Of a stretch of 64,000 nucleotides of DNA, positions 1-64,000 are shown piece after piece; position 1 is the first letter of the stretch; every line of letters begins with the position of its first letter. The notes beneath the pieces are model-generated. The model had not been told where the DNA came from and made no database searches. It was given only the letters and a program-made list of their open reading frames with translations. The stretch is from an uncultured Prevotellaceae bacterium (lineage in GTDB: Bacteria > Bacteroidota > Bacteroidia > Bacteroidales > Bacteroidaceae). The stretch covers positions 1 to 64,000 of the forward strand of contig CAMNIN010000013.1 of NCBI GenBank assembly GCA_946540735.1, written 5' to 3'. The position numbers were made by a program, and so were the translations under genes.

Positions 1-210
1 GCATTGAGTGAAAGCATTTGCAATGCGCTTTTAGCGGATTAAAAATCCTGATACTTTTGTTCGGGCGGATTTGTAATCCGGCCGCATTGAGTGAAAGCAT
101 TTGCAATGCGCTTTTAGCGGATTAAAAATCCTGATACTCACTGCATCGGGATTACAAATCCCGATGAACAACGACAAATCCCGATGAACAACGGTATATC
201 CCGATGATCG
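1..210. repeat. Cluster of short palindromic and direct repeats
   Basis: A 55-bp unit beginning GCATTGAGTG occurs twice without change (1-55 and 84-138). Inside and between the copies are small hairpins that all have a 3-nt loop: GCATT/AATGC, GGATT/AATCC (36-48), CGGATT/AATCCG (66-80) and a 10-bp-arm version at 144-166. A 20-bp direct repeat (ACAAATCCCGATGAACAACG) follows at 154-173 and 174-193, with a partial third copy. No coding potential is evident. The architecture resembles REP/BIME-type intergenic repeats, but no associated transposase is in the window. The cluster may continue left of the window. Confidence 0.85.
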
Positions 211-331
211 TAAGAAGGGAAAGTGGAGTGCTGAGCAATTACATGGATAAGATATTGTATTAAAAAATGTTAACCGTTGATGCTGGCGGCGTATTATTTT
301 ATATCTTTACCAACGCTAATAAGCTAAAACG

Positions 332-3088
332 ATGAGACGACTTTTGCTGTCAGTTGCACTCCTCGTCCTGACGTATAGCGCATGGGGAGGGGATGCCGAT
401 GTGAGGCAGGCCATGCGCCGTGCCACACAATATATGATGGACGTGGCTTCCTATAATGGCGGTTTCGTGTGGAACTACCTGCCCGACTACTCCCGTCAGT
501 GGGGTGAACTGGAGACCAAGCGCACGATGGTGTGGCTGCAATCGCCGAGCACGCCTGATATGGGAGAGGTGTTGCTGGATGCATATCACGCCACAGGTGA
601 TGAGTATTATTATGAGAGCGCGCGGTGCGTGGCCCTCTGCCTCATGCAGGGACAGTTGCCCTGTGGAGGGTGGAACTACATGTTCGACTTAGAGCCCGAA
701 GACTCGCTCCGCGCCTGGTATGCCACCATCGGAAGGCAGGCATGGCGGTTGGAGGAATTTCAGCATTATTACGGCAACGCCACTCTCGACGATGAGGCCA
801 CCAAGCATTGCGCTGAGTTTCTCTTGAGAATCTATCAGGAGAAGAAGGAAACGCTTTTCGAGAAACCTCTGCAACGGGCCATTGCCTTTGTGCTGGAGAG
901 CCAATACGACAATGGAGGATGGCCGCAGCGCTATCCCTTGATGTATGACCACCCTTTCAAGGGAAAGGCTGATTATTCCTCCTTTGTCACGCTGAACGAT
1001 AATGTGGCTTTTGAAAACATCGATTTCCTCCTGCAATGCTACACTTCACTCGGCATGAGTGAGTTGCGGCAACCCATCCTCAAGGCCATGCATCTCCTGC
1101 GTGACCTCCAGCAACCCAAACCGCTCGCTGGATGGGCCGACCAATACACCCCCGATGATCTGAAGCCAGCCCATGCCCGGTCGTATGAGCCAAGGGCGGT
1201 GAATACGGGCACCACGGTGAGCATGATCTTCAAGATGCTGGAGTTCTACAAGATGACAGGTGACGGGGATTTCCTGAAAGGCATTCCTGATGCCATCCGT
1301 TTCCTCGAGAGCCAGAGACTGCCTTCCTCCTTGGCGGCTACGGTGAGGCGCACCCCATTGCAGGATGACGAGATCCTTATGCCACGGTTCATCAACCCCG
1401 ATACGGGACGTCCGATGTATGTGCACCGAAAAGGATCGAACGCGAAGAATGGTGAATACTACACGGATGAGAATACCGAGGGTACTATCGCACATTATAG
1501 TTCGTTCATGGTGGTGAGCCCATCACGGCTGTGGAATGCCTACAACGAGGCCAAAACTTTCGTGCAGAAGGACCTGGAGCGCAATTCCGTCCTTAAATCC
1601 GCCGCGACTAATGGTCCCCGCAGATATTATTTCCAAAGGGGAAGGATGATGCGGCCAGGACGTGAACTTCCTGGCGTCGACGAGATCGTCGCCTCGCTCA
1701 ACAAGGAGGGATACTGGCCTTCGGTGCTCCGCCAGGTGAGCCATCCCTACCGTCCGATTCCTGCGAATATGGAGTCAGAGAGTGATGACAGGTCGTTTGC
1801 CACGACGATGGTGGGCGATGAGTATGACACATCGCCTTATGAGAACCAGGACATCAAGGGCATTTCGGTCGGAACGTATATCCAGAACATGTCGTTGCTC
1901 ATTCAGAGCCTGCAACCCAAAAAGACCACTGTCTCCGGCCTTGACCCCGATCGCTTTTCCGCTACTGTGGAAGGGAAGCCGACAGCTCTCTACACCCTCA
2001 GCAACAACGGCGTGGAGGCTTGTCTCACCAATTATGGTGCACGGCTGGTGTCGATGATGGTGCCCGACAAGGAAGGCAAACTGGAAGACGTGGTGCTCGG
2101 TTTCGACAATATCGAGGATTATCACCTGCGGAAAAACAATTTCGGAAGTGTCGTGGGCCGCTATGCGGGCCGCATCAAAGGGGCGTCGTTCACTCTTGAC
2201 GGCCATACTTATGCACTGCAGAAGACGGGGGGCGGCAATATCTCTCACGGAGGCTATCCCGGATTCGCCGACAAAGTGTGGGATGTCGTGTCGGTCAACG
2301 ACAGCGTGCTGCGTATGAGACTGGTGTCGCCCGATGGAGACAATGGCTTCCCCGGCAACCTCACGGTATACGTCACCTATCACCTCACCTACGATCATGC
2401 TTTGCGGGTCAGTTATGAGGCCACGACCGATAAACCCACCGTAATCAACCTGACCAATCATACCTTCTTCAATATCTCCGGCGACCTGAGCAACACGGTG
2501 CTTGACCAGCGGTTGTATGTCGACAGCAAGTATATCGCTACTTACGACAAGCAGAAAAACGTGGATGGCAAGTTCATGAAAGTGCGCAACACCCCATTTG
2601 ATTTCCTCTCCTTGAAGCGTATGAAGTCGATAGGCACCGATATCGACATCTATGACGAGCAGATGGGCATCACCAAAGGTTATGACCATGCCTTTGCCTT
2701 GCGTCATGCCGGCAACCTCGACAGGCTGGCTGCCGTGGTCTATGACGAGAAAAGCGGGCGCACCCTCTCTGTCTATACGACCGAACCGGCTCTGCAGGTC
2801 TATACGGCCAACGGACTCAATGGCGGTCTGGTGGGCAAAAACGGGATCGCTTATCCCAAGCGGTCGGCTGTCTGCCTGGAGACCATGCACTTCGCCGATA
2901 GTCCCAACCAAGGGGAGTTCCCTTCCACGGTGCTGAGGCCAGGAGAGACTTACCGGTCGCAGACGATCTTCCATTTCTCTGGCTATTCGCACAAGAAGCG
3001 CAATCTCCAGAGCTCTATCCTGATGTATGGGGGAGTGGCAAGCCTCACCGGACTGGGGGTCTTCGGAGTCATCTCGCTCATCAAATAA
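332..3088 (+). CDS. Secreted pectate lyase (PL10-like) fused to aldose 1-epimerase
   Basis: A 918-residue protein with an N-terminal signal peptide (hydrophobic to about residue 19). Residues about 25-520 resemble PL10 pectate lyases, with the family-like GGWPQRYPL stretch near 196 and SYEPRAV near 284; such enzymes cleave polygalacturonate by beta-elimination. Residues about 541-890 are a galactose mutarotase domain: SHGGYPGF near 638, TNHTFFN with the expected catalytic His near 710, and a conserved Glu in CLETMHF. The last 20 residues are hydrophobic (GGVASLTGLGVFGVISLIK), so the protein may be membrane-anchored at its C terminus. A weak -7-like TATCTTTA lies at 302-309. The two families normally occur as separate proteins, so the fusion is the odd point. 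The lyase subfamily is inferred from motifs only. Confidence 0.85.
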   Translation: MRRLLLSVALLVLTYSAWGGDADVRQAMRRATQYMMDVASYNGGFVWNYLPDYSRQWGELETKRTMVWLQSPSTPDMGEVLLDAYHATGDEYYYESARCVALCLMQGQLPCGGWNYMFDLEPEDSLRAWYATIGRQAWRLEEFQHYYGNATLDDEATKHCAEFLLRIYQEKKETLFEKPLQRAIAFVLESQYDNGGWPQRYPLMYDHPFKGKADYSSFVTLNDNVAFENIDFLLQCYTSLGMSELRQPILKAMHLLRDLQQPKPLAGWADQYTPDDLKPAHARSYEPRAVNTGTTVSMIFKMLEFYKMTGDGDFLKGIPDAIRFLESQRLPSSLAATVRRTPLQDDEILMPRFINPDTGRPMYVHRKGSNAKNGEYYTDENTEGTIAHYSSFMVVSPSRLWNAYNEAKTFVQKDLERNSVLKSAATNGPRRYYFQRGRMMRPGRELPGVDEIVASLNKEGYWPSVLRQVSHPYRPIPANMESESDDRSFATTMVGDEYDTSPYENQDIKGISVGTYIQNMSLLIQSLQPKKTTVSGLDPDRFSATVEGKPTALYTLSNNGVEACLTNYGARLVSMMVPDKEGKLEDVVLGFDNIEDYHLRKNNFGSVVGRYAGRIKGASFTLDGHTYALQKTGGGNISHGGYPGFADKVWDVVSVNDSVLRMRLVSPDGDNGFPGNLTVYVTYHLTYDHALRVSYEATTDKPTVINLTNHTFFNISGDLSNTVLDQRLYVDSKYIATYDKQKNVDGKFMKVRNTPFDFLSLKRMKSIGTDIDIYDEQMGITKGYDHAFALRHAGNLDRLAAVVYDEKSGRTLSVYTTEPALQVYTANGLNGGLVGKNGIAYPKRSAVCLETMHFADSPNQGEFPSTVLRPGETYRSQTIFHFSGYSHKKRNLQSSILMYGGVASLTGLGVFGVISLIK

Positions 3089-3120
3089 AAATAAAAGTTC
3101 GTCAAAAAAGTTTTAAATCT

Positions 3121-3151
3121 TTTGAGGTTGACCGCCGAAGCCATATCTTTG
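3121..3151 (+). promoter_or_regulatory. Bacteroidetes-type promoter, probably giving a leaderless transcript
   Basis: TTTG at 3121-3124, a 19-bp spacer and TATCTTTG at 3144-3151 match the Bacteroidetes -33/-7 consensus. The first ATG of the next gene begins 5 nt after the -7 box, so transcription should start at or beside the initiation codon. Confidence 0.75.
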
Positions 3152-3155
3152 CAAC

Positions 3156-3905
3156 ATGATGAAACCATTGCTGACCCTTTTCTCACTCCTTTTCTGCTGC
3201 GCGGCCAGCGCACAGGAGGTGCTGGAGAGCAAAATCGAGACGACAGAGGGGAATGACCCTGCCGCCGTCGCCGATGACACCTATTCGGCAGGAACCTGGC
3301 GGTCATACCAACCAGAGGATTTCTCGCTGACAAGATCTTATTGGGCACACCAAGACTCCCTCCATCTGCCCACGCTGGGGTATGACGGGCGGGTGATGTC
3401 GCTCTCGGCGTTTCCCTATTACCGCTATGGGTGGTCGTCGTGGAACTTGCACGAAGGTCTGAATGTCAGTCTCGGGGCTTCTGTCTTCACCGAGGTGGGC
3501 AAGCATGCGCATCATGGCGTCGGGTTCGCCCAGAGCCTTTCGGCGATGTATGCCATGCCTCTGTCCAAAGACCGGAAGTGGTCGTTGGCTGTGGGGGGAT
3601 ATATGAGCAATGTGAACTGGAACCATGCTTCCGCCAGGGAAGCAGGACTGTCGGCGGTGCTTGGATATCGGTTTGACGAGCATTGGGAGGCTTTCCTGTA
3701 TGGGCATAAGTCCATCGTCAGCAGCCATGATATCCCTTATCCGCTCTATGACATGGGGGCGTTGGGCGACAGGATCGGAGCAGCGGTGAGATACAATTTC
3801 AACCCGTCGTTCAGCGTGCAGGTGTCGGTGGAGCACGGCAGCATGCCGCAGCGTGACTCTTTCCACGACACCTACATGCAGATGCCTCCCGCAGGGAGGA
3901 GATAG
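3156..3905 (+). CDS. Predicted outer-membrane beta-barrel protein, function unknown
   Basis: A 249-residue protein with a clear signal peptide ending near CCAASAQ. The rest is rich in alternating aromatic and polar segments with repeated Gly-Tyr/Trp turns (YYRYGWSSW, GVGFAQSLSAMYAM, SAVLGYRFDEHW, GAAVRYNFNPSFSVQVS), which is typical of small outer-membrane barrels; the later strands end near residue 230. I do not recognise a named family. Two ATGs are adjacent at 3156 and 3159, either of which could be used just after the promoter. It lies 67 bp after the pectate lyase gene but has its own promoter, and it converges with the Sel1-repeat gene. It may be a porin-like or assembly protein; no substrate can be assigned. 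Confidence 0.7.
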   Translation: MMKPLLTLFSLLFCCAASAQEVLESKIETTEGNDPAAVADDTYSAGTWRSYQPEDFSLTRSYWAHQDSLHLPTLGYDGRVMSLSAFPYYRYGWSSWNLHEGLNVSLGASVFTEVGKHAHHGVGFAQSLSAMYAMPLSKDRKWSLAVGGYMSNVNWNHASAREAGLSAVLGYRFDEHWEAFLYGHKSIVSSHDIPYPLYDMGALGDRIGAAVRYNFNPSFSVQVSVEHGSMPQRDSFHDTYMQMPPAGRR

Positions 3906-3909
3906 AGGT

Positions 3910-5052
3910 TTATTTCAGGGTCTTCAGAACCTCTTTCGCATAGCTGTCGCCCATGACGGCGGCCTTGTTGATCCACTCGCGGCCCGTGTTCTTATTACGC
4001 TTCACACCATAACCGTAATAATAACAGATGCCCAGTCCGGTCTCGGCTGAGGCATTGCCTTGCAGGGCGGCTTTCTCCATCCATTTGAAAGCTTCCTCAT
4101 AATCCTGGGTCATTCCCATGCCATGGAAATACATGTTGCCGATGTTGTATTGTGCCTCGGCATTTCCCTGCTGCGCGGCTTTCAGATACCAGCGGGCGGC
4201 TTCCTCGTAGTCTTGGTCCACATACACACCCTTGTCGTAATAGCGGCCAAGGGCCAACTGTGCTGGAGAGTAGTTCTTCTCGGCGGCTTTCACGAAGTAG
4301 CCCATGGCTTTCATGCTGTCTTGCCCCACGCCGATGCCTTGGGCGTACATCTTGCCGACCTCGAACTGAGAGCGGGGGTCACCGGCATCTGCCAGCCGGC
4401 GGAAATAGTCGAATGCTTTGTCGGGGTTCTTGTCTACGCCCTCACCATGCAGATAGCAGTAGCCGAGGTTGTAGAGAGCGGCGCTGTTGCCTTGGGCAGC
4501 AGCTTTCTCCCACCATTTGATGGCATCTTCGTAGCTGAGGTCCACACCCTTCATCTGGTAGTAGCACGAGCCCAGGTTGAACTGTGCAGGGGCATATCCT
4601 TTCTCCGCGGCTTTACGGTAGTATTCCGCGGCTTTGGCGTAATTGCGGTCGAAGTCTTCCGCTCCCACCTCATAGCAATGTCCCAGACTGTTGATGGCCT
4701 GCAGATTGCCTTTGTTGGCTGCTTTGGTGTACCATTTCACGGCCTCTGTCATGCTCTTCGGCACGCCATAGCCCTTTTCGTAACAGAAAGCGAGGTTGAA
4801 CTGAGCCTCCAAATTGCCTTTGTTGGCTGCCTTGGTAAACCATTCGGCGGCTTCCTTGTGGTTGGCTTGCACACCCTTGCCCGACAAGAGCCGGCTGGCA
4901 AGGGCTACCTGGGCTTTCACGTTGCCTGCGTTGGCGTCTCGGCGCATGCCGGCGATGTCGGCTGCATTTTGGGCTTCGACCGTCATGGTCAGCACCATGG
5001 CGGCCAGCACAGTGATGATTCCTCTTCTTCTCATTCTATTGGATATTATCAT
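3910..5052 (-). CDS. Secreted Sel1-like repeat protein
   Basis: A 380-residue protein with a signal peptide (hydrophobic stretch ending TVEAQN) followed by nine tandem Sel1-like repeats of about 36 residues, each following the pattern AQ.NLG.CY..G.GV....EA..WY.KAA. Such alpha-solenoids act as scaffolds for protein contacts in the periplasm or envelope; they are not enzymes. The start codon overlaps the stop of the upstream arabinofuranosidase gene by 4 bp (ATGA), so the two are probably translationally coupled. A second ATG six codons in (MRRRGI) gives a more conventional signal peptide. Downstream it converges with the barrel gene with a gap of only 4 bp. Partner and role are unknown. Confidence 0.85.
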   Translation of the reverse strand: MIISNRMRRRGIITVLAAMVLTMTVEAQNAADIAGMRRDANAGNVKAQVALASRLLSGKGVQANHKEAAEWFTKAANKGNLEAQFNLAFCYEKGYGVPKSMTEAVKWYTKAANKGNLQAINSLGHCYEVGAEDFDRNYAKAAEYYRKAAEKGYAPAQFNLGSCYYQMKGVDLSYEDAIKWWEKAAAQGNSAALYNLGYCYLHGEGVDKNPDKAFDYFRRLADAGDPRSQFEVGKMYAQGIGVGQDSMKAMGYFVKAAEKNYSPAQLALGRYYDKGVYVDQDYEEAARWYLKAAQQGNAEAQYNIGNMYFHGMGMTQDYEEAFKWMEKAALQGNASAETGLGICYYYGYGVKRNKNTGREWINKAAVMGDSYAKEVLKTLK

Positions 5053-7607
5053 TTTCCTAAATCATAGATTCTCAAAGTATAGGGGGGCAAAACGAGGTCG
5101 CCGGTGGCGACGGTGCCTTTCTCGCAGCTCACCCGTTGGTTGTCGGGCTGTCCGCTGAATCCTTCATACGGGGTGCCCTCAGGCAGTGTGACACCGTCGA
5201 GATAAAGGGTCAGTTGCTTAGGCAGTGCATTGACCACCTTCAGGTAGCGGTGCCCGGTCTTGCTGTCCTCGACCATGCTGGCCACGACACGCCTGCCGAT
5301 ATATTCGTCGGCCATCACCTGTGTGGCGACATAGTGGTCGCCGCTGTAGACGGAAAACAGCCTTTGGGTCTCGTAACTCGGAGTCAAGCGCACCTCTTTG
5401 TTGCTGAAATAGATCAGGTCGGGGTTCCAGTTGTGATGCCCGTCCTTGGCCAGAAGGGGCGCATAGGAGGTCATCGCCACCACATCGCCGTTGCGCTCCA
5501 CGTTGCAGAGATGGATGGCCTCGGCCAGTGCTGTCTCCACATTGCTGCGCTTCTTGCTGGTGCTGGCGGCATATTCGCCGAGATACACCTTCGGTGCGTT
5601 GCGGTCGTAGTCATCGTAATAGTCCTGGTGGTTGATAAACCAGCCGGTGCTCTCATAATAATGCTCATCCACCATGTCGATGATGTCGGAGTGCTTCTTG
5701 GCATAGTCCCAGCCTTCCACATAGTCGGCTGAAGGATGATGGAACGGACCCACCGTGCCACAGACGATGATGTCGGGGTATTTCTCCTTGATGGCTTTGC
5801 AGATCATGCCGTAACGCTCCTCGAAGACGGTGGAGATGATATCCTCGTTGCCGATACCGATGTATTTCAGATGGAAGGGTGCAGGATGGCCGGCATCGGC
5901 TCGCATCTTTGCCCAAGGACTCTTGGCTGGGTCGCCGTTGGCCCATTCGATCAGATGGAGGATCTCCTCACAGTAGGCGGGCATGTCGGCCATGGGGATA
6001 CCGCCCTGCTGGCCTGCATAGCCGTCTTTGTCGGCAGCGGAATTCTGGCAGGGCACACCGGCGGCCAGCACGGGGAGCGGTTCGGCTCCGATATCCTCGC
6101 AGAATTGGAAATACTCATAGAATCCCAGTCCGCGTGTCTGGTGGTAATGCCAGATGTTGAAGTCGGGCTTGCGGTCCTCAAGGGGACCCACGGTGTGGTG
6201 CCAGTGGTAGATGTTGTCAAGACCCTGGCCGTGGCTCATGCAACCTCCGGGGAAACGTACGAACTTGGGGTGAAGGTCGGCGATGGCCTGTGCGAGGTCC
6301 TTGCGCAGACCGTTCTTGCGGTTGTGGAAGGTCTCCTGCGGGAAGAGACTCACCATGTCGACGGCCACCTTGCCTTTTTTCAGCGGCACAAGGCGGAGCT
6401 GGCATTCCCGGCCGGTGACCTTGGCGCGTAACTTGGGCGATCGGGTGTCGATCACGGCCTCGTATCGCCGCCATCCTGGCCCTTGGGTGGTGATCTTGGT
6501 CTCGGCCAGTACTTCGCCTCCTGCTATGAGCTGCACAAGCCATTTCTTCTTGGTGCAGTCGATGTGGCGCACGTGGAAGGAGAAGTCATAGGCTTGGCCG
6601 GGGTCGCTGTCGATGATCCCGTCCCAACCTTCATTGGTGATGGGAGTTGACTCCAACACGGCATAATGGGGGTTGTTGGCGCTCAGGGGGTCGCTGGTCT
6701 CGATCTGGATGGGTTGGTCGGACAGCCAACTGGTCGTGGCCGACCATTCCTTCCTGTCGCGAGCACTGTATTCGAAGTCGCGGTTCTGAACGAGTTCTGC
6801 ATACAGACCACCGTCGGCGGCATAGCTGATGTCCTCGAAGAAGATGCCGATGAGCTTGTCGCTGATGGCTTTCCGCTCGGATGACTTCACCGTGAGGGTG
6901 GCGATGGGCTTGTCCAGGTCCTTGAAGCGCTCTCCGTCGTCTCCCATGCGTTCACTGCTCATGTCGCCGTCGCGCCGCAGGATCTCATGATGGGCGAGGA
7001 GCGAGATCAGTTCGCCTTGTGTGACGTCGAAAATCTGACCTCCGCGCCGCTTGTTGTCGATGGTCACCGTGTCGCCTCCCCAGGCGAGATCGCTGATGGT
7101 GCTCGGGGCATCCTCGGAGAACGAACGGAAGTCCTTGGAGGCTCTCACGTAGCGCTTCTCGTCACCCGTGGCATAGAAAATATCGAAGGTGCCGTCGTCT
7201 CCCTCGAAGACGATGGGACGGAGACAATTCTTCGTGCTCATCCGCGGATAGTCCTGCGGACGCCAGGTGATGAGATCCTCACTGTAGGCTGCAGCGAAAC
7301 AGGGGGTATGGTCGTTCAACTGCCACACAGCGCGCCAGGTGCCATCGGAGGCTTTCACGAGATTGGGATGGTACATGCGCTTCTCGGCTCCCCATGGCCC
7401 ATAGTCAGAGGCACACAACTGACCGATCTCCTGCCAGTTGCCGTCGAAATCGAGGTAGGCGGCATGAAGTCCGGACCGGTCGTCAGGACTGTAGATGAAA
7501 ATCTCGCGTGAGATGTTGTCGCCTTCTTCCTGAGCCTTCACGAGGCTGGGGAAGAACAGCATGGTAATAAGCACCATGGATGTCCATGTTGTTTCTTTCA
7601 TTCTCAT
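5049..7607 (-). CDS. Two-domain glycosidase: GH43-like propeller plus GH51 alpha-L-arabinofuranosidase
   Basis: The ORF track starts at 7718, but the promoter at 7626-7657 and the signal peptide place the start at ATG 7607 (MRMKETTW) or 7601, giving about 852 residues. The signal peptide ends near SLVKAQ. The N-terminal 220 residues resemble a five-bladed GH43-type propeller (WGAEKRMYHPNLVK, WRAVWQLND, DGTFDIFYATG). From about residue 230 it is GH51: GIFFEDISYAADGGLYAELVQNRDFEY, a carbohydrate-binding-like beta region, then the TIM barrel with FPGGCMSHG, acid/base Glu in GIGNED and nucleophile Glu in YLGEYAA. GH51 enzymes remove arabinofuranosyl side chains from arabinan or arabinoxylan. The GH43-like part may be accessory; I could not confirm its catalytic triad. 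It forms an operon with the Sel1 gene. Confidence 0.88.
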   Translation of the reverse strand: MRMKETTWTSMVLITMLFFPSLVKAQEEGDNISREIFIYSPDDRSGLHAAYLDFDGNWQEIGQLCASDYGPWGAEKRMYHPNLVKASDGTWRAVWQLNDHTPCFAAAYSEDLITWRPQDYPRMSTKNCLRPIVFEGDDGTFDIFYATGDEKRYVRASKDFRSFSEDAPSTISDLAWGGDTVTIDNKRRGGQIFDVTQGELISLLAHHEILRRDGDMSSERMGDDGERFKDLDKPIATLTVKSSERKAISDKLIGIFFEDISYAADGGLYAELVQNRDFEYSARDRKEWSATTSWLSDQPIQIETSDPLSANNPHYAVLESTPITNEGWDGIIDSDPGQAYDFSFHVRHIDCTKKKWLVQLIAGGEVLAETKITTQGPGWRRYEAVIDTRSPKLRAKVTGRECQLRLVPLKKGKVAVDMVSLFPQETFHNRKNGLRKDLAQAIADLHPKFVRFPGGCMSHGQGLDNIYHWHHTVGPLEDRKPDFNIWHYHQTRGLGFYEYFQFCEDIGAEPLPVLAAGVPCQNSAADKDGYAGQQGGIPMADMPAYCEEILHLIEWANGDPAKSPWAKMRADAGHPAPFHLKYIGIGNEDIISTVFEERYGMICKAIKEKYPDIIVCGTVGPFHHPSADYVEGWDYAKKHSDIIDMVDEHYYESTGWFINHQDYYDDYDRNAPKVYLGEYAASTSKKRSNVETALAEAIHLCNVERNGDVVAMTSYAPLLAKDGHHNWNPDLIYFSNKEVRLTPSYETQRLFSVYSGDHYVATQVMADEYIGRRVVASMVEDSKTGHRYLKVVNALPKQLTLYLDGVTLPEGTPYEGFSGQPDNQRVSCEKGTVATGDLVLPPYTLRIYDLGK

Positions 7608-7625
7608 GTCTTTGCAAAGTTTTGT

Positions 7626-7657
7626 GCAAAGATAACACAAACTACTTGCAGAACAAA
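7626..7657 (-). promoter_or_regulatory. Promoter of the GH43/GH51 gene
   Basis: On the minus strand, TTTTG at 7653-7657 is followed by a 19-bp spacer and TATCTTTG at 7626-7633, a full match to the Bacteroidetes vegetative consensus. It lies inside the longest ORF and so argues for the ATG at 7607 or 7601. Confidence 0.8.
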
Positions 7658-7701
7658 AGATTTTAATTTTTTTTGGAAGAAAAGGTGGTTCGTTTGGACT
7701 T

Positions 7702-7920
7702 TTAGTCATTATAGTCATCCATTAACCACTCGGAGTCAATATCCCCGCTGAGTAGTTGAAGGATTTCTATGTCTATCAATTCTATGTTGGCAATGATTGT
7801 TCTGAGTTGTTGCCTGTCGTTAAGTGGAAAATGATTGGCTCTGTCGATGGCAACACTAAGGCAGCAGTGTGCTTTCATGAGTTGGCTATTCAGCCATGAG
7901 ATGTTTGAATTTTGTTCCAT
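7702..7920 (-). CDS. Small hypothetical protein
   Basis: A 72-residue ORF with balanced amino-acid use (MEQNSNISWLNSQLMKAH...), predicted mostly helical with an acidic C-terminal end (DIDSEWLMDDYND) and no signal peptide or membrane segment. No other convincing gene covers this stretch. A TTACCTTCG sequence upstream on the minus strand is a poor -7 box. It lies upstream of the arabinofuranosidase gene on the same strand, but that gene has its own promoter. No family is recognised. It could be a real small protein or a chance ORF. Confidence 0.5.
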   Translation of the reverse strand: MEQNSNISWLNSQLMKAHCCLSVAIDRANHFPLNDRQQLRTIIANIELIDIEILQLLSGDIDSEWLMDDYND

Positions 7921-8153
7921 TTTTATCGCGAAGGTAATGAAATGAAGTGAAATAAATATGTAAGTTAGTTTTTTTTGAGATTTTCGCGCATTTATTCACT
8001 TTTCACATGACATTCTATTTGCATAAAATAGCTGACCTTGAGAGGTGACTTGTGTGAGTTGGTGCAGTATTTTGCTAATCACTGACATTCCTAAATAGTA
8101 ACTGGTTGTCTGTCCTATATAAGCTCTTTGTGTTTTTTTAACATTCACTTTCG
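7921..8153. other. Intergenic gap with no recognised feature
   Basis: An AT-rich stretch between the divergent small hypothetical gene (-) and the secreted-protein gene (+). Apart from the promoter that follows at 8154, I see no hairpin, repeat or reading frame here that I would support. Confidence 0.5.
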
Positions 8154-8182
8154 TTGAATCCGTGCAAAAACCGCTATTTTTG
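8154..8182 (+). promoter_or_regulatory. Promoter of the secreted protein gene
   Basis: TTG at 8154-8156, an 18-bp spacer and TATTTTTG at 8175-8182 fit the Bacteroidetes consensus, 29 nt before the ATG at 8212. Confidence 0.65.
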
Positions 8183-8211
8183 CAAATCCTAATCAACCTA
8201 GTTATTTGCTT

Positions 8212-8883
8212 ATGAAGAAATTGTTTACTTTTTGCTTGGCCGTTATGGGCTGTATGATGGTTTACGCCCAGGATGATGTCAATCATGCATACGAATTTGT
8301 AAAAGCTGACGGAACGGTTATTCCCAATGGATCGACAGTGGTCGTTGACCGTGTCGTGAAAGAGGAAGACCCCGAAACAGGCGAGGAAATCGTCATGGTC
8401 GTGGCTGATTTCACGGTCAAGAACGTGTCGGGTACGGACGATGGCTTGGTGAGGCTCGTCAACACGATTACACGCATCGATAACGGCAGTTACTCCACTT
8501 GCGCCATGGGGCTTTGCATTCCTGGAAAGACCGAGGTCGAGGAGTTCTACTCCTCTCACGCCTCCATTCCAGTGGGAGCTACGGCCGGTGACTTGCAAAC
8601 CGAATGGTATGCCGATGCTTATGGACAATGTATCGTCGAACTGCAGATCGAGATCGGTCAGAAATATGGTGTCAATGACTTCGAGTTCCTGGACTTCGGA
8701 CCGAGCATTACGGCGGTGTTCGACTACCCTGACCCCAGTGGTGTGAAAGAACTCGGCCAAGGGCTATATGCTACTGAGGTGGCTCGTTATACCATCGGCG
8801 GTGCCAAGACCTCGGCAGCGCAGAAGGGAGTGCAGGTTGTCAGACTGAGCGACGGATCCACACGCAAGATCGTGGTGAGGTAA
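8212..8883 (+). CDS. Secreted protein with a Prevotella-type C-terminal sorting tail
   Basis: The track begins at a TTG (8206); the ATG at 8212 (MKKLFTFCLAVMG) gives a normal signal peptide cleaved after VYAQ, and a 223-residue protein. The middle, about residues 30-185, is beta-rich with several Gly and Asp turns and no motif I recognise. The last 30 residues (ARYTIGG...QKGVQVVRLSDGSTRKIVVR) match the short tail seen on many secreted Prevotella proteins, close to type IX secretion sorting domains: a YTI.G core, a KG...VR.SDG strand and a basic end. This suggests export to the surface or medium. The gene stands alone between its own promoter and terminator. Confidence 0.75.
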   Translation: MKKLFTFCLAVMGCMMVYAQDDVNHAYEFVKADGTVIPNGSTVVVDRVVKEEDPETGEEIVMVVADFTVKNVSGTDDGLVRLVNTITRIDNGSYSTCAMGLCIPGKTEVEEFYSSHASIPVGATAGDLQTEWYADAYGQCIVELQIEIGQKYGVNDFEFLDFGPSITAVFDYPDPSGVKELGQGLYATEVARYTIGGAKTSAAQKGVQVVRLSDGSTRKIVVR

Positions 8884-8910
8884 AAGACAGCAAGAACAGA
8901 TACAAAAGAT

Positions 8911-8939
8911 AAGGAGCCGGCTTTCCCCGGCTCCTTTTA
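8911..8939 (+). terminator. Intrinsic terminator after the secreted protein
   Basis: GGAGCCGG and CCGGCTCC form an 8-bp GC-rich stem around a short loop, followed by TTTTAT. Confidence 0.85.
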
Positions 8940-9098
8940 TTGGTACACTTCTGAGTCGTAAATTTATGTCAGAGAGGGATGGCGCGTATCGCTACGGGCG
9001 GGAAACACCCCTGCTGACAATCAACACTATACACAAACATTATGAATTATCTTTCCCTTTTTCTCCCGCCCTCCATTTCGTGAAACACGGGACTTGAT

Positions 9099-9171
9099 AA
9101 ATCGGCGAGCCGCATCAAACGTCGTGAGGCGATGCCTGCACTCTCTGTTTGTCACGGCTAAACGCCGATTT
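9099..9171. other. Long bulged stem in a gene-free region, candidate structured RNA
   Basis: The 452-bp gap 8884-9335 holds no credible gene. Within it, AAATCGGCG (9099-9107) pairs with CGCCGATTT (9163-9171), and the adjoining AGCCG (9108-9112) pairs with CGGCT (9155-9159), leaving a single AAA bulge: 14 bp in all. The enclosed 42 nt can form a smaller CATC/GATG stem. The plus-strand helix runs into TTTCTTTT. This would fit a small RNA ending in a terminator, or a remnant of a repeat; no promoter of good quality is visible upstream. Confidence 0.4.
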
Positions 9172-9214
9172 TCTTTTGCAAAGGTAAGGGTCTTTCCGCT
9201 TTCTTGCTATACCG

Positions 9215-9245
9215 AAAACAAGGTAAAATGGCGATACCTTGTTTT
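9215..9245. repeat. Perfect 11-bp inverted repeat
   Basis: AAAACAAGGTA (9215-9225) and TACCTTGTTTT (9235-9245) are exact reverse complements around a 9-nt loop. It could be a terminator for anything transcribed from the left or an operator for the envelope operon that begins at 9336, whose TAACTTTG -7 box lies at 9306-9313. Confidence 0.7.
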
Positions 9246-9335
9246 TGTGATATTTTTTCTTGAACTTTTTCGTATGACAAAAGAGGATTATTCAGAAAAA
9301 AACCTTAACTTTGCATAAATCAAATACGTACTGTT

Positions 9336-9824
9336 ATGGCTTTATCCAAAAACTCTATGATGGCAGGCGAGGAGGTGATCTGCGAGGCCCGGTTCCATTA
9401 CATGCTCTACTGGTTGCCCATGCTTCTCGTGCTTCTTGCCGTGGTGCTGCCCTTCATCAGCATCGGAGAAGACACCTTGAAGATAAGACTGATTTTCAGT
9501 GGCGTCTTCCTCATCCTGGCCGCTTTGTGGTACCTGGTGATCAACAACGGCAAGAAATTCGTGCTCACCAATAAGCGGATTATCCTCAAGACGGGTATCA
9601 TCATGCGCAACTCCAAGGAACTCATGCTGCGGAAGTGCGAAAGCATCAATGTCGTGCAGAGCATCGTCGGACGTATCCTCAATTATGGGGATGTGATCGT
9701 CTCTACAGGAGAGGAGAAAGACGTCTTCAAATACATTTGGGACCCAATGGGATTCAGTACCAAAGTGAATGAGCAGATCGATAAGATCAGTATGGCTTCC
9801 AAACCGCAAGAACTCACAATCTAA
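9336..9824 (+). CDS. Membrane protein with bacterial PH domain
   Basis: A 162-residue protein with two membrane segments near residues 27-47 and 52-70 (YWLPMLLVLLAVVLPF, IFSGVFLILAALWYLVI). The soluble C-terminal part has the bacterial PH (YdbS-like) pattern: FVLTNKRIILKTGIIMRNSKELMLRKCESINVVQSIVGRILNYGDVIVSTG. These proteins are membrane-associated adaptors of poorly known role. It is the first gene of a tightly packed plus-strand operon; the M48 protease gene follows after 11 bp. TAACTTTG at 9306-9313 supplies the -7 box, with no clear -33. The domain call is firm; the function is not. Confidence 0.8.
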   Translation: MALSKNSMMAGEEVICEARFHYMLYWLPMLLVLLAVVLPFISIGEDTLKIRLIFSGVFLILAALWYLVINNGKKFVLTNKRIILKTGIIMRNSKELMLRKCESINVVQSIVGRILNYGDVIVSTGEEKDVFKYIWDPMGFSTKVNEQIDKISMASKPQELTI

Positions 9825-9835
9825 AAGCAAAAGAT

Positions 9836-10741
9836 ATGAAAAGGACTTCAAACCTACTGCTGGTGTTGCTGGCAGTGATTCTCACAGCGTGTGGGGGAAC
9901 CTCACGCACCGTACCCGTGACAGGGCGTAAGCAAACCGTTTACAGCGACAACGCTACATTCCTCTCGCAAAGTCTGACAGAGTACAGTAGCTATGTGAAA
10001 AGCGCCAAACTCTCAACCAATGCCAACAACACTGCCATGGTGAGGCGTGTGGGACAGCGGTTGGCCAATGCCGTGGAGACCTACTTGAAAAACAATGGTT
10101 ATGCCGACGAGGTGAGGAACTATAACTGGGAGTTCAACCTCGTGCAGGACAAGCAGGCCAATGCCTTCTGCATGCCTGGTGGAAAAATCGTGGTCTATGA
10201 GGGACTGCTGCCCATCACGCAGACAGAACCCGCACTGGCCATCGTCCTGGGACATGAGATCGCTCATGCCGTCGCTTACCACTCGTCTGAGCAATACCAG
10301 AACGAGATCAAAAAGCAGACCATCGGGCAAATCGGAGGCGCTGTGCTTTCCGCCGCTGGCATGGGGGTCAATACGGCCAATACCATCTCACAACTCTATG
10401 GACTGGGGTCGCAGATGGCTACGCTGAAATACTCACGCGGACATGAGACGGAGGCTGACCATATCGGACTGATCTTCGCGGCCATGGCCGGATATGACCC
10501 CAACGAGGCTGTCACCTTCTGGCAGAGAATGGCGCAGTCGGGCGGCAGCGGCACACCCACCTGGTTGAGCACGCACCCCTCCGACGCACAGCGCATCGCC
10601 AACATCAACAAGCTGCTGCCTGAGGCCATGAAATACTATAACGCTGCAAAAGGGAACACTACCACTACCACGACAAAGAAAAAAACGACCAAATCCACGG
10701 CCAAGACGCCCAAGACATCAGGCACTTTCCGTGTGAAATAA
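9836..10741 (+). CDS. M48-family metalloprotease, lipoprotein
   Basis: A 301-residue protein with a lipoprotein signal ending in the lipobox LTAC (Cys19 acylated), so it is periplasmic and membrane-tethered. The zinc-protease core is clear: HEIAH (HExxH) near residue 143, and a downstream HETEADHIGL helix supplying the third zinc ligand. These features place it with the BepA/LoiP-like M48 proteases that handle outer-membrane protein quality control. The C terminus is low-complexity (TTTTTTKKKTTKSTAKTPKTS), probably disordered. It sits 11 bp after the PH-domain gene and 12 bp before the NfeD gene, so it probably shares their transcript. Confidence 0.88.
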   Translation: MKRTSNLLLVLLAVILTACGGTSRTVPVTGRKQTVYSDNATFLSQSLTEYSSYVKSAKLSTNANNTAMVRRVGQRLANAVETYLKNNGYADEVRNYNWEFNLVQDKQANAFCMPGGKIVVYEGLLPITQTEPALAIVLGHEIAHAVAYHSSEQYQNEIKKQTIGQIGGAVLSAAGMGVNTANTISQLYGLGSQMATLKYSRGHETEADHIGLIFAAMAGYDPNEAVTFWQRMAQSGGSGTPTWLSTHPSDAQRIANINKLLPEAMKYYNAAKGNTTTTTTKKKTTKSTAKTPKTSGTFRVK

Positions 10742-10753
10742 AATCCTTGCGCT

Positions 10754-11203
10754 ATGATCGATTTCCTGACACAAAACGTTTGGCTGATCTGGATCCTCGT
10801 ATCCGTACTGCTATTGATCCTTGAACTGTTCTCGGGCGACTTGTTCATCCTGTGCTTCTCCATCGGTGCTCTCGCTTCCTCTTTCACCGCCGCTCTCGGA
10901 ATGGGTGTCATACCACAACTCATCTCCATGGCCATCTGCTCACTGCTGAGTATCTATTTCATCCGCCCCGTCGCCTTGCGCTACCTGCATCGGAATGACG
11001 AGAACAGGGTGAGCAACGCCGATGCCATCATCGGACGTATCGGACGGGTGTCGGCCGAGATCGAGGCTGGCGGCTTCGGACGTGTGGCCATCGACGGCGA
11101 CGACTGGAAAGCACAGACTGCCGACGGCAGCGGAGTGGAAAAAGACGCCAGGGTGAAGGTTGTCGGACGAGAGAGCATCATCATCACCGTAGAGAAAATT
11201 TGA
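10754..11203 (+). CDS. NfeD-family membrane protein
   Basis: A 149-residue protein with three membrane segments in the first 80 residues, followed by a small soluble OB-fold-like domain (IIGRIGRVSAEIEAGGFGRVAIDGDDWKAQTADGSGVEKDARVKVVGRESIIITVEKI), which is the short NfeD architecture. NfeD proteins are encoded with SPFH proteins and are thought to bind or organise them in the membrane. That pairing holds here, because the SPFH gene begins 22 bp downstream. There is no ClpP-like protease domain, so it is the short form. Confidence 0.88.
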   Translation: MIDFLTQNVWLIWILVSVLLLILELFSGDLFILCFSIGALASSFTAALGMGVIPQLISMAICSLLSIYFIRPVALRYLHRNDENRVSNADAIIGRIGRVSAEIEAGGFGRVAIDGDDWKAQTADGSGVEKDARVKVVGRESIIITVEKI

Positions 11204-11225
11204 AGTAACTTAAACATTCCAAAAC

Positions 11226-12176
11226 ATGTCAACAACCATAACCGTTCTTATCGCCATCCTCGTGCTGGTCTTCGTACTGGCCAAGAAGACTCTGGTGATC
11301 ATCCCTCAGTCGGAAACCAAGATCATCGAGAGACTGGGAAAATACCATGCCACACTGCAACCGGGTATCAACATCATCATCCCCTTCATCGACAATGCCA
11401 AGAGCATCATCACGCTCAACAGAGGCAGATACGCCTACTCCAACAGCATCGACTTGAGAGAGCAGGTGTATGACTTCGACAAGCAGAACGTCATCACCAA
11501 GGATAATATCCAGATGCAGATCAATGCCCTGCTCTATTTCCAGATCGTGGACCCGTTCAAGGCTGTGTATGAGATCAGCAACCTGCCCAACGCCATTGAG
11601 AAACTTACGCAGACAACACTGCGTAACATCATCGGTGAGATGGAACTCGACCAGACGCTCACCTCCAGAGATACGGTGAACACCAAACTGCGGGCCGTGC
11701 TGGATGACGCCACCAACAAATGGGGCATCAAGGTCAACCGTGTCGAACTCCAGGATATCACTCCGCCACAAAGCGTGCTCCAGGCCATGGAGAAGCAGAT
11801 GCAGGCCGAACGCAACAAGCGTGCTGTCATCCTCACCAGCGAGGGCGAGAAACAATCGCAGATCCTGCAGTCAGAGGGTGACAAGGCTGCCACCATCAAC
11901 AGGGCTGAGGCTATGAAACAGCAGGCTATCCTCGAAGCAGAGGGTGTGGCGCAAGCCCGTATCCGCAAGGCAGAGGCAGAGGCCATCGCCATCAAGAAAA
12001 TCACCGAGGCTGTGGGCGACTCCACCAACCCTGCCAATTACCTCCTTGCCCAGAAGTATATCCAGATGATGGAGGAACTGGCCAGCGGTCAAGAGTCGAA
12101 GACGGTGTACCTGCCCTACGAGGCAACCAATCTCCTCGGCAGTCTTGGGGGAATCAAAGATCTGTTTAAACAATAA
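11226..12176 (+). CDS. SPFH/Band 7 (stomatin/paraslipin-like) protein
   Basis: A 316-residue protein with an N-terminal membrane anchor (VLIAILVLVFVLA), the SPFH core (IPQSETKIIERLGKYHATLQPGINIIIPFID; REQVYDFDKQNVITKDNIQMQINALLYFQIVDP) and a long charged coiled coil from about 175 to 265 rich in Ala, Glu and Gln (EKQMQAERNKRAVILTSEG). It lacks the flotillin C-terminal extension. Proteins of this type form large membrane rings and associate with proteases. It follows NfeD by 22 bp, the usual partner gene, and is followed 12 bp later by the WecB-like gene. Confidence 0.92.
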   Translation: MSTTITVLIAILVLVFVLAKKTLVIIPQSETKIIERLGKYHATLQPGINIIIPFIDNAKSIITLNRGRYAYSNSIDLREQVYDFDKQNVITKDNIQMQINALLYFQIVDPFKAVYEISNLPNAIEKLTQTTLRNIIGEMELDQTLTSRDTVNTKLRAVLDDATNKWGIKVNRVELQDITPPQSVLQAMEKQMQAERNKRAVILTSEGEKQSQILQSEGDKAATINRAEAMKQQAILEAEGVAQARIRKAEAEAIAIKKITEAVGDSTNPANYLLAQKYIQMMEELASGQESKTVYLPYEATNLLGSLGGIKDLFKQ

Positions 12177-12188
12177 TCGCTCACCGAC

Positions 12189-13283
12189 ATGAAAATATGT
12201 ATTGTGGCGGGTGCGCGGCCCAATTTCATCAAGGTGGCTCCGATCATGGCGGCCATCGACAAGGCTCGTGCCCAGGGACGTGACGTGGAATGCCGGCTGG
12301 TCTATGCGGGTATCGGTGCTGACAGCACCCTCGAGCAGTCGCTTTTCGACGACTTGCAGATGAGACGGCCCGACGTGTTCCTTGGCGTCGACTGCGTCAG
12401 TCTCAACGAACTGACAGGACGTGTGATGGGGGAGTTTGAGAAATATCTGGAGACCAATCCCACCGATGTGGTCATCGTGGTTGATGACCTGGCTTCGACC
12501 ATGGCGGCTGCCATCGTCACCAAGAAACAGGGTATACGGCTGGCTCATCTCGTGGCTGGCACGCGGTCGTTCGACATCAATATGCCAAAGGAAATCAACC
12601 GGTTGGTGATTGATGGCCTCTCCGACCTGCTGTTCACGGCTGGCGAGGGGGCAAGCCACACTGTCACGAGAGAAGGGGTGCAACGGTCGCAGATCTATCA
12701 GGTGGGAAATATCCTGATGGACACGCTGCGGGCCAATTACGCCCGGTTCCGCCGTCCGGAACTGATGGATAAATGGCAACTCGCCGATCAAGAGTACCTC
12801 GTCTTCACGCTGAACAGGAAAAAACTCATCGGCGACCGTGAGAATTTGCGCCTGATGCTCAAAGCCCTCCTCGAGGCTGCTGGCTCCACCCCGATCGTGG
12901 CTCCGTTGAGAGGGGCGGCAAGAGAGACCGTGGAGTCTTTGCTGGCCACCATCAACCTGCCGCTTGACTCGGTGCATGTGTGCGACCCGATGGGTTATCT
13001 GGAGTTTGGCTACCTCACGGCTCATGCCAAGGGCATCGTGACCGACTCGGGCAATGTGGCGGAGGAGGCTACATTCAACGGGGTTCCTTGTGCCACGCTC
13101 AACAGTTACACAGAACATATCGAGACGGTGCGCCAGGGATCGAATGTCCTCGTGGGCGAAGATCCGCAATGCCTGCGTGAGACCGTGACCGATATGGTGG
13201 CCGGACAATGGAAGAAATGCAGCATCCCCGACCGTTGGGATGGACGGTCGGCCGAGCGTATCGTACAGATCTTGCTGTCGTGA
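12189..13283 (+). CDS. Divergent UDP-GlcNAc 2-epimerase-like (WecB fold) protein
   Basis: A 364-residue protein with the fold and length of non-hydrolysing UDP-GlcNAc 2-epimerases, which interconvert UDP-GlcNAc and UDP-ManNAc. Family landmarks remain: GARPNFIKVAPI at the start, MPKEINRLV near 132, GNILMDTL near 173, and VTDSGNVAEEATFNGVPCATL with TEHIETV near the end. Expected catalytic positions differ: HTGQHYD is YAGIGAD, HVEAGLR is HLVAGTR (Glu to Val at 122) and the HR of the nucleotide loop is NR (Asn209). It may be inactive or act on another substrate. It closes the envelope operon and converges with cobC 15 bp away. I give no symbol because of these changes. Confidence 0.75.
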   Translation: MKICIVAGARPNFIKVAPIMAAIDKARAQGRDVECRLVYAGIGADSTLEQSLFDDLQMRRPDVFLGVDCVSLNELTGRVMGEFEKYLETNPTDVVIVVDDLASTMAAAIVTKKQGIRLAHLVAGTRSFDINMPKEINRLVIDGLSDLLFTAGEGASHTVTREGVQRSQIYQVGNILMDTLRANYARFRRPELMDKWQLADQEYLVFTLNRKKLIGDRENLRLMLKALLEAAGSTPIVAPLRGAARETVESLLATINLPLDSVHVCDPMGYLEFGYLTAHAKGIVTDSGNVAEEATFNGVPCATLNSYTEHIETVRQGSNVLVGEDPQCLRETVTDMVAGQWKKCSIPDRWDGRSAERIVQILLS

Positions 13284-13298
13284 GTAGAAGGACGGGGG

Positions 13299-13826
13299 TC
13301 AGATGACGATTTCCATCACACCTCCAAACGCTACGAGATGACGGAAAGCATCCGCTTCATCATACATGCCGGCATAAAGACCGGCACTGACCAGCACACC
13401 GCCATGGGCGAATACCGCCACATGGCGGTGTGCTTTTGTGCGCAGCTCATCCAGGAAACTGGAGACGCGGCTGTAGAGCATGGGGAAACTCTCGCCGCCA
13501 GTGGCTGGCAGGTGCATGTAGTCGTCATACCAGCGTTGCAGGGCCTCGTCGCGGATCTCATCATAGCGCTGCATTTCCCATTCTCCCATGTTCATCTCCT
13601 TCAGACGGTCGTCGATCACCGCATCAGGAAAACCGCAATAGGCGGCCAGCATCCGGGCTCTTGTCAGCGGGGAGGTGTATGCCTGGTCGAACACTTTTCC
13701 TGCAAGCAACTGCCGGGTGGCGTGGGCTTCGGCTTCAAAGGTGGATGCAACGGGGACGTCGCTCCATCCATAGCAGGTGCCTTTGGGCACCGCTACGCTG
13801 GTGTGGCGGATCAGGGTTACTCTCAT
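13299..13826 (-). CDS. cobC: Alpha-ribazole phosphatase (histidine phosphatase family)
   Basis: The track extends to 13907, but the family N terminus MRVTLIRHTS starts at 13826, overlapping the cobS stop by 4 bp, and gives 175 residues. The RHT motif at residues 7-9 carries the phospho-accepting His; the second His lies in FAHGGV near 141, and SPLTRAR is the usual substrate loop. In this context it removes the 5' phosphate of alpha-ribazole phosphate or of adenosylcobalamin phosphate. It is the last gene of cobUTSC. The histidine-phosphatase fold is sure; the substrate follows from context. Confidence 0.85.
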   Translation of the reverse strand: MRVTLIRHTSVAVPKGTCYGWSDVPVASTFEAEAHATRQLLAGKVFDQAYTSPLTRARMLAAYCGFPDAVIDDRLKEMNMGEWEMQRYDEIRDEALQRWYDDYMHLPATGGESFPMLYSRVSSFLDELRTKAHRHVAVFAHGGVLVSAGLYAGMYDEADAFRHLVAFGGVMEIVI

Positions 13827-14641
13827 TGGCAAACGATGTAATAATGGTTCAAAGCGCAGGCTGTGAGGTAGACACTCAGTTCGACCAACAAGAACAAGGC
13901 TCCGCAACAGTCGCCTGTATAGCCGCGCAGGGTGCGCAAGATTTTCAGGTAGAGGAAATACATCACAAGGCAGGGAATAAACATCAGCAGTTCCCAGCGG
14001 TAGAGCAATCCGGGTGCCCAGAACACCAGAGGCAGGATCGGCAGCAGACCCTGCAGGGCCAGGAAAATGCTGCTGGCCATGCTGATGGGCCGGTAGACGA
14101 CCCGAGCCTTGGCTTCTTCTTCCTTGCGGGCATAGGGCATCATCTGTATCAGTTGGCTCGACAGCATCTTGGCGAAAGGATCGGCTGCCAGGATGAGCAA
14201 TGCTGCATCAAGGCGAGGCAGGTTGGATAGACTGCCGAAGAGCAGGGCAAAATAGACGATTAGACCGAGTACGCCGTAGGTGCCGATGCGGGAGTCTTTC
14301 ATGATGTCGAGCACGCGTTGCCTGTCATTCCCGCCACCTCCGAAACCGTCGCAGAAATCTGCCAGACCGTCCTCATGCAGGCCGCCTGTCACCAGAAGGC
14401 GCACCAGGATGGCCAGGATCACGGCCACCGGATAGGGGAAAACCATGCTCCCGAAATAAAGCGTGGCGGCCATGACTCCTCCTGTCAACCAGCCGGCTAA
14501 AGGCCAGAACTCCACAACGGCGCGGTAGCTCTCCTGGGGTGGTTGGTAGATGCGCCAGAATGGCAAGCGGGTGAAAAAGATCAGCGCAGCCCAGGCGTTC
14601 TGATACCATTTAGAAGTATTTAGTGATATTCGCATTTTCAA
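13823..14641 (-). CDS. cobS: Adenosylcobinamide-GDP ribazoletransferase (cobalamin synthase)
   Basis: A 272-residue integral membrane protein with six to seven hydrophobic segments. The family signature GGLHEDGLADFCDGFGGG is present near residue 88, together with the FFTRLPFW and FWPLAGWLTGG stretches of the N-terminal region. CobS joins adenosylcobinamide-GDP to alpha-ribazole or its phosphate, the last joining step of cobalamin synthesis, at the cytoplasmic membrane. Its ORF start overlaps the end of cobT by 32 bp; ATG 14635 is an alternative two codons in. It overlaps cobC by 4 bp, which implies translational coupling through the set. Confidence 0.93.
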   Translation of the reverse strand: MKMRISLNTSKWYQNAWAALIFFTRLPFWRIYQPPQESYRAVVEFWPLAGWLTGGVMAATLYFGSMVFPYPVAVILAILVRLLVTGGLHEDGLADFCDGFGGGGNDRQRVLDIMKDSRIGTYGVLGLIVYFALLFGSLSNLPRLDAALLILAADPFAKMLSSQLIQMMPYARKEEEAKARVVYRPISMASSIFLALQGLLPILPLVFWAPGLLYRWELLMFIPCLVMYFLYLKILRTLRGYTGDCCGALFLLVELSVYLTACALNHYYIVCQ

Positions 14642-15656
14642 AATTGTTCATTTCATTGATCATCCTGACAGCACTTTCCAGGATGGGATAGGCACAGAGT
14701 GCTCCTGTGCCCTCGCCCAGACAGAGGTCGAGCTGCAGGATCGGACGGACACCCAGGTGTGAGATGAGAAGACGGTGACCTGGTTCGCTGCCGCAGTGAC
14801 CGAAGACGGCATAGTCGAGCACTTGGGGATAGAGGGCTGAGGCTCCGAGCATGCAGGCCGACATGATGAAACCGTCGACCAGAATGATCATGCGCTTCTC
14901 GGCAGCACGCAGCATCGCACCGATGGCTCCCACCATCTCGAATCCACCGAAATAGCGGAGCAGGAAAGGCACGTCTTCTTTCCCGTATACCGACAGAAAG
15001 TGGTCTTGAGCTTGCTTGAGGAGTTCGTATTTGCGGCGGACACCATCCCGGTCGAGACCCGAACCGGCGCCCACACAGATGTCGAGGGGCGTATTGCAGA
15101 GCACGCTGACCCAGATGCTGGAGGGTGAGGTGTTGGCAATACCCATCTCGCCGATGCAGATGACATTGCAGCCTTCGGAGTGGCACTGGTCGACCAGTTC
15201 GGCTCCAGTGGCAAGGGCTTGCTCGAACTGTTCCTCGCTCATGGCCGGACCTTCCATGAAGTCTTTGGTGCCCCAGTCTATCTTGTGATTGAGGATGCCG
15301 GGGCAGGCCGTGAGATCATGGTCGACACCCATGTCGATGATTCTCAGGTCGAAATGATGCTGACGGCAGAACATGTTGACTCCACCACCGCCCTTGCTGA
15401 AATTGATCATCTGCTGCCAGGTCACCTCGCGGGGTGATTTGCTCACCCCATGGCGCTCGATGCCATGATCACCGCCCATCAGCAGATGGCAGGGATGGAT
15501 GAGGGTAGGGCAGAGCGTGCGCTGGATCAGACAGGTCTGGCGGGCAAGTGCTTCCAAAAAACCAAGGGAGCCCTTGGGCTTGTTAAGGTTGTCAATCTTG
15601 TGGTTGATGGCCTCGACCATGCCGTGGTCGAGGCTTTCGATATGGTATTCTCTCAT
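14610..15656 (-). CDS. cobT: Nicotinate-nucleotide-dimethylbenzimidazole phosphoribosyltransferase
   Basis: A 348-residue protein of normal CobT length. It shows the N-terminal LNKPKGSLGFLE motif, GGDHGIERHGVSKSPREVTWQQMINF, the glycine-rich GGGGVNMF segment and the catalytic Glu in LCLGEGTGA near 320. CobT transfers the ribosyl phosphate of nicotinate mononucleotide to the lower-ligand base to make alpha-ribazole phosphate; the base used cannot be told from sequence. Cytoplasmic. It starts 3 bp after the cobU stop and overlaps cobS, so the genes form one operon. Confidence 0.95.
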   Translation of the reverse strand: MREYHIESLDHGMVEAINHKIDNLNKPKGSLGFLEALARQTCLIQRTLCPTLIHPCHLLMGGDHGIERHGVSKSPREVTWQQMINFSKGGGGVNMFCRQHHFDLRIIDMGVDHDLTACPGILNHKIDWGTKDFMEGPAMSEEQFEQALATGAELVDQCHSEGCNVICIGEMGIANTSPSSIWVSVLCNTPLDICVGAGSGLDRDGVRRKYELLKQAQDHFLSVYGKEDVPFLLRYFGGFEMVGAIGAMLRAAEKRMIILVDGFIMSACMLGASALYPQVLDYAVFGHCGSEPGHRLLISHLGVRPILQLDLCLGEGTGALCAYPILESAVRMINEMNNFENANITKYF

Positions 15657-15659
15657 GAC

Positions 15660-16190
15660 TTAACTTTTGATGATGACAGGGATTCCACTGACCATGAGCA
15701 CCACCTCGTCGGCCTGTGACGCCACATACTGGTTCATCCATCCTTCAAGGTCGGTGAAACGGCGCTGAAGGGCATTGACACTAACACCACCCCATCCGAT
15801 TTCGTTGGTGACGAAGATGAATGTGGCGTCTTGGGTGGTCAGACGGTCAAACTCCGCCTTTACCTCTGCCAGGACCAGCTCGACATCGGGTAGGGTGTCG
15901 TCACCCGATGAGGCTCCATAGAAGTAGTTGGTACACCACAGCGTGATACAGTCGACGAGCACCACGCTGTGGGTGAAGTCGTGACGGCTCAGGTACTTCT
16001 CTTCCTCGATGTTGGTCCATTGACGCCCGCGCCGTGCTTGATGGAGCTCGACACGGTGGCGGAATTCCTCATCCCACACATGTGCGGTGGCTAAGTAGAC
16101 GGGATGGTCGCTGAGTTTGAGGGCGAGCTGTTCGGCGTAGGCGCTCTTGCCCGACCGTTGCCCGCCTGTGATCATGATTATTTTGGTCAT
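15660..16190 (-). CDS. cobU: Adenosylcobinamide kinase / adenosylcobinamide-phosphate guanylyltransferase
   Basis: The track start at 16208 adds six residues; MTKIIMITGGQRSGKS at 16190 is the family N terminus, giving 176 residues. The P-loop GGQRSGKS is intact, followed by the His/Arg region HQARRGRQWTNIEEE that contains the guanylylated His of the family, and FVTNEIGWGG. CobU phosphorylates adenosylcobinamide and adds GMP. It opens the cobUTSC operon. TACTTTTG on the minus strand lies 5 nt before the ATG, so the transcript may be nearly leaderless. I found no cobalamin riboswitch upstream. Confidence 0.92.
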   Translation of the reverse strand: MTKIIMITGGQRSGKSAYAEQLALKLSDHPVYLATAHVWDEEFRHRVELHQARRGRQWTNIEEEKYLSRHDFTHSVVLVDCITLWCTNYFYGASSGDDTLPDVELVLAEVKAEFDRLTTQDATFIFVTNEIGWGGVSVNALQRRFTDLEGWMNQYVASQADEVVLMVSGIPVIIKS

Positions 16191-16364
16191 CAGGCCAAAA
16201 GTACACATTATTTTTACTAATCCATGACTTTTGGGCTGAAAAATTACTCAAAACATGTTCTATAACATAAAAAGGGGTGCCTTCCTTGGTCGTGTCGTTT
16301 TTTTTTTATTATTTTGCAAAAGATATCCGTGATCACCAATTCACCCCGGGAAAATTTTTCAATT

Positions 16365-17528
16365 ATGTTCAGGAAAATCGGTTTATGGTTTGCCGCTGCG
16401 GCAATGACGGTGTCAGCCTCCGCTCAGACTTTGGAACGGAGCCAGACATTCGATAACATGTATGTCGGCATCAATGGAGGCGTGGCGGCAAAAGCCACAG
16501 GAAACAAATGGCTCGACAACCTCAATCCGCATTTCGGAATGCGGATCGGACGATGGTTCACACCGGTTTTCGGTCTCGCGGCCGACGGGACGGCTTATTT
16601 GTCCAATAAGCCTTATCTCTCCACGGCAACGGCTATCCGTGCCACCAATGTGTCGCTGTTGGGAACCGTGAATTTCACCAACTGGTTTGGTGGCTATAAA
16701 GGTGCGCCACGTACCGTCGAGGTGGTGGGACTCTACGGCATCGGATGGGGGCATTTGTTCCGCAACTCCAGCAAATTGTATCCGCAACGTGCAGAAGTAT
16801 ACGTCAATAACAAGAATGGTGCCGTGGCCTATCAGCCCGCCAACAAATGGACCTCTAAGGCCGCCATCGACCTGGCCTTCAATTTCGGACGCCAGAAGCA
16901 GTGGCAGTTCTATATCGAACCGTCAGTCACGTGGGTCTTCCTGGGCACCGACCGGCAACCTGTCGCTCAGAAAACGCACGGCCTGTCGTTCAGCGACCAG
17001 CAACCGCGCTATACACTCAACAACATGGCCGTGCAGGTCAGTGGGGGATTTATTTATCATCTCCCTAACTCCAACGGCACCCATCACTTCAAACTGGCAG
17101 GTCCCGACATGAGTGAGATCAACCGGCTCAATGGCGTGATCAACCAGTTGCGCGACGACCTGGCCCGGAAACCCAAGGAGAGAGAAGTGGTCAAGGAGGT
17201 GATCAAAGAGGTGGTGAAGGAAGTGCAGGTGCCTGGAAAGGAGGTGAAGGTGGAGAACCTGGTGTTCGTGACTTTCGCACAGGGCAAGTCAGTGCTTGGC
17301 AAAGAGGCCATGGCGGCACTCGACATCGTGAAGCCCGGCTCTCATGTGCAGGTTGTGGGCACAGCCTCGCCCGAGGGTAATCCAGAGGCCAATCAGAAAC
17401 TCTCACAGGCTCGCGCTGATGCCGTGGCGGCTTATCTCACAGAGCGCGGAGTGGTGGTCGACGAGGCCACCGGACAAGGAGTGCAAGGCACAACATCCAA
17501 CCGCCTGGCCATAGTTTATGTGAAATAA
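16365..17528 (+). CDS. OmpA-family outer-membrane protein with Lys/Glu/Val-rich linker
   Basis: ATG 16365 ([14 protein letters not shown]) gives a proper signal peptide ending SASAQ, so the 17 extra residues of the track are dropped; 387 residues remain. Residues about 25-245 look like an eight-strand barrel with Trp/Phe-rich strands ([17 protein letters not shown]). A charged linker with repeated KEV units ([15 protein letters not shown]) connects to an OmpA-like peptidoglycan-binding domain ([51 protein letters not shown]). It anchors the outer membrane to the cell wall. It is a divergent paralogue of the OmpA-like gene at 32471. lptB follows 13 bp later. A TATTTTGC -7-like box lies near 16309. 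Confidence 0.85.
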
Positions 17529-17541
17529 CGACAACTTTTTT

Positions 17542-18372
17542 ATGGATCAGCAACAGATAACGGTGGAAGAGAACAGCGCCGGAAAAGAGGAAATGGTGCT
17601 GCGCACCGAGGGACTCGTCAAGAGATACGGCAAACGAACGGTGGTCAACGATGTCTCTATCAATGTCAGGCAAGGGGAGATCGTGGGATTGCTTGGCCCT
17701 AACGGGGCGGGCAAGACGACTTCTTTCTACATGACGACAGGACTCGTTGTGCCTAATGCCGGACATATCTTCCTCAACGACAAGGACATCACGCAGTTTC
17801 CCGTCTACAAAAGGGCACGGGCGGGTATCGGATACCTGCCCCAGGAGGCCAGTGTCTTCCGCAAAATGAGTGTCGAGGACAATATCCTCTCCGTGCTGGA
17901 GATGACCAAACTCACACGGCAGGAGAGACAGGAGAAACTCGAGAGCCTCATCAGTGAGTTCCGCCTCAACAAAGTGCGGAAAAACAAAGGTGACCAACTC
18001 TCTGGAGGTGAGCGGCGCAGGACTGAGATCGCACGCTGCCTCGCCATCGATCCCAAGTTCATCATGCTCGATGAACCCTTCGCCGGTGTCGACCCCATCG
18101 CCGTGGAAGACATCCAGCATATCGTGTGGCGGCTCAAATACCGCAACATCGGCATCCTGATCACCGACCATAACGTGCAGGAGACACTGACCATCACCGA
18201 CAGGGCTTACCTGCTCTTTGAGGGCCGGATCCTCTTCCAGGGAAGGCCAGAGGAGTTGGCCGAGAACAAGATCGTCAGGGAGAAATACCTCAGCAATAGT
18301 TTTGTGCTCCGAAAGAAGGATTTCCAGATGCTCGACGAGGAGCGCCGGGCTAGAGAGGCGGCCGAAAGTTAG
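17542..18372 (+). CDS. lptB: LPS export ABC transporter ATP-binding protein
   Basis: A 276-residue ATPase with Walker [10 protein letters not shown] near residue 53, Q-loop [13 protein letters not shown] signature LSGGERRR, Walker [13 protein letters not shown] and H-loop ITDHNV, all in the LptB pattern. LptB powers extraction of lipopolysaccharide from the inner membrane together with LptF/G, which are not in this window. About 25 residues at the N terminus ([17 protein letters not shown]) extend beyond the usual start; a GTG or ATG within them could be the true start. It lies 13 bp after the OmpA-like gene. Confidence 0.93.
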
Positions 18373-18493
18373 GGAAAAAACATTTTTTTCGCCTTTTTAT
18401 TAGGTAGTTAGGTGAATTATCCGTAATTTTGCAACCCAATTCCAATTTTCCCCTCCAGGAACACAATAAAAATCAACAATACAAGATTAAAAG

Positions 18494-19855
18494 ATGAAAA
18501 TTTCATTCGACAACGCCGACAAAGTCAATGGACTGATGACATTGACCGTTGAGGCTGAAGATTACAAAGAGAAGGTAGAAAAAAAACTGAAGGAGTATCG
18601 TAAAAAAGCCAATGTGCCGGGATTCAGACCGGGCATGGTGCCTATGGGACTGATCAAGCGCCAGTATGGCACTGCCGTCAAGGTGGATATCATCAACCAA
18701 ATCCTCGGACAGGAAATCTACAAATATGTCAATGACAATAAAATCAAGATGCTCGGTGAACCGATGCCTTCTGAGAAACAGGTGCCCCAAGACCTGGAAG
18801 GTGACGGTCCTTTCGAGTTCATCTTCGATATCGCCGTGGCTCCTGACTTCACCATCACCCTTTCCGACAAGGACAAGGTGACCTATTATGACATCAAGGC
18901 CGATGACCAGTTGGTTGACTCCCAGATCGACATGCTGGCCAGCCGTAGCGGGCATTACGAGAAAGTGGAGGACTATGATGAGAGCCAGCGCGACATGCTC
19001 AAGGGCGACCTCCGTCAGCTCGATGCCGACGGCAATACGCTTGAGGGTGGAATCACCGTGGCCGACGCCGTGCTCATGCCACAATATATTAAGGTGGAAG
19101 ATCAGAAAAAACTCTTCGACGGCGCTCATCTGGGCGATATCATCACCTTCAATCCCAAGAAGGCTTATCCTGAGAGTGATGCCGAGGTGGCTGCTCTGCT
19201 GAAGCTGAAGAAAGAGGAGGTGGCTGACCTGACTTCTGATTTCAGCTACCAGATCACCGAGATCTCTCGTTTCGTGAAGTCAGAGATCAATCAGGCCCTG
19301 TTTGACCAGGTCTATGGTGAGGGAGTCGTCAACAGCGAGGAGGAGTTCCGCTCCAAGGTCAGAGAGAATATCAAAGGACAGCTGCAAGCCGAAGCCGACT
19401 TCCAGTTCCTGACAGATGTGCGTAAGTATACTGAGGAGAAAGTGGGTGAGCTCACCTTCCCTGAGGAACTGCTCAAGCGCGTGATGAAGAACAACAACAA
19501 GGACAAGGACGAGAAATTCGTCGACGAGCATTTCGACGCCAGCATCAAGGAACTGAAATGGCACTTGATCAAGGAGCAACTGGTGGCTGCCACAGAGGTG
19601 AAAATCGATGATGAAGAGGTGAAAGCCACTGCCAAGGAACTGGCAAGAGCCCAGTTCGCACAGTATGGCATGAATGATGTGCCCGACGATTATCTGGACA
19701 ACTATGCTCAGGATATCCTCAAGAACAGAGAGCAGATCGATGGTATCGTCGACCGTACCATTGACCGCAAACTCACCGTCGCCCTGAAAAACGTCGTCAA
19801 ACTCGATGTCAAAGAGGTGACTCTTGAGGAATTCCGCAAGGCAGGAAAAGAATAA
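18494..19855 (+). CDS. tig: Trigger factor, ribosome-associated chaperone
   Basis: A 453-residue protein with the ribosome-docking signature NVPGFRPGMVP near residue 40, an N-terminal domain to about 115, a central region in the position of the FKBP-like domain (about 150-250) and a long helical C-terminal arm domain. It binds nascent chains at the ribosome exit tunnel. The PPIase-like section is weakly conserved, as is common in Bacteroidetes. TAATTTTG at 18424-18431 is the -7 box, leaving a leader of about 60 nt. It precedes clpP and clpX, a common bacterial gene order. Confidence 0.92.
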   Translation: MKISFDNADKVNGLMTLTVEAEDYKEKVEKKLKEYRKKANVPGFRPGMVPMGLIKRQYGTAVKVDIINQILGQEIYKYVNDNKIKMLGEPMPSEKQVPQDLEGDGPFEFIFDIAVAPDFTITLSDKDKVTYYDIKADDQLVDSQIDMLASRSGHYEKVEDYDESQRDMLKGDLRQLDADGNTLEGGITVADAVLMPQYIKVEDQKKLFDGAHLGDIITFNPKKAYPESDAEVAALLKLKKEEVADLTSDFSYQITEISRFVKSEINQALFDQVYGEGVVNSEEEFRSKVRENIKGQLQAEADFQFLTDVRKYTEEKVGELTFPEELLKRVMKNNNKDKDEKFVDEHFDASIKELKWHLIKEQLVAATEVKIDDEEVKATAKELARAQFAQYGMNDVPDDYLDNYAQDILKNREQIDGIVDRTIDRKLTVALKNVVKLDVKEVTLEEFRKAGKE

Positions 19856-19893
19856 ACGCCCTTTTTTCGAAAAAAAACAGGTTTTTATAGTCA

Positions 19894-19951
19894 GGTTATC
19901 GACTTTTTTCGTATCTTTGTTGCTAAGAACAAAAGAAAAAAGTCGATAACC
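19894..19951. promoter_or_regulatory. Perfect 17-bp inverted repeat flanking a -7 box before clpP
   Basis: GGTTATCGACTTTTTTC (19894-19910) and its exact reverse complement (19935-19951) surround a 24-nt centre containing TATCTTTG (19912-19919). In read-through RNA from tig this would be a strong hairpin. In a transcript starting at this promoter only the right arm would be transcribed. It could be an operator for a dimeric regulator, or an attenuator. Confidence 0.7.
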
Positions 19952-20048
19952 TTTTATTTATGGTCTGATTTTTGCATGAACGGTGGAGTGGGCAGAGGTG
20001 CCAAGGCTCCCAGTACCCATGTAAGTATAACCATCTTATTTATTCAAA

Positions 20049-20714
20049 ATGAACGATTTCAGAAAATTCGCTACCAAGCATTTGGGTCTCAATGGTATGG
20101 TGCTTGATGATGTCATCAGTACGCAGGCCAATTATCTCAATCCCTATATTCTTGAGGAAAGACAACTCAATGTCACGCAGATGGATGTGTTCTCACGACT
20201 CATGATGGACCGCATCATCTTCCTCGGAACACCCATCGACGACTATACGGCCAATACACTCCAGGCACAGTTGCTCTACCTCGATTCCGTCGACAGCGGC
20301 AAAGACATCTCTGTCTATATCAACTCCCCGGGCGGCAGCGTCACGGCAGGACTCGGCATCTACGACACCATGCAGTTTATCTCGAGCGATGTGGCGACAA
20401 TCTGCACCGGTATGGCAGCATCCATGGCTGCTGTGCTGCTCGTGGCAGGCGCTGAAGGCAAAAGGGCCGCTCTCACACACAGCCGCGTGATGATCCACCA
20501 GCCTCTCGGAGGAGTGCAGGGACAGGCTTCCGACATCGAGATCGAAGCCCGGGAAATCCAGAAATACAAGAAGGAACTTTACACGATCATCTCCGAGCAC
20601 TCCAAGACTCCCTTCGACAAAGTGTGGGCCGACTCCGACCGCAACTATTGGATGACGGCACAGGAGGCACAGGAGTATGGCATGATCGACAATATCCTTA
20701 AGCGCAAGAAATAG
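20049..20714 (+). CDS. clpP: ATP-dependent Clp protease proteolytic subunit
   Basis: A 221-residue serine protease subunit. The nucleophile lies in GMAASMAAVLL, the catalytic His in MIHQPLGGVQGQA, and the Asp in the segment before YWMTAQEAQEYGMID. SPGGSVTAGLGIYDTM is also typical. It forms the tetradecameric chamber that works with ClpX, whose gene begins 3 bp later. The leader from the -7 box at 19912 is about 120 nt long and contains a short ORF (ATG 19976) that overlaps the clpP start in another frame. No CtsR or HrcA site is recognisable; the inverted repeat at 19894-19951 is the only regulatory candidate. Confidence 0.96.
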   Translation: MNDFRKFATKHLGLNGMVLDDVISTQANYLNPYILEERQLNVTQMDVFSRLMMDRIIFLGTPIDDYTANTLQAQLLYLDSVDSGKDISVYINSPGGSVTAGLGIYDTMQFISSDVATICTGMAASMAAVLLVAGAEGKRAALTHSRVMIHQPLGGVQGQASDIEIEAREIQKYKKELYTIISEHSKTPFDKVWADSDRNYWMTAQEAQEYGMIDNILKRKK

Positions 20715-20717
20715 GAA

Positions 20718-21938
20718 ATGAAAAAATGTAGCTTCTGCGGCAGCAGCGAGAAGAATGTCAAACTCCTGATCACAGGAATCGATGGGTATATCTGCGAGAA
20801 TTGCGCCATGCAGGCCTATGAGATCGTGCAGACCTCCGGCGTGATGACAAAAGACTCTCCTTTCAATACCAAACTTGACTTGGCCAAATTGCCGAAGCCG
20901 CGGCAGATCAAGGAATATCTCGACCAATACGTCATCGGACAGGATGAGGCCAAGCGCTATCTGGCAGTTTCGGTTTACAACCACTACAAGCGCTTGAACC
21001 AGCCGGCTGACAATGACGGCGTGGAAATCGAGAAAAGCAATATCATCATGGTGGGTAGCACGGGAACGGGGAAAACACTCCTCGCCCGTACCATCGCCAA
21101 GATGCTCAATGTGCCTTTCACCATCGTCGATGCCACCGTCTTTACCGAGGCCGGCTATGTCGGCGAGGACGTGGAAAGCATCCTCTCAAGACTGTTGCAG
21201 GTGGCTGACTATAATGTGGAGGCCGCTCAGAAAGGCATCGTCTTCATCGACGAGATCGATAAGATCGCAAGGAAAAGCGACAACCCCTCCATCACGCGTG
21301 ATGTCAGCGGTGAGGGCGTGCAGCAAGGACTGCTCAAACTCCTTGAGGGTACCATGGTGAACGTGCCGCCCCAGGGTGGCAGGAAGCATCCCGACCAGAA
21401 GTATATACAGGTCGACACGCGCAACATCCTTTTCATCTGCGGCGGTGCTTTCGATGGCATCGAGCGGAAAATCGCCCAGCGTATGAATACCCACGTGGTG
21501 GGTTACAACTCCGTGCAGAATGTGCGGAATATCGACAAGGAGGAACTGATGAAGTATGTGCTGCCACAGGACCTCAAGTCTTTCGGACTGATCCCTGAGA
21601 TCATCGGACGACTCCCTGTGCTCACATATCTCAACTCTCTCGACAGGAATGCCTTGCGCAAAATCCTGGTAGAGCCTAAGAACTCCATCGTGAAACAGTA
21701 TGAGAAGCTATTCGCGATGGATGGCATCAAACTCACCTTCTCTGAGGAAGCTCTCGAGTTCATTGTCGATAAGGCCATCGAATACAAACTCGGGGCGCGC
21801 GGACTGCGCTCCATCGTTGAGAGCGTGATGATGGATGCCATGTTTGACATGCCGTCCAAGAAGGCAAAGACCTTTGAGGTCACACTCGATTATGCGAAAC
21901 AACAACTTGACAAAGCACACATAGAGGGCCAGGGATGA
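20718..21938 (+). CDS. clpX: ATP-dependent Clp protease ATP-binding subunit
   Basis: A 406-residue AAA+ unfoldase. The N-terminal zinc-binding domain has the two pairs CSFC and CENC. Walker A is GSTGTGKT near residue 114, Walker [10 protein letters not shown], followed by sensor regions and the GARGLRS motif near the C terminus. The family's pore loop GYVGEDV is intact. It recognises and unfolds substrates for ClpP. clpP and clpX are separated by 3 bp and are surely cotranscribed. After the stop, a GGGCGG/CCGCCC hairpin (21952-21973) without a T run precedes recQ. Confidence 0.96.
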
Positions 21939-21994
21939 AAAGGGAAATCGGGCGGTATGATGGCTGCCGCCCCCCAGCTGGCTCTGAATAAGAA

Positions 21995-24181
21995 ATGAAA
22001 AATCACATGCCTAAAGACGTTAACCTCATCCAACAGCTGAAACGCTATTTCGGCTTTGACAATTTCAAAGGCGACCAAGAAGCAATCATCCGTAATGTAC
22101 TTGCGGGAAACGATACCTTTGTGCTCATGCCCACAGGAGGGGGCAAGTCGTTGTGCTATCAGCTGCCCTCGCTCATCATGGAGGGTACGGCGATCGTCAT
22201 CTCTCCACTGATCGCACTGATGAAGAACCAGGTGGATGTCATCAATGGGATGAGTGAGGGAGAGGGGGTGGCCCATTATCTCAACTCTTCACTCAACAAG
22301 GCTGCCATCGACCAGGTGAAGGCGGATATTCTGGAGGGTAAGACAAAATTGCTTTATGTCGCGCCAGAATCCCTGAACAAAGAGGACAACGTCGAGTTTC
22401 TCAAAACGGTCAAGATCTCGTTCTATGCCATCGACGAGGCTCACTGCATCTCGGAGTGGGGACATGATTTCCGGCCTGAATACAGGAACATACGGCCCAC
22501 CATACAGAAAATCGGCAATGCGCCGGTGATCGCTCTCACGGCTACTGCCACCGACAAGGTGAGGACGGACATCAAAAAAAACCTTGGCATCCTGGATGCA
22601 CAGGAGTTCAAAAGCTCCTTCAACCGCCCCAACCTCTATTATGAGGTGAGACCCAAGACCAATGAGATCAACAAGATGATCATCCGCTTCATCAAGCAGA
22701 ATGCTGGAAAGAGTGGTATCGTCTACTGCCTGTCGAGGAAAAAAGTGGAGGAGTTGGCCGCCGACCTCTGTGCCAATGATATCAAGGCTGCTGCTTATCA
22801 TGCCGGACTGGAGTCGGCCAAACGGTCGGAGACCCAGGATGACTTCCTCATGGAGAAAATAGATATCATCGTCGCTACCATTGCTTTCGGCATGGGTATC
22901 GATAAGCCTGATGTGCGGTTCGTCATCCATTATGATATTCCCAAGAGCCTTGAGGGTTACTATCAGGAGACAGGCCGCGCCGGACGCGACGGAGGAGAGG
23001 GCAAATGCATTGCTTTCTACTCCTACAAGGACTTGCAGAAACTCGAGAAGTTCATGGAGGGCAAACCCGTGGCAGAACAGGATATCGGCAGACAACTGCT
23101 TAAGGAGACTGCCGCCTATGCGGAGTCGTCGATCTGCCGCAGGAAGATGCTGCTCCACTATTTCGGTGAGGAATACGGTCGTGAGAACTGCGGCAACTGT
23201 GACAACTGCCTGCATCCCAAGACAAAGGTGGAAGGCAGGGACCAACTGGTCATCGTCCTCAATGCTATATTGGCGGTGAAAGAGAATTTCAGGGCGGAAT
23301 ACATCATTGATTTCGTCAAAGGTGTTGCCACAGAGGACATCATTTCGCACAAACACGACCAACTGGAGGAATTCGGATCCGGAGAGGATGAGAACGAGAA
23401 ACTGTGGAACCCTGTCATCCGACAGGCACTGATCGATGGACTCCTGAGAAAAGACGTGGAGAACTATGGTTTGCTGAAACTCACCTCGGCCGGGAAGCGG
23501 TTCCTGAAAAAACCGACCTCCTTCATGATCGTCGAGGACACGGAGTTCAAGGATGAGTATGACGAGGAGACCAGTGAGGGCGGTGGCGCTCTCGACCAGG
23601 AACTCTACATGATGCTCAGGGACCTGAGGAAGAAAATGTCAAGAAAACTCAATGTGCCTCCTTACGTCATTTTCCAGGACCCCTCGCTCGAGCAAATGGC
23701 TACCATGTATCCCATCACTCAGCAGGAACTGCTCAATATCCAGGGCGTGGGCACCGGGAAGGCCAAACGATACGGACAGGAGTTCTGCGATTTGATCAGA
23801 CGGCACTGTGAGGAAAACGAGATCGAGCGGCCTGAGGAACTCAGGGTGCGCACCGTGGCGAAGAAATCCATTCTGAAGGTGAAAATCATCCAAGGCATCG
23901 ACAGAAAAATCGACCTGGAAGAGGTGGCCAAGTCACAAGGACTCGACTTCGACGAACTGCTCACCGAGATAGAAGCCATCGTATACAGCGGTACTCGTCT
24001 GAACATCGATTATTACATCGACGACGTGATGGATGAGGATCACGTCGATGATATCTATGACTATTTCCAGGAGAGTGACACCGATGACCTGGAAACAGCC
24101 ATGGAGGAACTTGGCGACGACTACTCCGAGGAGGATATCCGGTTGGTGAGAGTGAAATTCATGTCGGAAATGGCCAACTGA
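21995..24181 (+). CDS. recQ: RecQ ATP-dependent DNA helicase, full-length type
   Basis: A 728-residue superfamily 2 helicase. Motif I is MPTGGGKSLCYQLP, motif II DEAHCISEWGHDFRPEY, motif VI QETGRAGRDG. The zinc site is C....CGNCDNCLHP, followed by the RQC winged helix and an HRDC domain near residues 530-600 (LRKKMSRKLNVPPYVIFQD). The C-terminal 100 residues, acidic at the end, are an extra helical region. RecQ unwinds duplex, forked and branched DNA during recombination and repair. ATG 21995 is used; MPKDVN five codons in is an alternative. A second, HRDC-less RecQ lies at the right edge of the window. Confidence 0.95.
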   Translation: MKNHMPKDVNLIQQLKRYFGFDNFKGDQEAIIRNVLAGNDTFVLMPTGGGKSLCYQLPSLIMEGTAIVISPLIALMKNQVDVINGMSEGEGVAHYLNSSLNKAAIDQVKADILEGKTKLLYVAPESLNKEDNVEFLKTVKISFYAIDEAHCISEWGHDFRPEYRNIRPTIQKIGNAPVIALTATATDKVRTDIKKNLGILDAQEFKSSFNRPNLYYEVRPKTNEINKMIIRFIKQNAGKSGIVYCLSRKKVEELAADLCANDIKAAAYHAGLESAKRSETQDDFLMEKIDIIVATIAFGMGIDKPDVRFVIHYDIPKSLEGYYQETGRAGRDGGEGKCIAFYSYKDLQKLEKFMEGKPVAEQDIGRQLLKETAAYAESSICRRKMLLHYFGEEYGRENCGNCDNCLHPKTKVEGRDQLVIVLNAILAVKENFRAEYIIDFVKGVATEDIISHKHDQLEEFGSGEDENEKLWNPVIRQALIDGLLRKDVENYGLLKLTSAGKRFLKKPTSFMIVEDTEFKDEYDEETSEGGGALDQELYMMLRDLRKKMSRKLNVPPYVIFQDPSLEQMATMYPITQQELLNIQGVGTGKAKRYGQEFCDLIRRHCEENEIERPEELRVRTVAKKSILKVKIIQGIDRKIDLEEVAKSQGLDFDELLTEIEAIVYSGTRLNIDYYIDDVMDEDHVDDIYDYFQESDTDDLETAMEELGDDYSEEDIRLVRVKFMSEMAN

Positions 24182-24312
24182 TACATCCCACACATCAAGC
24201 CCATTGACAGAGGAATGCACGTTAAATCGTATTAATTCAATAAGAAAAAACGTCATTCCTCTCAATATGTGGATTTTTATTGCTAATTTTGCACGCAATA
24301 AATTCTAGAATT

Positions 24313-25791
24313 ATGTCATCATTTGTTGCAGACAAGATTGTCATGGACGGACTGACATTCGACGACGTCCTGCTTATCCCAGCTTATTCAGAGGTCCTGC
24401 CCCGGACCGTAGAGTTGAAAACCATGTTCTCTCGTAACATCGAGTTGAACATTCCCTTCGTTACCGCCGCAATGGATACTGTCACGGAGTCGGAAATGGC
24501 TATTGCCATCGCACGTGAGGGTGGTATCGGTGTGATCCACAAGAACATGTCGATCGATGAACAGGCCCGCCAGGTGGCGATCGTCAAGAGAGCCGAGAAT
24601 GGCATGATCTATGACCCTGTCACCATCCGCAAGGGAAAGACGGTGAAGGATGCGCTCAATATGATGGCTGAATACCATATCGGAGGCATTCCTGTGGTCG
24701 ATGACAACAACTTGCTTGTGGGTATCGTCACCAATAGAGATCTCCGTTTCGAGCGTCACCTCGACAAGGTCATCGACGAGGTCATGACCAAGGAAAACCT
24801 CGTCACCACCAACCAGCAGACAGATCTCGCTGCCGCTGCACAGATCTTGCAGGAAAACAAAATTGAGAAACTGCCCGTGGTCGACAAAAACGGACACCTC
24901 GTCGGATTGATCACCTATAAGGACATCACCAAGGCCAAGGATAAACCGATGGCCTGCAAAGACGACAAAGGACGACTCAGAGTGGCTGCCGGTGTGGGGG
25001 TCACCAACGATACGCTCGACCGCGTGGAGGCCCTCGTCAATGCCGGCGCTGATGCAATCGTCATCGATACGGCGCACGGTCACTCCAGATCGGTCATCGA
25101 GAAACTCGTCGAGGCCAAGGCTGCCTTCCCCGATGTCGACATGGTGGTGGGCAATGTGGCTACCGGCGCCGCTGCACGCATGCTGGTCGACAATGGCGCT
25201 GATGCCGTGAAAGTGGGTATCGGACCGGGCTCTATCTGCACAACCAGGGTCGTAGCAGGCGTCGGCGTCCCGCAGTTGAGCGCTGTATATGATGTCTATT
25301 CCGCCCTGAAGGGCACTGGCGTGCCTCTGATCGCCGACGGCGGACTGCGCTATTCCGGCGATGTCGTCAAGGCTATTGCCGCTGGTGGCAGTTCGGTGAT
25401 GATCGGATCACTTGTGGCCGGTACCGAGGAAAGTCCTGGCGACACCATCATCTTCAATGGAAGGAAATTCAAGAGCTATCGCGGCATGGGATCCCTCGAG
25501 GCCATGGAGAACGGTTCCAAAGACCGCTATTTCCAGTCGGGCACCAAGGAGGTCAAGAAACTGGTGCCGGAGGGCATCGCAGGACGTGTGCCTTACAAAG
25601 GTACGGTGCAGGAGGTGATCTACCAGCTCACCGGTGGTCTGCGCTCTGGCATGGGATATTGCGGAGCTGCCAATATCGAGCGTCTGCATGATGCCAAGTT
25701 CACGCGCATCACCAATGCCGGCGTCATGGAGAGCCACCCGCATGATATCACTATCACCAGTGAGGCTCCCAACTACTCGAGACCAGAATAA
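24313..25791 (+). CDS. guaB: IMP dehydrogenase
   Basis: The true start is ATG 24313 ([23 protein letters not shown]), giving 492 residues. The TIM-barrel core is interrupted by a pair of CBS domains (about 95-215), and the catalytic Cys loop [11 protein letters not shown] is intact, as is the flap region after YRGMGS. The enzyme oxidises IMP to XMP with NAD, the committed step to GMP. TAATTTTG at 24284-24291 is the -7 box. Four genes follow on the same strand with gaps of 17 bp, 22 bp, an ATGA overlap and 10 bp, so guaB probably heads their operon. Confidence 0.96.
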
Positions 25792-25808
25792 TTTTTCATG
25801 ATAAAGCT

Positions 25809-27227
25809 ATGAGAATAAAGACGTTAATCGCTATGTTGGTCATGGGCACTACGGCCTTCGCCCAAAGTGATCCCGTCGTCATGACAATCAATGGGACACC
25901 CGTGACCCGCTCGGAGTTTGAGTATTCATATAATAAGAACAATTCTGAGGGTGTCATCGACAAGAAGACTGTCGATGAGTATGTCGACCTCTTCATCAAT
26001 TATAAACTGAAAGTGGCTGCTGCCCTCGACGCACATCTCGACACGCTCTCTTCGTTCAAGAGCGAGTTCGCGCAATACCGCGATCAGCAGGTGCGTCCCT
26101 CGTTCATCACGGATGAGGATGTGGAGAAAGAAGCTCGTGAAATCTATGACCGCACTCAGCATTATGTTGATTCGCTGGGCGGACTGGCCAATCCCTCACA
26201 TATCCTGATCACCGTGAGCCAGAAAGCCTCTGAGGCAGAACGTACCAAAGCCAAGAACCGCGCAGACTCCATCTATCAGGCATTGAAGGATGGTGCTGAC
26301 TTCGCAGAGATGGCACGTAAGTTCTCCGATGACAAGGGCTCGGCGGCGAATGGAGGAAACCTTGACTGGATCCAGCCGGGCCAGACAGTGAAAGAGTTTG
26401 AGAAAACAGTCTATTCCCTCGAAAAGGGACAGACGAGCGGTCCGGTGCTCTCGCCTTATGGTTACCATATCATCAAACTCCTCGATAAGAAGAATTTCCT
26501 ACCCTACGACTCTGTACATGCCGGTATCCTCACTTTCATCGACAGAAGGGGTATCAAGGAAAAAATCATCGACGACAAAATCAATGAGGTGGTGGCCTCT
26601 ACCAAACAGCCACGTGAGAAACTGATGGAACAAAGGGCTGATGAGTTGTCGAAAAACGACTCCGACCTGGCCAATCTCATCCGGGAGTACCACGACGGTC
26701 TGCTGCTCTTCGAGATCAGCAATACCGAGGTGTGGGACAAGGGTGCAAAGGACGAGGCCGGACTCGCTGAGTTCTTCAAGAAAAACAAGAAACGCTATAC
26801 CTGGGATGCTCCCCGATTCAAAGGCATGGCCTATCATGTGAAAGACAAAGCCGATGTCAAGGCTGTGAAGAAATGTGTCAAGGGACTGGCCTTCGACAAG
26901 TGGGCCGACAAACTGCGCACCACTTTCAATGCCGACTCCGTGAAGCGCATCCGTGTCGAGAAGGGCATCTTCAAGAAAGGCGACAACCCGCTTGTCGACC
27001 GCAACGTCTTCAAGGTGAAGGACGCCAAAGTGACCGTCAACAACGACTATCCCATCGATGCCACCTTCGGCAAGGTGCTCAAGGCTCCCAAGGAGTATAC
27101 AGATGTACGCGGTCAAGTGGTCGCCGACTACCAGGATCAGCTGGAGAAGGAATGGGTGGCCAGGTTGCGTGAGAAATACCCTGTGACCGTCAATAAAGAG
27201 GTCCTCGCCACGGTCAATAAACACTGA
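25809..27227 (+). CDS. Periplasmic PpiC-type peptidyl-prolyl isomerase
   Basis: A 472-residue protein with a signal peptide ending TTAFAQ. The parvulin domain is at about residues 125-235 (NPSHILITVSQ, FAEMARKFSDDKGSAANGGNLDWI, SPYGYHIIKLLDKK); the rest is helical with a charged C-terminal half. It is a periplasmic foldase of the SurA/PpiD kind, likely helping outer-membrane proteins fold. It is encoded just before the SurA-like gene, so the two may act as a pair. A hydrophobic N-terminal helix that could be an uncleaved anchor cannot be excluded. Confidence 0.88.
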   Translation: MRIKTLIAMLVMGTTAFAQSDPVVMTINGTPVTRSEFEYSYNKNNSEGVIDKKTVDEYVDLFINYKLKVAAALDAHLDTLSSFKSEFAQYRDQQVRPSFITDEDVEKEAREIYDRTQHYVDSLGGLANPSHILITVSQKASEAERTKAKNRADSIYQALKDGADFAEMARKFSDDKGSAANGGNLDWIQPGQTVKEFEKTVYSLEKGQTSGPVLSPYGYHIIKLLDKKNFLPYDSVHAGILTFIDRRGIKEKIIDDKINEVVASTKQPREKLMEQRADELSKNDSDLANLIREYHDGLLLFEISNTEVWDKGAKDEAGLAEFFKKNKKRYTWDAPRFKGMAYHVKDKADVKAVKKCVKGLAFDKWADKLRTTFNADSVKRIRVEKGIFKKGDNPLVDRNVFKVKDAKVTVNNDYPIDATFGKVLKAPKEYTDVRGQVVADYQDQLEKEWVARLREKYPVTVNKEVLATVNKH

Positions 27228-27249
27228 CCTCAAGTAACCCTTTTCGCTT

Positions 27250-28707
27250 ATGGACAGAATACGCCTTTTCGCCATCTCATGCCTCCTGATGCCGCTCCTC
27301 TGCGTGAATGCGGCAGGGATGGGCTATGCCCCGCTCAATGACTCCATCAAGACGGAGACCGACACCTTGGCAAAAGCCAAGGCAAAAGCACCTGCTTTCG
27401 TCGTCAATCCCGCCAGTATCATCGACGAGGTGGTTTGGGTCGTAGGAGATGAGGCAATCCTCAGATCTGACATCGAGGCCATGCGGTTGCAGGCCGAGGC
27501 CGAGGGCGTCAGATGGGATGGTGACCCCGACTGCGTCATTCCAGAGCAGCTTGCCGTGCAGAAACTGTTCTTGCATCAGGCTGCTATCGACAGTATTGAG
27601 GTGACGGAATCAGAAATCAGCCAAGACATCGACGATCAGATCAATTACTGGATACAGTTGGCCGACGGTTCCCGGGAAAAATTAGAGGAATACCGCAAAC
27701 AGACCATCTCGCAGATGAAACAGCAGATGCACGACGATTTCAAGAACAGGGGACTCGTGCAGAAGATGAAACAGCAGTTGGTCAAGGATGTGACAGTCTC
27801 ACCTGCTGAGGTGAGAAGATTCTTCGAGAAACTGCCCGAAGACAGCATCCCTCTTGTTCCTACCATGGTGGAGGTGCAGATCATCACACGACAGCCGAGA
27901 GTATCTATCGAGGAGGTCAACAGGGTGAAAAACGCTTTGCGTGAATACACCGACCGTGTCAATAAAGGGGAGACGACCTTCGCTACCATGGCACGCCTCT
28001 ATTCCGAGGATGTCAACTCTGCCAGACAAGGCGGTGAGATCGGTTATACACCCAAGGCGGTGCTCGACCCGAATTTCGCCAATGTGGCTTTCAACCTCAC
28101 TGATCCCAACAAGATTTCCAAAATCGTGGAGTCGGAGTTTGGTTACCACATCATCCAGCTGATCGACAAACGGGGCGAACGTATCAACGTGCGCCATATC
28201 CTCCTCAAGCCCACCGTCTCGCAGGATGCCCTGGATAAAGCTTCCGCACAGCTCGACTCCATCGCCAACGATATCCGGGAGAAAAAATACACTTTCGACG
28301 AGGCGGCCACCTATGTCTCTGATGACAAGGACACACGCAGCAACCATGGATTGATGGCCAACCTCACCGAGGACAGAATGCGTACGTCGAAATTCCGTAT
28401 GCAGGATTTGCCCACAGAAGTGGCCAGAGCCGTGGAGAAACTGCAGGTGGGTGAGATTTCAAAGCCGTTTGAGATGATCAACAGCAGAGGAAAGAAAGTC
28501 TGTGCCATCATTAAACTCAAAAGCAGGGTCGAGAGCCACCGGGCTACCATCACCGAGGATTTCCAGACCATGAAGGATGTGGTGCTGGCCAAACGGCGTG
28601 AACAGACCCTCAACGACTGGACGGCCCAGAAAATCAAAACCACTTACGTGAGAATCAACGACAGATACAAGGATTGTCAATTCCAATATCAGGGTTGGGT
28701 GAAATGA
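27250..28707 (+). CDS. surA: SurA-like periplasmic chaperone with parvulin domains
   Basis: A 485-residue protein with a signal peptide and a SurA N-terminal chaperone domain (IDEVVWVVGDEAILRSDIE through about 190). It is followed by a parvulin domain at about 200-310 (ATMARLYSEDVNSARQGGEIGYT, ESEFGYHIIQLIDKRGERINVRHILLK) and a second parvulin-like segment. SurA escorts unfolded outer-membrane proteins to the BAM complex. It overlaps the next gene, OstA-like, by the ATGA pair at 28704-28707. Gene symbol by domain order; E. coli orthology is inferred. Confidence 0.88.
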   Translation: MDRIRLFAISCLLMPLLCVNAAGMGYAPLNDSIKTETDTLAKAKAKAPAFVVNPASIIDEVVWVVGDEAILRSDIEAMRLQAEAEGVRWDGDPDCVIPEQLAVQKLFLHQAAIDSIEVTESEISQDIDDQINYWIQLADGSREKLEEYRKQTISQMKQQMHDDFKNRGLVQKMKQQLVKDVTVSPAEVRRFFEKLPEDSIPLVPTMVEVQIITRQPRVSIEEVNRVKNALREYTDRVNKGETTFATMARLYSEDVNSARQGGEIGYTPKAVLDPNFANVAFNLTDPNKISKIVESEFGYHIIQLIDKRGERINVRHILLKPTVSQDALDKASAQLDSIANDIREKKYTFDEAATYVSDDKDTRSNHGLMANLTEDRMRTSKFRMQDLPTEVARAVEKLQVGEISKPFEMINSRGKKVCAIIKLKSRVESHRATITEDFQTMKDVVLAKRREQTLNDWTAQKIKTTYVRINDRYKDCQFQYQGWVK

Positions 28708-30476
28708 CATCAAGGGTTTTCCCATATCTCTATTCAGGCAGGCATGGCATCATCATGGTAGTGATGTTGTGCCTGTTTGGCCTATGTGTGCCTCAGGACG
28801 CTATGGCTCAGAGAAAGAAAGGACGGCCTGGCGATGAGCGTATCTATCTTGACCACGCCGACTCCCTTTACTTTGATGACTATAAGAAACGTGACACCCA
28901 GATCGTCAGAGGACATGTCAAGTTCCGTCATCAGGGAGCGACTCTCTATTGCGACAGTGCCTACTTCAAACAGCAGGAGAACACATTCCATGCCTTCGGA
29001 CATGTGAGGATGACGCAGGGCGACACGCTCGAGATCAGGTGCGACACGGCTTTCTATGACGGTAGAAACGATGTGGAGATGGTGCATGCACAGCACAATG
29101 TCATTGTCATCCACCGCAAGACTTCCGAACTGCATACTGATAACCTCATTCTCGACCGTAAATTCGATATCGTCTACTATGACGATGGCGGTAATTATTC
29201 CGACAGGGTGAAGGGTGTGACCCTGAGTAGCGACTGGGGAAAATACAACCTCAGCACCAAGGAGGCGGAGTTCTTCTATGATGTGACATTGAAGACCAAG
29301 TCGCATGTCATCACAACCGACACCTTATTATATTATTCGGGCGAGGAGAAGGCTCACGTGTTGGGGGGCAGGATGGTATACCCTCCACAGGGTGGCACAC
29401 CGGTTTGGACAAAGTCGAAAATCCATTCCATCAAGGACGGTTATGATGTCGAGACCACCAATTGCTTCTTCTACATGGACAATGACCGCACCGAACTGTT
29501 CGACAACTCCACTATTACTTCCGACACAAGAACCATTTCCGGCGACAGCCTTTTCTACGACAGCAACACCAAGGCGAGCAAGGGCTTCGGGAAGGTGAAA
29601 TATGTGGATGAGAAAAACAAAAACCAACTCACGGCAGAGGCCGTGGAATATGATGAGAACACGGGGAAAGGACTGGCTACCATCAATCCGGTGTTCCTTG
29701 ATTTCTCGCAGAAAGACACGCTCTACCTGCATGCCGATACCATCAGGATGGAGACATTCTTTATCAATACCGACTCGGTATACCGCAAAGTGCATTGCTA
29801 CCACAAGGTGAGGATGTTCAGAAACGATGTACAGGCGGTGTGCGACTCGATGGTGATCTGTTCCCGCGACTCCAGTCTCACCATGTATGTCAATCCCATC
29901 GTGTGGAATGGAAACAGACAACTCCTCGGCGACAGTATCCGACTCTTGATGAACGACTCCACCATCCGTGAGGCCAACATCATGTCGAAGGCCTTGTCCA
30001 TCGAGATGGAGCATGACTTGAAAAAACCGGAGAACGTCTACTACAACCAGGTGACCTCCAAAGTCATGAACGCTTATTTCAATGAAGGGAAATTGCGCAT
30101 GAGTGAGGCCATCGGAAGCGTGCAGACCGTCTATTTCCCCATAGAGGAAAGCGACAGTTCGATCCTCTTCCTGAGTTATATCGAGACCGATACCATGAGG
30201 ATGTTCCTCACTCCTGAAAGGAAAATGGAGAAAATATGGGCCTCCAAGTCGGAGGGCACGTTATATCCGCTTAACCAGATCCCGCAAGGGAAGAATTTCC
30301 TGCCCAATTTCGGGTGGTATGATTATATAAGACCTGTCGACAAAGACGATATCTATTATATCCCCGGCAGGCACGATAAGCAAACGGTTTCCAGCACGGA
30401 CAACGCACCCTATAGTCTGACTCGACGGATGCGGCAGGTGAGAATAGAAAAACCTGTGCCTGAGAATATTCAATGA
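28704..30476 (+). CDS. OstA-like protein (LptA/LptD N-terminal type), envelope transport
   Basis: The track's TTG start at 28674 is unlikely; ATG 28704 overlaps the surA stop by 4 bp and gives 590 residues. A hydrophobic signal ([15 protein letters not shown]...AMA) is followed by repeated beta-strand units typical of the OstA-like fold: [39 protein letters not shown], and later VVYDEN-type strands. LptA and the N-terminal part of LptD carry lipopolysaccharide across the periplasm. The Bacteroidetes OstA-like proteins lack the LptD barrel, and none is seen here, so it may be an LptA-like bridge. Function inferred. Confidence 0.8.
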
Positions 30477-30486
30477 AAGGAGCGAT

Positions 30487-32298
30487 ATGAGTGATATCAT
30501 ACAGTTGCTGCCCGACTCCGTGGCCAATCAGATCGCGGCGGGCGAGGTGATTCAAAGACCAGCTTCGGTGGTGAAGGAACTGGTGGAGAACGCTCTCGAT
30601 GCGGGGGCTCACGAGATCAATGTGATGGTGACGGATGCCGGAAAGACGCTGATCCAGGTCAATGACGATGGCAGCGGCATGTCGGCTACCGATGCACGCC
30701 TCTCGTTTGAGAGACACGCCACATCGAAAATCCGTCAGGCTGGCGACCTCTTCGACTTGCATACCATGGGGTTCAGGGGCGAGGCCTTGGCCTCTATCGC
30801 TGCAGTGGCACAGGTGGAACTCATCACCAGATTGCACGACGACGAGGTGGGTACGCAAATCACGATCCAGGGCTCGCATTTCGTCGGTCAGGAACCCGTG
30901 GCTTGCCAGGTCGGAAGCCAGTTCAAAGTGGAGAACCTCTTCTTCAATGTGCCGGCTCGGAGGAAATTCCTGAAATCCAATACGACGGAACTCAACAATA
31001 TCCTCACTGCTTATGAGCGCATCGTACTGGTCAATCCGGGCGTGGCTTTCTCCCTGCATCATAATGGAGTCGAGATCTCACATCTCCCGGTGGCAGGACT
31101 CAGGCAACGTATCATCGATGTCTTTGGCAAAAAAATCAATCAGGAGATCCTGCCGGTGAGTGTCGAGACTTCTATCTGCAAGATCTCTGGATATGTCGGA
31201 AAACCTGAGTCGGCGCGGAAAAAGGGGGCGCATCAGTTCTTTTTCGTCAATGGGCGCTTCATGAAGCATGCGTATTTCGCCAAGGCTGTGATGGCTCCTT
31301 TCGAGCGGTTGGTGCCGCAGGGGGAGCAGGTGCCGTTCTTCCTCTATTTCGAGGTGGCACCGGCGGATATCGATGTCAATATCCATCCCACCAAGACCGA
31401 AATCAAATTCGACAACGAACAGGCTATCTGGCAGATTCTGATGGCAGCGGTGAAAGATGCCGTCGGAAAATTCAATGATATCCCTTCCATTGACTTCGAT
31501 ATTGAGGGGAAACCTGAAATACCGATCTGGGAACAGCACTCTGGGGATGCGGCACCTCCCGCCGTGAAATCCAATCCTCAATACAACCCTTTTAACGACA
31601 CCCGCAACCGACGGACTGCTCCTCGCACAGACCATTGGGAGGACCTCTATGGCCAGCCCGCCAATACCGAAGTGCAGCAGCCCTCTCTCTTCGATGAGGA
31701 GGAGGGGGAGACCGCAGCCGACATCATCGCTGAGAAATCACCTTCTCATTACCAGTATAAAGGCAGATTTGTCATGACAGCCGTGAAATCCGGACTGATG
31801 ATCATCGATCAGCACCGGGCGCATGTCAGGGTGCTCTTTGAAGAATATACCGAGAAAATGGCGCACCACCGGTGGATGACACAGAAACTGCTCTTCCCGG
31901 AAATGATCCGCTTGTCGCCTGCAGATGCGGATGTCATGCGGCAGATCATCGACGAACTCTCCTTGGTGGGTTTCTCTGTTTCCGATCTGGGGGGAGACAG
32001 CTTCTCGGTCAATGGGGTGCCTGCTGATATTGACGGCTTCGACACTACTGCGATGCTCAATGGCATCGTGGCGGCTGCCAAAGAGAAAGTGGGGCGTGCG
32101 AAAGATGACCTCGACCACGCATTGGCCCTCTCCATGGCACGCAGCGCTGCCATACCCTATGGACAAGTGCTGTCTAATGAGGAAATGGAGAACCTGGTCA
32201 ATCGGCTCTTCTCTTGCAGCAATGTCAACATGACACCCGATGGAAAGCCCATCCTCTGCATCCTCCAGCAGGAGGAAATAGACCATTTGCTGGGGTAA
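30487..32298 (+). CDS. mutL: DNA mismatch repair protein MutL
   Basis: A 603-residue GHKL ATPase: [26 protein letters not shown] and [10 protein letters not shown] in the first 100 residues. The domain arrangement (ATPase, then transducer with [12 protein letters not shown], a linker, then dimerisation domain) is normal. In the C-terminal domain the endonuclease motif DQHAxxExxxxE is [12 protein letters not shown] (about residue 441), so the key Glu is a Val, and the CPHGRP-like end is TPDGKP. It should therefore not cut DNA itself. MutL couples MutS recognition to repair. It follows OstA-like by 10 bp. Confidence 0.95.
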
Positions 32299-32470
32299 TC
32301 GAACCAAAACCCTTTGAAAACTCCCTAAATAAGGGGATTTTTACCTGAAAAATGAAAATTTCTTAAAAAAAAACAATTTCATTTGAAAAAAAATATTATC
32401 TTTGCGGCGGAAAATAATGCAAAAGATTAATTCGGATACATTTTTTTGATTCTTTAAAACATAAAAGGTT

Positions 32471-33625
32471 ATGAAAAAACTATTAATGGTGCTGGCATTC
32501 GTCAGCGTTTCTTTCTCAGCCATGGCTCAGGATGATCCTACACTGAAATACAGTGTGGCCACGAATTCATTCTGGAGCAACTGGTTTATTCAGGTTGGTG
32601 CCCAGTGGAATGCTTGGTATTCTGCTGAGGAGCATGGATCAGGTCTCGACCGCAGTCCGCTGGAGGACTTCCGTTCAAACCCTGGCGCTGCCATCGCTAT
32701 CGGTAAATGGTTCACACCGGGTCTTGGACTCCGTACCAAACTGATGGGTATCTGGGGCAAGCAGGTTCGTGCCGATGCTCAGAACAATGCCATCGGTAAG
32801 GGCAACAAGTTCTGGCTTCTCAATGAGCACATCTTGTTCAACGTGAGCAATATGCTCTGTGGCTACAATCCCGATCGCGTTTGGAATTTCATTCCTTTCG
32901 TCGGTGGTGGCGTAGGCCGTTCTATGACTTATAACAGATATGGCATGGACCTCAGCGCAGGTATCCTGAATGAGTTCCGTCTTAGTCGTAAAGTGTTCCT
33001 CAACCTCGAGGTGGGATGGAACCGTATCGAGACCGATATCGATGGCTTCAATCCTGTTCTTGATCCCGGAAACCGTGGTTGGGATTCTCACGACAACCTT
33101 CTCTATGCTGAGCTGGGTCTGACCTTCAACCTCGGCAAGGGAACATGGGACAAAGTGCCCGATGTCGCTGCTATCAAGGCTCTCCATCAGTCACAGATCG
33201 ATGCTCTCAACGCTCAGCTTGCTGACGCCAATGCAGAGATCGACCGTCTGAACAACCTCATCAAGAACCACAAGTGCCCCGAGGCTCCGAAAGTTCGCGC
33301 TATCGCTCCTCCTGCAACTGTGTACTTCTACTGCGACAAGACCAAGAGCGGTCCTTCTTACTCACGTGACCTCGTCGACGTTCGCGCACTGGCCAAGTAT
33401 GCTATGGAGCAGGGTGCTGACGTGCTCGTGACCGGTTATGCTGACAGCGCTACAGGTAAGCCTGATCACAACCAGTGGCTGTCTGACGAGCGTGCTAAGA
33501 CCGTGGTTGAGGAAGTTGTTGGTGTGGGCGTGAGCCGCAGCAAGATCACTGCCGTTGGTAAAGGTGGTGTCGATATCCTCTCACCGTTCGAGCTCAACCG
33601 TCGTGCTACAGTTGAGGTCCGTTAA
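32471..33625 (+). CDS. Major OmpA-family outer-membrane protein
   Basis: A 384-residue protein with signal peptide ending SAMAQ. The N-terminal barrel spans about residues 25-235 (AIAIGKWFTPGLGLRTKLMG; NVSNMLCGYNPDRVWNFIPFVGGGVGRSM). A short coiled coil (QIDALNAQLADANAEIDRLNNLI) joins it to an OmpA-like domain (about 275-384; GADVLVTGYADSATG, LSDERAKTVVEEVV, NRRATVEVR). The strong TATCTTTG -7 box at 32397-32404, codon use shifted toward highly expressed genes and a strong terminator suggest a very abundant protein. It is a paralogue of the gene at 16365. Confidence 0.9.
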   Translation: MKKLLMVLAFVSVSFSAMAQDDPTLKYSVATNSFWSNWFIQVGAQWNAWYSAEEHGSGLDRSPLEDFRSNPGAAIAIGKWFTPGLGLRTKLMGIWGKQVRADAQNNAIGKGNKFWLLNEHILFNVSNMLCGYNPDRVWNFIPFVGGGVGRSMTYNRYGMDLSAGILNEFRLSRKVFLNLEVGWNRIETDIDGFNPVLDPGNRGWDSHDNLLYAELGLTFNLGKGTWDKVPDVAAIKALHQSQIDALNAQLADANAEIDRLNNLIKNHKCPEAPKVRAIAPPATVYFYCDKTKSGPSYSRDLVDVRALAKYAMEQGADVLVTGYADSATGKPDHNQWLSDERAKTVVEEVVGVGVSRSKITAVGKGGVDILSPFELNRRATVEVR

Positions 33626-33648
33626 TCGAGACTTTACACACAATCATA

Positions 33649-33681
33649 AAAGAGCGCCTTCCGCAAGGAGGCGCTCTTTTT
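33649..33681 (+). terminator. Intrinsic terminator of the OmpA-like gene
   Basis: AGAGCGCC and GGCGCTCT form a GC-rich stem followed by TTTTTGATT. Confidence 0.88.
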
Positions 33682-33696
33682 GATTGTCCCCCTATC

Positions 33697-33729
33697 AAAA
33701 AAAGTAGAGACGTCACATTGTGGCGTCTC
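33697..33729 (-). terminator. Probable intrinsic terminator of trpS
   Basis: On the minus strand, GAGACGCCA and TGACGTCTC pair into a 9-bp stem with one G-U pair (33707-33729), followed by TAC and a run of seven T. It lies about 385 bp after the trpS stop, so the tandem arrays between would be in its 3' UTR. Confidence 0.65.
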
Positions 33730-33762
33730 CTCATAATCTTTGTAGCTGTCTCTTGTTTTTTC

Positions 33763-33870
33763 CTAGTTTCCCTAGTCCATTCTAGCTCTAACTAGTTTTC
33801 CTAGTCCATTCTAGTTCTAACTAGTTTCCCTAGTCCATTCTAGCTCTAACTAGTTTCCCTAGTTTTCTAG
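33763..33870. repeat. Tandem array of CTAG motifs, 29-bp unit
   Basis: Three copies of a 29-bp unit (33764-33792, 33793-33821, 33822-33850) and part of a fourth. Each unit holds three CTAG palindromes. Counted from the left there are twelve CTAGs (starting 33763, 33772, 33782, 33792, 33801, 33811, 33821, 33830, 33840, 33850, 33859 and 33867), separated by 8-10 bp, close to one per helical turn. The TAG they contain stops all frames of both strands, so the block is certainly non-coding. Confidence 0.92.
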
Positions 33871-33924
33871 TGCAATCTTGTTATTATGCTCTTACTGGTG
33901 ATATGTAGCAGTGCAGCCTTTGCT

Positions 33925-34100
33925 GCGGTCTTTATCACGTCTCTTCCGCTGTTTCTGCCGCGGTCTTTATCACGTTTCTTCCGCTGTTTCTGTCGCGGTC
34001 TTTATCACGTTTCTTCCGCTGTTTCTGCCGCAGTCTTTATCACAGTCTCTTCCGCCGTTTCTGCCGCGATCTTTGCCACAGTCTTTGTCGCTGTCTGCCT
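33925..34100. repeat. 35/36-bp tandem repeat array
   Basis: About five copies of a unit with core GCGGTCTTTATCACGTTTCT, starting at 33925, 33960, 33995, 34030 and 34066, the last degenerate. The spacing is 35, 35, 35 then 36 bp. As 35 is not divisible by three, the open frames in the track are frame-shifted reads of the same repeat, not genes. Confidence 0.9.
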
Positions 34101-34113
34101 CTGACTCGTTCTC

Positions 34114-35103
34114 TTATCCCATTCTGAAACCGATGATTTTCCTGACTTCGTTGAGCGTGGCGGCGGCACTCTCTCGTGCGCGTTCTGCTCCTTGACGGGC
34201 GATTCGGTCGAGCAAGTCCTTGTTGGCACTGAATTCAGTGATGCGCTCTCGGATAGGGGCGATGGTGCTGATGAGGTCGGCAGCTATCTGCTTCTTCAGA
34301 TCTCCATAACGGATAGAACAGTCTTTCCACTTCTCGTCGAAATAGTCGTAGGCTTCCTGGTCGTTACACAGCTGAAGGAAAGAGAATAGGTTCTCGATGA
34401 TTTCCGGACGCTCGCTGTTGGGCTCCTGGGGTCCAAGGTCTGTAACGGCTTTCATCACCTTCTTGCTGATCACCTTATCCTCATCACGCAGGTAGATGCA
34501 GTTGCCTTCGCTCTTGCCCATCTTTCCGCTGCCATCAAGGCCTGGAACTTTCACTGCCTTGTCAGCGAAATAGAAATTCTGTGGCTCGGGAAAAAACTCC
34601 ACACCGTAGATGTTGTTGAAACGGCGGGCACATTTCCGTGCCATCTCCATGTTCTGCTCCTGGTCTTTCCCTACTGGCACCTTGTGAGCCCTGTGCTGCA
34701 GAATGTCGGCAGCCATGAGGGTGGGGTAGGTGAGCAAACCGGCATTCACGTTGTTGGGCTGTTTGCGTGCCTTCTCCTTGAATGTGGTGACTCGTTCCAA
34801 CTCTCCAAGATACATGTTCATGTTGAAAAAGAGATAAAGCTCAAGCGTCTCTTTCACGTCACTCTGTATGTAAATCGGGGCTTTCTCAGGGTCGATGCCA
34901 CAGGCAAGATATTCTGCCAGGATGGTGCGGGCACTGCTTTGGATATCGTCGGGCTTGGGGTGGGTCGTCAGACTATGCCAGTCGGCGATAAAAAACATGC
35001 ACTCGTATTCATCTTGCATTTTCACAAAACTTTTCACCGCACCGAAGTAATTGCCAAGGTGCAGGTTGCCAGTGGGCCTGATGCCACTTACTACTTTTTC
35101 CAT
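34114..35103 (-). CDS. trpS: Tryptophanyl-tRNA synthetase
   Basis: A 329-residue class I synthetase with the HIGH-equivalent TGNLHLGNYFG at residues 11-21 and the KMSKS-equivalent GKMGKSEGN near 190. It attaches tryptophan to tRNA-Trp. The start at 35103 is followed by the conserved VVSGIRPTG. TACCTTTG on the minus strand (35133-35140) is the -7 box, without a clear -33. The 3' flank up to the probable terminator at 33697 holds the CTAG and 35-bp arrays. Confidence 0.95.
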   Translation of the reverse strand: MEKVVSGIRPTGNLHLGNYFGAVKSFVKMQDEYECMFFIADWHSLTTHPKPDDIQSSARTILAEYLACGIDPEKAPIYIQSDVKETLELYLFFNMNMYLGELERVTTFKEKARKQPNNVNAGLLTYPTLMAADILQHRAHKVPVGKDQEQNMEMARKCARRFNNIYGVEFFPEPQNFYFADKAVKVPGLDGSGKMGKSEGNCIYLRDEDKVISKKVMKAVTDLGPQEPNSERPEIIENLFSFLQLCNDQEAYDYFDEKWKDCSIRYGDLKKQIAADLISTIAPIRERITEFSANKDLLDRIARQGAERARESAAATLNEVRKIIGFRMG

Positions 35104-35200
35104 CTTTTGTAATTCCTTGGTTTAATAGACTGCAAAGGTAGTGTAATTTTTCCTTTTTCTCGCTCCTTTTGTTGGGTTTCGTAAAAAAATCGTCGAAAAG

Positions 35201-35232
35201 TTTGGTCGAATGCTGATAAATACGTACCTTTG
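35201..35232 (+). promoter_or_regulatory. Promoter of tRNA-Val
   Basis: TTTG (35201-35204), a 20-bp spacer, and TACCTTTG (35225-35232), 18 nt before the tRNA. Confidence 0.85.
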
Positions 35233-35250
35233 CATCGCTTTTTAACGAAA

Positions 35251-35325
35251 GGGCGTTTAGCTCAGCTGGTTTAGAGCATCTGCCTTACAAGCAGAGGGTC
35301 GGCGGTTCGAATCCGTCAACGCCCA
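35251..35325 (+). tRNA. tRNA-Val (anticodon TAC)
   Basis: The sequence folds as a complete cloverleaf: acceptor GGGCGTT/AACGCCC, D-arm with AGCTCAGCTGGTTTAGAGC, anticodon stem TCTGC/GCAGA with loop CTTACAA (TAC at 35286-35288) and T-arm with GGTTCGAATCC. CCA is not encoded after the discriminator A. Confidence 0.97.
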
Positions 35326-35518
35326 CTTTGGGGTGATTCCCTGTGGTTCTTCGGAATTGCAGGGATTTTTTTACCCTTATCAGCCTCTGTAGAAAAGTAG
35401 GGCTAGAATTATGATTTTTTATAGATTTTCATTAGCATTTGCCATTTATAAGTCGTATCTTTGTAACCCAATCGCATTGAAATAGAGTAAAGAGAAAAAA
35501 GGAAAAGAAAATAGTGTA

Positions 35519-36868
35519 ATGGACAGGCTTGATACTTTGACGGCCATTTCTCCCATCGATGGCCGCTATAGAGGAAAAACAGCACAGTTATCGGGATATT
35601 TTTCAGAGTACGCCCTTATTCAATATAGAATACGCGTTGAAATCGAATATTTCATCGCATTGTGTGAATTGCCCTTACCGCAACTCAGGGAATTCGACTC
35701 TTCGCTCTTTCCTAAATTGAGAGCGATCTATGAGAATCTCACAGAAGAGGGCGCACAACGTGTGAAGGATATCGAGAAGGTGACCAACCATGACGTGAAG
35801 GCCGTGGAATATTATATCAAAGAGAAACTTGATGAAATCGGTGGCTTCGAGCATTTCAAGGAATTCATCCATTTCGGCCTGACTTCTCAGGATATTAACA
35901 ACACTTCCGTCCCTTTGTCGATCAAGGAAGCATTGGAGAACGTCATGTATCCGCTGCTCGACCAACTCGTGGAGCTGTTGCGCAGCTACGCAGAGGAATG
36001 GAGTCAGGTGCCCATGCTGGCTAAGACTCACGGTCAGCCCGCCTCTCCCACACGTCTTGGCAAGGAAATCATGGTCTATGTCTATCGCCTCTCCCAGCAA
36101 ATCGACCAGCTGAAAGCTTGCCCCATCACAGCCAAGTTTGGTGGAGCGACTGGCAACTTCAATGCGCACCATGTGGCTTATCCGGAAACAGACTGGCGCG
36201 AGTTTGGCAATAAATTTGTAGCTGAGAAACTGGGCTTGCAACGTGAGGCTTATACGACGCAGATCAGCAATTATGATGCCATGGGCGCTGTCTTCGACGC
36301 TCTTAGGAGAATCAATACGATCATCATTGATCTCGACCGCGACTTCTGGATGTATATCTCCATGGAATATTTCAAGCAGAAGATCAAAAAAGGCGAGGTG
36401 GGCTCAAGTGCCATGCCGCACAAGGTCAACCCCATCGATTTTGAGAACAGCGAGGGAAATCTCGCCCTCTCTAATGCTATCCTGCAGTTCTTGGCTGCCA
36501 AACTGCCTGTGAGCCGGTTGCAGCGTGACTTGACCGACTCCACGGTGCTGCGCAACGTGGGAGTGCCTTTCGGGCATACGGTAATCGCCGTGGAGAGCAC
36601 ATTGAAGGGCCTGCGCAAACTGATTCTTAACGAACAGAAACTGGATGAGGACTTGGAGGATAATTGGGCTGTTGTGGCCGAGGCCATCCAGACCATTCTA
36701 CGCCGTGAGGCTTACCCCAATCCCTATGAGGCGCTCAAGCAACTCACCAGGACCAACCAGAAGATGACAAGGCAAACGATCCATGACTTTGTCTGCGGAC
36801 TTGATGTGGATCAGAAAATCAAAGAACAATTGTTGGCCATCACGCCACACAATTATACGGGAATGTAA
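35519..36868 (+). CDS. purB: Adenylosuccinate lyase
   Basis: A 449-residue protein of the fumarase/aspartase superfamily, with N-terminal LTAISPIDGRY, TSQDINNTS and the signature GSSAMPHKVNPIDFEN, which holds the catalytic flexible loop. It cleaves SAICAR in IMP synthesis and adenylosuccinate in AMP synthesis. TATCTTTG at 35456-35463 is the -7 box, leaving a leader of about 50 nt. It stands as a single gene with its promoter between tRNA-Val and rluB; with guaB it is the second purine enzyme here. Confidence 0.96.
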   Translation: MDRLDTLTAISPIDGRYRGKTAQLSGYFSEYALIQYRIRVEIEYFIALCELPLPQLREFDSSLFPKLRAIYENLTEEGAQRVKDIEKVTNHDVKAVEYYIKEKLDEIGGFEHFKEFIHFGLTSQDINNTSVPLSIKEALENVMYPLLDQLVELLRSYAEEWSQVPMLAKTHGQPASPTRLGKEIMVYVYRLSQQIDQLKACPITAKFGGATGNFNAHHVAYPETDWREFGNKFVAEKLGLQREAYTTQISNYDAMGAVFDALRRINTIIIDLDRDFWMYISMEYFKQKIKKGEVGSSAMPHKVNPIDFENSEGNLALSNAILQFLAAKLPVSRLQRDLTDSTVLRNVGVPFGHTVIAVESTLKGLRKLILNEQKLDEDLEDNWAVVAEAIQTILRREAYPNPYEALKQLTRTNQKMTRQTIHDFVCGLDVDQKIKEQLLAITPHNYTGM

Positions 36869-36915
36869 GATAATAAATCACTAACCAGCCGTGAGGCTAC
36901 AAAATTTTATAGATT

Positions 36916-38346
36916 ATGGACATCGAAAACGAAAAAACAAACAAAGAAGAATTGGCACAAGATCAGAATGCTGGTGGCCGTGAAGGTTATCAATCAGGAG
37001 GACAGAACGGCAACTATTCCAGAGACTATCGTGGCGGACAGCGTCCGCAGCGTCCGCGTATTCACACGCAAAGAACTTATTCGACAGAACGTAATTTCGA
37101 GGATGAAGGCGGTTTCCGCCCCGAAGGTTTCGGAGCTGGTCTCCAGTCGGGTGGCGGACAGCGTCCTTATCGCCCTCGTTACAATAATTATAATGATAAT
37201 CAGCAGGGTGGCGGCTATCAGCAGCGCCAGGGTGGTTATCAGCAGCGCCAGGGTGGCTATCAGCAGCGCCAGGGCGGTTACCAGCAGCGCCAGGGCGGTT
37301 ATCAGCAGCGTCAGGGCGGTTATCAGCAGCGTCAGCAGGGCGAAGGCTACCAGCAGCGCGAAGGTTACCAGCGTCAGGGTGGTTACCAGCAGCGCCAGGG
37401 CGGCTATCAGCAGCGCCAGGGTGGTTACCAGCAGCGCCAGGGTGGTTACCAGCAGCGTCAGGGTGGTTATCAGCAGCGTCAGGGCGGTTATCAGCAACGC
37501 CCGGGCGGCTACCAGCAGCGCGGTGGCTATCAACAAGGCGGCTACCGCCAGCAAGGTGGCTATGACCCCAATGCAAAATACAGCATGAAGAAGCGTATCG
37601 AGTATAAAGAGGAGCATATCGATCCCAATGAGCCGATCCGCCTCAACAAATTCCTGGCCAATGCCGGCATCTGCAGCCGCCGTGAGGCTGATACCTTTAT
37701 TCAGGCAGGCGTGGTGAAAGTCAACGGCAATGTGGTGACCGAACTGGGTACCAAGGTGTCTCGCACCGACGAGGTGCTGTTCCACGATCAGCCGGTCAGA
37801 CTCGAGAAGAAAGTGTATGTGCTGCTCAACAAGCCTAAAGACTATGTCACCACAAGTGACGACCCGCAACAGCGCAAGACCGTCATGGACCTGGTGAAGA
37901 ATGCCTGCCCGGAGCGCATCTATCCCGTGGGAAGACTCGACCGTAATACGACTGGCGTGTTGCTCTTGACTAATGATGGCGACCTGGCCAGCAAACTGAC
38001 TCATCCCAAATTCTTGAAGAAGAAGGTCTACCATGTCTTCCTCGACAAGAATGTGACAGCTCATGACATGAGCCAGATCGCAGAGGGCATCACCCTCGAC
38101 GACGGTGAGATTCACGCCGACGCCATAGAGTATGCCAGCGATACCGACAAGAGTCAGGTGGGCATCGAGATCCACAGCGGTAAAAACCGTATCGTGCGTC
38201 GTATTTTCGAGAGTCTGGGCTACCGGGTGATCAAGCTCGACCGCGTGCAGTTTGCAGGCCTTACCAAGAAGAATGTGCGCCGTGGCGACTGGCGGTTCCT
38301 CACAGAGAAAGAGGTTGACATGCTTCGCATGGGTGCTTTTGAGTAA
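36916..38346 (+). CDS. rluB: Large-ribosomal-subunit pseudouridine synthase with GGYQQRQ-repeat N terminus
   Basis: A 476-residue protein. The C-terminal 245 residues are a normal RluB/RsuA-type enzyme: S4 domain ([18 protein letters not shown]), [15 protein letters not shown], catalytic Asp in [17 protein letters not shown], and the [10 protein letters not shown] end. It should isomerise a uridine of 23S rRNA. The first 220 residues are low-complexity: Arg/Gly/Tyr/Gln-rich, with about a dozen GGYQQRQ heptads interrupted by [11 protein letters not shown], coded by 21-bp DNA repeats. The tail probably binds RNA and is disordered. The large antisense ORFs here are a product of the repeats. asnS follows 25 bp after the stop. 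Confidence 0.9.
37206..37560 (+). repeat. 21-bp coding tandem repeats of rluB
   Basis: Heptad-coding units (GGYQQRQ) arranged in two blocks around a short break at about 37333-37377, with synonymous changes between units. Replication slippage could change the copy number in-frame. Confidence 0.9.
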
Positions 38347-38371
38347 CAGAAAAAAAAAGGAAAAAACAACA

Positions 38372-39775
38372 ATGGAAGATATACGTAGGACAAAGGTCGT
38401 CGACGTGCTCCAGCGCACGGACTACGGCTCAGTGGTCAATGTCAAAGGATGGGTGCGCACCCATCGCAGCAGCAAGTCAGTGCATTTCATCGCCCTGAAT
38501 GATGGCTCCACCATCAAGAATGTACAGGTGGTGGTCAATCCAGAGAATTTCGATTCTGCCATGCTGAAACAAATCACCACGGGTGCTTGCATCAGTGTCA
38601 CAGGCGAGCTTGTCGAGAGCCAGGGTGGTGGTCAGGCCAGTGAGGTGCAATGCCAGGAGATCGAGATCTATGGACTCTGCGGTCAGGACTACCCCATGCA
38701 GAAGAAGGGACAGAGCTTTGAGGTGATGCGCAAGCAGGCTCACCTGCGCCTGCGCACCAACACCTTCGGGGCTGTCATGCGCATCCGCCACAATATGGCG
38801 ATAGCCATCCATGACTATTTCCATAAGCATGGTTTCTTCTATTTCCATTCTCCCATCATCACTGGCAGTGATTGCGAGGGGGCTGGACAGATGTTCCAGG
38901 TGACCACGAAAAACCTTTACGACTTGCGTAAGGACAAGGACGGGAAAATCATCTATGATGATGATTTCTTCGGCACACAGACTTCTCTCACCGTCAGCGG
39001 ACAGCTGGAGGGTGAGCTGGGGGCTACAGCTCTTGGTGCCATCTATACCTTCGGACCCACTTTCCGGGCAGAGAATTCCAACACTCCCCGCCACTTGGCT
39101 GAGTTCTGGATGATTGAGCCAGAGGTGGCTTTCATCGGTCTCGATGAGCTGATGGACCTGGAAGAGGATTTCATCAAGTATTGTGTGCAATGGGCACTCG
39201 ACAATTGCAAGGATGACTTGAATTTCCTCAACGCGATGATTGACAAGACGCTGATCGAACGATTGAAATCGGTCGTGGCAGGCTCTTTCGTCCGGTTGCC
39301 TTATACTGAGGGCATCCGCATCCTCGAGGAGGCCGTGGCCAACGGACACAAGTTTGAGTTCCCTGTCAGCTGGGGCATGGACCTGGCTTCCGAGCATGAA
39401 CGCTATCTCGTCGAGGAGCATTTCAAGCGTCCTGTCATCATGATCAACTACCCGAAGGATATCAAGGCCTTCTATATGAAGATGAATGACGACAACAAGA
39501 CCGTTCAGGGCACCGACGTGCTGTTCCCGCAGATCGGTGAGATCATCGGTGGAAGTGTGCGTGAGGAGAACTACGACAAGTTGATGGCTGAGATTGAGCG
39601 GCGCGACATCCCGATGAAGGATATGTGGTGGTATCTTGATACCCGTAAGTACGGCACCTGCCCCCATGGTGGTTTCGGACTGGGCTTCGAGCGCCTGATT
39701 CTCTTCGTGACGGGTATGCAGAATATCCGTGACGTCATCCCGTTCCCGCGTACGCCAAAGAGTGCGGAGTTCTGA
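38372..39775 (+). CDS. asnS: Asparaginyl-tRNA synthetase
   Basis: The track start at 38252 lies inside rluB; ATG 38372 ([17 protein letters not shown]) gives 467 residues, the usual length. It has an anticodon-binding OB fold ([23 protein letters not shown]) and class II motifs 2 and 3 ([35 protein letters not shown]). It charges tRNA-Asn. It follows rluB closely and ends in a strong terminator. The distinction from AspS rests on length and on the MIEPE and motif-3 context. Confidence 0.95.
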
Positions 39776-39823
39776 TATCGGATTCCCAATGATTTGAATC
39801 GGATTTCCAGTGAAATAACTTGA

Positions 39824-39857
39824 AAAGCCTCACACCCCTCGGTGTGGGGCTTTTTCG
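39824..39857 (+). terminator. Intrinsic terminator of asnS
   Basis: AAGCC(T)CACACC pairs with GGTGTG(G)GGCTT around CCTC, followed by TTTTTC. Confidence 0.85.
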
Positions 39858-40164
39858 GGATTACAAAGCGGGGGGAAGAATAATAAGGGACCGCATCTCA
39901 CGACGCAGTCCCCAGACTTGATGAAATAACTAAATGTATGAAATCATTTCATGAAAAACGTGTGCGAAGAATATTGACATGAAGCGCCCACATTGAAGTG
40001 GCGCGCATTCCTGTCCTGATATGAATTTGCCTTGTGTTGATAATAATGAAGTTAGCTCGTTATACTTTGTGATTCGTTCACAATGCAAAAATAAGCATTT
40101 GTGACAAGATAAGGGTCTTTCTACGTCTCAAATGCTTTTCTAATCGTCTCAAAAGTGAACGGCG
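39858..40164. other. Gene-free spacer between convergent transcripts
   Basis: The spacer separates asnS (+) and the CxxCH lipoprotein gene (-). It contains a GGGAC...GTCCC hairpin at about 39887-39912, which could end the minus-strand operon, and an AT-rich tail without reading frames. No repeats or further signals stand out. Confidence 0.5.
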
Positions 40165-41655
40165 CTAATTTGTGTAAAGGTTCTTGTCAGAAACCGAAGT
40201 CTTCGTCCTTTGGTCGCTTTCTATCTTCTCTCCCATCAGACGGGCATTCGCACTGACAGGTGCTGCAGTGAAGTCGGGCGTGTTATAGGAATAGAGCAGT
40301 TGCCGGTAATAGCGCTTGGGGTCGCGCTGCGGGAGGAGGAAAGGTTTGGTGACGTTCCCCTTGTCGTCGATGCTGGCGAAATAGACCCTGGTGTAGAGCC
40401 CGTCGTCACGCCTACTGGTGAACAGGAACCAGCGGCTGTTGACATTCCAGTTGTGAAAGCTGTCGGCTTTGGGACTGTTCACTTCATCCAGGGGGCGTGT
40501 CGATCCTGTTGCCAGGTCGTAGAGCCAGAGATCGCTCTCGCCGTGCCAGATGGTGAAATACCCATAGTCGGCTTGGGTATACATGATGGTGCGACCGTCG
40601 TATGACGGACGGGGCCATGAGACACTCTTGCCGGTCTCGCTGCTCTGGATCAGCGTGTCGACTTGCTGGCCGAGCTGGCCTGTCGTGGTGTCAAATGAGA
40701 CGCGGCAAAGGCTGTAGCGCTCCTTGTCGTAGTCGGTGGGGTAGATTTGTCGACGAGCGGTGACGAAATAGAGCCATTTGCCGTCGGGCGAGAAGGCTGG
40801 ACAGTTCTCGGCCCAGTATTTCCGCATGGTGATGCTGTCGTTCAGAATCTGATGAGTCTCGGTGTCGTAGACGAAGACATCCGACGAGGAGTCGTAGACC
40901 TCCACCCGCTTGTTGCTGGCGTTGTGGAACATCTGTGAGGTCTTGTTGGTGGAGAATGCGCAATAGCGGCCTCCGGGATGCCAGTAGGGATAGACCATCG
41001 AACCGCCCAGACTGTCGTTCTTGGCCATGAGCAACTCATCGCCGCCGCCGCGGTGGATGACGGTCGCCCCATGCTCTCCTCTGACATGGAAGACATATTC
41101 CGACGGTTGGGTGCGGTTGGCGGTATGGCAGTTGATGCACATGCCGGGCGACTGCGTGCTGATCAGCAGGGGGCGCTCCTTGAATGTAGACAGATCGCGC
41201 TCGTAAAGTCCCATCTTGCTGTAGAGCTCATAGCTGGGGGGAATCCTGCGGTAGGTGATGCCCCATTCTTCGAGAGGATAGGGGCTGACGTGGATGGGAA
41301 AGTCATCAAACTGCTTCCATTGACCGTCTTTCCTTGCACATACTGTCACGATGAGTTGTCCGCCTTTGTTGCTTTCCAACAGTCGGTGCCACTCGTCGAT
41401 GTCGAAATCGGCATACGTGCCGTTGGCATGGAGCTGTCCTGCCTTGGAACCTTTCACCTCGACGTCGATGGCCGTATAACTGTCGTCGGCCATGGCGAAA
41501 TCAAGTGGCGCTATGCCCACGGGGATGGTCACCCCCACATAGTCGGGATAGATCTCGGGCTTCGTTCCGGCATGACTTGGGTTGTGAGGGCGGGAGTTGC
41601 ACGAGAGCAAGCATCCTGCCAGCAACATGATGATAGAGGACAGGTAATTTCTCAT
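40165..41655 (-). CDS. Lipoprotein with WD40-like propeller and a single CxxCH motif
   Basis: A 496-residue protein. The lipoprotein signal ends in the lipobox LLSC (Cys19). Residues 30-165 form a beta-rich domain I do not recognise. CINCH at 173-177 (GMCINCHTANR) is a canonical c-type heme attachment site, next to a HVRGEHG segment. Residues about 200-450 contain TolB/WD40-like beta-propeller repeats (YPYWHPGGRYCAFSTNK, CPAFSPDGKWLYFVTARR, WPRPSYDGRTIMYTQAD). If heme is attached, this would be an outward-facing or periplasmic c-type cytochrome. It is encoded 9 bp after the membrane protein gene upstream, and so is probably cotranscribed with it. Function unknown; a metal-free CxxCH is also possible. 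Confidence 0.72.
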   Translation of the reverse strand: MRNYLSSIIMLLAGCLLSCNSRPHNPSHAGTKPEIYPDYVGVTIPVGIAPLDFAMADDSYTAIDVEVKGSKAGQLHANGTYADFDIDEWHRLLESNKGGQLIVTVCARKDGQWKQFDDFPIHVSPYPLEEWGITYRRIPPSYELYSKMGLYERDLSTFKERPLLISTQSPGMCINCHTANRTQPSEYVFHVRGEHGATVIHRGGGDELLMAKNDSLGGSMVYPYWHPGGRYCAFSTNKTSQMFHNASNKRVEVYDSSSDVFVYDTETHQILNDSITMRKYWAENCPAFSPDGKWLYFVTARRQIYPTDYDKERYSLCRVSFDTTTGQLGQQVDTLIQSSETGKSVSWPRPSYDGRTIMYTQADYGYFTIWHGESDLWLYDLATGSTRPLDEVNSPKADSFHNWNVNSRWFLFTSRRDDGLYTRVYFASIDDKGNVTKPFLLPQRDPKRYYRQLLYSYNTPDFTAAPVSANARLMGEKIESDQRTKTSVSDKNLYTN

Positions 41656-41664
41656 GTCTTGACT

Positions 41665-42843
41665 TTAATAGAAGAAGAAATCTTCGGATTTGGAATAGAT
41701 ACCTCTGAGCTTCTTGTAGAAAGGACTTTGGGTGGCGGATTCTGCGTTGATGGCCAAAGGTCGCATTCCTTTTGCCCATTTGCGGAGCGTGATGGTCTCT
41801 CCGAGAATGGCGAGGTATTTCTGGGCTACTTCTGCTTGCCCGGTGGCTACAGCGGTCTCGGTCAGTCTGCGGAGTGCCCGGCCGCTCTTGTTGTGGTTGG
41901 GTATCGACTCCATGGCTTCGAAAGCAGCCCGTTGGGCCATGTTGATCAGTCCCATCTGCATGTAGATGTCACTCATGATGAATGCACCTGATGTGCTTTG
42001 CATGACATCTTTCGTGGGGTCTAAATGGCTCTGGAGGCTTTGCAGACTGATCAGATGCAGGTTCCACATGGCCATCTGCACCACATTGCGTGAGGAGGCC
42101 TGCTGGGGGATATGACTCCGGGAGTAGTCGACGATCTTGCGCCATTGGCCCATGCGCATCCATCGGTCATACCTCATCTCCTCGTCGGTGCTCATATAGT
42201 TGTCTTTCCAATAATAGTCGATGCCATAGGCGATTTTCTGAATGGGGTAGGGCGCAACAAACCAACTCCCCCAGACGCATGCTGCCAGGAGCAGGGCTTG
42301 TGGCACGGCCCAGCGCCAGCGGCTGAATAACAACATCAGCAGGATGGCGGGCCCGGCCAGCCAGTAGCCTATAGGGATCATCAGGGTGGTGTAGATGGCT
42401 CTTGTTCGCTGTGCCTTGGGGCGCACGGCCAGGAAAGCCAGTACCAAAGTAATGGCTATGAGGGGAGTCATGGGGATGTGGGGATTGAGGGCCAGCACAC
42501 AGGCGATGAGTGGTGGAACGAATGACAACAGGTAAAACCTGGGTCGGCGGATGAGACTCCAGGTGAGTAGTTGCAAACTCACGGCCAAAAGTGCGTAGAC
42601 CAAGGCTCCTCTTTTCGGAGTGGCGAAGAACTGCACCAGCATCTCGCCGATATACTGTGCCAGACCGCCGGGCCCGGCCAACCGCTCCAGCAGGTATTCT
42701 TCGTTCCACAGGAATAGCTGCGACTGCTCGCGCCACGCCATCAGGTGTGGGTAGAGGAAATACCAAAAGCAATAGATCAGAATGGCGAATGCCAAGGTCG
42801 ACATCCCTTTCCAATGGCCTTTAACAAATGCATGGAATCTCAT
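41665..42843 (-). CDS. DUF6057-like polytopic membrane protein
   Basis: A 392-residue protein with about seven or eight membrane segments in the first 230 residues (STLAFAILIYCFWYFLYPH, YLLSFVPPLIACVLALNP, LIAITLVLAFLAV, ALLLAACVWGSWFV), followed by a soluble helical part that looks TPR-like (about 240-360; GRALRRLTETAVATGQAEVAQKYLAILG). The match to DUF6057 is by general appearance only. The heme-motif lipoprotein follows 9 bp later, so the two are likely partners. No enzyme motif is seen. Confidence 0.62.
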   Translation of the reverse strand: MRFHAFVKGHWKGMSTLAFAILIYCFWYFLYPHLMAWREQSQLFLWNEEYLLERLAGPGGLAQYIGEMLVQFFATPKRGALVYALLAVSLQLLTWSLIRRPRFYLLSFVPPLIACVLALNPHIPMTPLIAITLVLAFLAVRPKAQRTRAIYTTLMIPIGYWLAGPAILLMLLFSRWRWAVPQALLLAACVWGSWFVAPYPIQKIAYGIDYYWKDNYMSTDEEMRYDRWMRMGQWRKIVDYSRSHIPQQASSRNVVQMAMWNLHLISLQSLQSHLDPTKDVMQSTSGAFIMSDIYMQMGLINMAQRAAFEAMESIPNHNKSGRALRRLTETAVATGQAEVAQKYLAILGETITLRKWAKGMRPLAINAESATQSPFYKKLRGIYSKSEDFFFY

Positions 42844-42922
42844 CAGCTCTTTCTTTTTTGCCTGATTAATGAGGTCTCTTTATCTTCTGCAAAGATAAGG
42901 TATTTTCTGAATACAAACAAAT

Positions 42923-42959
42923 AAAAAGAGGTGCCTGTCCATGGAGAAGGCACCTTTTC
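42923..42959 (-). terminator. Intrinsic terminator of the susD operon
   Basis: On the minus strand, GGTGCCT and AGGCACC form a stem around an 11-nt loop, followed by CTTTTTAT. Confidence 0.8.
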
Positions 42960-43017
42960 TGTGTTTCTTGAAGAAAGGGCGTTGACACAGGCAACACCCT
43001 TTCTCCGGCAATTCATA

Positions 43018-44997
43018 TTATTGGCCTACATAGGCGGGGTTCTGGTCGCAAAGCGGGTTCTTTGTGATCTCATCCTGCGGGATAGGCATATCCATCTTCA
43101 GGTCGTTGTACTCATAGTCACGGTTGGTCCAAGGCACATCCTTCAGATTCTCCACATTGCGTTTCGGATAGTTGGTTGCCACGTGGTCGGCCATGAAACC
43201 AGACTTCTGCATGTCAGGACGCAGACACCACTCACAGTTGAACTCCTTGCGGCGCTCTGTGTTGACGGCCACCTTCCAGACGGGAGACTTGAAGCCCTTC
43301 TGGGAGGTATACTGTGTGTAGTATTCCTTGGCACCCTGCACTTGTGCGCCGTTGCTTCCGAAGGGGATAGGATATTCTGTACGGGTCTTGATGAACGAAC
43401 CGCCATTGAATTTTGTGATAGGCACACCAGCGGCAAGAGAGTCTTCTATTTGCTTCTGAGTCCACTCATCACGGCCCACCCAGTCAGCAAACTGGTTGTA
43501 GTAGGCAAGGTATTTGTTGGTGAGTTCTTTTTCTTTGCCGTCCTCCAGCTTGCCAAAGGCGCGCTGGCGCAGTTGGTCAAGCAGTGCCCATGCTGTAGCG
43601 TCGTCTCCACCATTGATGCGGAAGAGGCACTCTGCATAGTCGAGCATCACGTTGGGCAGACGCTTCCAGTAGATCGGAGTCGGACTCCAGTGACCGTCAC
43701 CCCATGCCTTGTAGTCGGCAGAAGCTGTACGCCACATCTTCGAACTCCAGATGGCAGGTGCCCATTCACCATTGTTGAAGTGGAACTGCTTGGTGGCTGT
43801 ACCGGCCTGGCCCTTGCCCAGCACTTCCTGGAGGTAGGGGTTCACACCATAGACAGAGGGCTCATACCAACCCTCATACTGAGGATCGTATGCGGGGTTG
43901 TTCGGGTCGATCTGTGGCACAGCACCTGTGTAGCAGGAACCAGCGCGGCGCTTGTCTCCCTTCTCGTAGCAGGAGTACCATTCCCAGGAGAGGTACAGAG
44001 ATCCCCAGCCACCGTTCTCAGGACATGCGGTATACCATTTCAGCATCAGCTTGGAGGTCAGGTTGTCCCATTTGCCCCAGTTGCTGCCTTCGTCGAGCTG
44101 CTCGCACCAGATGGTCTCAGGTCCCCAGGCAGAAGCGGGATCCCAAAGTGTGGTGAACGACTCGTTGAGCTTGTAGGTGTTGCTGTCAAGGATTTTCTTG
44201 AAGCACTCTGCGGCCAGTTTGTAGCATTCGTCAGCTGTCGTCGGAGCCTCGCCTGTTCCGGTAATGCCATTGGCACCGTCGGTCAGACGATAAGCTTTCC
44301 ACATATAGGCGTCACCCAGGTAAGCGAGGGCCATACCCTTGGTGCAACGGCCGAATTCACCGTCCCATGGCTGCCAGTCAAGCAGGTCGGCTGCGGCCTT
44401 GAAGTCCTGGATGATGAAGTCCCACATCTCAGCATAGGTCTGGGCACGGGCCTTTTCCGGGGTGTTGACACCGTTCTCGCCGGTGGCCAGCATGGGCACG
44501 CGGCCGAAAGTGGTGGCCAACCAGTGATAGAAGAATCCGCGGAGGGCACGTCCTTCACCCTCAAGGTATTTCTTCGATACCTCACCGCCGATGTTCTCTG
44601 CTGGATAGTCTACGAGCTTGGCCAGGAAGTCATTGGCGCGGCAGATGCCGGCATACACATGTTTCCAGCCGTTGAGCAGTTCTTCTGAGTTGGCATTCCA
44701 TGCTTGCACGTTCCAGTTCTTGTCCCAGCCAGTGGCCTGGGTGTCGATTGTTGGGTGGCAACCGGTAAACAGATTGGGCTTGAAACCCCAGTCTCCATCA
44801 TAGGTGTCATTGGGGAACACCATGTCATAAACACCGTTCAGAGCTTTCTTGGCATTTGCCTTGCTCTCGTAGGATGCAGCCTCGTCGACGACATCATAGG
44901 CTGTCACATCCAGAAATTCTTCATTGTCGCAGGATGTAAGACCCATGCCTGTCACGCCGCACAGTGCAACTCCTAAAATATAATATCTCGTTTTCAT
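43018..44997 (-). CDS. susD: SusD/RagB-family glycan-binding lipoprotein
   Basis: A 659-residue protein with lipoprotein signal and lipobox LTSC, followed by the SusD helical scaffold: SYESKANAKKALNGVYDMVF, VYAGICRANDFLAKL, YLEGEGRALRGFFYHWLATTFGRVPML, and the C-terminal domain with YWKRLPNVMLDYAECLFRINGGD, DQLRQRAFG and TERRKEFNCEW. It is lipid-anchored on the cell surface, where it caps the SusC transporter and binds the glycan. It is encoded 44 bp after susC and closes the operon. It is longer than SusD itself, which is common for such proteins. The substrate is not visible from sequence. Confidence 0.94.
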   Translation of the reverse strand: MKTRYYILGVALCGVTGMGLTSCDNEEFLDVTAYDVVDEAASYESKANAKKALNGVYDMVFPNDTYDGDWGFKPNLFTGCHPTIDTQATGWDKNWNVQAWNANSEELLNGWKHVYAGICRANDFLAKLVDYPAENIGGEVSKKYLEGEGRALRGFFYHWLATTFGRVPMLATGENGVNTPEKARAQTYAEMWDFIIQDFKAAADLLDWQPWDGEFGRCTKGMALAYLGDAYMWKAYRLTDGANGITGTGEAPTTADECYKLAAECFKKILDSNTYKLNESFTTLWDPASAWGPETIWCEQLDEGSNWGKWDNLTSKLMLKWYTACPENGGWGSLYLSWEWYSCYEKGDKRRAGSCYTGAVPQIDPNNPAYDPQYEGWYEPSVYGVNPYLQEVLGKGQAGTATKQFHFNNGEWAPAIWSSKMWRTASADYKAWGDGHWSPTPIYWKRLPNVMLDYAECLFRINGGDDATAWALLDQLRQRAFGKLEDGKEKELTNKYLAYYNQFADWVGRDEWTQKQIEDSLAAGVPITKFNGGSFIKTRTEYPIPFGSNGAQVQGAKEYYTQYTSQKGFKSPVWKVAVNTERRKEFNCEWCLRPDMQKSGFMADHVATNYPKRNVENLKDVPWTNRDYEYNDLKMDMPIPQDEITKNPLCDQNPAYVGQ

Positions 44998-45041
44998 ATT
45001 CTTATCTGGTTTTTACTTATAATGATCTACATCTCTACTAA

Positions 45042-48000
45042 TTAGAAGGTGACGTTCACACCAGCCATGAAGGTGCGTGGCTGAGGATAACGACCAGTGT
45101 CAAGACCTGTGTAGAGCACAGAACCGATACCGCACTCAGGATCGCCATACTTGTTGTAGCCAGAGATGGTGAGCAGGTTGTTCACACCGACGTAAACGCG
45201 TGCTTTCTGAATAGAGAGCATGTTGGCGATGTGTCTTGGGAGGGTGTAGCCCACCTGGAGGTTTGCGATACGGAGGAAGTCACCGTTCTTCACCCACATG
45301 TCGCTCACACGGTAGTTGCGGTTCGGATCGAGAATGGTCAGACGGGGCAGTGAGCCGCTGCCGTTACGGAAGGCGTTCTTATAAGCTTCCTTGAGGATGT
45401 TAGGCACGGTCTGGTCATCAAACTGTCCCATGCTGTTCATTTTCATGGCTGAGTAGGAGAGGATGTCCTGGCCGAGCACGCCATACATGTAGAGGTTGAA
45501 GTCCCAGTCCTTGTAGGTGGCACCCACGTTGAGACCGAAGTTCAGTGCGGGGAAGCCATTGCCAAGGATCTTGCGGTCATTCTTGTCAATGGTGTGGTCG
45601 CCGTTGAGGTCCTTGAATTTCATGTCACCGACCGACAGGGGATGGTCTGTGTCAACTTTCGACTCTGCGTCACCGCCGCCGACCCACTTGGGAGAACCGT
45701 CAGGGTTGGTCTCTTTGGAACGTCCCCACAGATAATCCCTGTAAGCTTCCAAGTCTTGCTCGTCTTTGATGATGCCGTCGGTCACGTAGCCGAAGTATGA
45801 ACCGACTGCCTCGCCCTCAATACAGATGGAGTGGTTGTTCCAGTATCCGTTGCCATCGATAGCACCCACCTGCGAACCGTCGTATGCGCCTGCGCCATTG
45901 TTGGCAGAAGCGGTGTTGTAGAGCGGATCACCCATCTTCTTGACTTTGTTGCTCAGTGTCGAACCGGTCAGACGGACGTTGAGGCCGAAGTCCTTGTTGA
46001 TTCTCTTGTGATAGCCTACAGCAAACTCGAATCCCTTGTTCTGGATCTCACCATAGTTGGTGTATACCTGAGGATCACCTGCGGAAGGACGCAACTGACG
46101 CCAGAGGAGCAGGTCCTTGGTGTTCTTGATGAAGTAGTCGAGGGTGATGTCCCAGTCGTTGAGGAAGGCGAAGTCGATACCGATATTGGTCATCTCGGTG
46201 GTCTCCCACTTCAGGTTGGCATCTTTCAGAGGCATGAAGAAACCGATGTCGCGGGCACCGTTACCCCAGGCACCTGATGAGCCGTTAAGAGGATAGGTCT
46301 TGTAGGCGGCGTCGAGGCTCTGAGCGATGACTGCCATGCCTGTCACACCACCGGCGTTACCGGTCTGACCCCAACCGAGACGGAGCTTCAGGTTGTTGAC
46401 GAAACTGATATCCTTCATGAACGGCTCCTCACTGATGCGCCATGCACCGGCCACAGAGGGGAAGGTTCCCCAGCGGTTGCCCTTCGAGAAGTTGGAGCTT
46501 CCGTCCTTACGGATGGTTGCCGTCACGATGTAGCGGTCCATCAGACTATAACTGCCACGGGCGAAGTAGGAGATGTTGTGCACGTCAGCGTTGTAAGCGC
46601 CACCGGTGCCCTTTGAATTGATGTCCTGGGTCAGGTTGATGCTGCGGTTATACACAGAGACGAAATCTCTTGAACTGGAGTTCACCCACTGGCCCCATGA
46701 CTTGCTCACCTCATTACCTGCCATCAAGGTCAGGTTGTGGATGTCGTAGTTCAGGTTGTAGGTCAGGTAGGTCTGGATGCCCAGGCTGTAACCGTTGCTG
46801 TTGTTCAGCGAGAAGGCATAGGTCTGGTCTGAGTTCAGGGGGATTTCGGTGAGCTCACCATTGATATAGTTGAAGCGGTGACGGCCGCCCGTGAAATCAG
46901 AGCTGTTGTTGCCCCAATAGGTGAAGGTGCCTTGGCTCTTGAGGTCGAGCTTGTGGTTCTTGGTGTCGAGGAAGAACACGTCGACGAATGCGGTGGTCTG
47001 GATGCGGTCATAACCGTTGCGTGCACGGTCGCCGTTCTCCATCTGCGATGCGTAGGGGTTGGAGCCGATCGAGGTGTTGCCTTCCCAACCGTTAGCGGTT
47101 ATCTGTGCTCCGGTTCCGTAAGTGCCGTCGGAGTTCTTGAGGTTGACATTGATCAAACCGTCGTTGGGCAGTTTGGCCGTGTTATTGATGTCGTTCTCAT
47201 AGACATAGTCCAGCGTCGGGGTTAGTGAGGCGAAGTCACGCAGTGACGACATGTTCTGGTTGTTGCCCAGGGCCATGTTCGAACCGTGGCTCTCGCTGTG
47301 GGTGTAGTTGATGTCACCGCCTATTTGCAGGAACTTGCTGATCTTGGAGGTGATGTTGGCACGTGTGGTGAAGCGCTGATAGTCAGAGTTGATCACCAGA
47401 CCATTGATGTCGTTGTAACCGAAAGACATATTATATTGTGTCTTTTCGTTGCCGCCGTTCAAAGAGATACCATACTGCTGGCGGAGTGCCGGGCGGGTCA
47501 TCTCTTTCTGCCAGTCGATTTCCTTGCGCTTGCCATCGAATCTCTTGTCCCAGACTTGGTTGATGAACATACCTCCCTGGTTGGCTTTGGCCTCACGGAT
47601 GGCATCGGTGTAAGTGGCCAGGCTCATCACGTCAAGGGTGTAGGGCAGGGTCTGAAGACCCCAGTCGGCCGTGACGTTGATGTTGGTGTGTCCTGCCTGT
47701 CCGTGCTTCGTGGTAATCATCACCACACCGTTGGCACCTGCCGAACCGTAGATGGCGGTGGCGGAGGCGTCCTTCAGGATTTCAATACGCTCGATGTCGG
47801 AGGGATTGACAAAGTCGGCGCTTGTGCCTACCTGTACACCGTCAACGACGTAGAGAGGAGAGGCGTCACCATTGATGGTGCCCACACCACGGATGCGGAT
47901 GGCGGCCTTGCCGTCAGGCGAACCGTCCTGCTGGGAGACCATCACACCAGCGGCAGAACCTTGCAGGGCCATGGCCACGTTGGTGGGCATTCTCTTCATC

Positions 48001-48398
48001 ACGGCTTCCTGGTCGACAGTGGCCACAGAACCCGAGATGTCGCTCTTTTTCATGGTACCATAACCGATCACCACCACGTCGTCGAGGGTGGCCTGGTCTT
48101 CTGCTAAAACGATGTTGAGGAAGGATCTTCCGTTCACACCGACGGTCTGTGTCTCATAACCGACATAGGAGACGGTCAGTGAGGCATTAGAGGCCGCTTG
48201 GATGTTGAACTGTCCATCAATGTCGGTCACTGTGCCGGCGTTGGTTCCGACTACACGCACTGTGGCTCCGATGATGGGTTCGCCATTCTTGTCGCTTACC
48301 GTTCCTTTGATGTTGCTTTGAGCTGACATTCCCAAGGGGAACAGGCAAAGCAGGAACAGCATAATCAACGACATTTTCGTCAATTTTGTAATGCTCAT
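45042..48398 (-). CDS. susC: SusC/RagA TonB-dependent outer-membrane transporter
   Basis: A 1118-residue protein: signal peptide (LFPLGMSAQ), carboxypeptidase-like beta-sandwich domain (IKGTVSDKNGEPIIGATVRVVGTNAGTVTDIDGQF), TonB box region (LDDVVVIGYGTMKKSDISG), plug (ALQGSAAGVMVSQQDGSPDGKAAIRIRGVGTIN; PSDIERIEILKDASATAIYGS) and a 22-strand barrel to the final NVTF. With SusD it imports oligosaccharides using TonB energy. The -7 box TACATTTG (48470-48477) lacks a clear -33, as expected for a promoter needing activation by the hybrid regulator downstream. Confidence 0.96.
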   Translation of the reverse strand: MSITKLTKMSLIMLFLLCLFPLGMSAQSNIKGTVSDKNGEPIIGATVRVVGTNAGTVTDIDGQFNIQAASNASLTVSYVGYETQTVGVNGRSFLNIVLAEDQATLDDVVVIGYGTMKKSDISGSVATVDQEAVMKRMPTNVAMALQGSAAGVMVSQQDGSPDGKAAIRIRGVGTINGDASPLYVVDGVQVGTSADFVNPSDIERIEILKDASATAIYGSAGANGVVMITTKHGQAGHTNINVTADWGLQTLPYTLDVMSLATYTDAIREAKANQGGMFINQVWDKRFDGKRKEIDWQKEMTRPALRQQYGISLNGGNEKTQYNMSFGYNDINGLVINSDYQRFTTRANITSKISKFLQIGGDINYTHSESHGSNMALGNNQNMSSLRDFASLTPTLDYVYENDINNTAKLPNDGLINVNLKNSDGTYGTGAQITANGWEGNTSIGSNPYASQMENGDRARNGYDRIQTTAFVDVFFLDTKNHKLDLKSQGTFTYWGNNSSDFTGGRHRFNYINGELTEIPLNSDQTYAFSLNNSNGYSLGIQTYLTYNLNYDIHNLTLMAGNEVSKSWGQWVNSSSRDFVSVYNRSINLTQDINSKGTGGAYNADVHNISYFARGSYSLMDRYIVTATIRKDGSSNFSKGNRWGTFPSVAGAWRISEEPFMKDISFVNNLKLRLGWGQTGNAGGVTGMAVIAQSLDAAYKTYPLNGSSGAWGNGARDIGFFMPLKDANLKWETTEMTNIGIDFAFLNDWDITLDYFIKNTKDLLLWRQLRPSAGDPQVYTNYGEIQNKGFEFAVGYHKRINKDFGLNVRLTGSTLSNKVKKMGDPLYNTASANNGAGAYDGSQVGAIDGNGYWNNHSICIEGEAVGSYFGYVTDGIIKDEQDLEAYRDYLWGRSKETNPDGSPKWVGGGDAESKVDTDHPLSVGDMKFKDLNGDHTIDKNDRKILGNGFPALNFGLNVGATYKDWDFNLYMYGVLGQDILSYSAMKMNSMGQFDDQTVPNILKEAYKNAFRNGSGSLPRLTILDPNRNYRVSDMWVKNGDFLRIANLQVGYTLPRHIANMLSIQKARVYVGVNNLLTISGYNKYGDPECGIGSVLYTGLDTGRYPQPRTFMAGVNVTF

Positions 48399-48573
48399 AG
48401 AGATTTTTTTTAGTTGATAAATATTAATTAGGTAAAAAGTTATTCTTTCATCGTAATTACAATTCGGTGCAAATGTAAAAAATATTAATAAGATGCTCTT
48501 TCCTCTCTTGTTTCAAAAACTTTATTTTTTGTGTCAAGCCTTCAGTTTTTGCTATTTTGTTGCGAGCGTGATA

Positions 48574-48602
48574 CAAAAAGACCGCCTTTGGAGCGGTCTT
48601 TG
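48574..48602 (-). terminator. Intrinsic terminator of the hybrid sensor gene
   Basis: On the minus strand, AAGACCGC and GCGGTCTT form the stem with loop TCCAAAG, followed by TTTTTG. Confidence 0.85.
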
Positions 48603-48621
48603 AGGCTTGTTTCATGACGTG

Positions 48622-51600
48622 TCAGACTTGTTTGTTTTCATTGCTCTTCGCCGCATATTCCGACGGCGACATGCCGTATTGCCGCTTGAAGATGGTGGAG
48701 AAATGCGACTGGTTGGTGAAACCGACGGTATAGGCCACCTGGGTGAGGTTGAGCTTGTTTTCGCGGATAAGCCTGGCGGCCTGCTCCAAGCGGATGTTGC
48801 GGATGAAGTCGCTGGTTGATACTCCTGTGATCTCTTTCATCTTGCGGTGAAGTTGCGCACGGCTGATGCCAACGTCGGAAGCGAGTTTCTCGACATTGAA
48901 ATCCGAATCGGATAGGTTCTCGTTGACCGATTTCATGATGCGCTCCATGAGTTGCTCGTTGTTGCCTTTCACCTCCAGGTCTTCAAATCGGTCTTTCTGG
49001 GCTAGTGCTCCTGAGAATTTTCCTCGCAGCCGGCGCACGTTCTCGATGAGTTTCTCTATGTTCACGTGCAGCTCCTCCATCTGGAACGGCTTCGACAGGA
49101 AGGCGTCGGCTCCTTCTCTCAATCCCTCCAGACGGTCGCTTACCTCTGCTTTGGAGGTGAGCAGGATCACTGGGATGTGGCTCACCAGGGTGTTGCTCTT
49201 GATATGCTTGAGGAGTGAGATGCCATCCATCTCGGGCATGATGACATCGGATACCACGAGGTCGTATTTGCCTGTCAGAAGTGCGTCAAGAGCCGACTTC
49301 CCGTCCTGGAAGGTGTCGATGTGGTACCATTGGTTCAGTTCTGCTTTGATATAGGCGGTGAGTTCATGGTCATCGTCCACAACCATGATTCTCTGGTTGG
49401 TGCTGGCTTTCTTGGCTTGGGTGTCGTCGGTGGGCTGCTTTTCTTCTTCTATCTCGATTTCCTCGGGTTTCAGGTGCTTGTTGCCGAGTGGCAGTTGCAC
49501 TTCCAGGCAGGCTCCTGTCTGACCGTCGGTGCGGTTATAGGCTTTGATGGTGCCGCCATGAAGTCCGACGATGGCTTTGCTGATGTTTAGCCCGATGCCG
49601 GAGCCCTCGATGTGGGCATGCAGGGAGTTGACTCCTTGGTAGAACCGTTCGAAGAGCCGGCTGGTTTCTTCCTCCTTGAATCCGTTGCCGCTGTCAATCA
49701 CTTTGATCACCGCATGGGTGTCGGTCTGGGTGAGGATGATGCTGATCTCACCGTTTTCTTTCACGTATTTGAAAGCGTTGGAGAGCAGGTTGGAGATCAC
49801 TTTGTCGAAATTGGTGCGGTCGATCCACACCATCATTTTCGGCATGGCGTGTTCGAAGGTGTAATGGATGCCACGCTGTTCGGCGTTAAACTGAAAGAGG
49901 GTCTTGATACCGGTGATGAAAGCCACGAGGTCGGTCTCCCTGCAGTGGAGGTGCATCATGTTCTTGTCGATCTTCCGCTCATCGAGTATCTGGTTGACAA
50001 GCAGGAGCAGGCGTTGGGCGTTCCTGTCGATGGTGTTGATGTATTTCTGGCTCTCCGGGTCCTTGGCGGATTGCCTGAGCTTCTTCAGCGGACCGAGTAT
50101 GAGGGTCAGCGGCGAGCGGATGTCGTGGGTGGCATTGATGAGGAAGCGCATCTTCTCTTCTTCCGCTTCTTGTGTGCGCTTGCGCTCTGAGAAATGATAG
50201 ATGGCATAGGCGATGGCCAGAAGGAGCAGCAGGTAGAGGATGTAGGCCCATGGACTGGAATACCAGGGGTGGTCGACGATGATGGTGTAGGATCTCACCT
50301 TTTCCGACATCACGCCGTTGTTCTCTGCCTTGATTTCAATGACATACTTCCCTGGCTTCTGCTTGTTGAAGGTGATGGCATTGACGCCTTCCTCGGTAGA
50401 GGCCCATGCGCCGCCATTGACACGATAGAAAAAGCGGATGTGGTCGGTGTCCTTGAAACTGAGCAGCGAGAACTCCATGGTGAACGTATTGTCCTTGTAG
50501 GGGATGTGGATGTTGTCGCTCCAGAAATATACCCGGCTTCCCTCTACGGTCAGATTGGTGAGATAGACTTCGCCCGGAGGTTGCGACTTGATGGTCACAT
50601 GGTCAGGATTGAACGTGGTGAAGCCTTCTTCTGTTCCAAAAGCGATGAAATCATCTCCGTTGTAGAGGAACGCGCCTTGCAGGTATTCCTGAGACGATAG
50701 GCCGTCGCCGTAGATATAGCTGGTGAACTGCTGATTGGCGGGGTCGTATTGCCAGATGCCTTTGGCGGTGCTGATCCACAGACGTGATTTCCTGTCGCAG
50801 ACGATACTGCAGATGAGCAGGTCGTCGAGTGCATCGGAATGGGGAAATGGCTTGAGGGTCTTCTTCGAACGGTCGAAGAGGTAGAGGCCTTCTTCGGTGC
50901 CTACGACGATGTTGCCGTCGCTGTTCTCGCACAGGGCATTCACTTGATGGCGGCGCAGGAGATCCTGCTTGCCGTAGTGCTCGAAGTCCAGTGTCGCGGG
51001 ATCCAGACAGTTGAGACCATCGGTCGTGCCGATCCACAGCAGTCCTTTGCTGTCATACATCAGACTGCGTATCCAGGCATTGAAGAGACTGCCGCGGTTG
51101 TAGACCTGATTCATCTCGATGGTCTTCAACTCCCTTGTCACCTTATTATATATATAAAGTCCTTTGGAATAGACAGAGAGAAACAGATGGTCCTTGCCGT
51201 CATCGGCCATGCAGAAGATCTCGCCTCCTTCCACATCGAGCACTTTTGCCGAGGCTCCCGTCGTGTAGTCATAACTGTAGAGCGACTGCGAGGTGGTGAC
51301 CCAATAAGAGCCTTGCTTGTCGCGGTAGATGCTATAAGTGCCACTGGGAGATGGTGGCTGACTGGTAATACCTCCCCAGCGGTTGAAACGGTAGATGCCG
51401 TCGTTGGGAACGGCACAGAGCACTCCGCCGTCGTTGGCTGGCACGATGGAAGAGACGCCCGACCCGATGGAGTGGTTCTGGCCAGAGATGCTCCAGTTGC
51501 TGAATGAGGGCTGCCGCTGGTTCATCAGGAAGAGACCTTTCTTATAACAACTGATCCATAGGTTGTGGGAACGGTCCTCCATGATGTCGTTGATGGAGGA

Positions 51601-52521
51601 GGTGACCAGGCTGAATCCGTCCGCATTCTCGTTGCCCAACTGCACAAGCTGTTTGCCACCGTTCCAGTTGCGCAGGATGCCGTTGTCGGTGGTGCCCACA
51701 TAGAGGTTGCCTGAATGGTCGACCATGGCGCAATTGATGATGGCTTGCCCGTTGAAGACTGTCATTTCGAATTGGGCGTCGCTGATCTTCTCCGTGTCGT
51801 AGTCGTAGAACAGAAAACCTTGCTTGCAGGCGATCAGCATACGGTGCCTGTCGTAGGGGATGAATTTCACGGGAGCGCCGAAGGGTGATGTGTAGTCCTT
51901 GATCTGCACTTTCCCTCCCACTATGCGGTATCGGGTGAATACAGGGCTGTAATCGAGCCGCCATAGGTTTCCATGCTCATCTTCCAGGATTTGGCGGAAA
52001 TAACTGTCGGATGGTCGTTTCGAATATAATGGGTGTGGGCGGAAGGACATCCCTTTCTCATCCAACTTGAATATGCCATAACCGGATGTGCCGACGAGAA
52101 TGTCGCCGTTTTTCATCTCGATGATGGAATAGATACGGGGCTTGATGTCTCGTGGATCCCGAAAGGGATATCTGAGGAAATGACCTGTCTCATATTCATA
52201 GCGGGAAATGCCATTGGAGGTTCCTACCCAGAGCCTTCCCTTGCTGTCGACCAGCAGGCTGCAGGTGATATTGTCTTCTATGGAGGTGGTGTCGTTGCGG
52301 TCGTGATGGAAATGGGTGAAGCGGTATCCATCAAACATGCTAAGTCCGTAGTCGGTGGCGATCCAGATATATCCGTAACGGTCTTGTATGGCGCAATTAA
52401 CAAGACTGCTGGGGAGCTTGTCGGATCTGAAAAGTTCACCGTTGTCGACGGCATGAGCCATCCATGTCGTGCACGCACATAGAATAAGGCATAGAAATAT
52501 CTTGTATGTCTCGTTTTTCAT
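48622..52521 (-). CDS. Hybrid two-component regulator (sensor kinase, receiver, AraC-type DNA binding)
   Basis: A 1299-residue single-chain regulator. Order: signal peptide, two seven-bladed periplasmic propellers to about 680 (repeats like GYIWIATDYGLSMFDG and GRLWVGTSNGISRY), Y_Y_Y domain, membrane helix near 770 (ILYLLLLLAIAYAIYHF), HisKA with phospho-acceptor His in THDIRSPL, HATPase (NLLSNAFKYVKENGEI; GSGIGLNISKAI), receiver (VVDDD; phosphorylated Asp in VSDVIMP; conserved Lys in LSKPF), and an AraC-type helix-turn-helix pair at the C terminus (AYTVGFTNQSHFSTIFKRQYG). It probably senses a breakdown product of the glycan and activates susC. Its own promoter is at 52594-52624. Confidence 0.96.
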   Translation of the reverse strand: MKNETYKIFLCLILCACTTWMAHAVDNGELFRSDKLPSSLVNCAIQDRYGYIWIATDYGLSMFDGYRFTHFHHDRNDTTSIEDNITCSLLVDSKGRLWVGTSNGISRYEYETGHFLRYPFRDPRDIKPRIYSIIEMKNGDILVGTSGYGIFKLDEKGMSFRPHPLYSKRPSDSYFRQILEDEHGNLWRLDYSPVFTRYRIVGGKVQIKDYTSPFGAPVKFIPYDRHRMLIACKQGFLFYDYDTEKISDAQFEMTVFNGQAIINCAMVDHSGNLYVGTTDNGILRNWNGGKQLVQLGNENADGFSLVTSSINDIMEDRSHNLWISCYKKGLFLMNQRQPSFSNWSISGQNHSIGSGVSSIVPANDGGVLCAVPNDGIYRFNRWGGITSQPPSPSGTYSIYRDKQGSYWVTTSQSLYSYDYTTGASAKVLDVEGGEIFCMADDGKDHLFLSVYSKGLYIYNKVTRELKTIEMNQVYNRGSLFNAWIRSLMYDSKGLLWIGTTDGLNCLDPATLDFEHYGKQDLLRRHQVNALCENSDGNIVVGTEEGLYLFDRSKKTLKPFPHSDALDDLLICSIVCDRKSRLWISTAKGIWQYDPANQQFTSYIYGDGLSSQEYLQGAFLYNGDDFIAFGTEEGFTTFNPDHVTIKSQPPGEVYLTNLTVEGSRVYFWSDNIHIPYKDNTFTMEFSLLSFKDTDHIRFFYRVNGGAWASTEEGVNAITFNKQKPGKYVIEIKAENNGVMSEKVRSYTIIVDHPWYSSPWAYILYLLLLLAIAYAIYHFSERKRTQEAEEEKMRFLINATHDIRSPLTLILGPLKKLRQSAKDPESQKYINTIDRNAQRLLLLVNQILDERKIDKNMMHLHCRETDLVAFITGIKTLFQFNAEQRGIHYTFEHAMPKMMVWIDRTNFDKVISNLLSNAFKYVKENGEISIILTQTDTHAVIKVIDSGNGFKEEETSRLFERFYQGVNSLHAHIEGSGIGLNISKAIVGLHGGTIKAYNRTDGQTGACLEVQLPLGNKHLKPEEIEIEEEKQPTDDTQAKKASTNQRIMVVDDDHELTAYIKAELNQWYHIDTFQDGKSALDALLTGKYDLVVSDVIMPEMDGISLLKHIKSNTLVSHIPVILLTSKAEVSDRLEGLREGADAFLSKPFQMEELHVNIEKLIENVRRLRGKFSGALAQKDRFEDLEVKGNNEQLMERIMKSVNENLSDSDFNVEKLASDVGISRAQLHRKMKEITGVSTSDFIRNIRLEQAARLIRENKLNLTQVAYTVGFTNQSHFSTIFKRQYGMSPSEYAAKSNENKQV

Positions 52522-52593
52522 GAAAATGAGTAATAATCACTTGACAGGTTTAAAGATAAATCTGACGTTAAATCATCTAGCTTATTTAAAAGG

Positions 52594-52624
52594 CAAAGTT
52601 AGCCATTCTTTGCGTTTCGTCCAA
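52594..52624 (-). promoter_or_regulatory. Promoter of the hybrid regulator
   Basis: On the minus strand, TTTG (52621-52624), a 20-bp spacer and TAACTTTG (52594-52601), a full consensus match. Confidence 0.82.
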
Positions 52625-52667
52625 ATTTTTCCTTCTTTTTTTTGTCTGGATGAAAAGCTATTGTTGA

Positions 52668-52695
52668 CAAAAGAGGACATCGATGTCCTCTTTTG
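52668..52695. terminator. 28-nt perfect palindrome, bidirectional terminator
   Basis: CAAAAGAGGACATC and its reverse complement adjoin with no spacer. The T-rich flank suits termination of the GH5 gene on the minus strand. It lies between the GH5 stop and the start of the regulator. Confidence 0.7.
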
Positions 52696-52738
52696 CCGTA
52701 AACCTTAGGTTTCTCAAAAGCTCGTTTTTCGCGCTTCT

Positions 52739-54130
52739 TCATCGTCTGATGAATTTCCTGCCATTCTGGATGTAGATGCCTCTTTGCAGATTGGTGGGGT
52801 CGACGCGGCGTCCTTGCAGGTCGTATGTATGGCCATCGACAGCTTTGGGGAAAGTGGGCAATGTGACTTTCGCGGTCTCAAGGCCTTCCTTGATGCCGTC
52901 CATCATATAGGGGTTGTAGATGGAGCGGTGTGATCTGTCGATGATGGTCATCGGGGTCTGGTCGGCTGTCCGCGGTTCGGCAGGGCACCAGTTGGTGTCC
53001 CAGGCGAAGGGGACGATGCCGTTGGGCAGGCATGTCTCAACCATGTATTTGTAGTAGGCTTTGATCGAGGCATTGTGCTTTTCCTGACTTTCGTTGGCTC
53101 CCGAGATGGCGCGCCAGATGACACCAAACTCGCCGTTGATCACGGGGACGCCTTTGTCCACAAATTTGCTCTTGAGTTTCTGGGCCTGCTTCTTCATGTC
53201 ATTCTCCTCGCCATAGGTGGCGTTGTGCTTTGAGCCGCTCACATGGTTGCCGCTGCCCCAGTAGTAGAAGCAGTTGCCCCACGACTCGTCCTGCGTCATC
53301 CCCCAGAAATTCCAGGGATAGTAGAAATGGATCTCCACACAGAGGCGGTCGGGGGTGGGGTCTTGCAATTGGGTGATGTCGAAATAGGAGTAGGTCTTGT
53401 CAATGTCGGTGCTCGGACCTTGCACGATGAGCACACGGCGGGTGTTGTTGCCGCCAGTCGCTCTCACAGCATCGATAAACACTTGCTCGTATTCGATGAG
53501 GTTATTGGTGGCCGACTGGTTCTCCGCATTGGGCTCGTTGAGTCCGGCGAAGAGCAGGTGCTCGTCATAATCCTTGAAGGCTTCGGCGATCTGGGTCCAA
53601 AGGATGTTGAGCTTCTGTTTGTTGGTCTCCTTGGCATTGCCGGTGTCGGTGATGTGCTGTTCCAGCCAACCACCGTCATAGTGGTCATTGAGGATGACGT
53701 AGAGCCCTTCATCCACACAGTAGTCGACGACCTCTTTCACCCTGTCGATCCAGGCCGGGTCGATGGTGCATGTCGTGGCATCGGTGATATGACCGCATCG
53801 CCAGTTGCAGGGGATGCGGATGCTGCTGAAGCCTTGTTGTTTCACATATTGGATGATCTCACGGGTGGTCTTGGTGCCTTGCCAGTGCGTCTCGGTGCCG
53901 GTGCCGTAGTTCTCGTCGATGGGGGCTTTGGAGGTGCGCCAGTTGATGCCTTCCATGGTGTTGCCGAGGTTCCAGCCGACGCCCATCTTCTGTGCGATTT
54001 CCATCGCTGTCTGGTCCAGACCAGTGTTCTGTGCGGTGGCTTCAGTGCTGAGAAGCAGTGTGGCGGCAAAGGTGATGAGGAAAAAGCGCACAGAGGCTGT
54101 GTGCATCCAAGTGAAATTCTTGTTGTTCAT
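52739..54130 (-). CDS. GH5-family secreted endo-beta-glycanase
   Basis: The track runs to 54316, but ATG 54130 (MNNKNFTWMHTASVRFFLITFAATLLL) gives a proper signal peptide and 463 residues. It is a GH5 TIM barrel: VGWNLGNTMEG, IRIPCNWRCGH, ILNDHYDGGW, acid/base Glu in AGLNEPN, HFYYPWNF, and nucleophile Glu in INGEFGV. The last 30 residues (YDLQGRRVDPTNLQRGIYIQNGRKFIRR) form a sorting tail like that of the 8212 gene. The substrate may be glucan, xyloglucan or mannan; GH5 is too broad to decide. TAAATTTG at 54214-54221 is the -7 box. It is part of the PUL with the regulator and susCD, all on the minus strand. Confidence 0.92.
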   Translation of the reverse strand: MNNKNFTWMHTASVRFFLITFAATLLLSTEATAQNTGLDQTAMEIAQKMGVGWNLGNTMEGINWRTSKAPIDENYGTGTETHWQGTKTTREIIQYVKQQGFSSIRIPCNWRCGHITDATTCTIDPAWIDRVKEVVDYCVDEGLYVILNDHYDGGWLEQHITDTGNAKETNKQKLNILWTQIAEAFKDYDEHLLFAGLNEPNAENQSATNNLIEYEQVFIDAVRATGGNNTRRVLIVQGPSTDIDKTYSYFDITQLQDPTPDRLCVEIHFYYPWNFWGMTQDESWGNCFYYWGSGNHVSGSKHNATYGEENDMKKQAQKLKSKFVDKGVPVINGEFGVIWRAISGANESQEKHNASIKAYYKYMVETCLPNGIVPFAWDTNWCPAEPRTADQTPMTIIDRSHRSIYNPYMMDGIKEGLETAKVTLPTFPKAVDGHTYDLQGRRVDPTNLQRGIYIQNGRKFIRR

Positions 54131-54382
54131 GGTCGTCTCACGTATTTCTGAAATGTTTCGAATGTCAGTGGCAATCCTGGATGAAGCTGGCGTATGGATT
54201 GCTGTTGCGTTGGCAAATTTAGTAAAAAATAATGGAATCCTAACAAAAAAGGATGCCAAGTTTGCAAAAGATCTCTTTTTATTGCCGAATGGATCATTGG
54301 CGGCGATGTTGCACATCCGTTGATGCTGGTATGGCTGGCCATTCCCGTCATAGGGCTTCTTTCCTTCAATTCGACATTTTTA
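54131..54382. other. Divergent intergenic gap between GH5 and hsp20, left part
   Basis: This part carries the GH5 leader and its promoter on the minus strand (TAAATTTG at 54214-54221, with TTTTG at 54244-54247). No other feature is supported left of the dyad at 54372; the track ORFs here are shadows. Confidence 0.5.
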
Positions 54383-54395
54383 TGACAAAATGTCA
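54372..54395. promoter_or_regulatory. Dyad-symmetric element upstream of the sigma-54-like promoter
   Basis: GACATTTT and AAAATGTC are perfect 8-bp arms around a 6-nt centre; TGACAAAATGTCA (54383-54395) is a second, nested dyad. It lies 13 bp before the -24 element, close for an enhancer site. Confidence 0.55.
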
Positions 54396-54407
54396 CTTCA
54401 AGCGCAA

Positions 54408-54423
54408 TGGCACACTTGTTGCA
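54408..54423 (+). promoter_or_regulatory. Sigma-54-type (-24/-12) promoter of hsp20
   Basis: TGGCACACTTGTTGCA places TGGCAC and TTGCA in the exact register of the RpoN consensus (GG and GC 10 nt apart). No good TAnnTTTG box precedes hsp20. The predicted leader is about 145 nt. Neither rpoN nor an enhancer-binding protein gene is in the window. Confidence 0.65.
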
Positions 54424-54565
54424 TCAAACAGGGTGAAAGCTGCGAGTAAGCGAGAGCCATAAGGGCTTGCTCTTCAATGGCCGAGCGAAAGCAGTTCCGG
54501 CTGAAAGCTAATGCCAAGGACAATACCAAGGCATTCAAACAAAAACGTATAACTAAAATACAATT

Positions 54566-54572
54566 AGGAGGT
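54566..54572 (+). promoter_or_regulatory. Strong Shine-Dalgarno before hsp20
   Basis: AGGAGGT, 7 nt from the ATG. Other genes in the window lack such a site. Confidence 0.8.
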
Positions 54573-54579
54573 AAAGATT

Positions 54580-55008
54580 ATGTTGACAAGTTTGATGAGA
54601 ACAAATGGTTGGTTACCGACAATGTTCGAAGATTTCTTTAACACTGATTTTATGCCTCGCGCCAACACAACGGCACCCGCAGTCAATGTCAAGGAAGACG
54701 AGAAATCGTATGTCATGGAGCTTGCTGCTCCTGGCATCAAGAAAGAATATTGCCGCGTAAGCATCAACGACGAGGGCAACCTCACCATCGCCATTGAGAA
54801 CAAGCAGGAGCACAAGCATGAGGACAAGCACCACCACTACTTGCGCCGCGAGTTCAGCTACTCGAACTACGAGCAGAACTACACGCTGCCCGATGATGTG
54901 GTGAAAGACAAGATCTCAGCCAAGGTGGAGAATGGCATCCTGACTATCACCCTGCCGAAAGAGGAGAAAGAGCAGAAGAAGCTGGCCAAGGCCATCGAGG
55001 TATCATAA
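54580..55008 (+). CDS. Small heat-shock protein (Hsp20/alpha-crystallin family)
   Basis: A 142-residue protein with an alpha-crystallin domain at about residues 35-130: APAVNVKEDEKSYVMELAAPGIKKEY, the basic HKHEDKHHHYLRREFSYSNYEQNYTLPDDV stretch and ENGILTITLPKEEKE, with the C-terminal extension reduced to KKLAKAIEVS. Such proteins form oligomers that hold unfolding proteins under heat or other stress. A strong Shine-Dalgarno AGGAGGT sits 7 nt before the ATG (54566-54572), which is rare in this phylum and suggests high translation. A terminator follows at 55031. Confidence 0.93.
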   Translation: MLTSLMRTNGWLPTMFEDFFNTDFMPRANTTAPAVNVKEDEKSYVMELAAPGIKKEYCRVSINDEGNLTIAIENKQEHKHEDKHHHYLRREFSYSNYEQNYTLPDDVVKDKISAKVENGILTITLPKEEKEQKKLAKAIEVS

Positions 55009-55030
55009 GGCCAACGTCAGAATAAACGCA

Positions 55031-55068
55031 AAAGGGAGCTACTCCGATAGGGGGCTGCTCCCTTTATT
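55031..55068 (+). terminator. Intrinsic terminator of hsp20
   Basis: AAAGGGAGC and GCTCCCTTT pair perfectly, followed by ATTTG. Confidence 0.85.
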
Positions 55069-55176
55069 TGTAAAATAATGAAGCATCTCATGTCATTTAC
55101 CTCAACTTTTACAGTAGCAAAAAGGGGTGTAAAAATTGCAAGCCATTGAAAACCAACGACTTGTAAATTTGCTATG

Positions 55177-55258
55177 TGCGCCTGAAAGGACTCGAACCTT
55201 CACGTCGTAAGACACTAGATCCTAAGTCTAGCGCGTCTGCCAATTCCGCCACAAGCGC
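55177..55258 (-). tRNA. tRNA-Leu (anticodon TAG)
   Basis: On the minus strand the acceptor GCGCTTG pairs with CAGGCGC, the anticodon stem CTAGA/TCTAG encloses loop CTTAGGA (anticodon TAG), and a long variable arm marks it as class II. The T-arm has GGTTCGAGTCC. CCA is not encoded. Confidence 0.95.
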
Positions 55259-55277
55259 TTTTTGAATCCGAGTGGTG

Positions 55278-55308
55278 CAAAATTACAAAAAAAATCCGAA
55301 CCGCCAAA
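55278..55308 (-). promoter_or_regulatory. Promoter of tRNA-Leu
   Basis: On the minus strand, TTTG (55305-55308), a 19-bp spacer and TAATTTTG (55278-55285), a full consensus match just upstream of the tRNA. Confidence 0.8.
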
Positions 55309-55322
55309 TTTCTGTGTCGTTT

Positions 55323-56381
55323 TTATTCACAGACCAACCGACGGGCTGTCTCGATGATGGTATCGCGGCCGCGAAGAAAGTCCTCGTCGGTGAGGCTTAC
55401 CTGATAGTCGGGGGATATGCCGAATTCTGTGCATTGACCATCCCGGTCATACATCGGACAGGCTGAGAATCTGATGCTCCATCCGCAAGGCAGTTGACTG
55501 CTGAACGGCATGCCGGCTCCTCCTCCGGTCTTGTCGCCGACGATGATGGCGTTGGGGCAGCATTTCATATATTTCACAAACTCGTTGGCAGCGCTGTATA
55601 CCCCGCGGTTGGTGAGCACGGCGACTGGCTTCTGCCACCTGACGGCTTTGGCGGGCTTGAGATGTTGCTCCTCTCTCTTTGAGAAATCGCTGTGCCCCTT
55701 GCCGGTCTTGTGACAGATATAGCCCACAAGAATATCTTTGTTGGTGAAACGGGCTGCGAAGGTTTCTGCTGAAGTGACCATACCTCCGCCGTTATCGCGG
55801 ATGTCGATGATCAGACCACGGCAGGGAGCCAGGGTGGTGAGCATGTCGTCGAGATTGCCCGATCCCAGGTCGCTCCCGAAACTGGCGTAACGCACGTAGC
55901 CCACATTGTCGTCGAGCACCTTGTAGCGCATGCCGTTGCTGGCGTGGTAGTCGGTGCCTAAATAGCGGCGCAGCAGGGTGTCGCTCAGGTTGGCGGGGTA
56001 GTCTTCCTGCCAGCTCCATTCCCTGCCGGTGTCGAAGGAAGTGAAGATGTTGACATGGCCATCGCGGAGTTCGGCAAGCATCTCGCTGAGCACTTCAAAC
56101 AGCTGCACACGGGTCATCCCGTCGTCGACCCGGGAGGCATAACGGGCATGCACCTCATCCCAGTCAAGGCCGATCGTCTCTTGCTTGTAGTCGAGAAAAC
56201 AGTAGTGCTCGTCGATGATGCGCCAAAGCGCCTCAAGGTTGCCTCGCGGACTGTCGGGGTATTCCTCCTCGTCGACACATGAGGCGAGGGGCAGGATGGC
56301 GAAGATGGTTAGCAGGAGATGACTGACCGCCATGATGGAATGACGGAAATGGGACTGGTTGTGGTGGCTGCTCTTGGTCAT
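55323..56381 (-). CDS. S41-family serine peptidase, lipoprotein
   Basis: A 352-residue protein with lipoprotein signal and lipobox LASC, so it is anchored in the envelope. The S41 core is clear: an N-terminal tri-helical region (HVNIFTSFDTG), DIRDNGGG, and the catalytic Ser of NRGVYSAANEFV with the Lys of GDKTGGGAGMPFS. No PDZ domain is seen, which differs from C-terminal processing proteases. It probably cleaves periplasmic or surface peptides. Its start overlaps the previous gene's stop by 4 bp, implying coupled translation with the DUF3316-like and topoisomerase genes. Confidence 0.87.
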   Translation of the reverse strand: MTKSSHHNQSHFRHSIMAVSHLLLTIFAILPLASCVDEEEYPDSPRGNLEALWRIIDEHYCFLDYKQETIGLDWDEVHARYASRVDDGMTRVQLFEVLSEMLAELRDGHVNIFTSFDTGREWSWQEDYPANLSDTLLRRYLGTDYHASNGMRYKVLDDNVGYVRYASFGSDLGSGNLDDMLTTLAPCRGLIIDIRDNGGGMVTSAETFAARFTNKDILVGYICHKTGKGHSDFSKREEQHLKPAKAVRWQKPVAVLTNRGVYSAANEFVKYMKCCPNAIIVGDKTGGGAGMPFSSQLPCGWSIRFSACPMYDRDGQCTEFGISPDYQVSLTDEDFLRGRDTIIETARRLVCE

Positions 56382-57229
56382 GGTCGTTGGATGGTCTTCG
56401 TCTTGAAATGTTTTACAAATCCGATCAGCAGTCCGTGGGTGTAGTAGTGCTGCTTAAGTCCGTTCACCCGGGCTTGCTGGATGTCGCCCAGATAGCCAAT
56501 GCGGAGGGTGGTGCCCCATAATTTGGTGTCGAGGGTGAGCATGTTGTGCATCGATGGGGAGGAGAAGGGGGTGGTCACCACGGCATTGTGCTCATAGTTG
56601 CCGCGGGAGAAGATCTCATAGTATGACTGTCCGTAGTTGGGGCTGAACATCAGACCGAGAAGGGGCACTGAGAGTTCATAGCGGGCTGTGAAGGCTTTCT
56701 TGAAAAGCCGGAAGTGATAGGTGGCGGACGCCGAGGGACCCACCTGCATCGAGAGACGCAGTTGGGCAGGGTTGTTCTGGTTGCGCGAGTTGTAGTTCAC
56801 GCCGATGTTGAAGCGGGTCATTCCACCGATACTGATTCCTAACTGGTCGGAGGCCAGCGACCAATCGCGCTGGAAGACGCAGGTGAGGGTGTAGAGACCG
56901 GAAAGCTCATTGCCGTCTTCTGAACGGTCGCTGGCATCGGCAAAACTGCCTTGGTGCATGATTTCTTTCGACCATCGCTTGCCTGGCCTCTCGCGGATGG
57001 TGTGGGAGATATAGCGCAGTTCACTACCTTGGTATTTCTCGGGCGACAGGTAGGTGTCGAGTATGTTGATGGCACCGAATCCAAGGAGTTGGGCGTTGGT
57101 GATGATCTTGTCGGGAGTCTCCTCTTCCTGACCGATGGCCTCGGATGCGGGCCAACATAGAAGGATGGCCAGCATGAGGGCTGTCGGCAGATGCTGGGAG
57201 CGGTGTGTGCGTTTACATGTCATCATCAT
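56378..57229 (-). CDS. DUF3316-like envelope protein
   Basis: A 283-residue protein with a signal peptide ending SEAIGQ and a body of beta strands with small loops (ILDTYLSPEKYQGSELRYISHTI, SLASDQLGISIGGMTRFNIGVNYNSRNQNN, PSASATYHFRLFKKAF), consistent with an outer-membrane barrel. The ILDTYLSPEKY stretch fits DUF3316 proteins of Bacteroidetes; that match is from memory of the family and was not searched. It overlaps the topoisomerase gene by 17 bp and the S41 gene by 4 bp. Role unknown. Confidence 0.65.
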   Translation of the reverse strand: MMMTCKRTHRSQHLPTALMLAILLCWPASEAIGQEEETPDKIITNAQLLGFGAINILDTYLSPEKYQGSELRYISHTIRERPGKRWSKEIMHQGSFADASDRSEDGNELSGLYTLTCVFQRDWSLASDQLGISIGGMTRFNIGVNYNSRNQNNPAQLRLSMQVGPSASATYHFRLFKKAFTARYELSVPLLGLMFSPNYGQSYYEIFSRGNYEHNAVVTTPFSSPSMHNMLTLDTKLWGTTLRIGYLGDIQQARVNGLKQHYYTHGLLIGFVKHFKTKTIQRP

Positions 57230-59999
57230 TGAAAAGGAAGAGTTGACCGGTTAGTTCGGTGATGATTTGCTGCTCGCTCTTGTCCTTGTCGGGATCAAGG
57301 TTCTCAACCTCCTGTGGCGATTCCTGCTCAGAGGCCTCTTCCTCAAGGGCGTCGGTCTTAGTGGGTTCAAGCTCCTCTACGGAGTCCACATGCAGGGTGG
57401 TGATCCGCTTGCCACGGGCTTTAAAGCCTTTCACCGAAATGAAATCCTCGACATCTATCACCATGGGCTCGCGGCCGGCATCACTGCCGCCGAAGTTGAC
57501 TTGTATGCGGGGATAGGGCTCACAGGTGAGCAGGAGCTCGCGGTTGTCGGGGTTCTCGCCGAGATAGTTCTGGTGGCGTTTCGTGCCTTCCATCTTGAAG
57601 CGTTTCAGATAGGGGTATCCTTGCTGGTCGGCATCGAAGAGCACGCAGCTCCACACCTTCTCGGGCTTCCATTTCTCGACAATGCGAACATTCGACTCAT
57701 AGTGATTGTTGCTATCGAAATTGCTCAAGTAGAAGTCGCCGTTGTCGAGCACCACGAGGATGGAGTCGCCCTCATTGAATTCTCCAAGCAATTGTCCGTG
57801 CTCGTCGTAATTGAGGCGGTTGACGTCGGGATCCCACCACACTTTGCGGCCGCCAAGGGTGCTGTGGCCGTGACTCTTGAGGGCGATGCGGTGGATGGAG
57901 TATTTCGTGAGCAGGTTGCCCTTGCTGCCGCGCCCCTTGATGAGAATGTCGGAGAAATCACGCTCCAGGAAGATTTTCTTGATCTTCGGGTTGGGGTCGA
58001 GGGTGACTTTGATCAGCTCGGCCTCACCGTTGGGGTTGCAGGTGAAATACACCACTCGTGAGCCGGGGGTCCCTTGCGTGAGGTCGTATTCCTTCTCACG
58101 GGCCAGACTGGTGACGTTGAAGCGTTTCATGAAATAACTGCCGCGCTTGCCGTCGCGGTAGACCACGTTGTAGATGGTGCGGGTGTCGTTTTTCTTGAAC
58201 ACCTGCACATGGAGGATGTTCTTTCCAACGAAGATCTTCTCGGCCACTTTCACTACCTTGTATTTGCCGTCACGGTAGAAGACGATGATGTCGTCGATGT
58301 CGGAGCAGTTGCACACAAACTCGTCTTTCTTCAGACCAGTGCCGATAAATCCGTCGGTGCGGTTGATGTAGAGCTTCTGGTTGGCTTCCACCACTTTGGA
58401 GGCTACAATCGTGTCGAAACTCTTGATCTCGGTCAGACGGGGGTGCTGTTCTCCGTATTTGTCGAGGATGAAACGATACCATTTGATGGTGTATTCGACG
58501 ATGTGCTCCAGGTCGTGATTGATCTGCTCGATCTCGGCCTTGATGCGGAGGATGAGGTCGTCGGCCTTGTCTTTGTTGAACTTCAGGATGCGCTGCATCT
58601 TGATCTCCATGAGACGGAGGATGTCGTCTTTGGTGACCTCTCTCACGAATTGTGGATAGAAGGGGGTCAGCCGTTCGTCGACGTAGGCGCAGGCGGCATC
58701 CATGTCGGGGGCGTTCTCAAACGGACGGCCCTTGTAGATGCGTTCCTCGATGAAGATCTTCTCCAAGGAGGCGTAATGCAACTGCTCCATCAGTTCTCCC
58801 TTGCGGATCTCCAGCTCCTGGCGGAGCAGGTCCTTGGTGTGCTCGGTGGAGTAACGGAGCAAGTCGCTCACGGTGAGGAACATCGGCTTCTTGTCGACGA
58901 TGACGCAACAGTTGGGGGCGATGTTGATCTCACAATCGGTGAAGGCATAGAGGGCGTCGATGGTCTTGTCGGACGATACACCGGGGGCAAGGTGGATCAG
59001 GATCTCCACTTCGGCGGCTGTGTTGTCATCGACTTTCTTCACCTTGATCTTGTTGCGCTCGATGGCTTTGAGAATCGACTCTATCAGCGAAGTGGTGGTC
59101 TTGCTGTAGGGAATCTCGCGGATGACGAGGGTCTTTGTGTCAAGCTTCTCGATCTTGGCTCGCACACGCAGTCCTCCACCGCGCTGACCGTCGTTGTAAC
59201 GGCTCACGTCGATGGCTCCTCCTGTGGGGAAGTCGGGATAGAGATGGAATTCCTCACCTCGCAGGTAACTGATGGAGGCCTCGCACAACTCGCAGAAGTT
59301 GTGGGGCAGGATTTTTGAGGTGAGACCCACGGCAATGCCTTCCGTGCCTTGCGCCAGGAGCAAAGGGAATTTCACGGGCAGGGCGATCGGCTCCTTGTTG
59401 CGGCCGTCATAACTCATCTGCCACTCGGTGGTCTTGGGGTTGAATACAGTGTCGAGTGCAAACTTCGACAGCTTGGCCTCGATATATCGGGGGGCGGCGG
59501 CGCGGTCGCCGGTGAGGATGTTGCCCCAGTTGCCTTGGGTGTCCACAAGCAGGTCTTTCTGCCCGATCTGCACCAGGGCATCGCCGATGGAGGCATCACC
59601 ATGGGGGTGAAACTGCATGGTGTGACCCACGATGTTGGCCACTTTGTTGAACCGCCCGTCGTCCATGCGCTTCATTGAGTGCAGGATGCGGCGCTGCACG
59701 GGTTTCAGTCCGTCGTCAATCTTGGGCACGGCACGCTCGAGGATCACGTAGGAGGCGTAGTCGAGAAACCAGTTCTGATACATGCCGCTGAGATGATGCA
59801 CGGCAGAGGCATCGAATCGGTTCACGGGCTTGTAGTCGGAGTGGCTGTCCTCTTCCAACTCGTCTTCGCTTCCCGGCTCTTCTCCTCCAGCCTGAGCGTC
59901 TGTGCTGTCCTGTAAGTCAGCGCCTTCGTCTTGTGCTATACTGTCCTGTTCCAGGATCTCGTCGTCTTTTATCTCGTCGTCTTTTTTGTTGTCGTCCAT
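57213..59999 (-). CDS. parC: DNA gyrase/topoisomerase IV subunit A (Bacteroidales ParC-like)
   Basis: A 928-residue type IIA topoisomerase A subunit. An acidic 60-residue N-terminal extension precedes the core: MYQNWFLDYASYVILERAVPKIDDGLKPVQRRILHSM, HPHGDASIGDAL, and the catalytic Tyr in APRYIEAKLS. The winged helix, tower and coiled-coil regions follow; the C-terminal third has beta-pinwheel-like strands (VVYFTCNPNGEAELIKV) and an acidic tail. The Bacteroidales enzyme of this type is usually named topoisomerase IV subunit A; gyrase A would carry GyrA-box features I did not find. The B subunit gene is not in the window. TAACTTTG at 60022-60029 (minus strand) is the -7 box. Confidence 0.88.
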   Translation of the reverse strand: MDDNKKDDEIKDDEILEQDSIAQDEGADLQDSTDAQAGGEEPGSEDELEEDSHSDYKPVNRFDASAVHHLSGMYQNWFLDYASYVILERAVPKIDDGLKPVQRRILHSMKRMDDGRFNKVANIVGHTMQFHPHGDASIGDALVQIGQKDLLVDTQGNWGNILTGDRAAAPRYIEAKLSKFALDTVFNPKTTEWQMSYDGRNKEPIALPVKFPLLLAQGTEGIAVGLTSKILPHNFCELCEASISYLRGEEFHLYPDFPTGGAIDVSRYNDGQRGGGLRVRAKIEKLDTKTLVIREIPYSKTTTSLIESILKAIERNKIKVKKVDDNTAAEVEILIHLAPGVSSDKTIDALYAFTDCEINIAPNCCVIVDKKPMFLTVSDLLRYSTEHTKDLLRQELEIRKGELMEQLHYASLEKIFIEERIYKGRPFENAPDMDAACAYVDERLTPFYPQFVREVTKDDILRLMEIKMQRILKFNKDKADDLILRIKAEIEQINHDLEHIVEYTIKWYRFILDKYGEQHPRLTEIKSFDTIVASKVVEANQKLYINRTDGFIGTGLKKDEFVCNCSDIDDIIVFYRDGKYKVVKVAEKIFVGKNILHVQVFKKNDTRTIYNVVYRDGKRGSYFMKRFNVTSLAREKEYDLTQGTPGSRVVYFTCNPNGEAELIKVTLDPNPKIKKIFLERDFSDILIKGRGSKGNLLTKYSIHRIALKSHGHSTLGGRKVWWDPDVNRLNYDEHGQLLGEFNEGDSILVVLDNGDFYLSNFDSNNHYESNVRIVEKWKPEKVWSCVLFDADQQGYPYLKRFKMEGTKRHQNYLGENPDNRELLLTCEPYPRIQVNFGGSDAGREPMVIDVEDFISVKGFKARGKRITTLHVDSVEELEPTKTDALEEEASEQESPQEVENLDPDKDKSEQQIITELTGQLFLFNDDDM

Positions 60000-60152
60000 A
60001 AATACACATTTCTAATCGCAGCAAAGTTAGGCATTTTTATCGAGATTCGGACATGTGAACGCCAAAAAAGTATTCCGATGGGCCGTTTGAGTGGCTTGAT
60101 GGCTAAATGATTTTAAAAATAACATTCTTTTGGGCTGAAAACAGGCTTTTTC

Positions 60153-60183
60153 TTGGTCTCCTCGGATTTTCTTGCTAAATTTG
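60153..60183 (+). promoter_or_regulatory. Promoter of glyS
   Basis: TTG (60153-60155), a 20-bp spacer and TAAATTTG (60176-60183), a full consensus match 64 nt before the ATG. Confidence 0.82.
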
Positions 60184-60247
60184 CACCCAATTATTCAGCC
60201 CTTTGGCTGATAGGAGAATCACAAAGTATATCATCAACAGACAAAAT

Positions 60248-61789
60248 ATGGCACAAGAAGATGTATTCAAGAAGATCGTAAGCCATTGCAAAGAATATGG
60301 TTTCGTATTCCCCAGCAGTGAAATCTACGATGGACTGGCCGCAGTGTATGACTACGGACAGAATGGTGTGGAACTGAAAAACAACATCAAAGAATATTGG
60401 TGGAAGAGCATGGTGCTCCTGCATGAGAATATCGTGGGCATCGACTCGGCCATCTTCATGCACCCCACGATCTGGAAGGCTTCAGGACATGTGGATGCCT
60501 TCAACGACCCGCTGATCGACAACCGCGACTCCAAGAAACGCTACCGCGCCGACGTGCTCATCGAGGACCAGATGGCCAAATACGATGAGAAGATCGACAA
60601 GGAGGTGGAGAAAGCTCGCAAGCGCTTCGGCGATGCCTTCGACGAGCAGAAATTCCGTGAGACCAATCCCCGCGTGCTGGAAAACGCCGCCAAGCGCGAG
60701 GCGCTCCATCAGCGCTTCACAGAGGCTATGCAGGGTCCTGACCTGGAGGCTCTGAAGCAGATCATCCTCGACGAGGGTATCGTCGATCCTATCAGCGGAA
60801 CTAAGAACTGGACCGACGTGCGCCAGTTCAACTTGATGTTCTCCACCGAGATGGGCTCTGTGTCGGACGCTGCCAGCAAGATCTATCTCCGTCCGGAGAC
60901 GGCTCAGGGCATCTTCGTCAACTACCTCAATGTGCAGAAGACCGGACGCATGAAGATTCCTTTCGGTATCGCTCAGATCGGTAAGGCTTTCCGCAACGAG
61001 ATCGTGGCCCGACAGTTCATCTTCCGTATGCGTGAGTTTGAGCAGATGGAGATGCAGTTCTTCGTCAAGCCGGGCACCGAACTGGACTGGTTCCCGAAAT
61101 GGAAGGAGATGCGCATGGCTTGGCACCAGGCCCTGGGATTCGGCGCAGAGAACTACCGCTTCCACGACCACGACAAACTGGCTCACTATGCCAACGCTGC
61201 CACCGATATCGAGTTCAAAATGCCTTTCGGCTTCAAGGAGGTGGAGGGCATCCACAGCCGTACCAACTTCGACCTCTCGCAGCATGAGAAATACAGCGGG
61301 CGCAGCATCAAGTACTTCGACCCGCAGACCAACGAGAGCTACACTCCGTTTGTCATCGAGACTTCCATCGGCGTCGACCGTATGTTCCTCTCGGTGATGT
61401 GCCACTCCTATGAGGAGGAGAAACTGGAGAATGGCGAGACACGTGTCGTGCTCAAACTGCCTGCAGCACTCGCTCCTGTCAAACTCGCCGTACTGCCTCT
61501 CGTGCGCAAAGGCGGACTGCCTGAGAAGGCTCGTGAGATCATCGACAACCTGCGGTTCCATTTCAACTGCCAGTACGACGAGAAAGACACCATCGGAAAG
61601 CGCTATCGCCGCCAGGATGCTATCGGCACGCCTTACTGCGTGACCGTCGACTACGATACACTCAACGACAATATGGTGACACTACGCTTCCGCGATACCA
61701 TGGAACAGGAGCGGGTGAGCATCGACCAGCTCAACGCCATCATCGAGGATAAGGTGAGCATCGCAAGCCTGCTTAAGAAACTGCAGTAA
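60248..61789 (+). CDS. glyS: Glycyl-tRNA synthetase (alpha2 type)
   Basis: The track starts at 60203; ATG 60248 (MAQEDVFKKIVSHCKEYGFVFPSSEIYDGL) gives the family N terminus and 513 residues. It is a class II synthetase with motif 2 (GIAQIGKAFRNEIVARQFIFRMREFEQME), a motif 3 region (SIGVDRMFLSVMC), and a C-terminal anticodon-binding domain (LAPVKLAVLPLVRKGGLPEKAREI). It charges tRNA-Gly. The homodimeric form is as in eukaryotes and archaea, and is normal for Bacteroidetes. The FKBP gene starts at the very next base after its stop (TAA-ATG). Confidence 0.95.
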   Translation: MAQEDVFKKIVSHCKEYGFVFPSSEIYDGLAAVYDYGQNGVELKNNIKEYWWKSMVLLHENIVGIDSAIFMHPTIWKASGHVDAFNDPLIDNRDSKKRYRADVLIEDQMAKYDEKIDKEVEKARKRFGDAFDEQKFRETNPRVLENAAKREALHQRFTEAMQGPDLEALKQIILDEGIVDPISGTKNWTDVRQFNLMFSTEMGSVSDAASKIYLRPETAQGIFVNYLNVQKTGRMKIPFGIAQIGKAFRNEIVARQFIFRMREFEQMEMQFFVKPGTELDWFPKWKEMRMAWHQALGFGAENYRFHDHDKLAHYANAATDIEFKMPFGFKEVEGIHSRTNFDLSQHEKYSGRSIKYFDPQTNESYTPFVIETSIGVDRMFLSVMCHSYEEEKLENGETRVVLKLPAALAPVKLAVLPLVRKGGLPEKAREIIDNLRFHFNCQYDEKDTIGKRYRRQDAIGTPYCVTVDYDTLNDNMVTLRFRDTMEQERVSIDQLNAIIEDKVSIASLLKKLQ

Positions 61790-62461
61790 ATGAGACATCA
61801 CGCATCTTATTATGCCTTCCTTGCCTTCGTGGCCGCTGTCTTCTGTCTCTCATCTTGCAAGGAGACAGACGATACGGTGGTGGAGTTCGAGAACTGGCAG
61901 CAGAAAAATGAGGCTTATTTCAATGCCAAATACAACTCCGTGAAGCAGGCCATCGCTTCCGGCGATACGTCTTGGAAAATCTTCAAATCGTTCTCCAAAG
62001 ACTACTCCACCACAGGGACTGCCTCTGACTATATCCTCGTCAAGGTGCTCAATGAGGGATCCGGAAGCGGATCGCCTCTCTACACCGACTCCGTCAGGGT
62101 GCATTATCGCGGACAGCTGCTGGCTTCTGCATCTTATGTCGACAGCAGTGACAGCGAACTGGGTTATGTCTTCGATACTTCTTGGAGCACAACCACGTTC
62201 GATGATAGGATTTTTGTTCCTTCCAAATTTGGCGTGAGTGGTGTGGTCGACGGCTTCTCTACGGCTCTCCAGCACATGCGCATCGGCGACAGATGGCGGG
62301 TGTATATCCCTTATCAACTGGGCTACGGCACCAGTGACAACGGTTCGATTCCTGCCTACAGCACGCTGGTCTTCGACTTGGCTCTCGCTGCTTATTACCG
62401 GCCGGGCAATAAAGTGCCCGACTGGTCGGCCAATGAGATGCGAATATGGGATGAACCATAA
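61790..62461 (+). CDS. FKBP-type peptidyl-prolyl isomerase, lipoprotein
   Basis: A 223-residue protein with lipoprotein signal and lipobox LSSC. The FKBP domain occupies about residues 85-200: DSVRVHYRGQLL, the central VFDTSW loop, GVVDGFSTALQHMRIGDRWRVYIPYQLGYGTSDNGSIPAYSTLVFDLAL. It would catalyse proline isomerisation in the periplasm or at the outer membrane. It is cotranscribed with glyS (the stop and start codons abut), with no obvious functional link. A strong terminator follows. Confidence 0.92.
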   Translation: MRHHASYYAFLAFVAAVFCLSSCKETDDTVVEFENWQQKNEAYFNAKYNSVKQAIASGDTSWKIFKSFSKDYSTTGTASDYILVKVLNEGSGSGSPLYTDSVRVHYRGQLLASASYVDSSDSELGYVFDTSWSTTTFDDRIFVPSKFGVSGVVDGFSTALQHMRIGDRWRVYIPYQLGYGTSDNGSIPAYSTLVFDLALAAYYRPGNKVPDWSANEMRIWDEP

Positions 62462-62496
62462 TCTCTAAGTTTATATATAAGAATATGTGCGACGGT

Positions 62497-62533
62497 CCCC
62501 ATCCGCTTTCAGAGCTGGATGGGGATTTTTCTT
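62497..62533 (+). terminator. Intrinsic terminator after the FKBP gene
   Basis: CCCCATCC and GGATGGGG pair around a 12-nt loop, followed by ATTTTTC. Confidence 0.88.
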
Positions 62534-62540
62534 GAAGCGA

Positions 62541-64000
<1,460 letters not shown>

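Follow-up and report, generated by a model that had tools for sequence, protein, structure and literature searches.

The CTAG array and its surroundings

The window, that is, the whole analysed stretch of 64,000 nucleotides, contains an unstranded array of twelve CTAG tetranucleotides at 8–10 bp spacing (33763..33870; direct reading and TRF). The CTAG starts at 33763, 33772, 33782, 33792, 33801, 33811, 33821, 33830, 33840, 33850, 33859, and 33867 are separated by 9, 10, 10, 9, 10, 10, 9, 10, 10, 9, and 8 bp, exactly as given in an earlier note on this DNA. The 29-bp tandem array described there was likewise recovered: the higher-order unit comprises 29 bp (CTAGTTTCC-CTAGTCCATT-CTAGCTCTAA), and TRF returned 33763-33863 with a 29-bp unit, 3.5 copies, and 94% matches.

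The location between the ompA terminator and trpS was also verified. On the left, a gene for an OmpA-domain outer membrane protein (32471..33625, + strand), assigned by weak OmpA-type matches of its product (E 1e-9 to 1e-6, below the cut-offs), is followed at its 3' end by a terminator-like hairpin with a T tract (33652..33681, + strand). The hairpin was read directly, and its core stem also appeared in a consensus scan. On the right lies trpS (34114..35103, - strand; TIGR00233, E 1e-84), convergent with the OmpA-domain gene. A second, unstranded tandem array found by TRF, with a 35-bp unit (12+12+11) in 4.4 copies (33921..34074), is located 50 bp from the CTAG array and may possibly belong to the same class. 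An Rfam search of 33500-34200 returned no match. The predicted RNA fold of the CTAG array is stable (z -7.1); since self-complementary CTAG units pair, this stability was not counted as evidence. Elsewhere in the window, 21-bp coding repeats (GGYQQRQ; 37210-37521) lie in the N-terminal part of an ORF (36916-38346) that by eye resembles a pseudouridine synthase.

The window contains 20 CTAG, twelve within the array and eight elsewhere, compared to 127 +/- 10 in dinucleotide shuffles. CTAG is thus strongly avoided in the window outside the array. Judged by positions modulo 3, the array reaches TAG in all three frames of both strands, as had been claimed; this holds for the window array and is no general property, as a related array in an amidase gene is read through.

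Arrays in the genome, the genus, and other phyla

The assembly from which the window derives (G000; 3.72 Mb, 100 contigs) carries additional CTAG arrays whose spacers are quite different. Nineteen CTAG lie between a glucose/galactose-type transporter gene and galK (contig C1), and 13 lie inside a cell-wall amidase gene (C17), where they are translated in frame as (SPTSPP)n. On contig C38, arrays of 5 and 24 CTAG border a small gene, one on each side. This gene encodes a protein termed 4HB in the following, which is a small four-helix-bundle protein of the S23/IVP type and carries a TIGR04258 C-terminal suffix. The array upstream of this CTAG-type 4HB gene (C38:926-1141) shows the same mix of 9- and 10-bp spacing as the window array.

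Four CTAG at strict 9-bp spacing (CTAG9), a pattern that overlooks mixed-spacing arrays such as that of the window, were found in 73 of 150 genus genomes, where a single genome can have as many as 189 matches, whereas the reversed control (GATC) was almost always zero across the 150 genomes. A seven-CTAG pattern in named genomes occurred, among the matches listed, mostly in Bacteroidales (Prevotella and relatives), and also in Victivallales, Kiritimatiellae, and other Verrucomicrobia-type MAGs, with a few single matches elsewhere. Judging from their near-identical spacers, the single matches in other phyla are ordinary minisatellites: median spacer identity is 0.88 for CTAG minisatellites of other phyla versus 0.59 for Bacteroidales-type arrays. 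Each of the five spacer positions carries only 0.06–0.24 bit of information (820 units).

Across the class, consecutive CTAG at distances of up to 40 bp are exactly 9 bp apart in 1116 of ~1270 cases. The earlier note had placed all sites on nearly one face of the DNA. This was a weak inference and does not generalize, because with a step of 9 bp each site lags a full helical turn by about 50 degrees; the helical-phase model was rejected as a general rule.

Viruses were considered as carriers of the arrays and rejected, as the CTAG9 arrays found in IMG/VR are for the most part homogeneous; the fetched viral loci contained no 4HB gene. Diverse-spacer CTAG arrays with a 9-bp period, without a 4HB gene, were seen on the viral contigs L096, L166, L136, L093, and L106. 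The spacers AACCG, GCATC, and CGGTT are common to several viral contigs.

The 4HB protein and its flanking arrays

The 4HB protein encoded in this genome scored 69.1 bits against TIGR04258 (cut-off 40), 29.7 bits against TIGR02436 (above the cut-off of 24), and 27.2 bits against PF05635 (below the cut-off of 33.8). In a Pfam scan, 22 of 23 4HB members matched PF05635 (23S_rRNA_IVP) with E <= 0.001, and no transposase model was among the Pfam matches of the 23. The AlphaFold model is confident and helical (mean pLDDT 89.7). The closest solved structures according to Foldseek are the S23-family entries 2gsc and 2rld (prob 1.00, but E only 0.009–0.16), with a TMt of 0.77–0.85 for 2gsc against the predicted fold. 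A PDB sequence search gave no match, and searches with PADLOC and PHROGs gave no convincing one. Profile searches found no nuclease, transposase, polymerase, or other catalytic domain in the 4HB protein, so a spreading of arrays by this protein, and the enzymes through which it might proceed, are conjectural.

TIGR04258 is present in 84 of the 150 genus genomes, specifically in 52 of 73 genomes with arrays versus 32 of 77 others (Fisher p = 2e-4). When 65 4HB genes were chosen by protein alone, 41 had four or more copies of their class motif in register next to them, 12 of the 65 had arrays on both sides, and 24 were without a clear array. Nine downstream arrays begin at the 4HB stop codon, which is the TAG of the first CTAG. 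A motif-blind flanking test was positive for 25 of the 65 genes compared to 1 of 241 background windows (p = 4e-18). Conversely, 11 of 118 array loci chosen from public genomes regardless of their genes contained a 4HB gene, one of them in a Kiritimatiellae MAG, versus about 0.3 expected by our own estimate from the genus-wide density.

Clustering of the neighbouring ORFs in the 65 loci gave no common partner gene, and this candidate was rejected. The neighbours that recur most often look by eye like type I restriction genes, each present in 6 of 65 loci; beyond these, the unit is a single gene with its arrays. By-eye type I restriction-modification subunits (specificity, restriction) stand beside 4HB genes in L288, L295, L296, L322, L325, L330, L334, and L348.

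Divergent homologues of the suffix (30–35% identity) showed no flanking arrays in L498, L504, L525, L527, L531, and L533, and may form a sister family with a different role. No 4HB-suffix gene was detected in some complete or near-complete genomes that carry arrays, for example G010 (99%, 3 contigs, 53 pattern matches) and G094 (99%, 69 pattern matches). Either the gene was lost there, or another agent is at work, or the link is indirect. CTAG arrays of G010 (L509, L510, L511, L512) are situated within composite repeats that have inverted flanks (GAGAGTTGCCCGTC / GACGGGCAACTCTC) and also contain 7-bp GAGAGTT-type arrays.

Array motifs follow the protein clade

The arrays bordering 4HB genes have a period of 9 or 10 bp and are built on the motifs CTAG-N5, CTATAG-N3, CCTAG (10 bp), TGGGAG-N3, TCAGARTAN, ATAAGNCCN, CCCAC, and CCTAAAG. 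A tree built from 80 4HB proteins requires 20 changes of motif class versus 46 in shuffles, and the TCAGA, TATAG, TGGGA, and CCCAC classes each form a single clade. In an out-of-sample test on 39 further 4HB loci, the class was predicted from the nearest typed protein. The prediction was correct for 17 of 18 scorable new genes, scorable loci being those with a clear array and a typed neighbour of at least 60% identity, chosen by eye afterwards. In the one mismatch, L492, the period is still 10 bp, with CCCAG replacing CCTAG.

Dispersed arrays show a related pattern. TGGGAG arrays away from the 4HB gene are abundant on many contigs of G089, G133, G053, and G058, the genomes with TGGGA-clade genes. 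Dispersed TATAG and TCAGA arrays likewise track the resident 4HB type, with exceptions; examples of a match are G053 (TGGGA), G101 (TATAG and CTAG9), and G103 (TCAGA). As 4HB typing used the flanking arrays and the genome counts include them, this association is partly circular and overstates the independent signal.

The earlier suggestion that the array may bind a protein gained indirect support, as both the motif and the period of the arrays go with the clade of the protein whose genes they flank. From these sequence comparisons we strongly infer that 4HB proteins recognize the motif of their own clade.

Placement and turnover

With a simple ORF caller, 63 CTAG arrays were placed between tandem genes, 22 between convergent and 3 between divergent genes, and 33 inside ORFs; 360 background gaps were 238 tandem, 56 convergent, and 66 divergent. 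The median distance of arrays from the 3' end of a gene is 30 bp. The arrays shun promoter regions and cluster near 3' ends, as has been reported for REPs, which lie close to where unidirectional and convergent ORFs end (PMC3733652).

Non-palindromic arrays adjoining 4HB genes are mostly in sense orientation. Dispersed TGGGA arrays are 3 sense and 14 antisense, and TCAGA arrays in tandem intergenic regions 8 sense and 7 antisense; the antisense lean of the former and the mixture of the latter argue against a purely RNA-sense role as a general rule. A sense array followed by its antisense array, a long potential hairpin, was seen downstream of the 4HB gene in L290, L299, L333, and L343; L501 has such a pair, also a potential hairpin, upstream of the gene.

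Four relatives with a readable intergenic region between ompA and trpS showed no array there. The nearest of them is 93% identical in the OmpA-domain gene, and even in this relative the intergenic region has diverged such that exact insertion boundaries are not definable. The earlier note had taken the same flanks without an array, or with random CTAG spacing, as a sign of a chance minisatellite. The same flanks without an array were indeed found; a chance origin does not follow from this, as the absence shows recent gain or loss. In G377 (locus L375), the site of the window's CTAG array is taken up by the REP-like repeats CCCTCTCCCTCCGGGAGAGG and GTAGAGACGTCACATTGTGGCGTCTC, the latter of which also occurs in the window near 33704-33730.

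Upstream of galK, the 19 CTAG of this genome are spaced at 9 bp. G356, which carries a CTAG10-type 4HB gene, has an array of 10-bp period at this position, G201 has a 9-bp array with other spacers, G237 retains a two-CTAG remnant, and six relatives have none. At the C38-type locus of G377, the orthologous 4HB gene is 83% identical and the spacers are unrelated, while CTAG and the 9-bp period are kept. Taken together, the galK and G377 comparisons indicate that motif and period are held and the rest turns over.

Interpretation and alternative explanations

We consider the window array to be a dispersed representative of a repeat class that is coupled to a protein and REP/RAYT-like in its working, with a probability of roughly 0.6. 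Direct observations behind this reading are the flanking of 4HB genes, the match of motif to clade and its prediction in new genes, the co-occurrence across genomes, and the turnover between relatives. The unit would be a single 4HB gene bordered by a short fixed motif with a strict 9- or 10-bp period and free spacers, each protein clade having its own motif. A 4HB oligomer may recognize the periodic motif, one unit per subunit. Together with host replication, repair, or reverse-transcription enzymes it could expand and remodel arrays and seed new sites, comparable to the action of RAYTs on REP repeats. Solo arrays of the same motif are found in transcribed places (mainly directly after stop codons, between operon genes, and inside reading frames), and are gained and lost quickly. 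Whether S23-type clade-specific proteins that read, seed, expand, and remodel arrays as single-gene selfish elements, even inside genes, make up an undescribed class is in our estimate an even bet.

The 4HB protein might instead be a host regulator or a nucleoid or RNA-processing factor, with arrays selected for host benefit. The conservation of motif and period against fast spacer turnover would suit such a function, as would the prominent arrays beside the 4HB gene itself, reminiscent of autoregulation, and the recurrence of galK arrays in this genome and in 3 of 9 readable relatives. The sites are, however, poorly conserved (0 of 4 readable relatives at ompA-trpS), a quarter of the arrays lie inside ORFs, and divergent promoter regions are avoided (3 arrays, compared to 85 in tandem or convergent gaps; 66 of 360 in the background), which makes sites of host function rather unlikely. 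Quite unlikely, too, is a TRAP-like role at the RNA level, in which a ring oligomer would bind the motif in transcripts and arrays would act at 3' ends or between cistrons. It would account for the transcribed positions, for the mostly sense orientation of non-palindromic arrays by 4HB genes, and for a fixed motif and period with free spacers, and the S23-type fold is compatible with it; the dispersed arrays, however, are not uniformly sense.

Ordinary minisatellites that arose by slippage from a chance seed, their link to 4HB being due to hitch-hiking or lineage structure, are a very improbable explanation. The 29-bp higher-order repeat of the window array, the varying copy numbers, and the presence of other short tandem repeats in the same genomes would fit. 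Against this stand the avoidance of CTAG elsewhere in the window, the sharing of motif and period by unrelated sites with different spacers, the gap in spacer identity to ordinary CTAG minisatellites, and the prediction of motif from protein clade out of sample. The earlier proposal of a decayed minisatellite is not supported, as spacers diverge while motif and period hold, and unrelated sites share the motif.

S23-type four-helix-bundle proteins are common and their structures are solved; a motif code that follows the clade makes their function directly testable. If the proteins spread arrays, they would provide a second, unrelated route to dispersed bacterial repeats after REP/RAYT, and intergenic regions and protein linkers would be rewritten by them in a genus that is prominent in gut and rumen. 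Binding alone would still make them a family of nucleic-acid readers that are motif-specific and have a modular target.

Comparison with known systems

Searches of the open-access literature for CTAG arrays, repeats in Prevotella, TIGR04258, and Avd turned up nothing relevant, and the NCBI record of TIGR04258 may mention flanking repeats. Judged against open-access papers and libraries, this suggests that the protein-coupled CTAG-type repeat class was previously undescribed.

Like minisatellites and VNTRs, the arrays are tandem and variable in copy number. Ordinary minisatellites are confined to one locus, have near-identical units, and lack a dedicated protein, whereas the units found here share only motif and period, occur at many unrelated loci, and have a cognate protein family. 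TRAP binds GAG/UAG-repeat RNA with a period of about 5 nt. The likeness to TRAP lies in a very short fixed motif, free spacers, and near-constant spacing; the fold is different, and the 4HB arrays have a period of 9–10, several motif clades, and a dispersed occurrence that is mobile over evolution, RNA binding being hypothetical here.

The S23 or 23S rRNA IVP family (PF05635, TIGR02436), which is related to the DGR accessory protein Avd, shares its profile and fold with the 4HB proteins, as seen from the PF05635 matches and from 2gsc and 2rld. The 4HB proteins differ by the additional TIGR04258 suffix domain and a long C-terminal helix, and their genes lie outside rRNA and are tied to periodic arrays. 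No reverse transcriptase was among the recurrent neighbour families listed for the 65 loci of ~3–7 kb.

The closest parallel is REP/RAYT. According to a published description, RAYT genes are always flanked by REPs, co-evolve with them, and their presence correlates with REP abundance (PMC2817692). Correspondingly, a dedicated gene is flanked by the repeat in 41 of 65 cases, repeat and protein co-vary, the abundance of the cognate repeat tracks gene presence (with the exceptions G010 and G094), and the repeats lie near the 3' ends of unidirectional or convergent ORFs. In contrast, RAYTs are IS200/IS605-type (HUH, Y1) tyrosine transposases and the 4HB protein is an S23/IVP-type helical bundle. 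REPs are GTAG-tagged imperfect palindromes of 20–40 bp that form a stem-loop, whereas the 4HB arrays have a 4–6 bp motif with a 9–10 bp period and free spacers, include several motifs that are not palindromic, and are often inside ORFs. As the transposase and the palindromic unit are missing, the system is not a member of REP/RAYT; as the relations known from RAYTs hold in most cases for a protein and a repeat that are both unrelated to theirs, its design is REP/RAYT-like.

Follow-up and report, generated by a model that had tools for sequence, protein, structure and literature searches.

To our knowledge, how chaperone genes are switched on in Bacteroidota, a dominant gut phylum, is poorly understood. 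The window analyzed here (the whole 64-kb stretch of DNA) raises this question through a small heat-shock gene, hsp20, whose upstream region the initial annotation had read as an RpoN (sigma-54) promoter with an inverted repeat and a nested dyad upstream. We estimate a probability of roughly 85% that hsp20 has a sigma-54 promoter activated by a dyad-bound enhancer-binding protein (EBP), most likely G000:C85, and that this arrangement belongs to a conserved heat-shock regulon.

Table 1. Features of the hsp20 locus, with positions in the window.
Feature	Position	Strand	Basis
hsp20, small heat-shock protein, 142 aa	54580-55008	+	ORF; Pfam HSP20, 5.6e-22
Putative sigma-54 -24/-12 promoter, TGGCACACTTGTTGCA	54408-54423	+	Sequence; kept before hsp20 throughout the genus
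Dyad TGACAAAATGTCA, putative activator (enhancer) site	54383-54395	+	Sequence; register recurs elsewhere
Outer 8-bp inverted repeat, GACATTTT / AAAATGTC	54373-54394; arms 54373-54380 and 54387-54394	.	Sequence
Predicted transcription start (+1)	54434	+	-24/-12 rule: 12 nt past the C of the -12 GC
Predicted 5' leader with stem-loops, 146 nt	54434-54579	+	From the predicted start to the ATG
Extended Shine-Dalgarno, AGGAGGT	54566-54572	+	Sequence

hsp20 lies behind a putative sigma-54 promoter

The promoter match, 157-172 nt upstream of the hsp20 ATG, conforms to TGGCAC-N5-TTGCW with exact GG-N10-GC spacing; the initial annotation had described it as an exact -24/-12 fit. The nested dyad is likewise present, in the form TGACA-N3-TGTCA. 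It ends 185 nt ahead of the ATG, and its center lies 18.5 nt before the TGG of the promoter, at about -45 from the predicted start. The promoter is the sole match in the 64-kb window with up to one mismatch, against a chance expectation of 1.54; for the dyad, 2.92 such matches would be expected by chance. The motif letters alone are thus within chance for 64 kb, and the case rests on position and conservation. The 13-mer dyad is kept in the close homolog L013. The perfect 8-bp inverted repeat around it exists as annotated, but is not kept in L013; it was rejected as the functional element on this ground and is probably incidental.

We found no good match to the Bacteroidetes box TAnnTTTG between 54140 and 54580, in agreement with the earlier statement that no vegetative promoter box precedes hsp20. 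The best partial matches (5/6) both lie upstream of 54265. No HrcA/CIRCE operator (TTAGCACTC-N9-GAGTGCTAA) was seen on reading the hsp20 upstream region. Downstream of hsp20, a tRNA gene occupies the opposite strand (55177-55258, -). Relatives of the hsp20 region also occur on secondary replicons in a plasmid collection (NZ_CP091789.1, 205 kb, Prevotella sp. E2-28; NZ_CP137560.1, 317 kb, Segatella hominis).

The promoter is conserved before hsp20 and other chaperone genes

Upstream regions were rated by a simple -24/-12 score (maximum 16.7), with thresholds of >=13, >=14 or >=15 depending on the gene. The hsp20 sample comprised 50 upstreams from the window's own genome and its relatives, mostly of the same genus with a few from other families of the order; promoters from related species do not count as independent samples. 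A score of >=15 was reached in 76% of these, compared with 0.16% of Markov shuffles and 2 of 173 (1.2%) upstreams of other, non-heat-shock large genes. The site is therefore kept before hsp20 orthologs beyond chance. Sites before hsp20 mostly fall 70-145 nt ahead of the matched start; that of the window is farther from its ATG (172 nt) because its leader is longer. A second hsp20 in the same genome (G000:C87) also has a -24/-12 site.

Other chaperone genes, scored in 28 genomes from 12 families, give a similar picture. At >=15, sites precede 52% of htpG and 39% of grpE genes (null 0.11% for each); and at >=14, 62% of groES (null 3%) and, more weakly, 22% of clpB genes (null 1.7%). For dnaK, 92% have a site at >=13 (null 7%). 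Within the window's own genome, sites precede both hsp20 copies, htpG, groES, dnaK, clpB, a thioredoxin gene and the primary sigma gene. This list is partial; most -24/-12 matches in that genome are intragenic and were left out of it. Counting against the sigma-54 explanation, the -12 box is relaxed (TTTGT) in the genome's own dnaK and clpB, and a terminator-like TGGCAA...TTTTT accounts for part of the grpE signal. The genome's own grpE was dropped as a clean example, its site overlapping a terminator-like repeat.

The sites before the primary sigma-factor gene (L063, G000:C2:13458) and the thioredoxin gene (L077, G000:C10:74401) are intergenic, and the latter has a dyad, TGCCATCGTGCCA, 57 nt upstream and in phase. 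TGGCATCGGGATTGCAA occurs at three intergenic places (L096, L100 and L109), at the first of them amid 'atcgggattacaaatcccgatg'-type repeats; these copies are apparently an interspersed repeat, not promoters.

If hsp20 depended on an ECF factor, or on the primary sigma factor with its Bacteroidetes -33/-7 boxes, the sigma-54 match would be a product of chance, and about 1.5 such sites per window are indeed expected from the letters with one mismatch allowed. The strong conservation of the site before hsp20 and other chaperone genes and the lack of a good TAnnTTTG box make this explanation extremely improbable, and a chance match was rejected on the strength of conservation and the controls. RpoN control of hsp20 has very strong backing from the sequence: the site is kept across the genus, and the genome holds rpoN and activators. 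The proposal in the initial annotation is thus borne out at the sequence level, although a single-gene reading was too narrow, as the regulon also includes dnaK, groES, htpG, clpB and grpE.

hsp20 leaders fold from the predicted start

Across 47 hsp20 leaders, folding of a 36-nt window is strongest with its first base at the predicted +1, and windows displaced by 5 to 40 nt fold less well. In 30 of the 47 the z score is below -1.5 across the first 45 nt. In a ten-sequence alignment, three of eight pairs changed on both sides. This onset of the hairpin in homologs provides independent support for the predicted start. The leader in the window is an exception: relative to L013, the closest homolog, it has about 72 nt of additional, structured sequence, and its first hairpin is weaker.

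A ROSE/fourU-type RNA thermometer in the hsp20 leader is weakly supported: the median pairing probability of the Shine-Dalgarno is 0.37, and an Rfam search returned no thermometer match. Shine-Dalgarno matches of >=5 bases are found in 46/48 hsp20 and 13/18 clpB mRNAs (loci L010-L059 and L159-L177), and are mostly absent from groES (0/24), htpG (0/23) and grpE (2/23). Such sequences are normally ignored by Bacteroidia ribosomes, according to the portion of PMC9976891 consulted. This suggests that hsp20 and clpB may have special translational control.

Dyads lie on one helix face with the promoter

The dyad had been singled out earlier as an element to look for before other genes, and we found dyads at groES, clpB, htpG and grpE promoters of other genomes. 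Of 99 promoters, 43 have TGNCA-N3/4-TGNCA no more than 130 nt upstream of the site, where shuffles predict about 0.6; the reversed pattern occurs in none of the 99. Counted back from the TGG, dyad centers fall at 8.5, 17-20.5, 27.5-33.5, 39.5-42, 49.5-50.5, 60.5 and 70-75 nt. At a period of 10.5 bp this gives a vector length of R=0.825, which places the dyads on one helix face. A register near 18.5 is common to hsp20, clpB, htpG and grpE, with groES at 17-19.5. Since different genes share this register, it does not reflect only the common descent of one promoter. The dyad thus has the marks of a sigma-54 enhancer (UAS), a palindromic upstream site helically phased with its promoter. Counting against an enhancer are the absence of a perfect dyad at the genome's own htpG and rpoD, and the position of the hsp20 dyad, which is nearer the promoter than classical sigma-54 enhancers (-80 to -150).

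This proximity (centers at -34 to -46 in many cases) would allow the dyad to be the operator of a separate heat-shock repressor that blocks polymerase at a sigma-54 promoter, with the EBP bound elsewhere or acting from solution. Dyads are also found three to six turns farther upstream with the helix face unchanged, a phasing that fits a polymerase-contacting activator and that a repressor would not need. We therefore regard a repressor operator as unlikely, and favor an activator site.

As an unbiased test, a search of 84,980 prokaryotic species genomes for TGACA-N3-TGTCA-N(5-35)-TGGYAY-N5-TTGCA yielded at least 80 loci. Among the 80 listed, 77 are from Bacteroidota, and the list includes Hymenobacter and Marinoscillum, outside Bacteroidales. 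Motif search combined with reading of translations indicates that 67 of the 80 listed precede proteostasis genes (DnaK 24, Hsp20 21, HtpG 12, GroES 4, ClpB 2, ClpC 2, Lon 1, GrpE-DnaJ 1); the remaining 13 precede partial genes or genes without an assigned product. Gaps between dyad and promoter cluster at 11-13, 21-25 and 32-35 among the matches listed, with none of 16 to 20 or 26 to 31, the pattern having allowed 5-35. Judged by these motifs, the promoter and dyad pair is found before most major protein-repair genes across Bacteroidota.

A sensor-less EBP is the most likely activator

Sigma-54 requires an EBP. The rpoN search covered the window's own genome and detected the gene there, beside two true EBPs, G000:C85 and G000:C48. 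The former is a 415-aa protein encoded beside lptE, with an AAA+ domain (PF00158, Sigma54_activat, 3.5e-64) carrying a GAFTGA-like loop and a Fis-type helix-turn-helix (HTH_8, 1.3e-16). The loop reads GAFTDA here and GAFTGA or GSFTGA in several relatives. A domain search revealed no N-terminal sensor domain in G000:C85.

In six genomes reported as 99% complete (G003, G004, G009, G016, G036 and G037), the number of EBPs at E<=1e-30 is exactly one. It is orthologous to G000:C85 in every case (51-81% identity), with an lptE-like gene next to it downstream, and the six genomes still carry such promoters before chaperone genes. By elimination, this suggests that the C85-type EBP is the activator. 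In a rival reading, G000:C48 controls hsp20, alone or jointly with G000:C85, and this second protein does have the AAA+ domain of an EBP together with a Fis-type helix-turn-helix. Its N-terminus is cut by a contig end, and its gene has an NtrY-like kinase gene downstream. Several nearly complete relatives retain the promoter and dyad with the C85-type EBP only, and we consider a role for G000:C48 quite improbable. The regulon activator is thus most likely G000:C85.

Under this proposal, RNA polymerase with sigma-54 would transcribe hsp20 from the -24/-12 site, starting near 54434. Activation upon heat would come from an AAA+ EBP bound at the dyad, which shares its helix face with the promoter. 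The promoter would be part of a heat-shock regulon (dnaK, groESL, grpE-dnaJ, htpG, clpB, hsp20 and others) kept through Bacteroidales and extending to other Bacteroidota. As G000:C85 lacks a sensor domain, the heat signal would act in trans or through the level of the EBP; sensing in trans is probable, titration of chaperones on the model of PspA and PspF being one example.

Relation to known systems

A computational study (PLoS One 2025, PMC12316311) reports, in the portion consulted, that in Bacteroidia and Flavobacteriia sigma-54 promoters are statistically enriched before the genes for GroEL, IbpA (COG0071), GroES, GrpE, DnaJ, DnaK and Hsp90, and cites a PNAS 2009 Blattabacterium paper for sigma-54 dependent grpE. 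That portion links chaperone genes to neither an enhancer dyad nor helical phasing nor a cognate EBP. We found no published enhancer or activator for chaperone sigma-54 promoters in the full texts searched, which took in a minority of subscription papers. The computed enrichment is thus already known from what was consulted of that study, while the dyad, its phasing, a regulon drawn from one combined signature and a single candidate EBP seem to be new.

In Escherichia coli, too, a sigma-54 promoter precedes a small heat-shock gene, ibpB. The main heat-shock factor of E. coli is sigma-32, whereas most chaperone genes here seem to be under sigma-54. PspF-type EBPs combine an AAA+ domain with a Fis-type helix-turn-helix, lack an N-terminal sensor and are controlled in trans, PspF itself by PspA. 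G000:C85 shares this sensor-less architecture, but differs in its targets, its long linker with a coiled-coil-like stretch and its site beside lptE.

Gut Bacteroidota therefore probably use an unusual route to induce their heat-shock response. We think it reasonably likely that the main Bacteroidota heat-shock regulon relies on sigma-54 and one sensor-less, lptE-linked EBP, not on a sigma-32-like factor or HrcA; this EBP would bind helically phased TGNCA-N3/4-TGNCA dyads that lie unusually close to the promoter, with chaperone feedback in trans. This offers a concrete, testable answer: a sigma factor, an enhancer sequence with a phasing rule, a set of target genes and one candidate activator. 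The proposal would account, too, for the retention of sigma-54 control of chaperone genes in nearly complete genomes with a single EBP.
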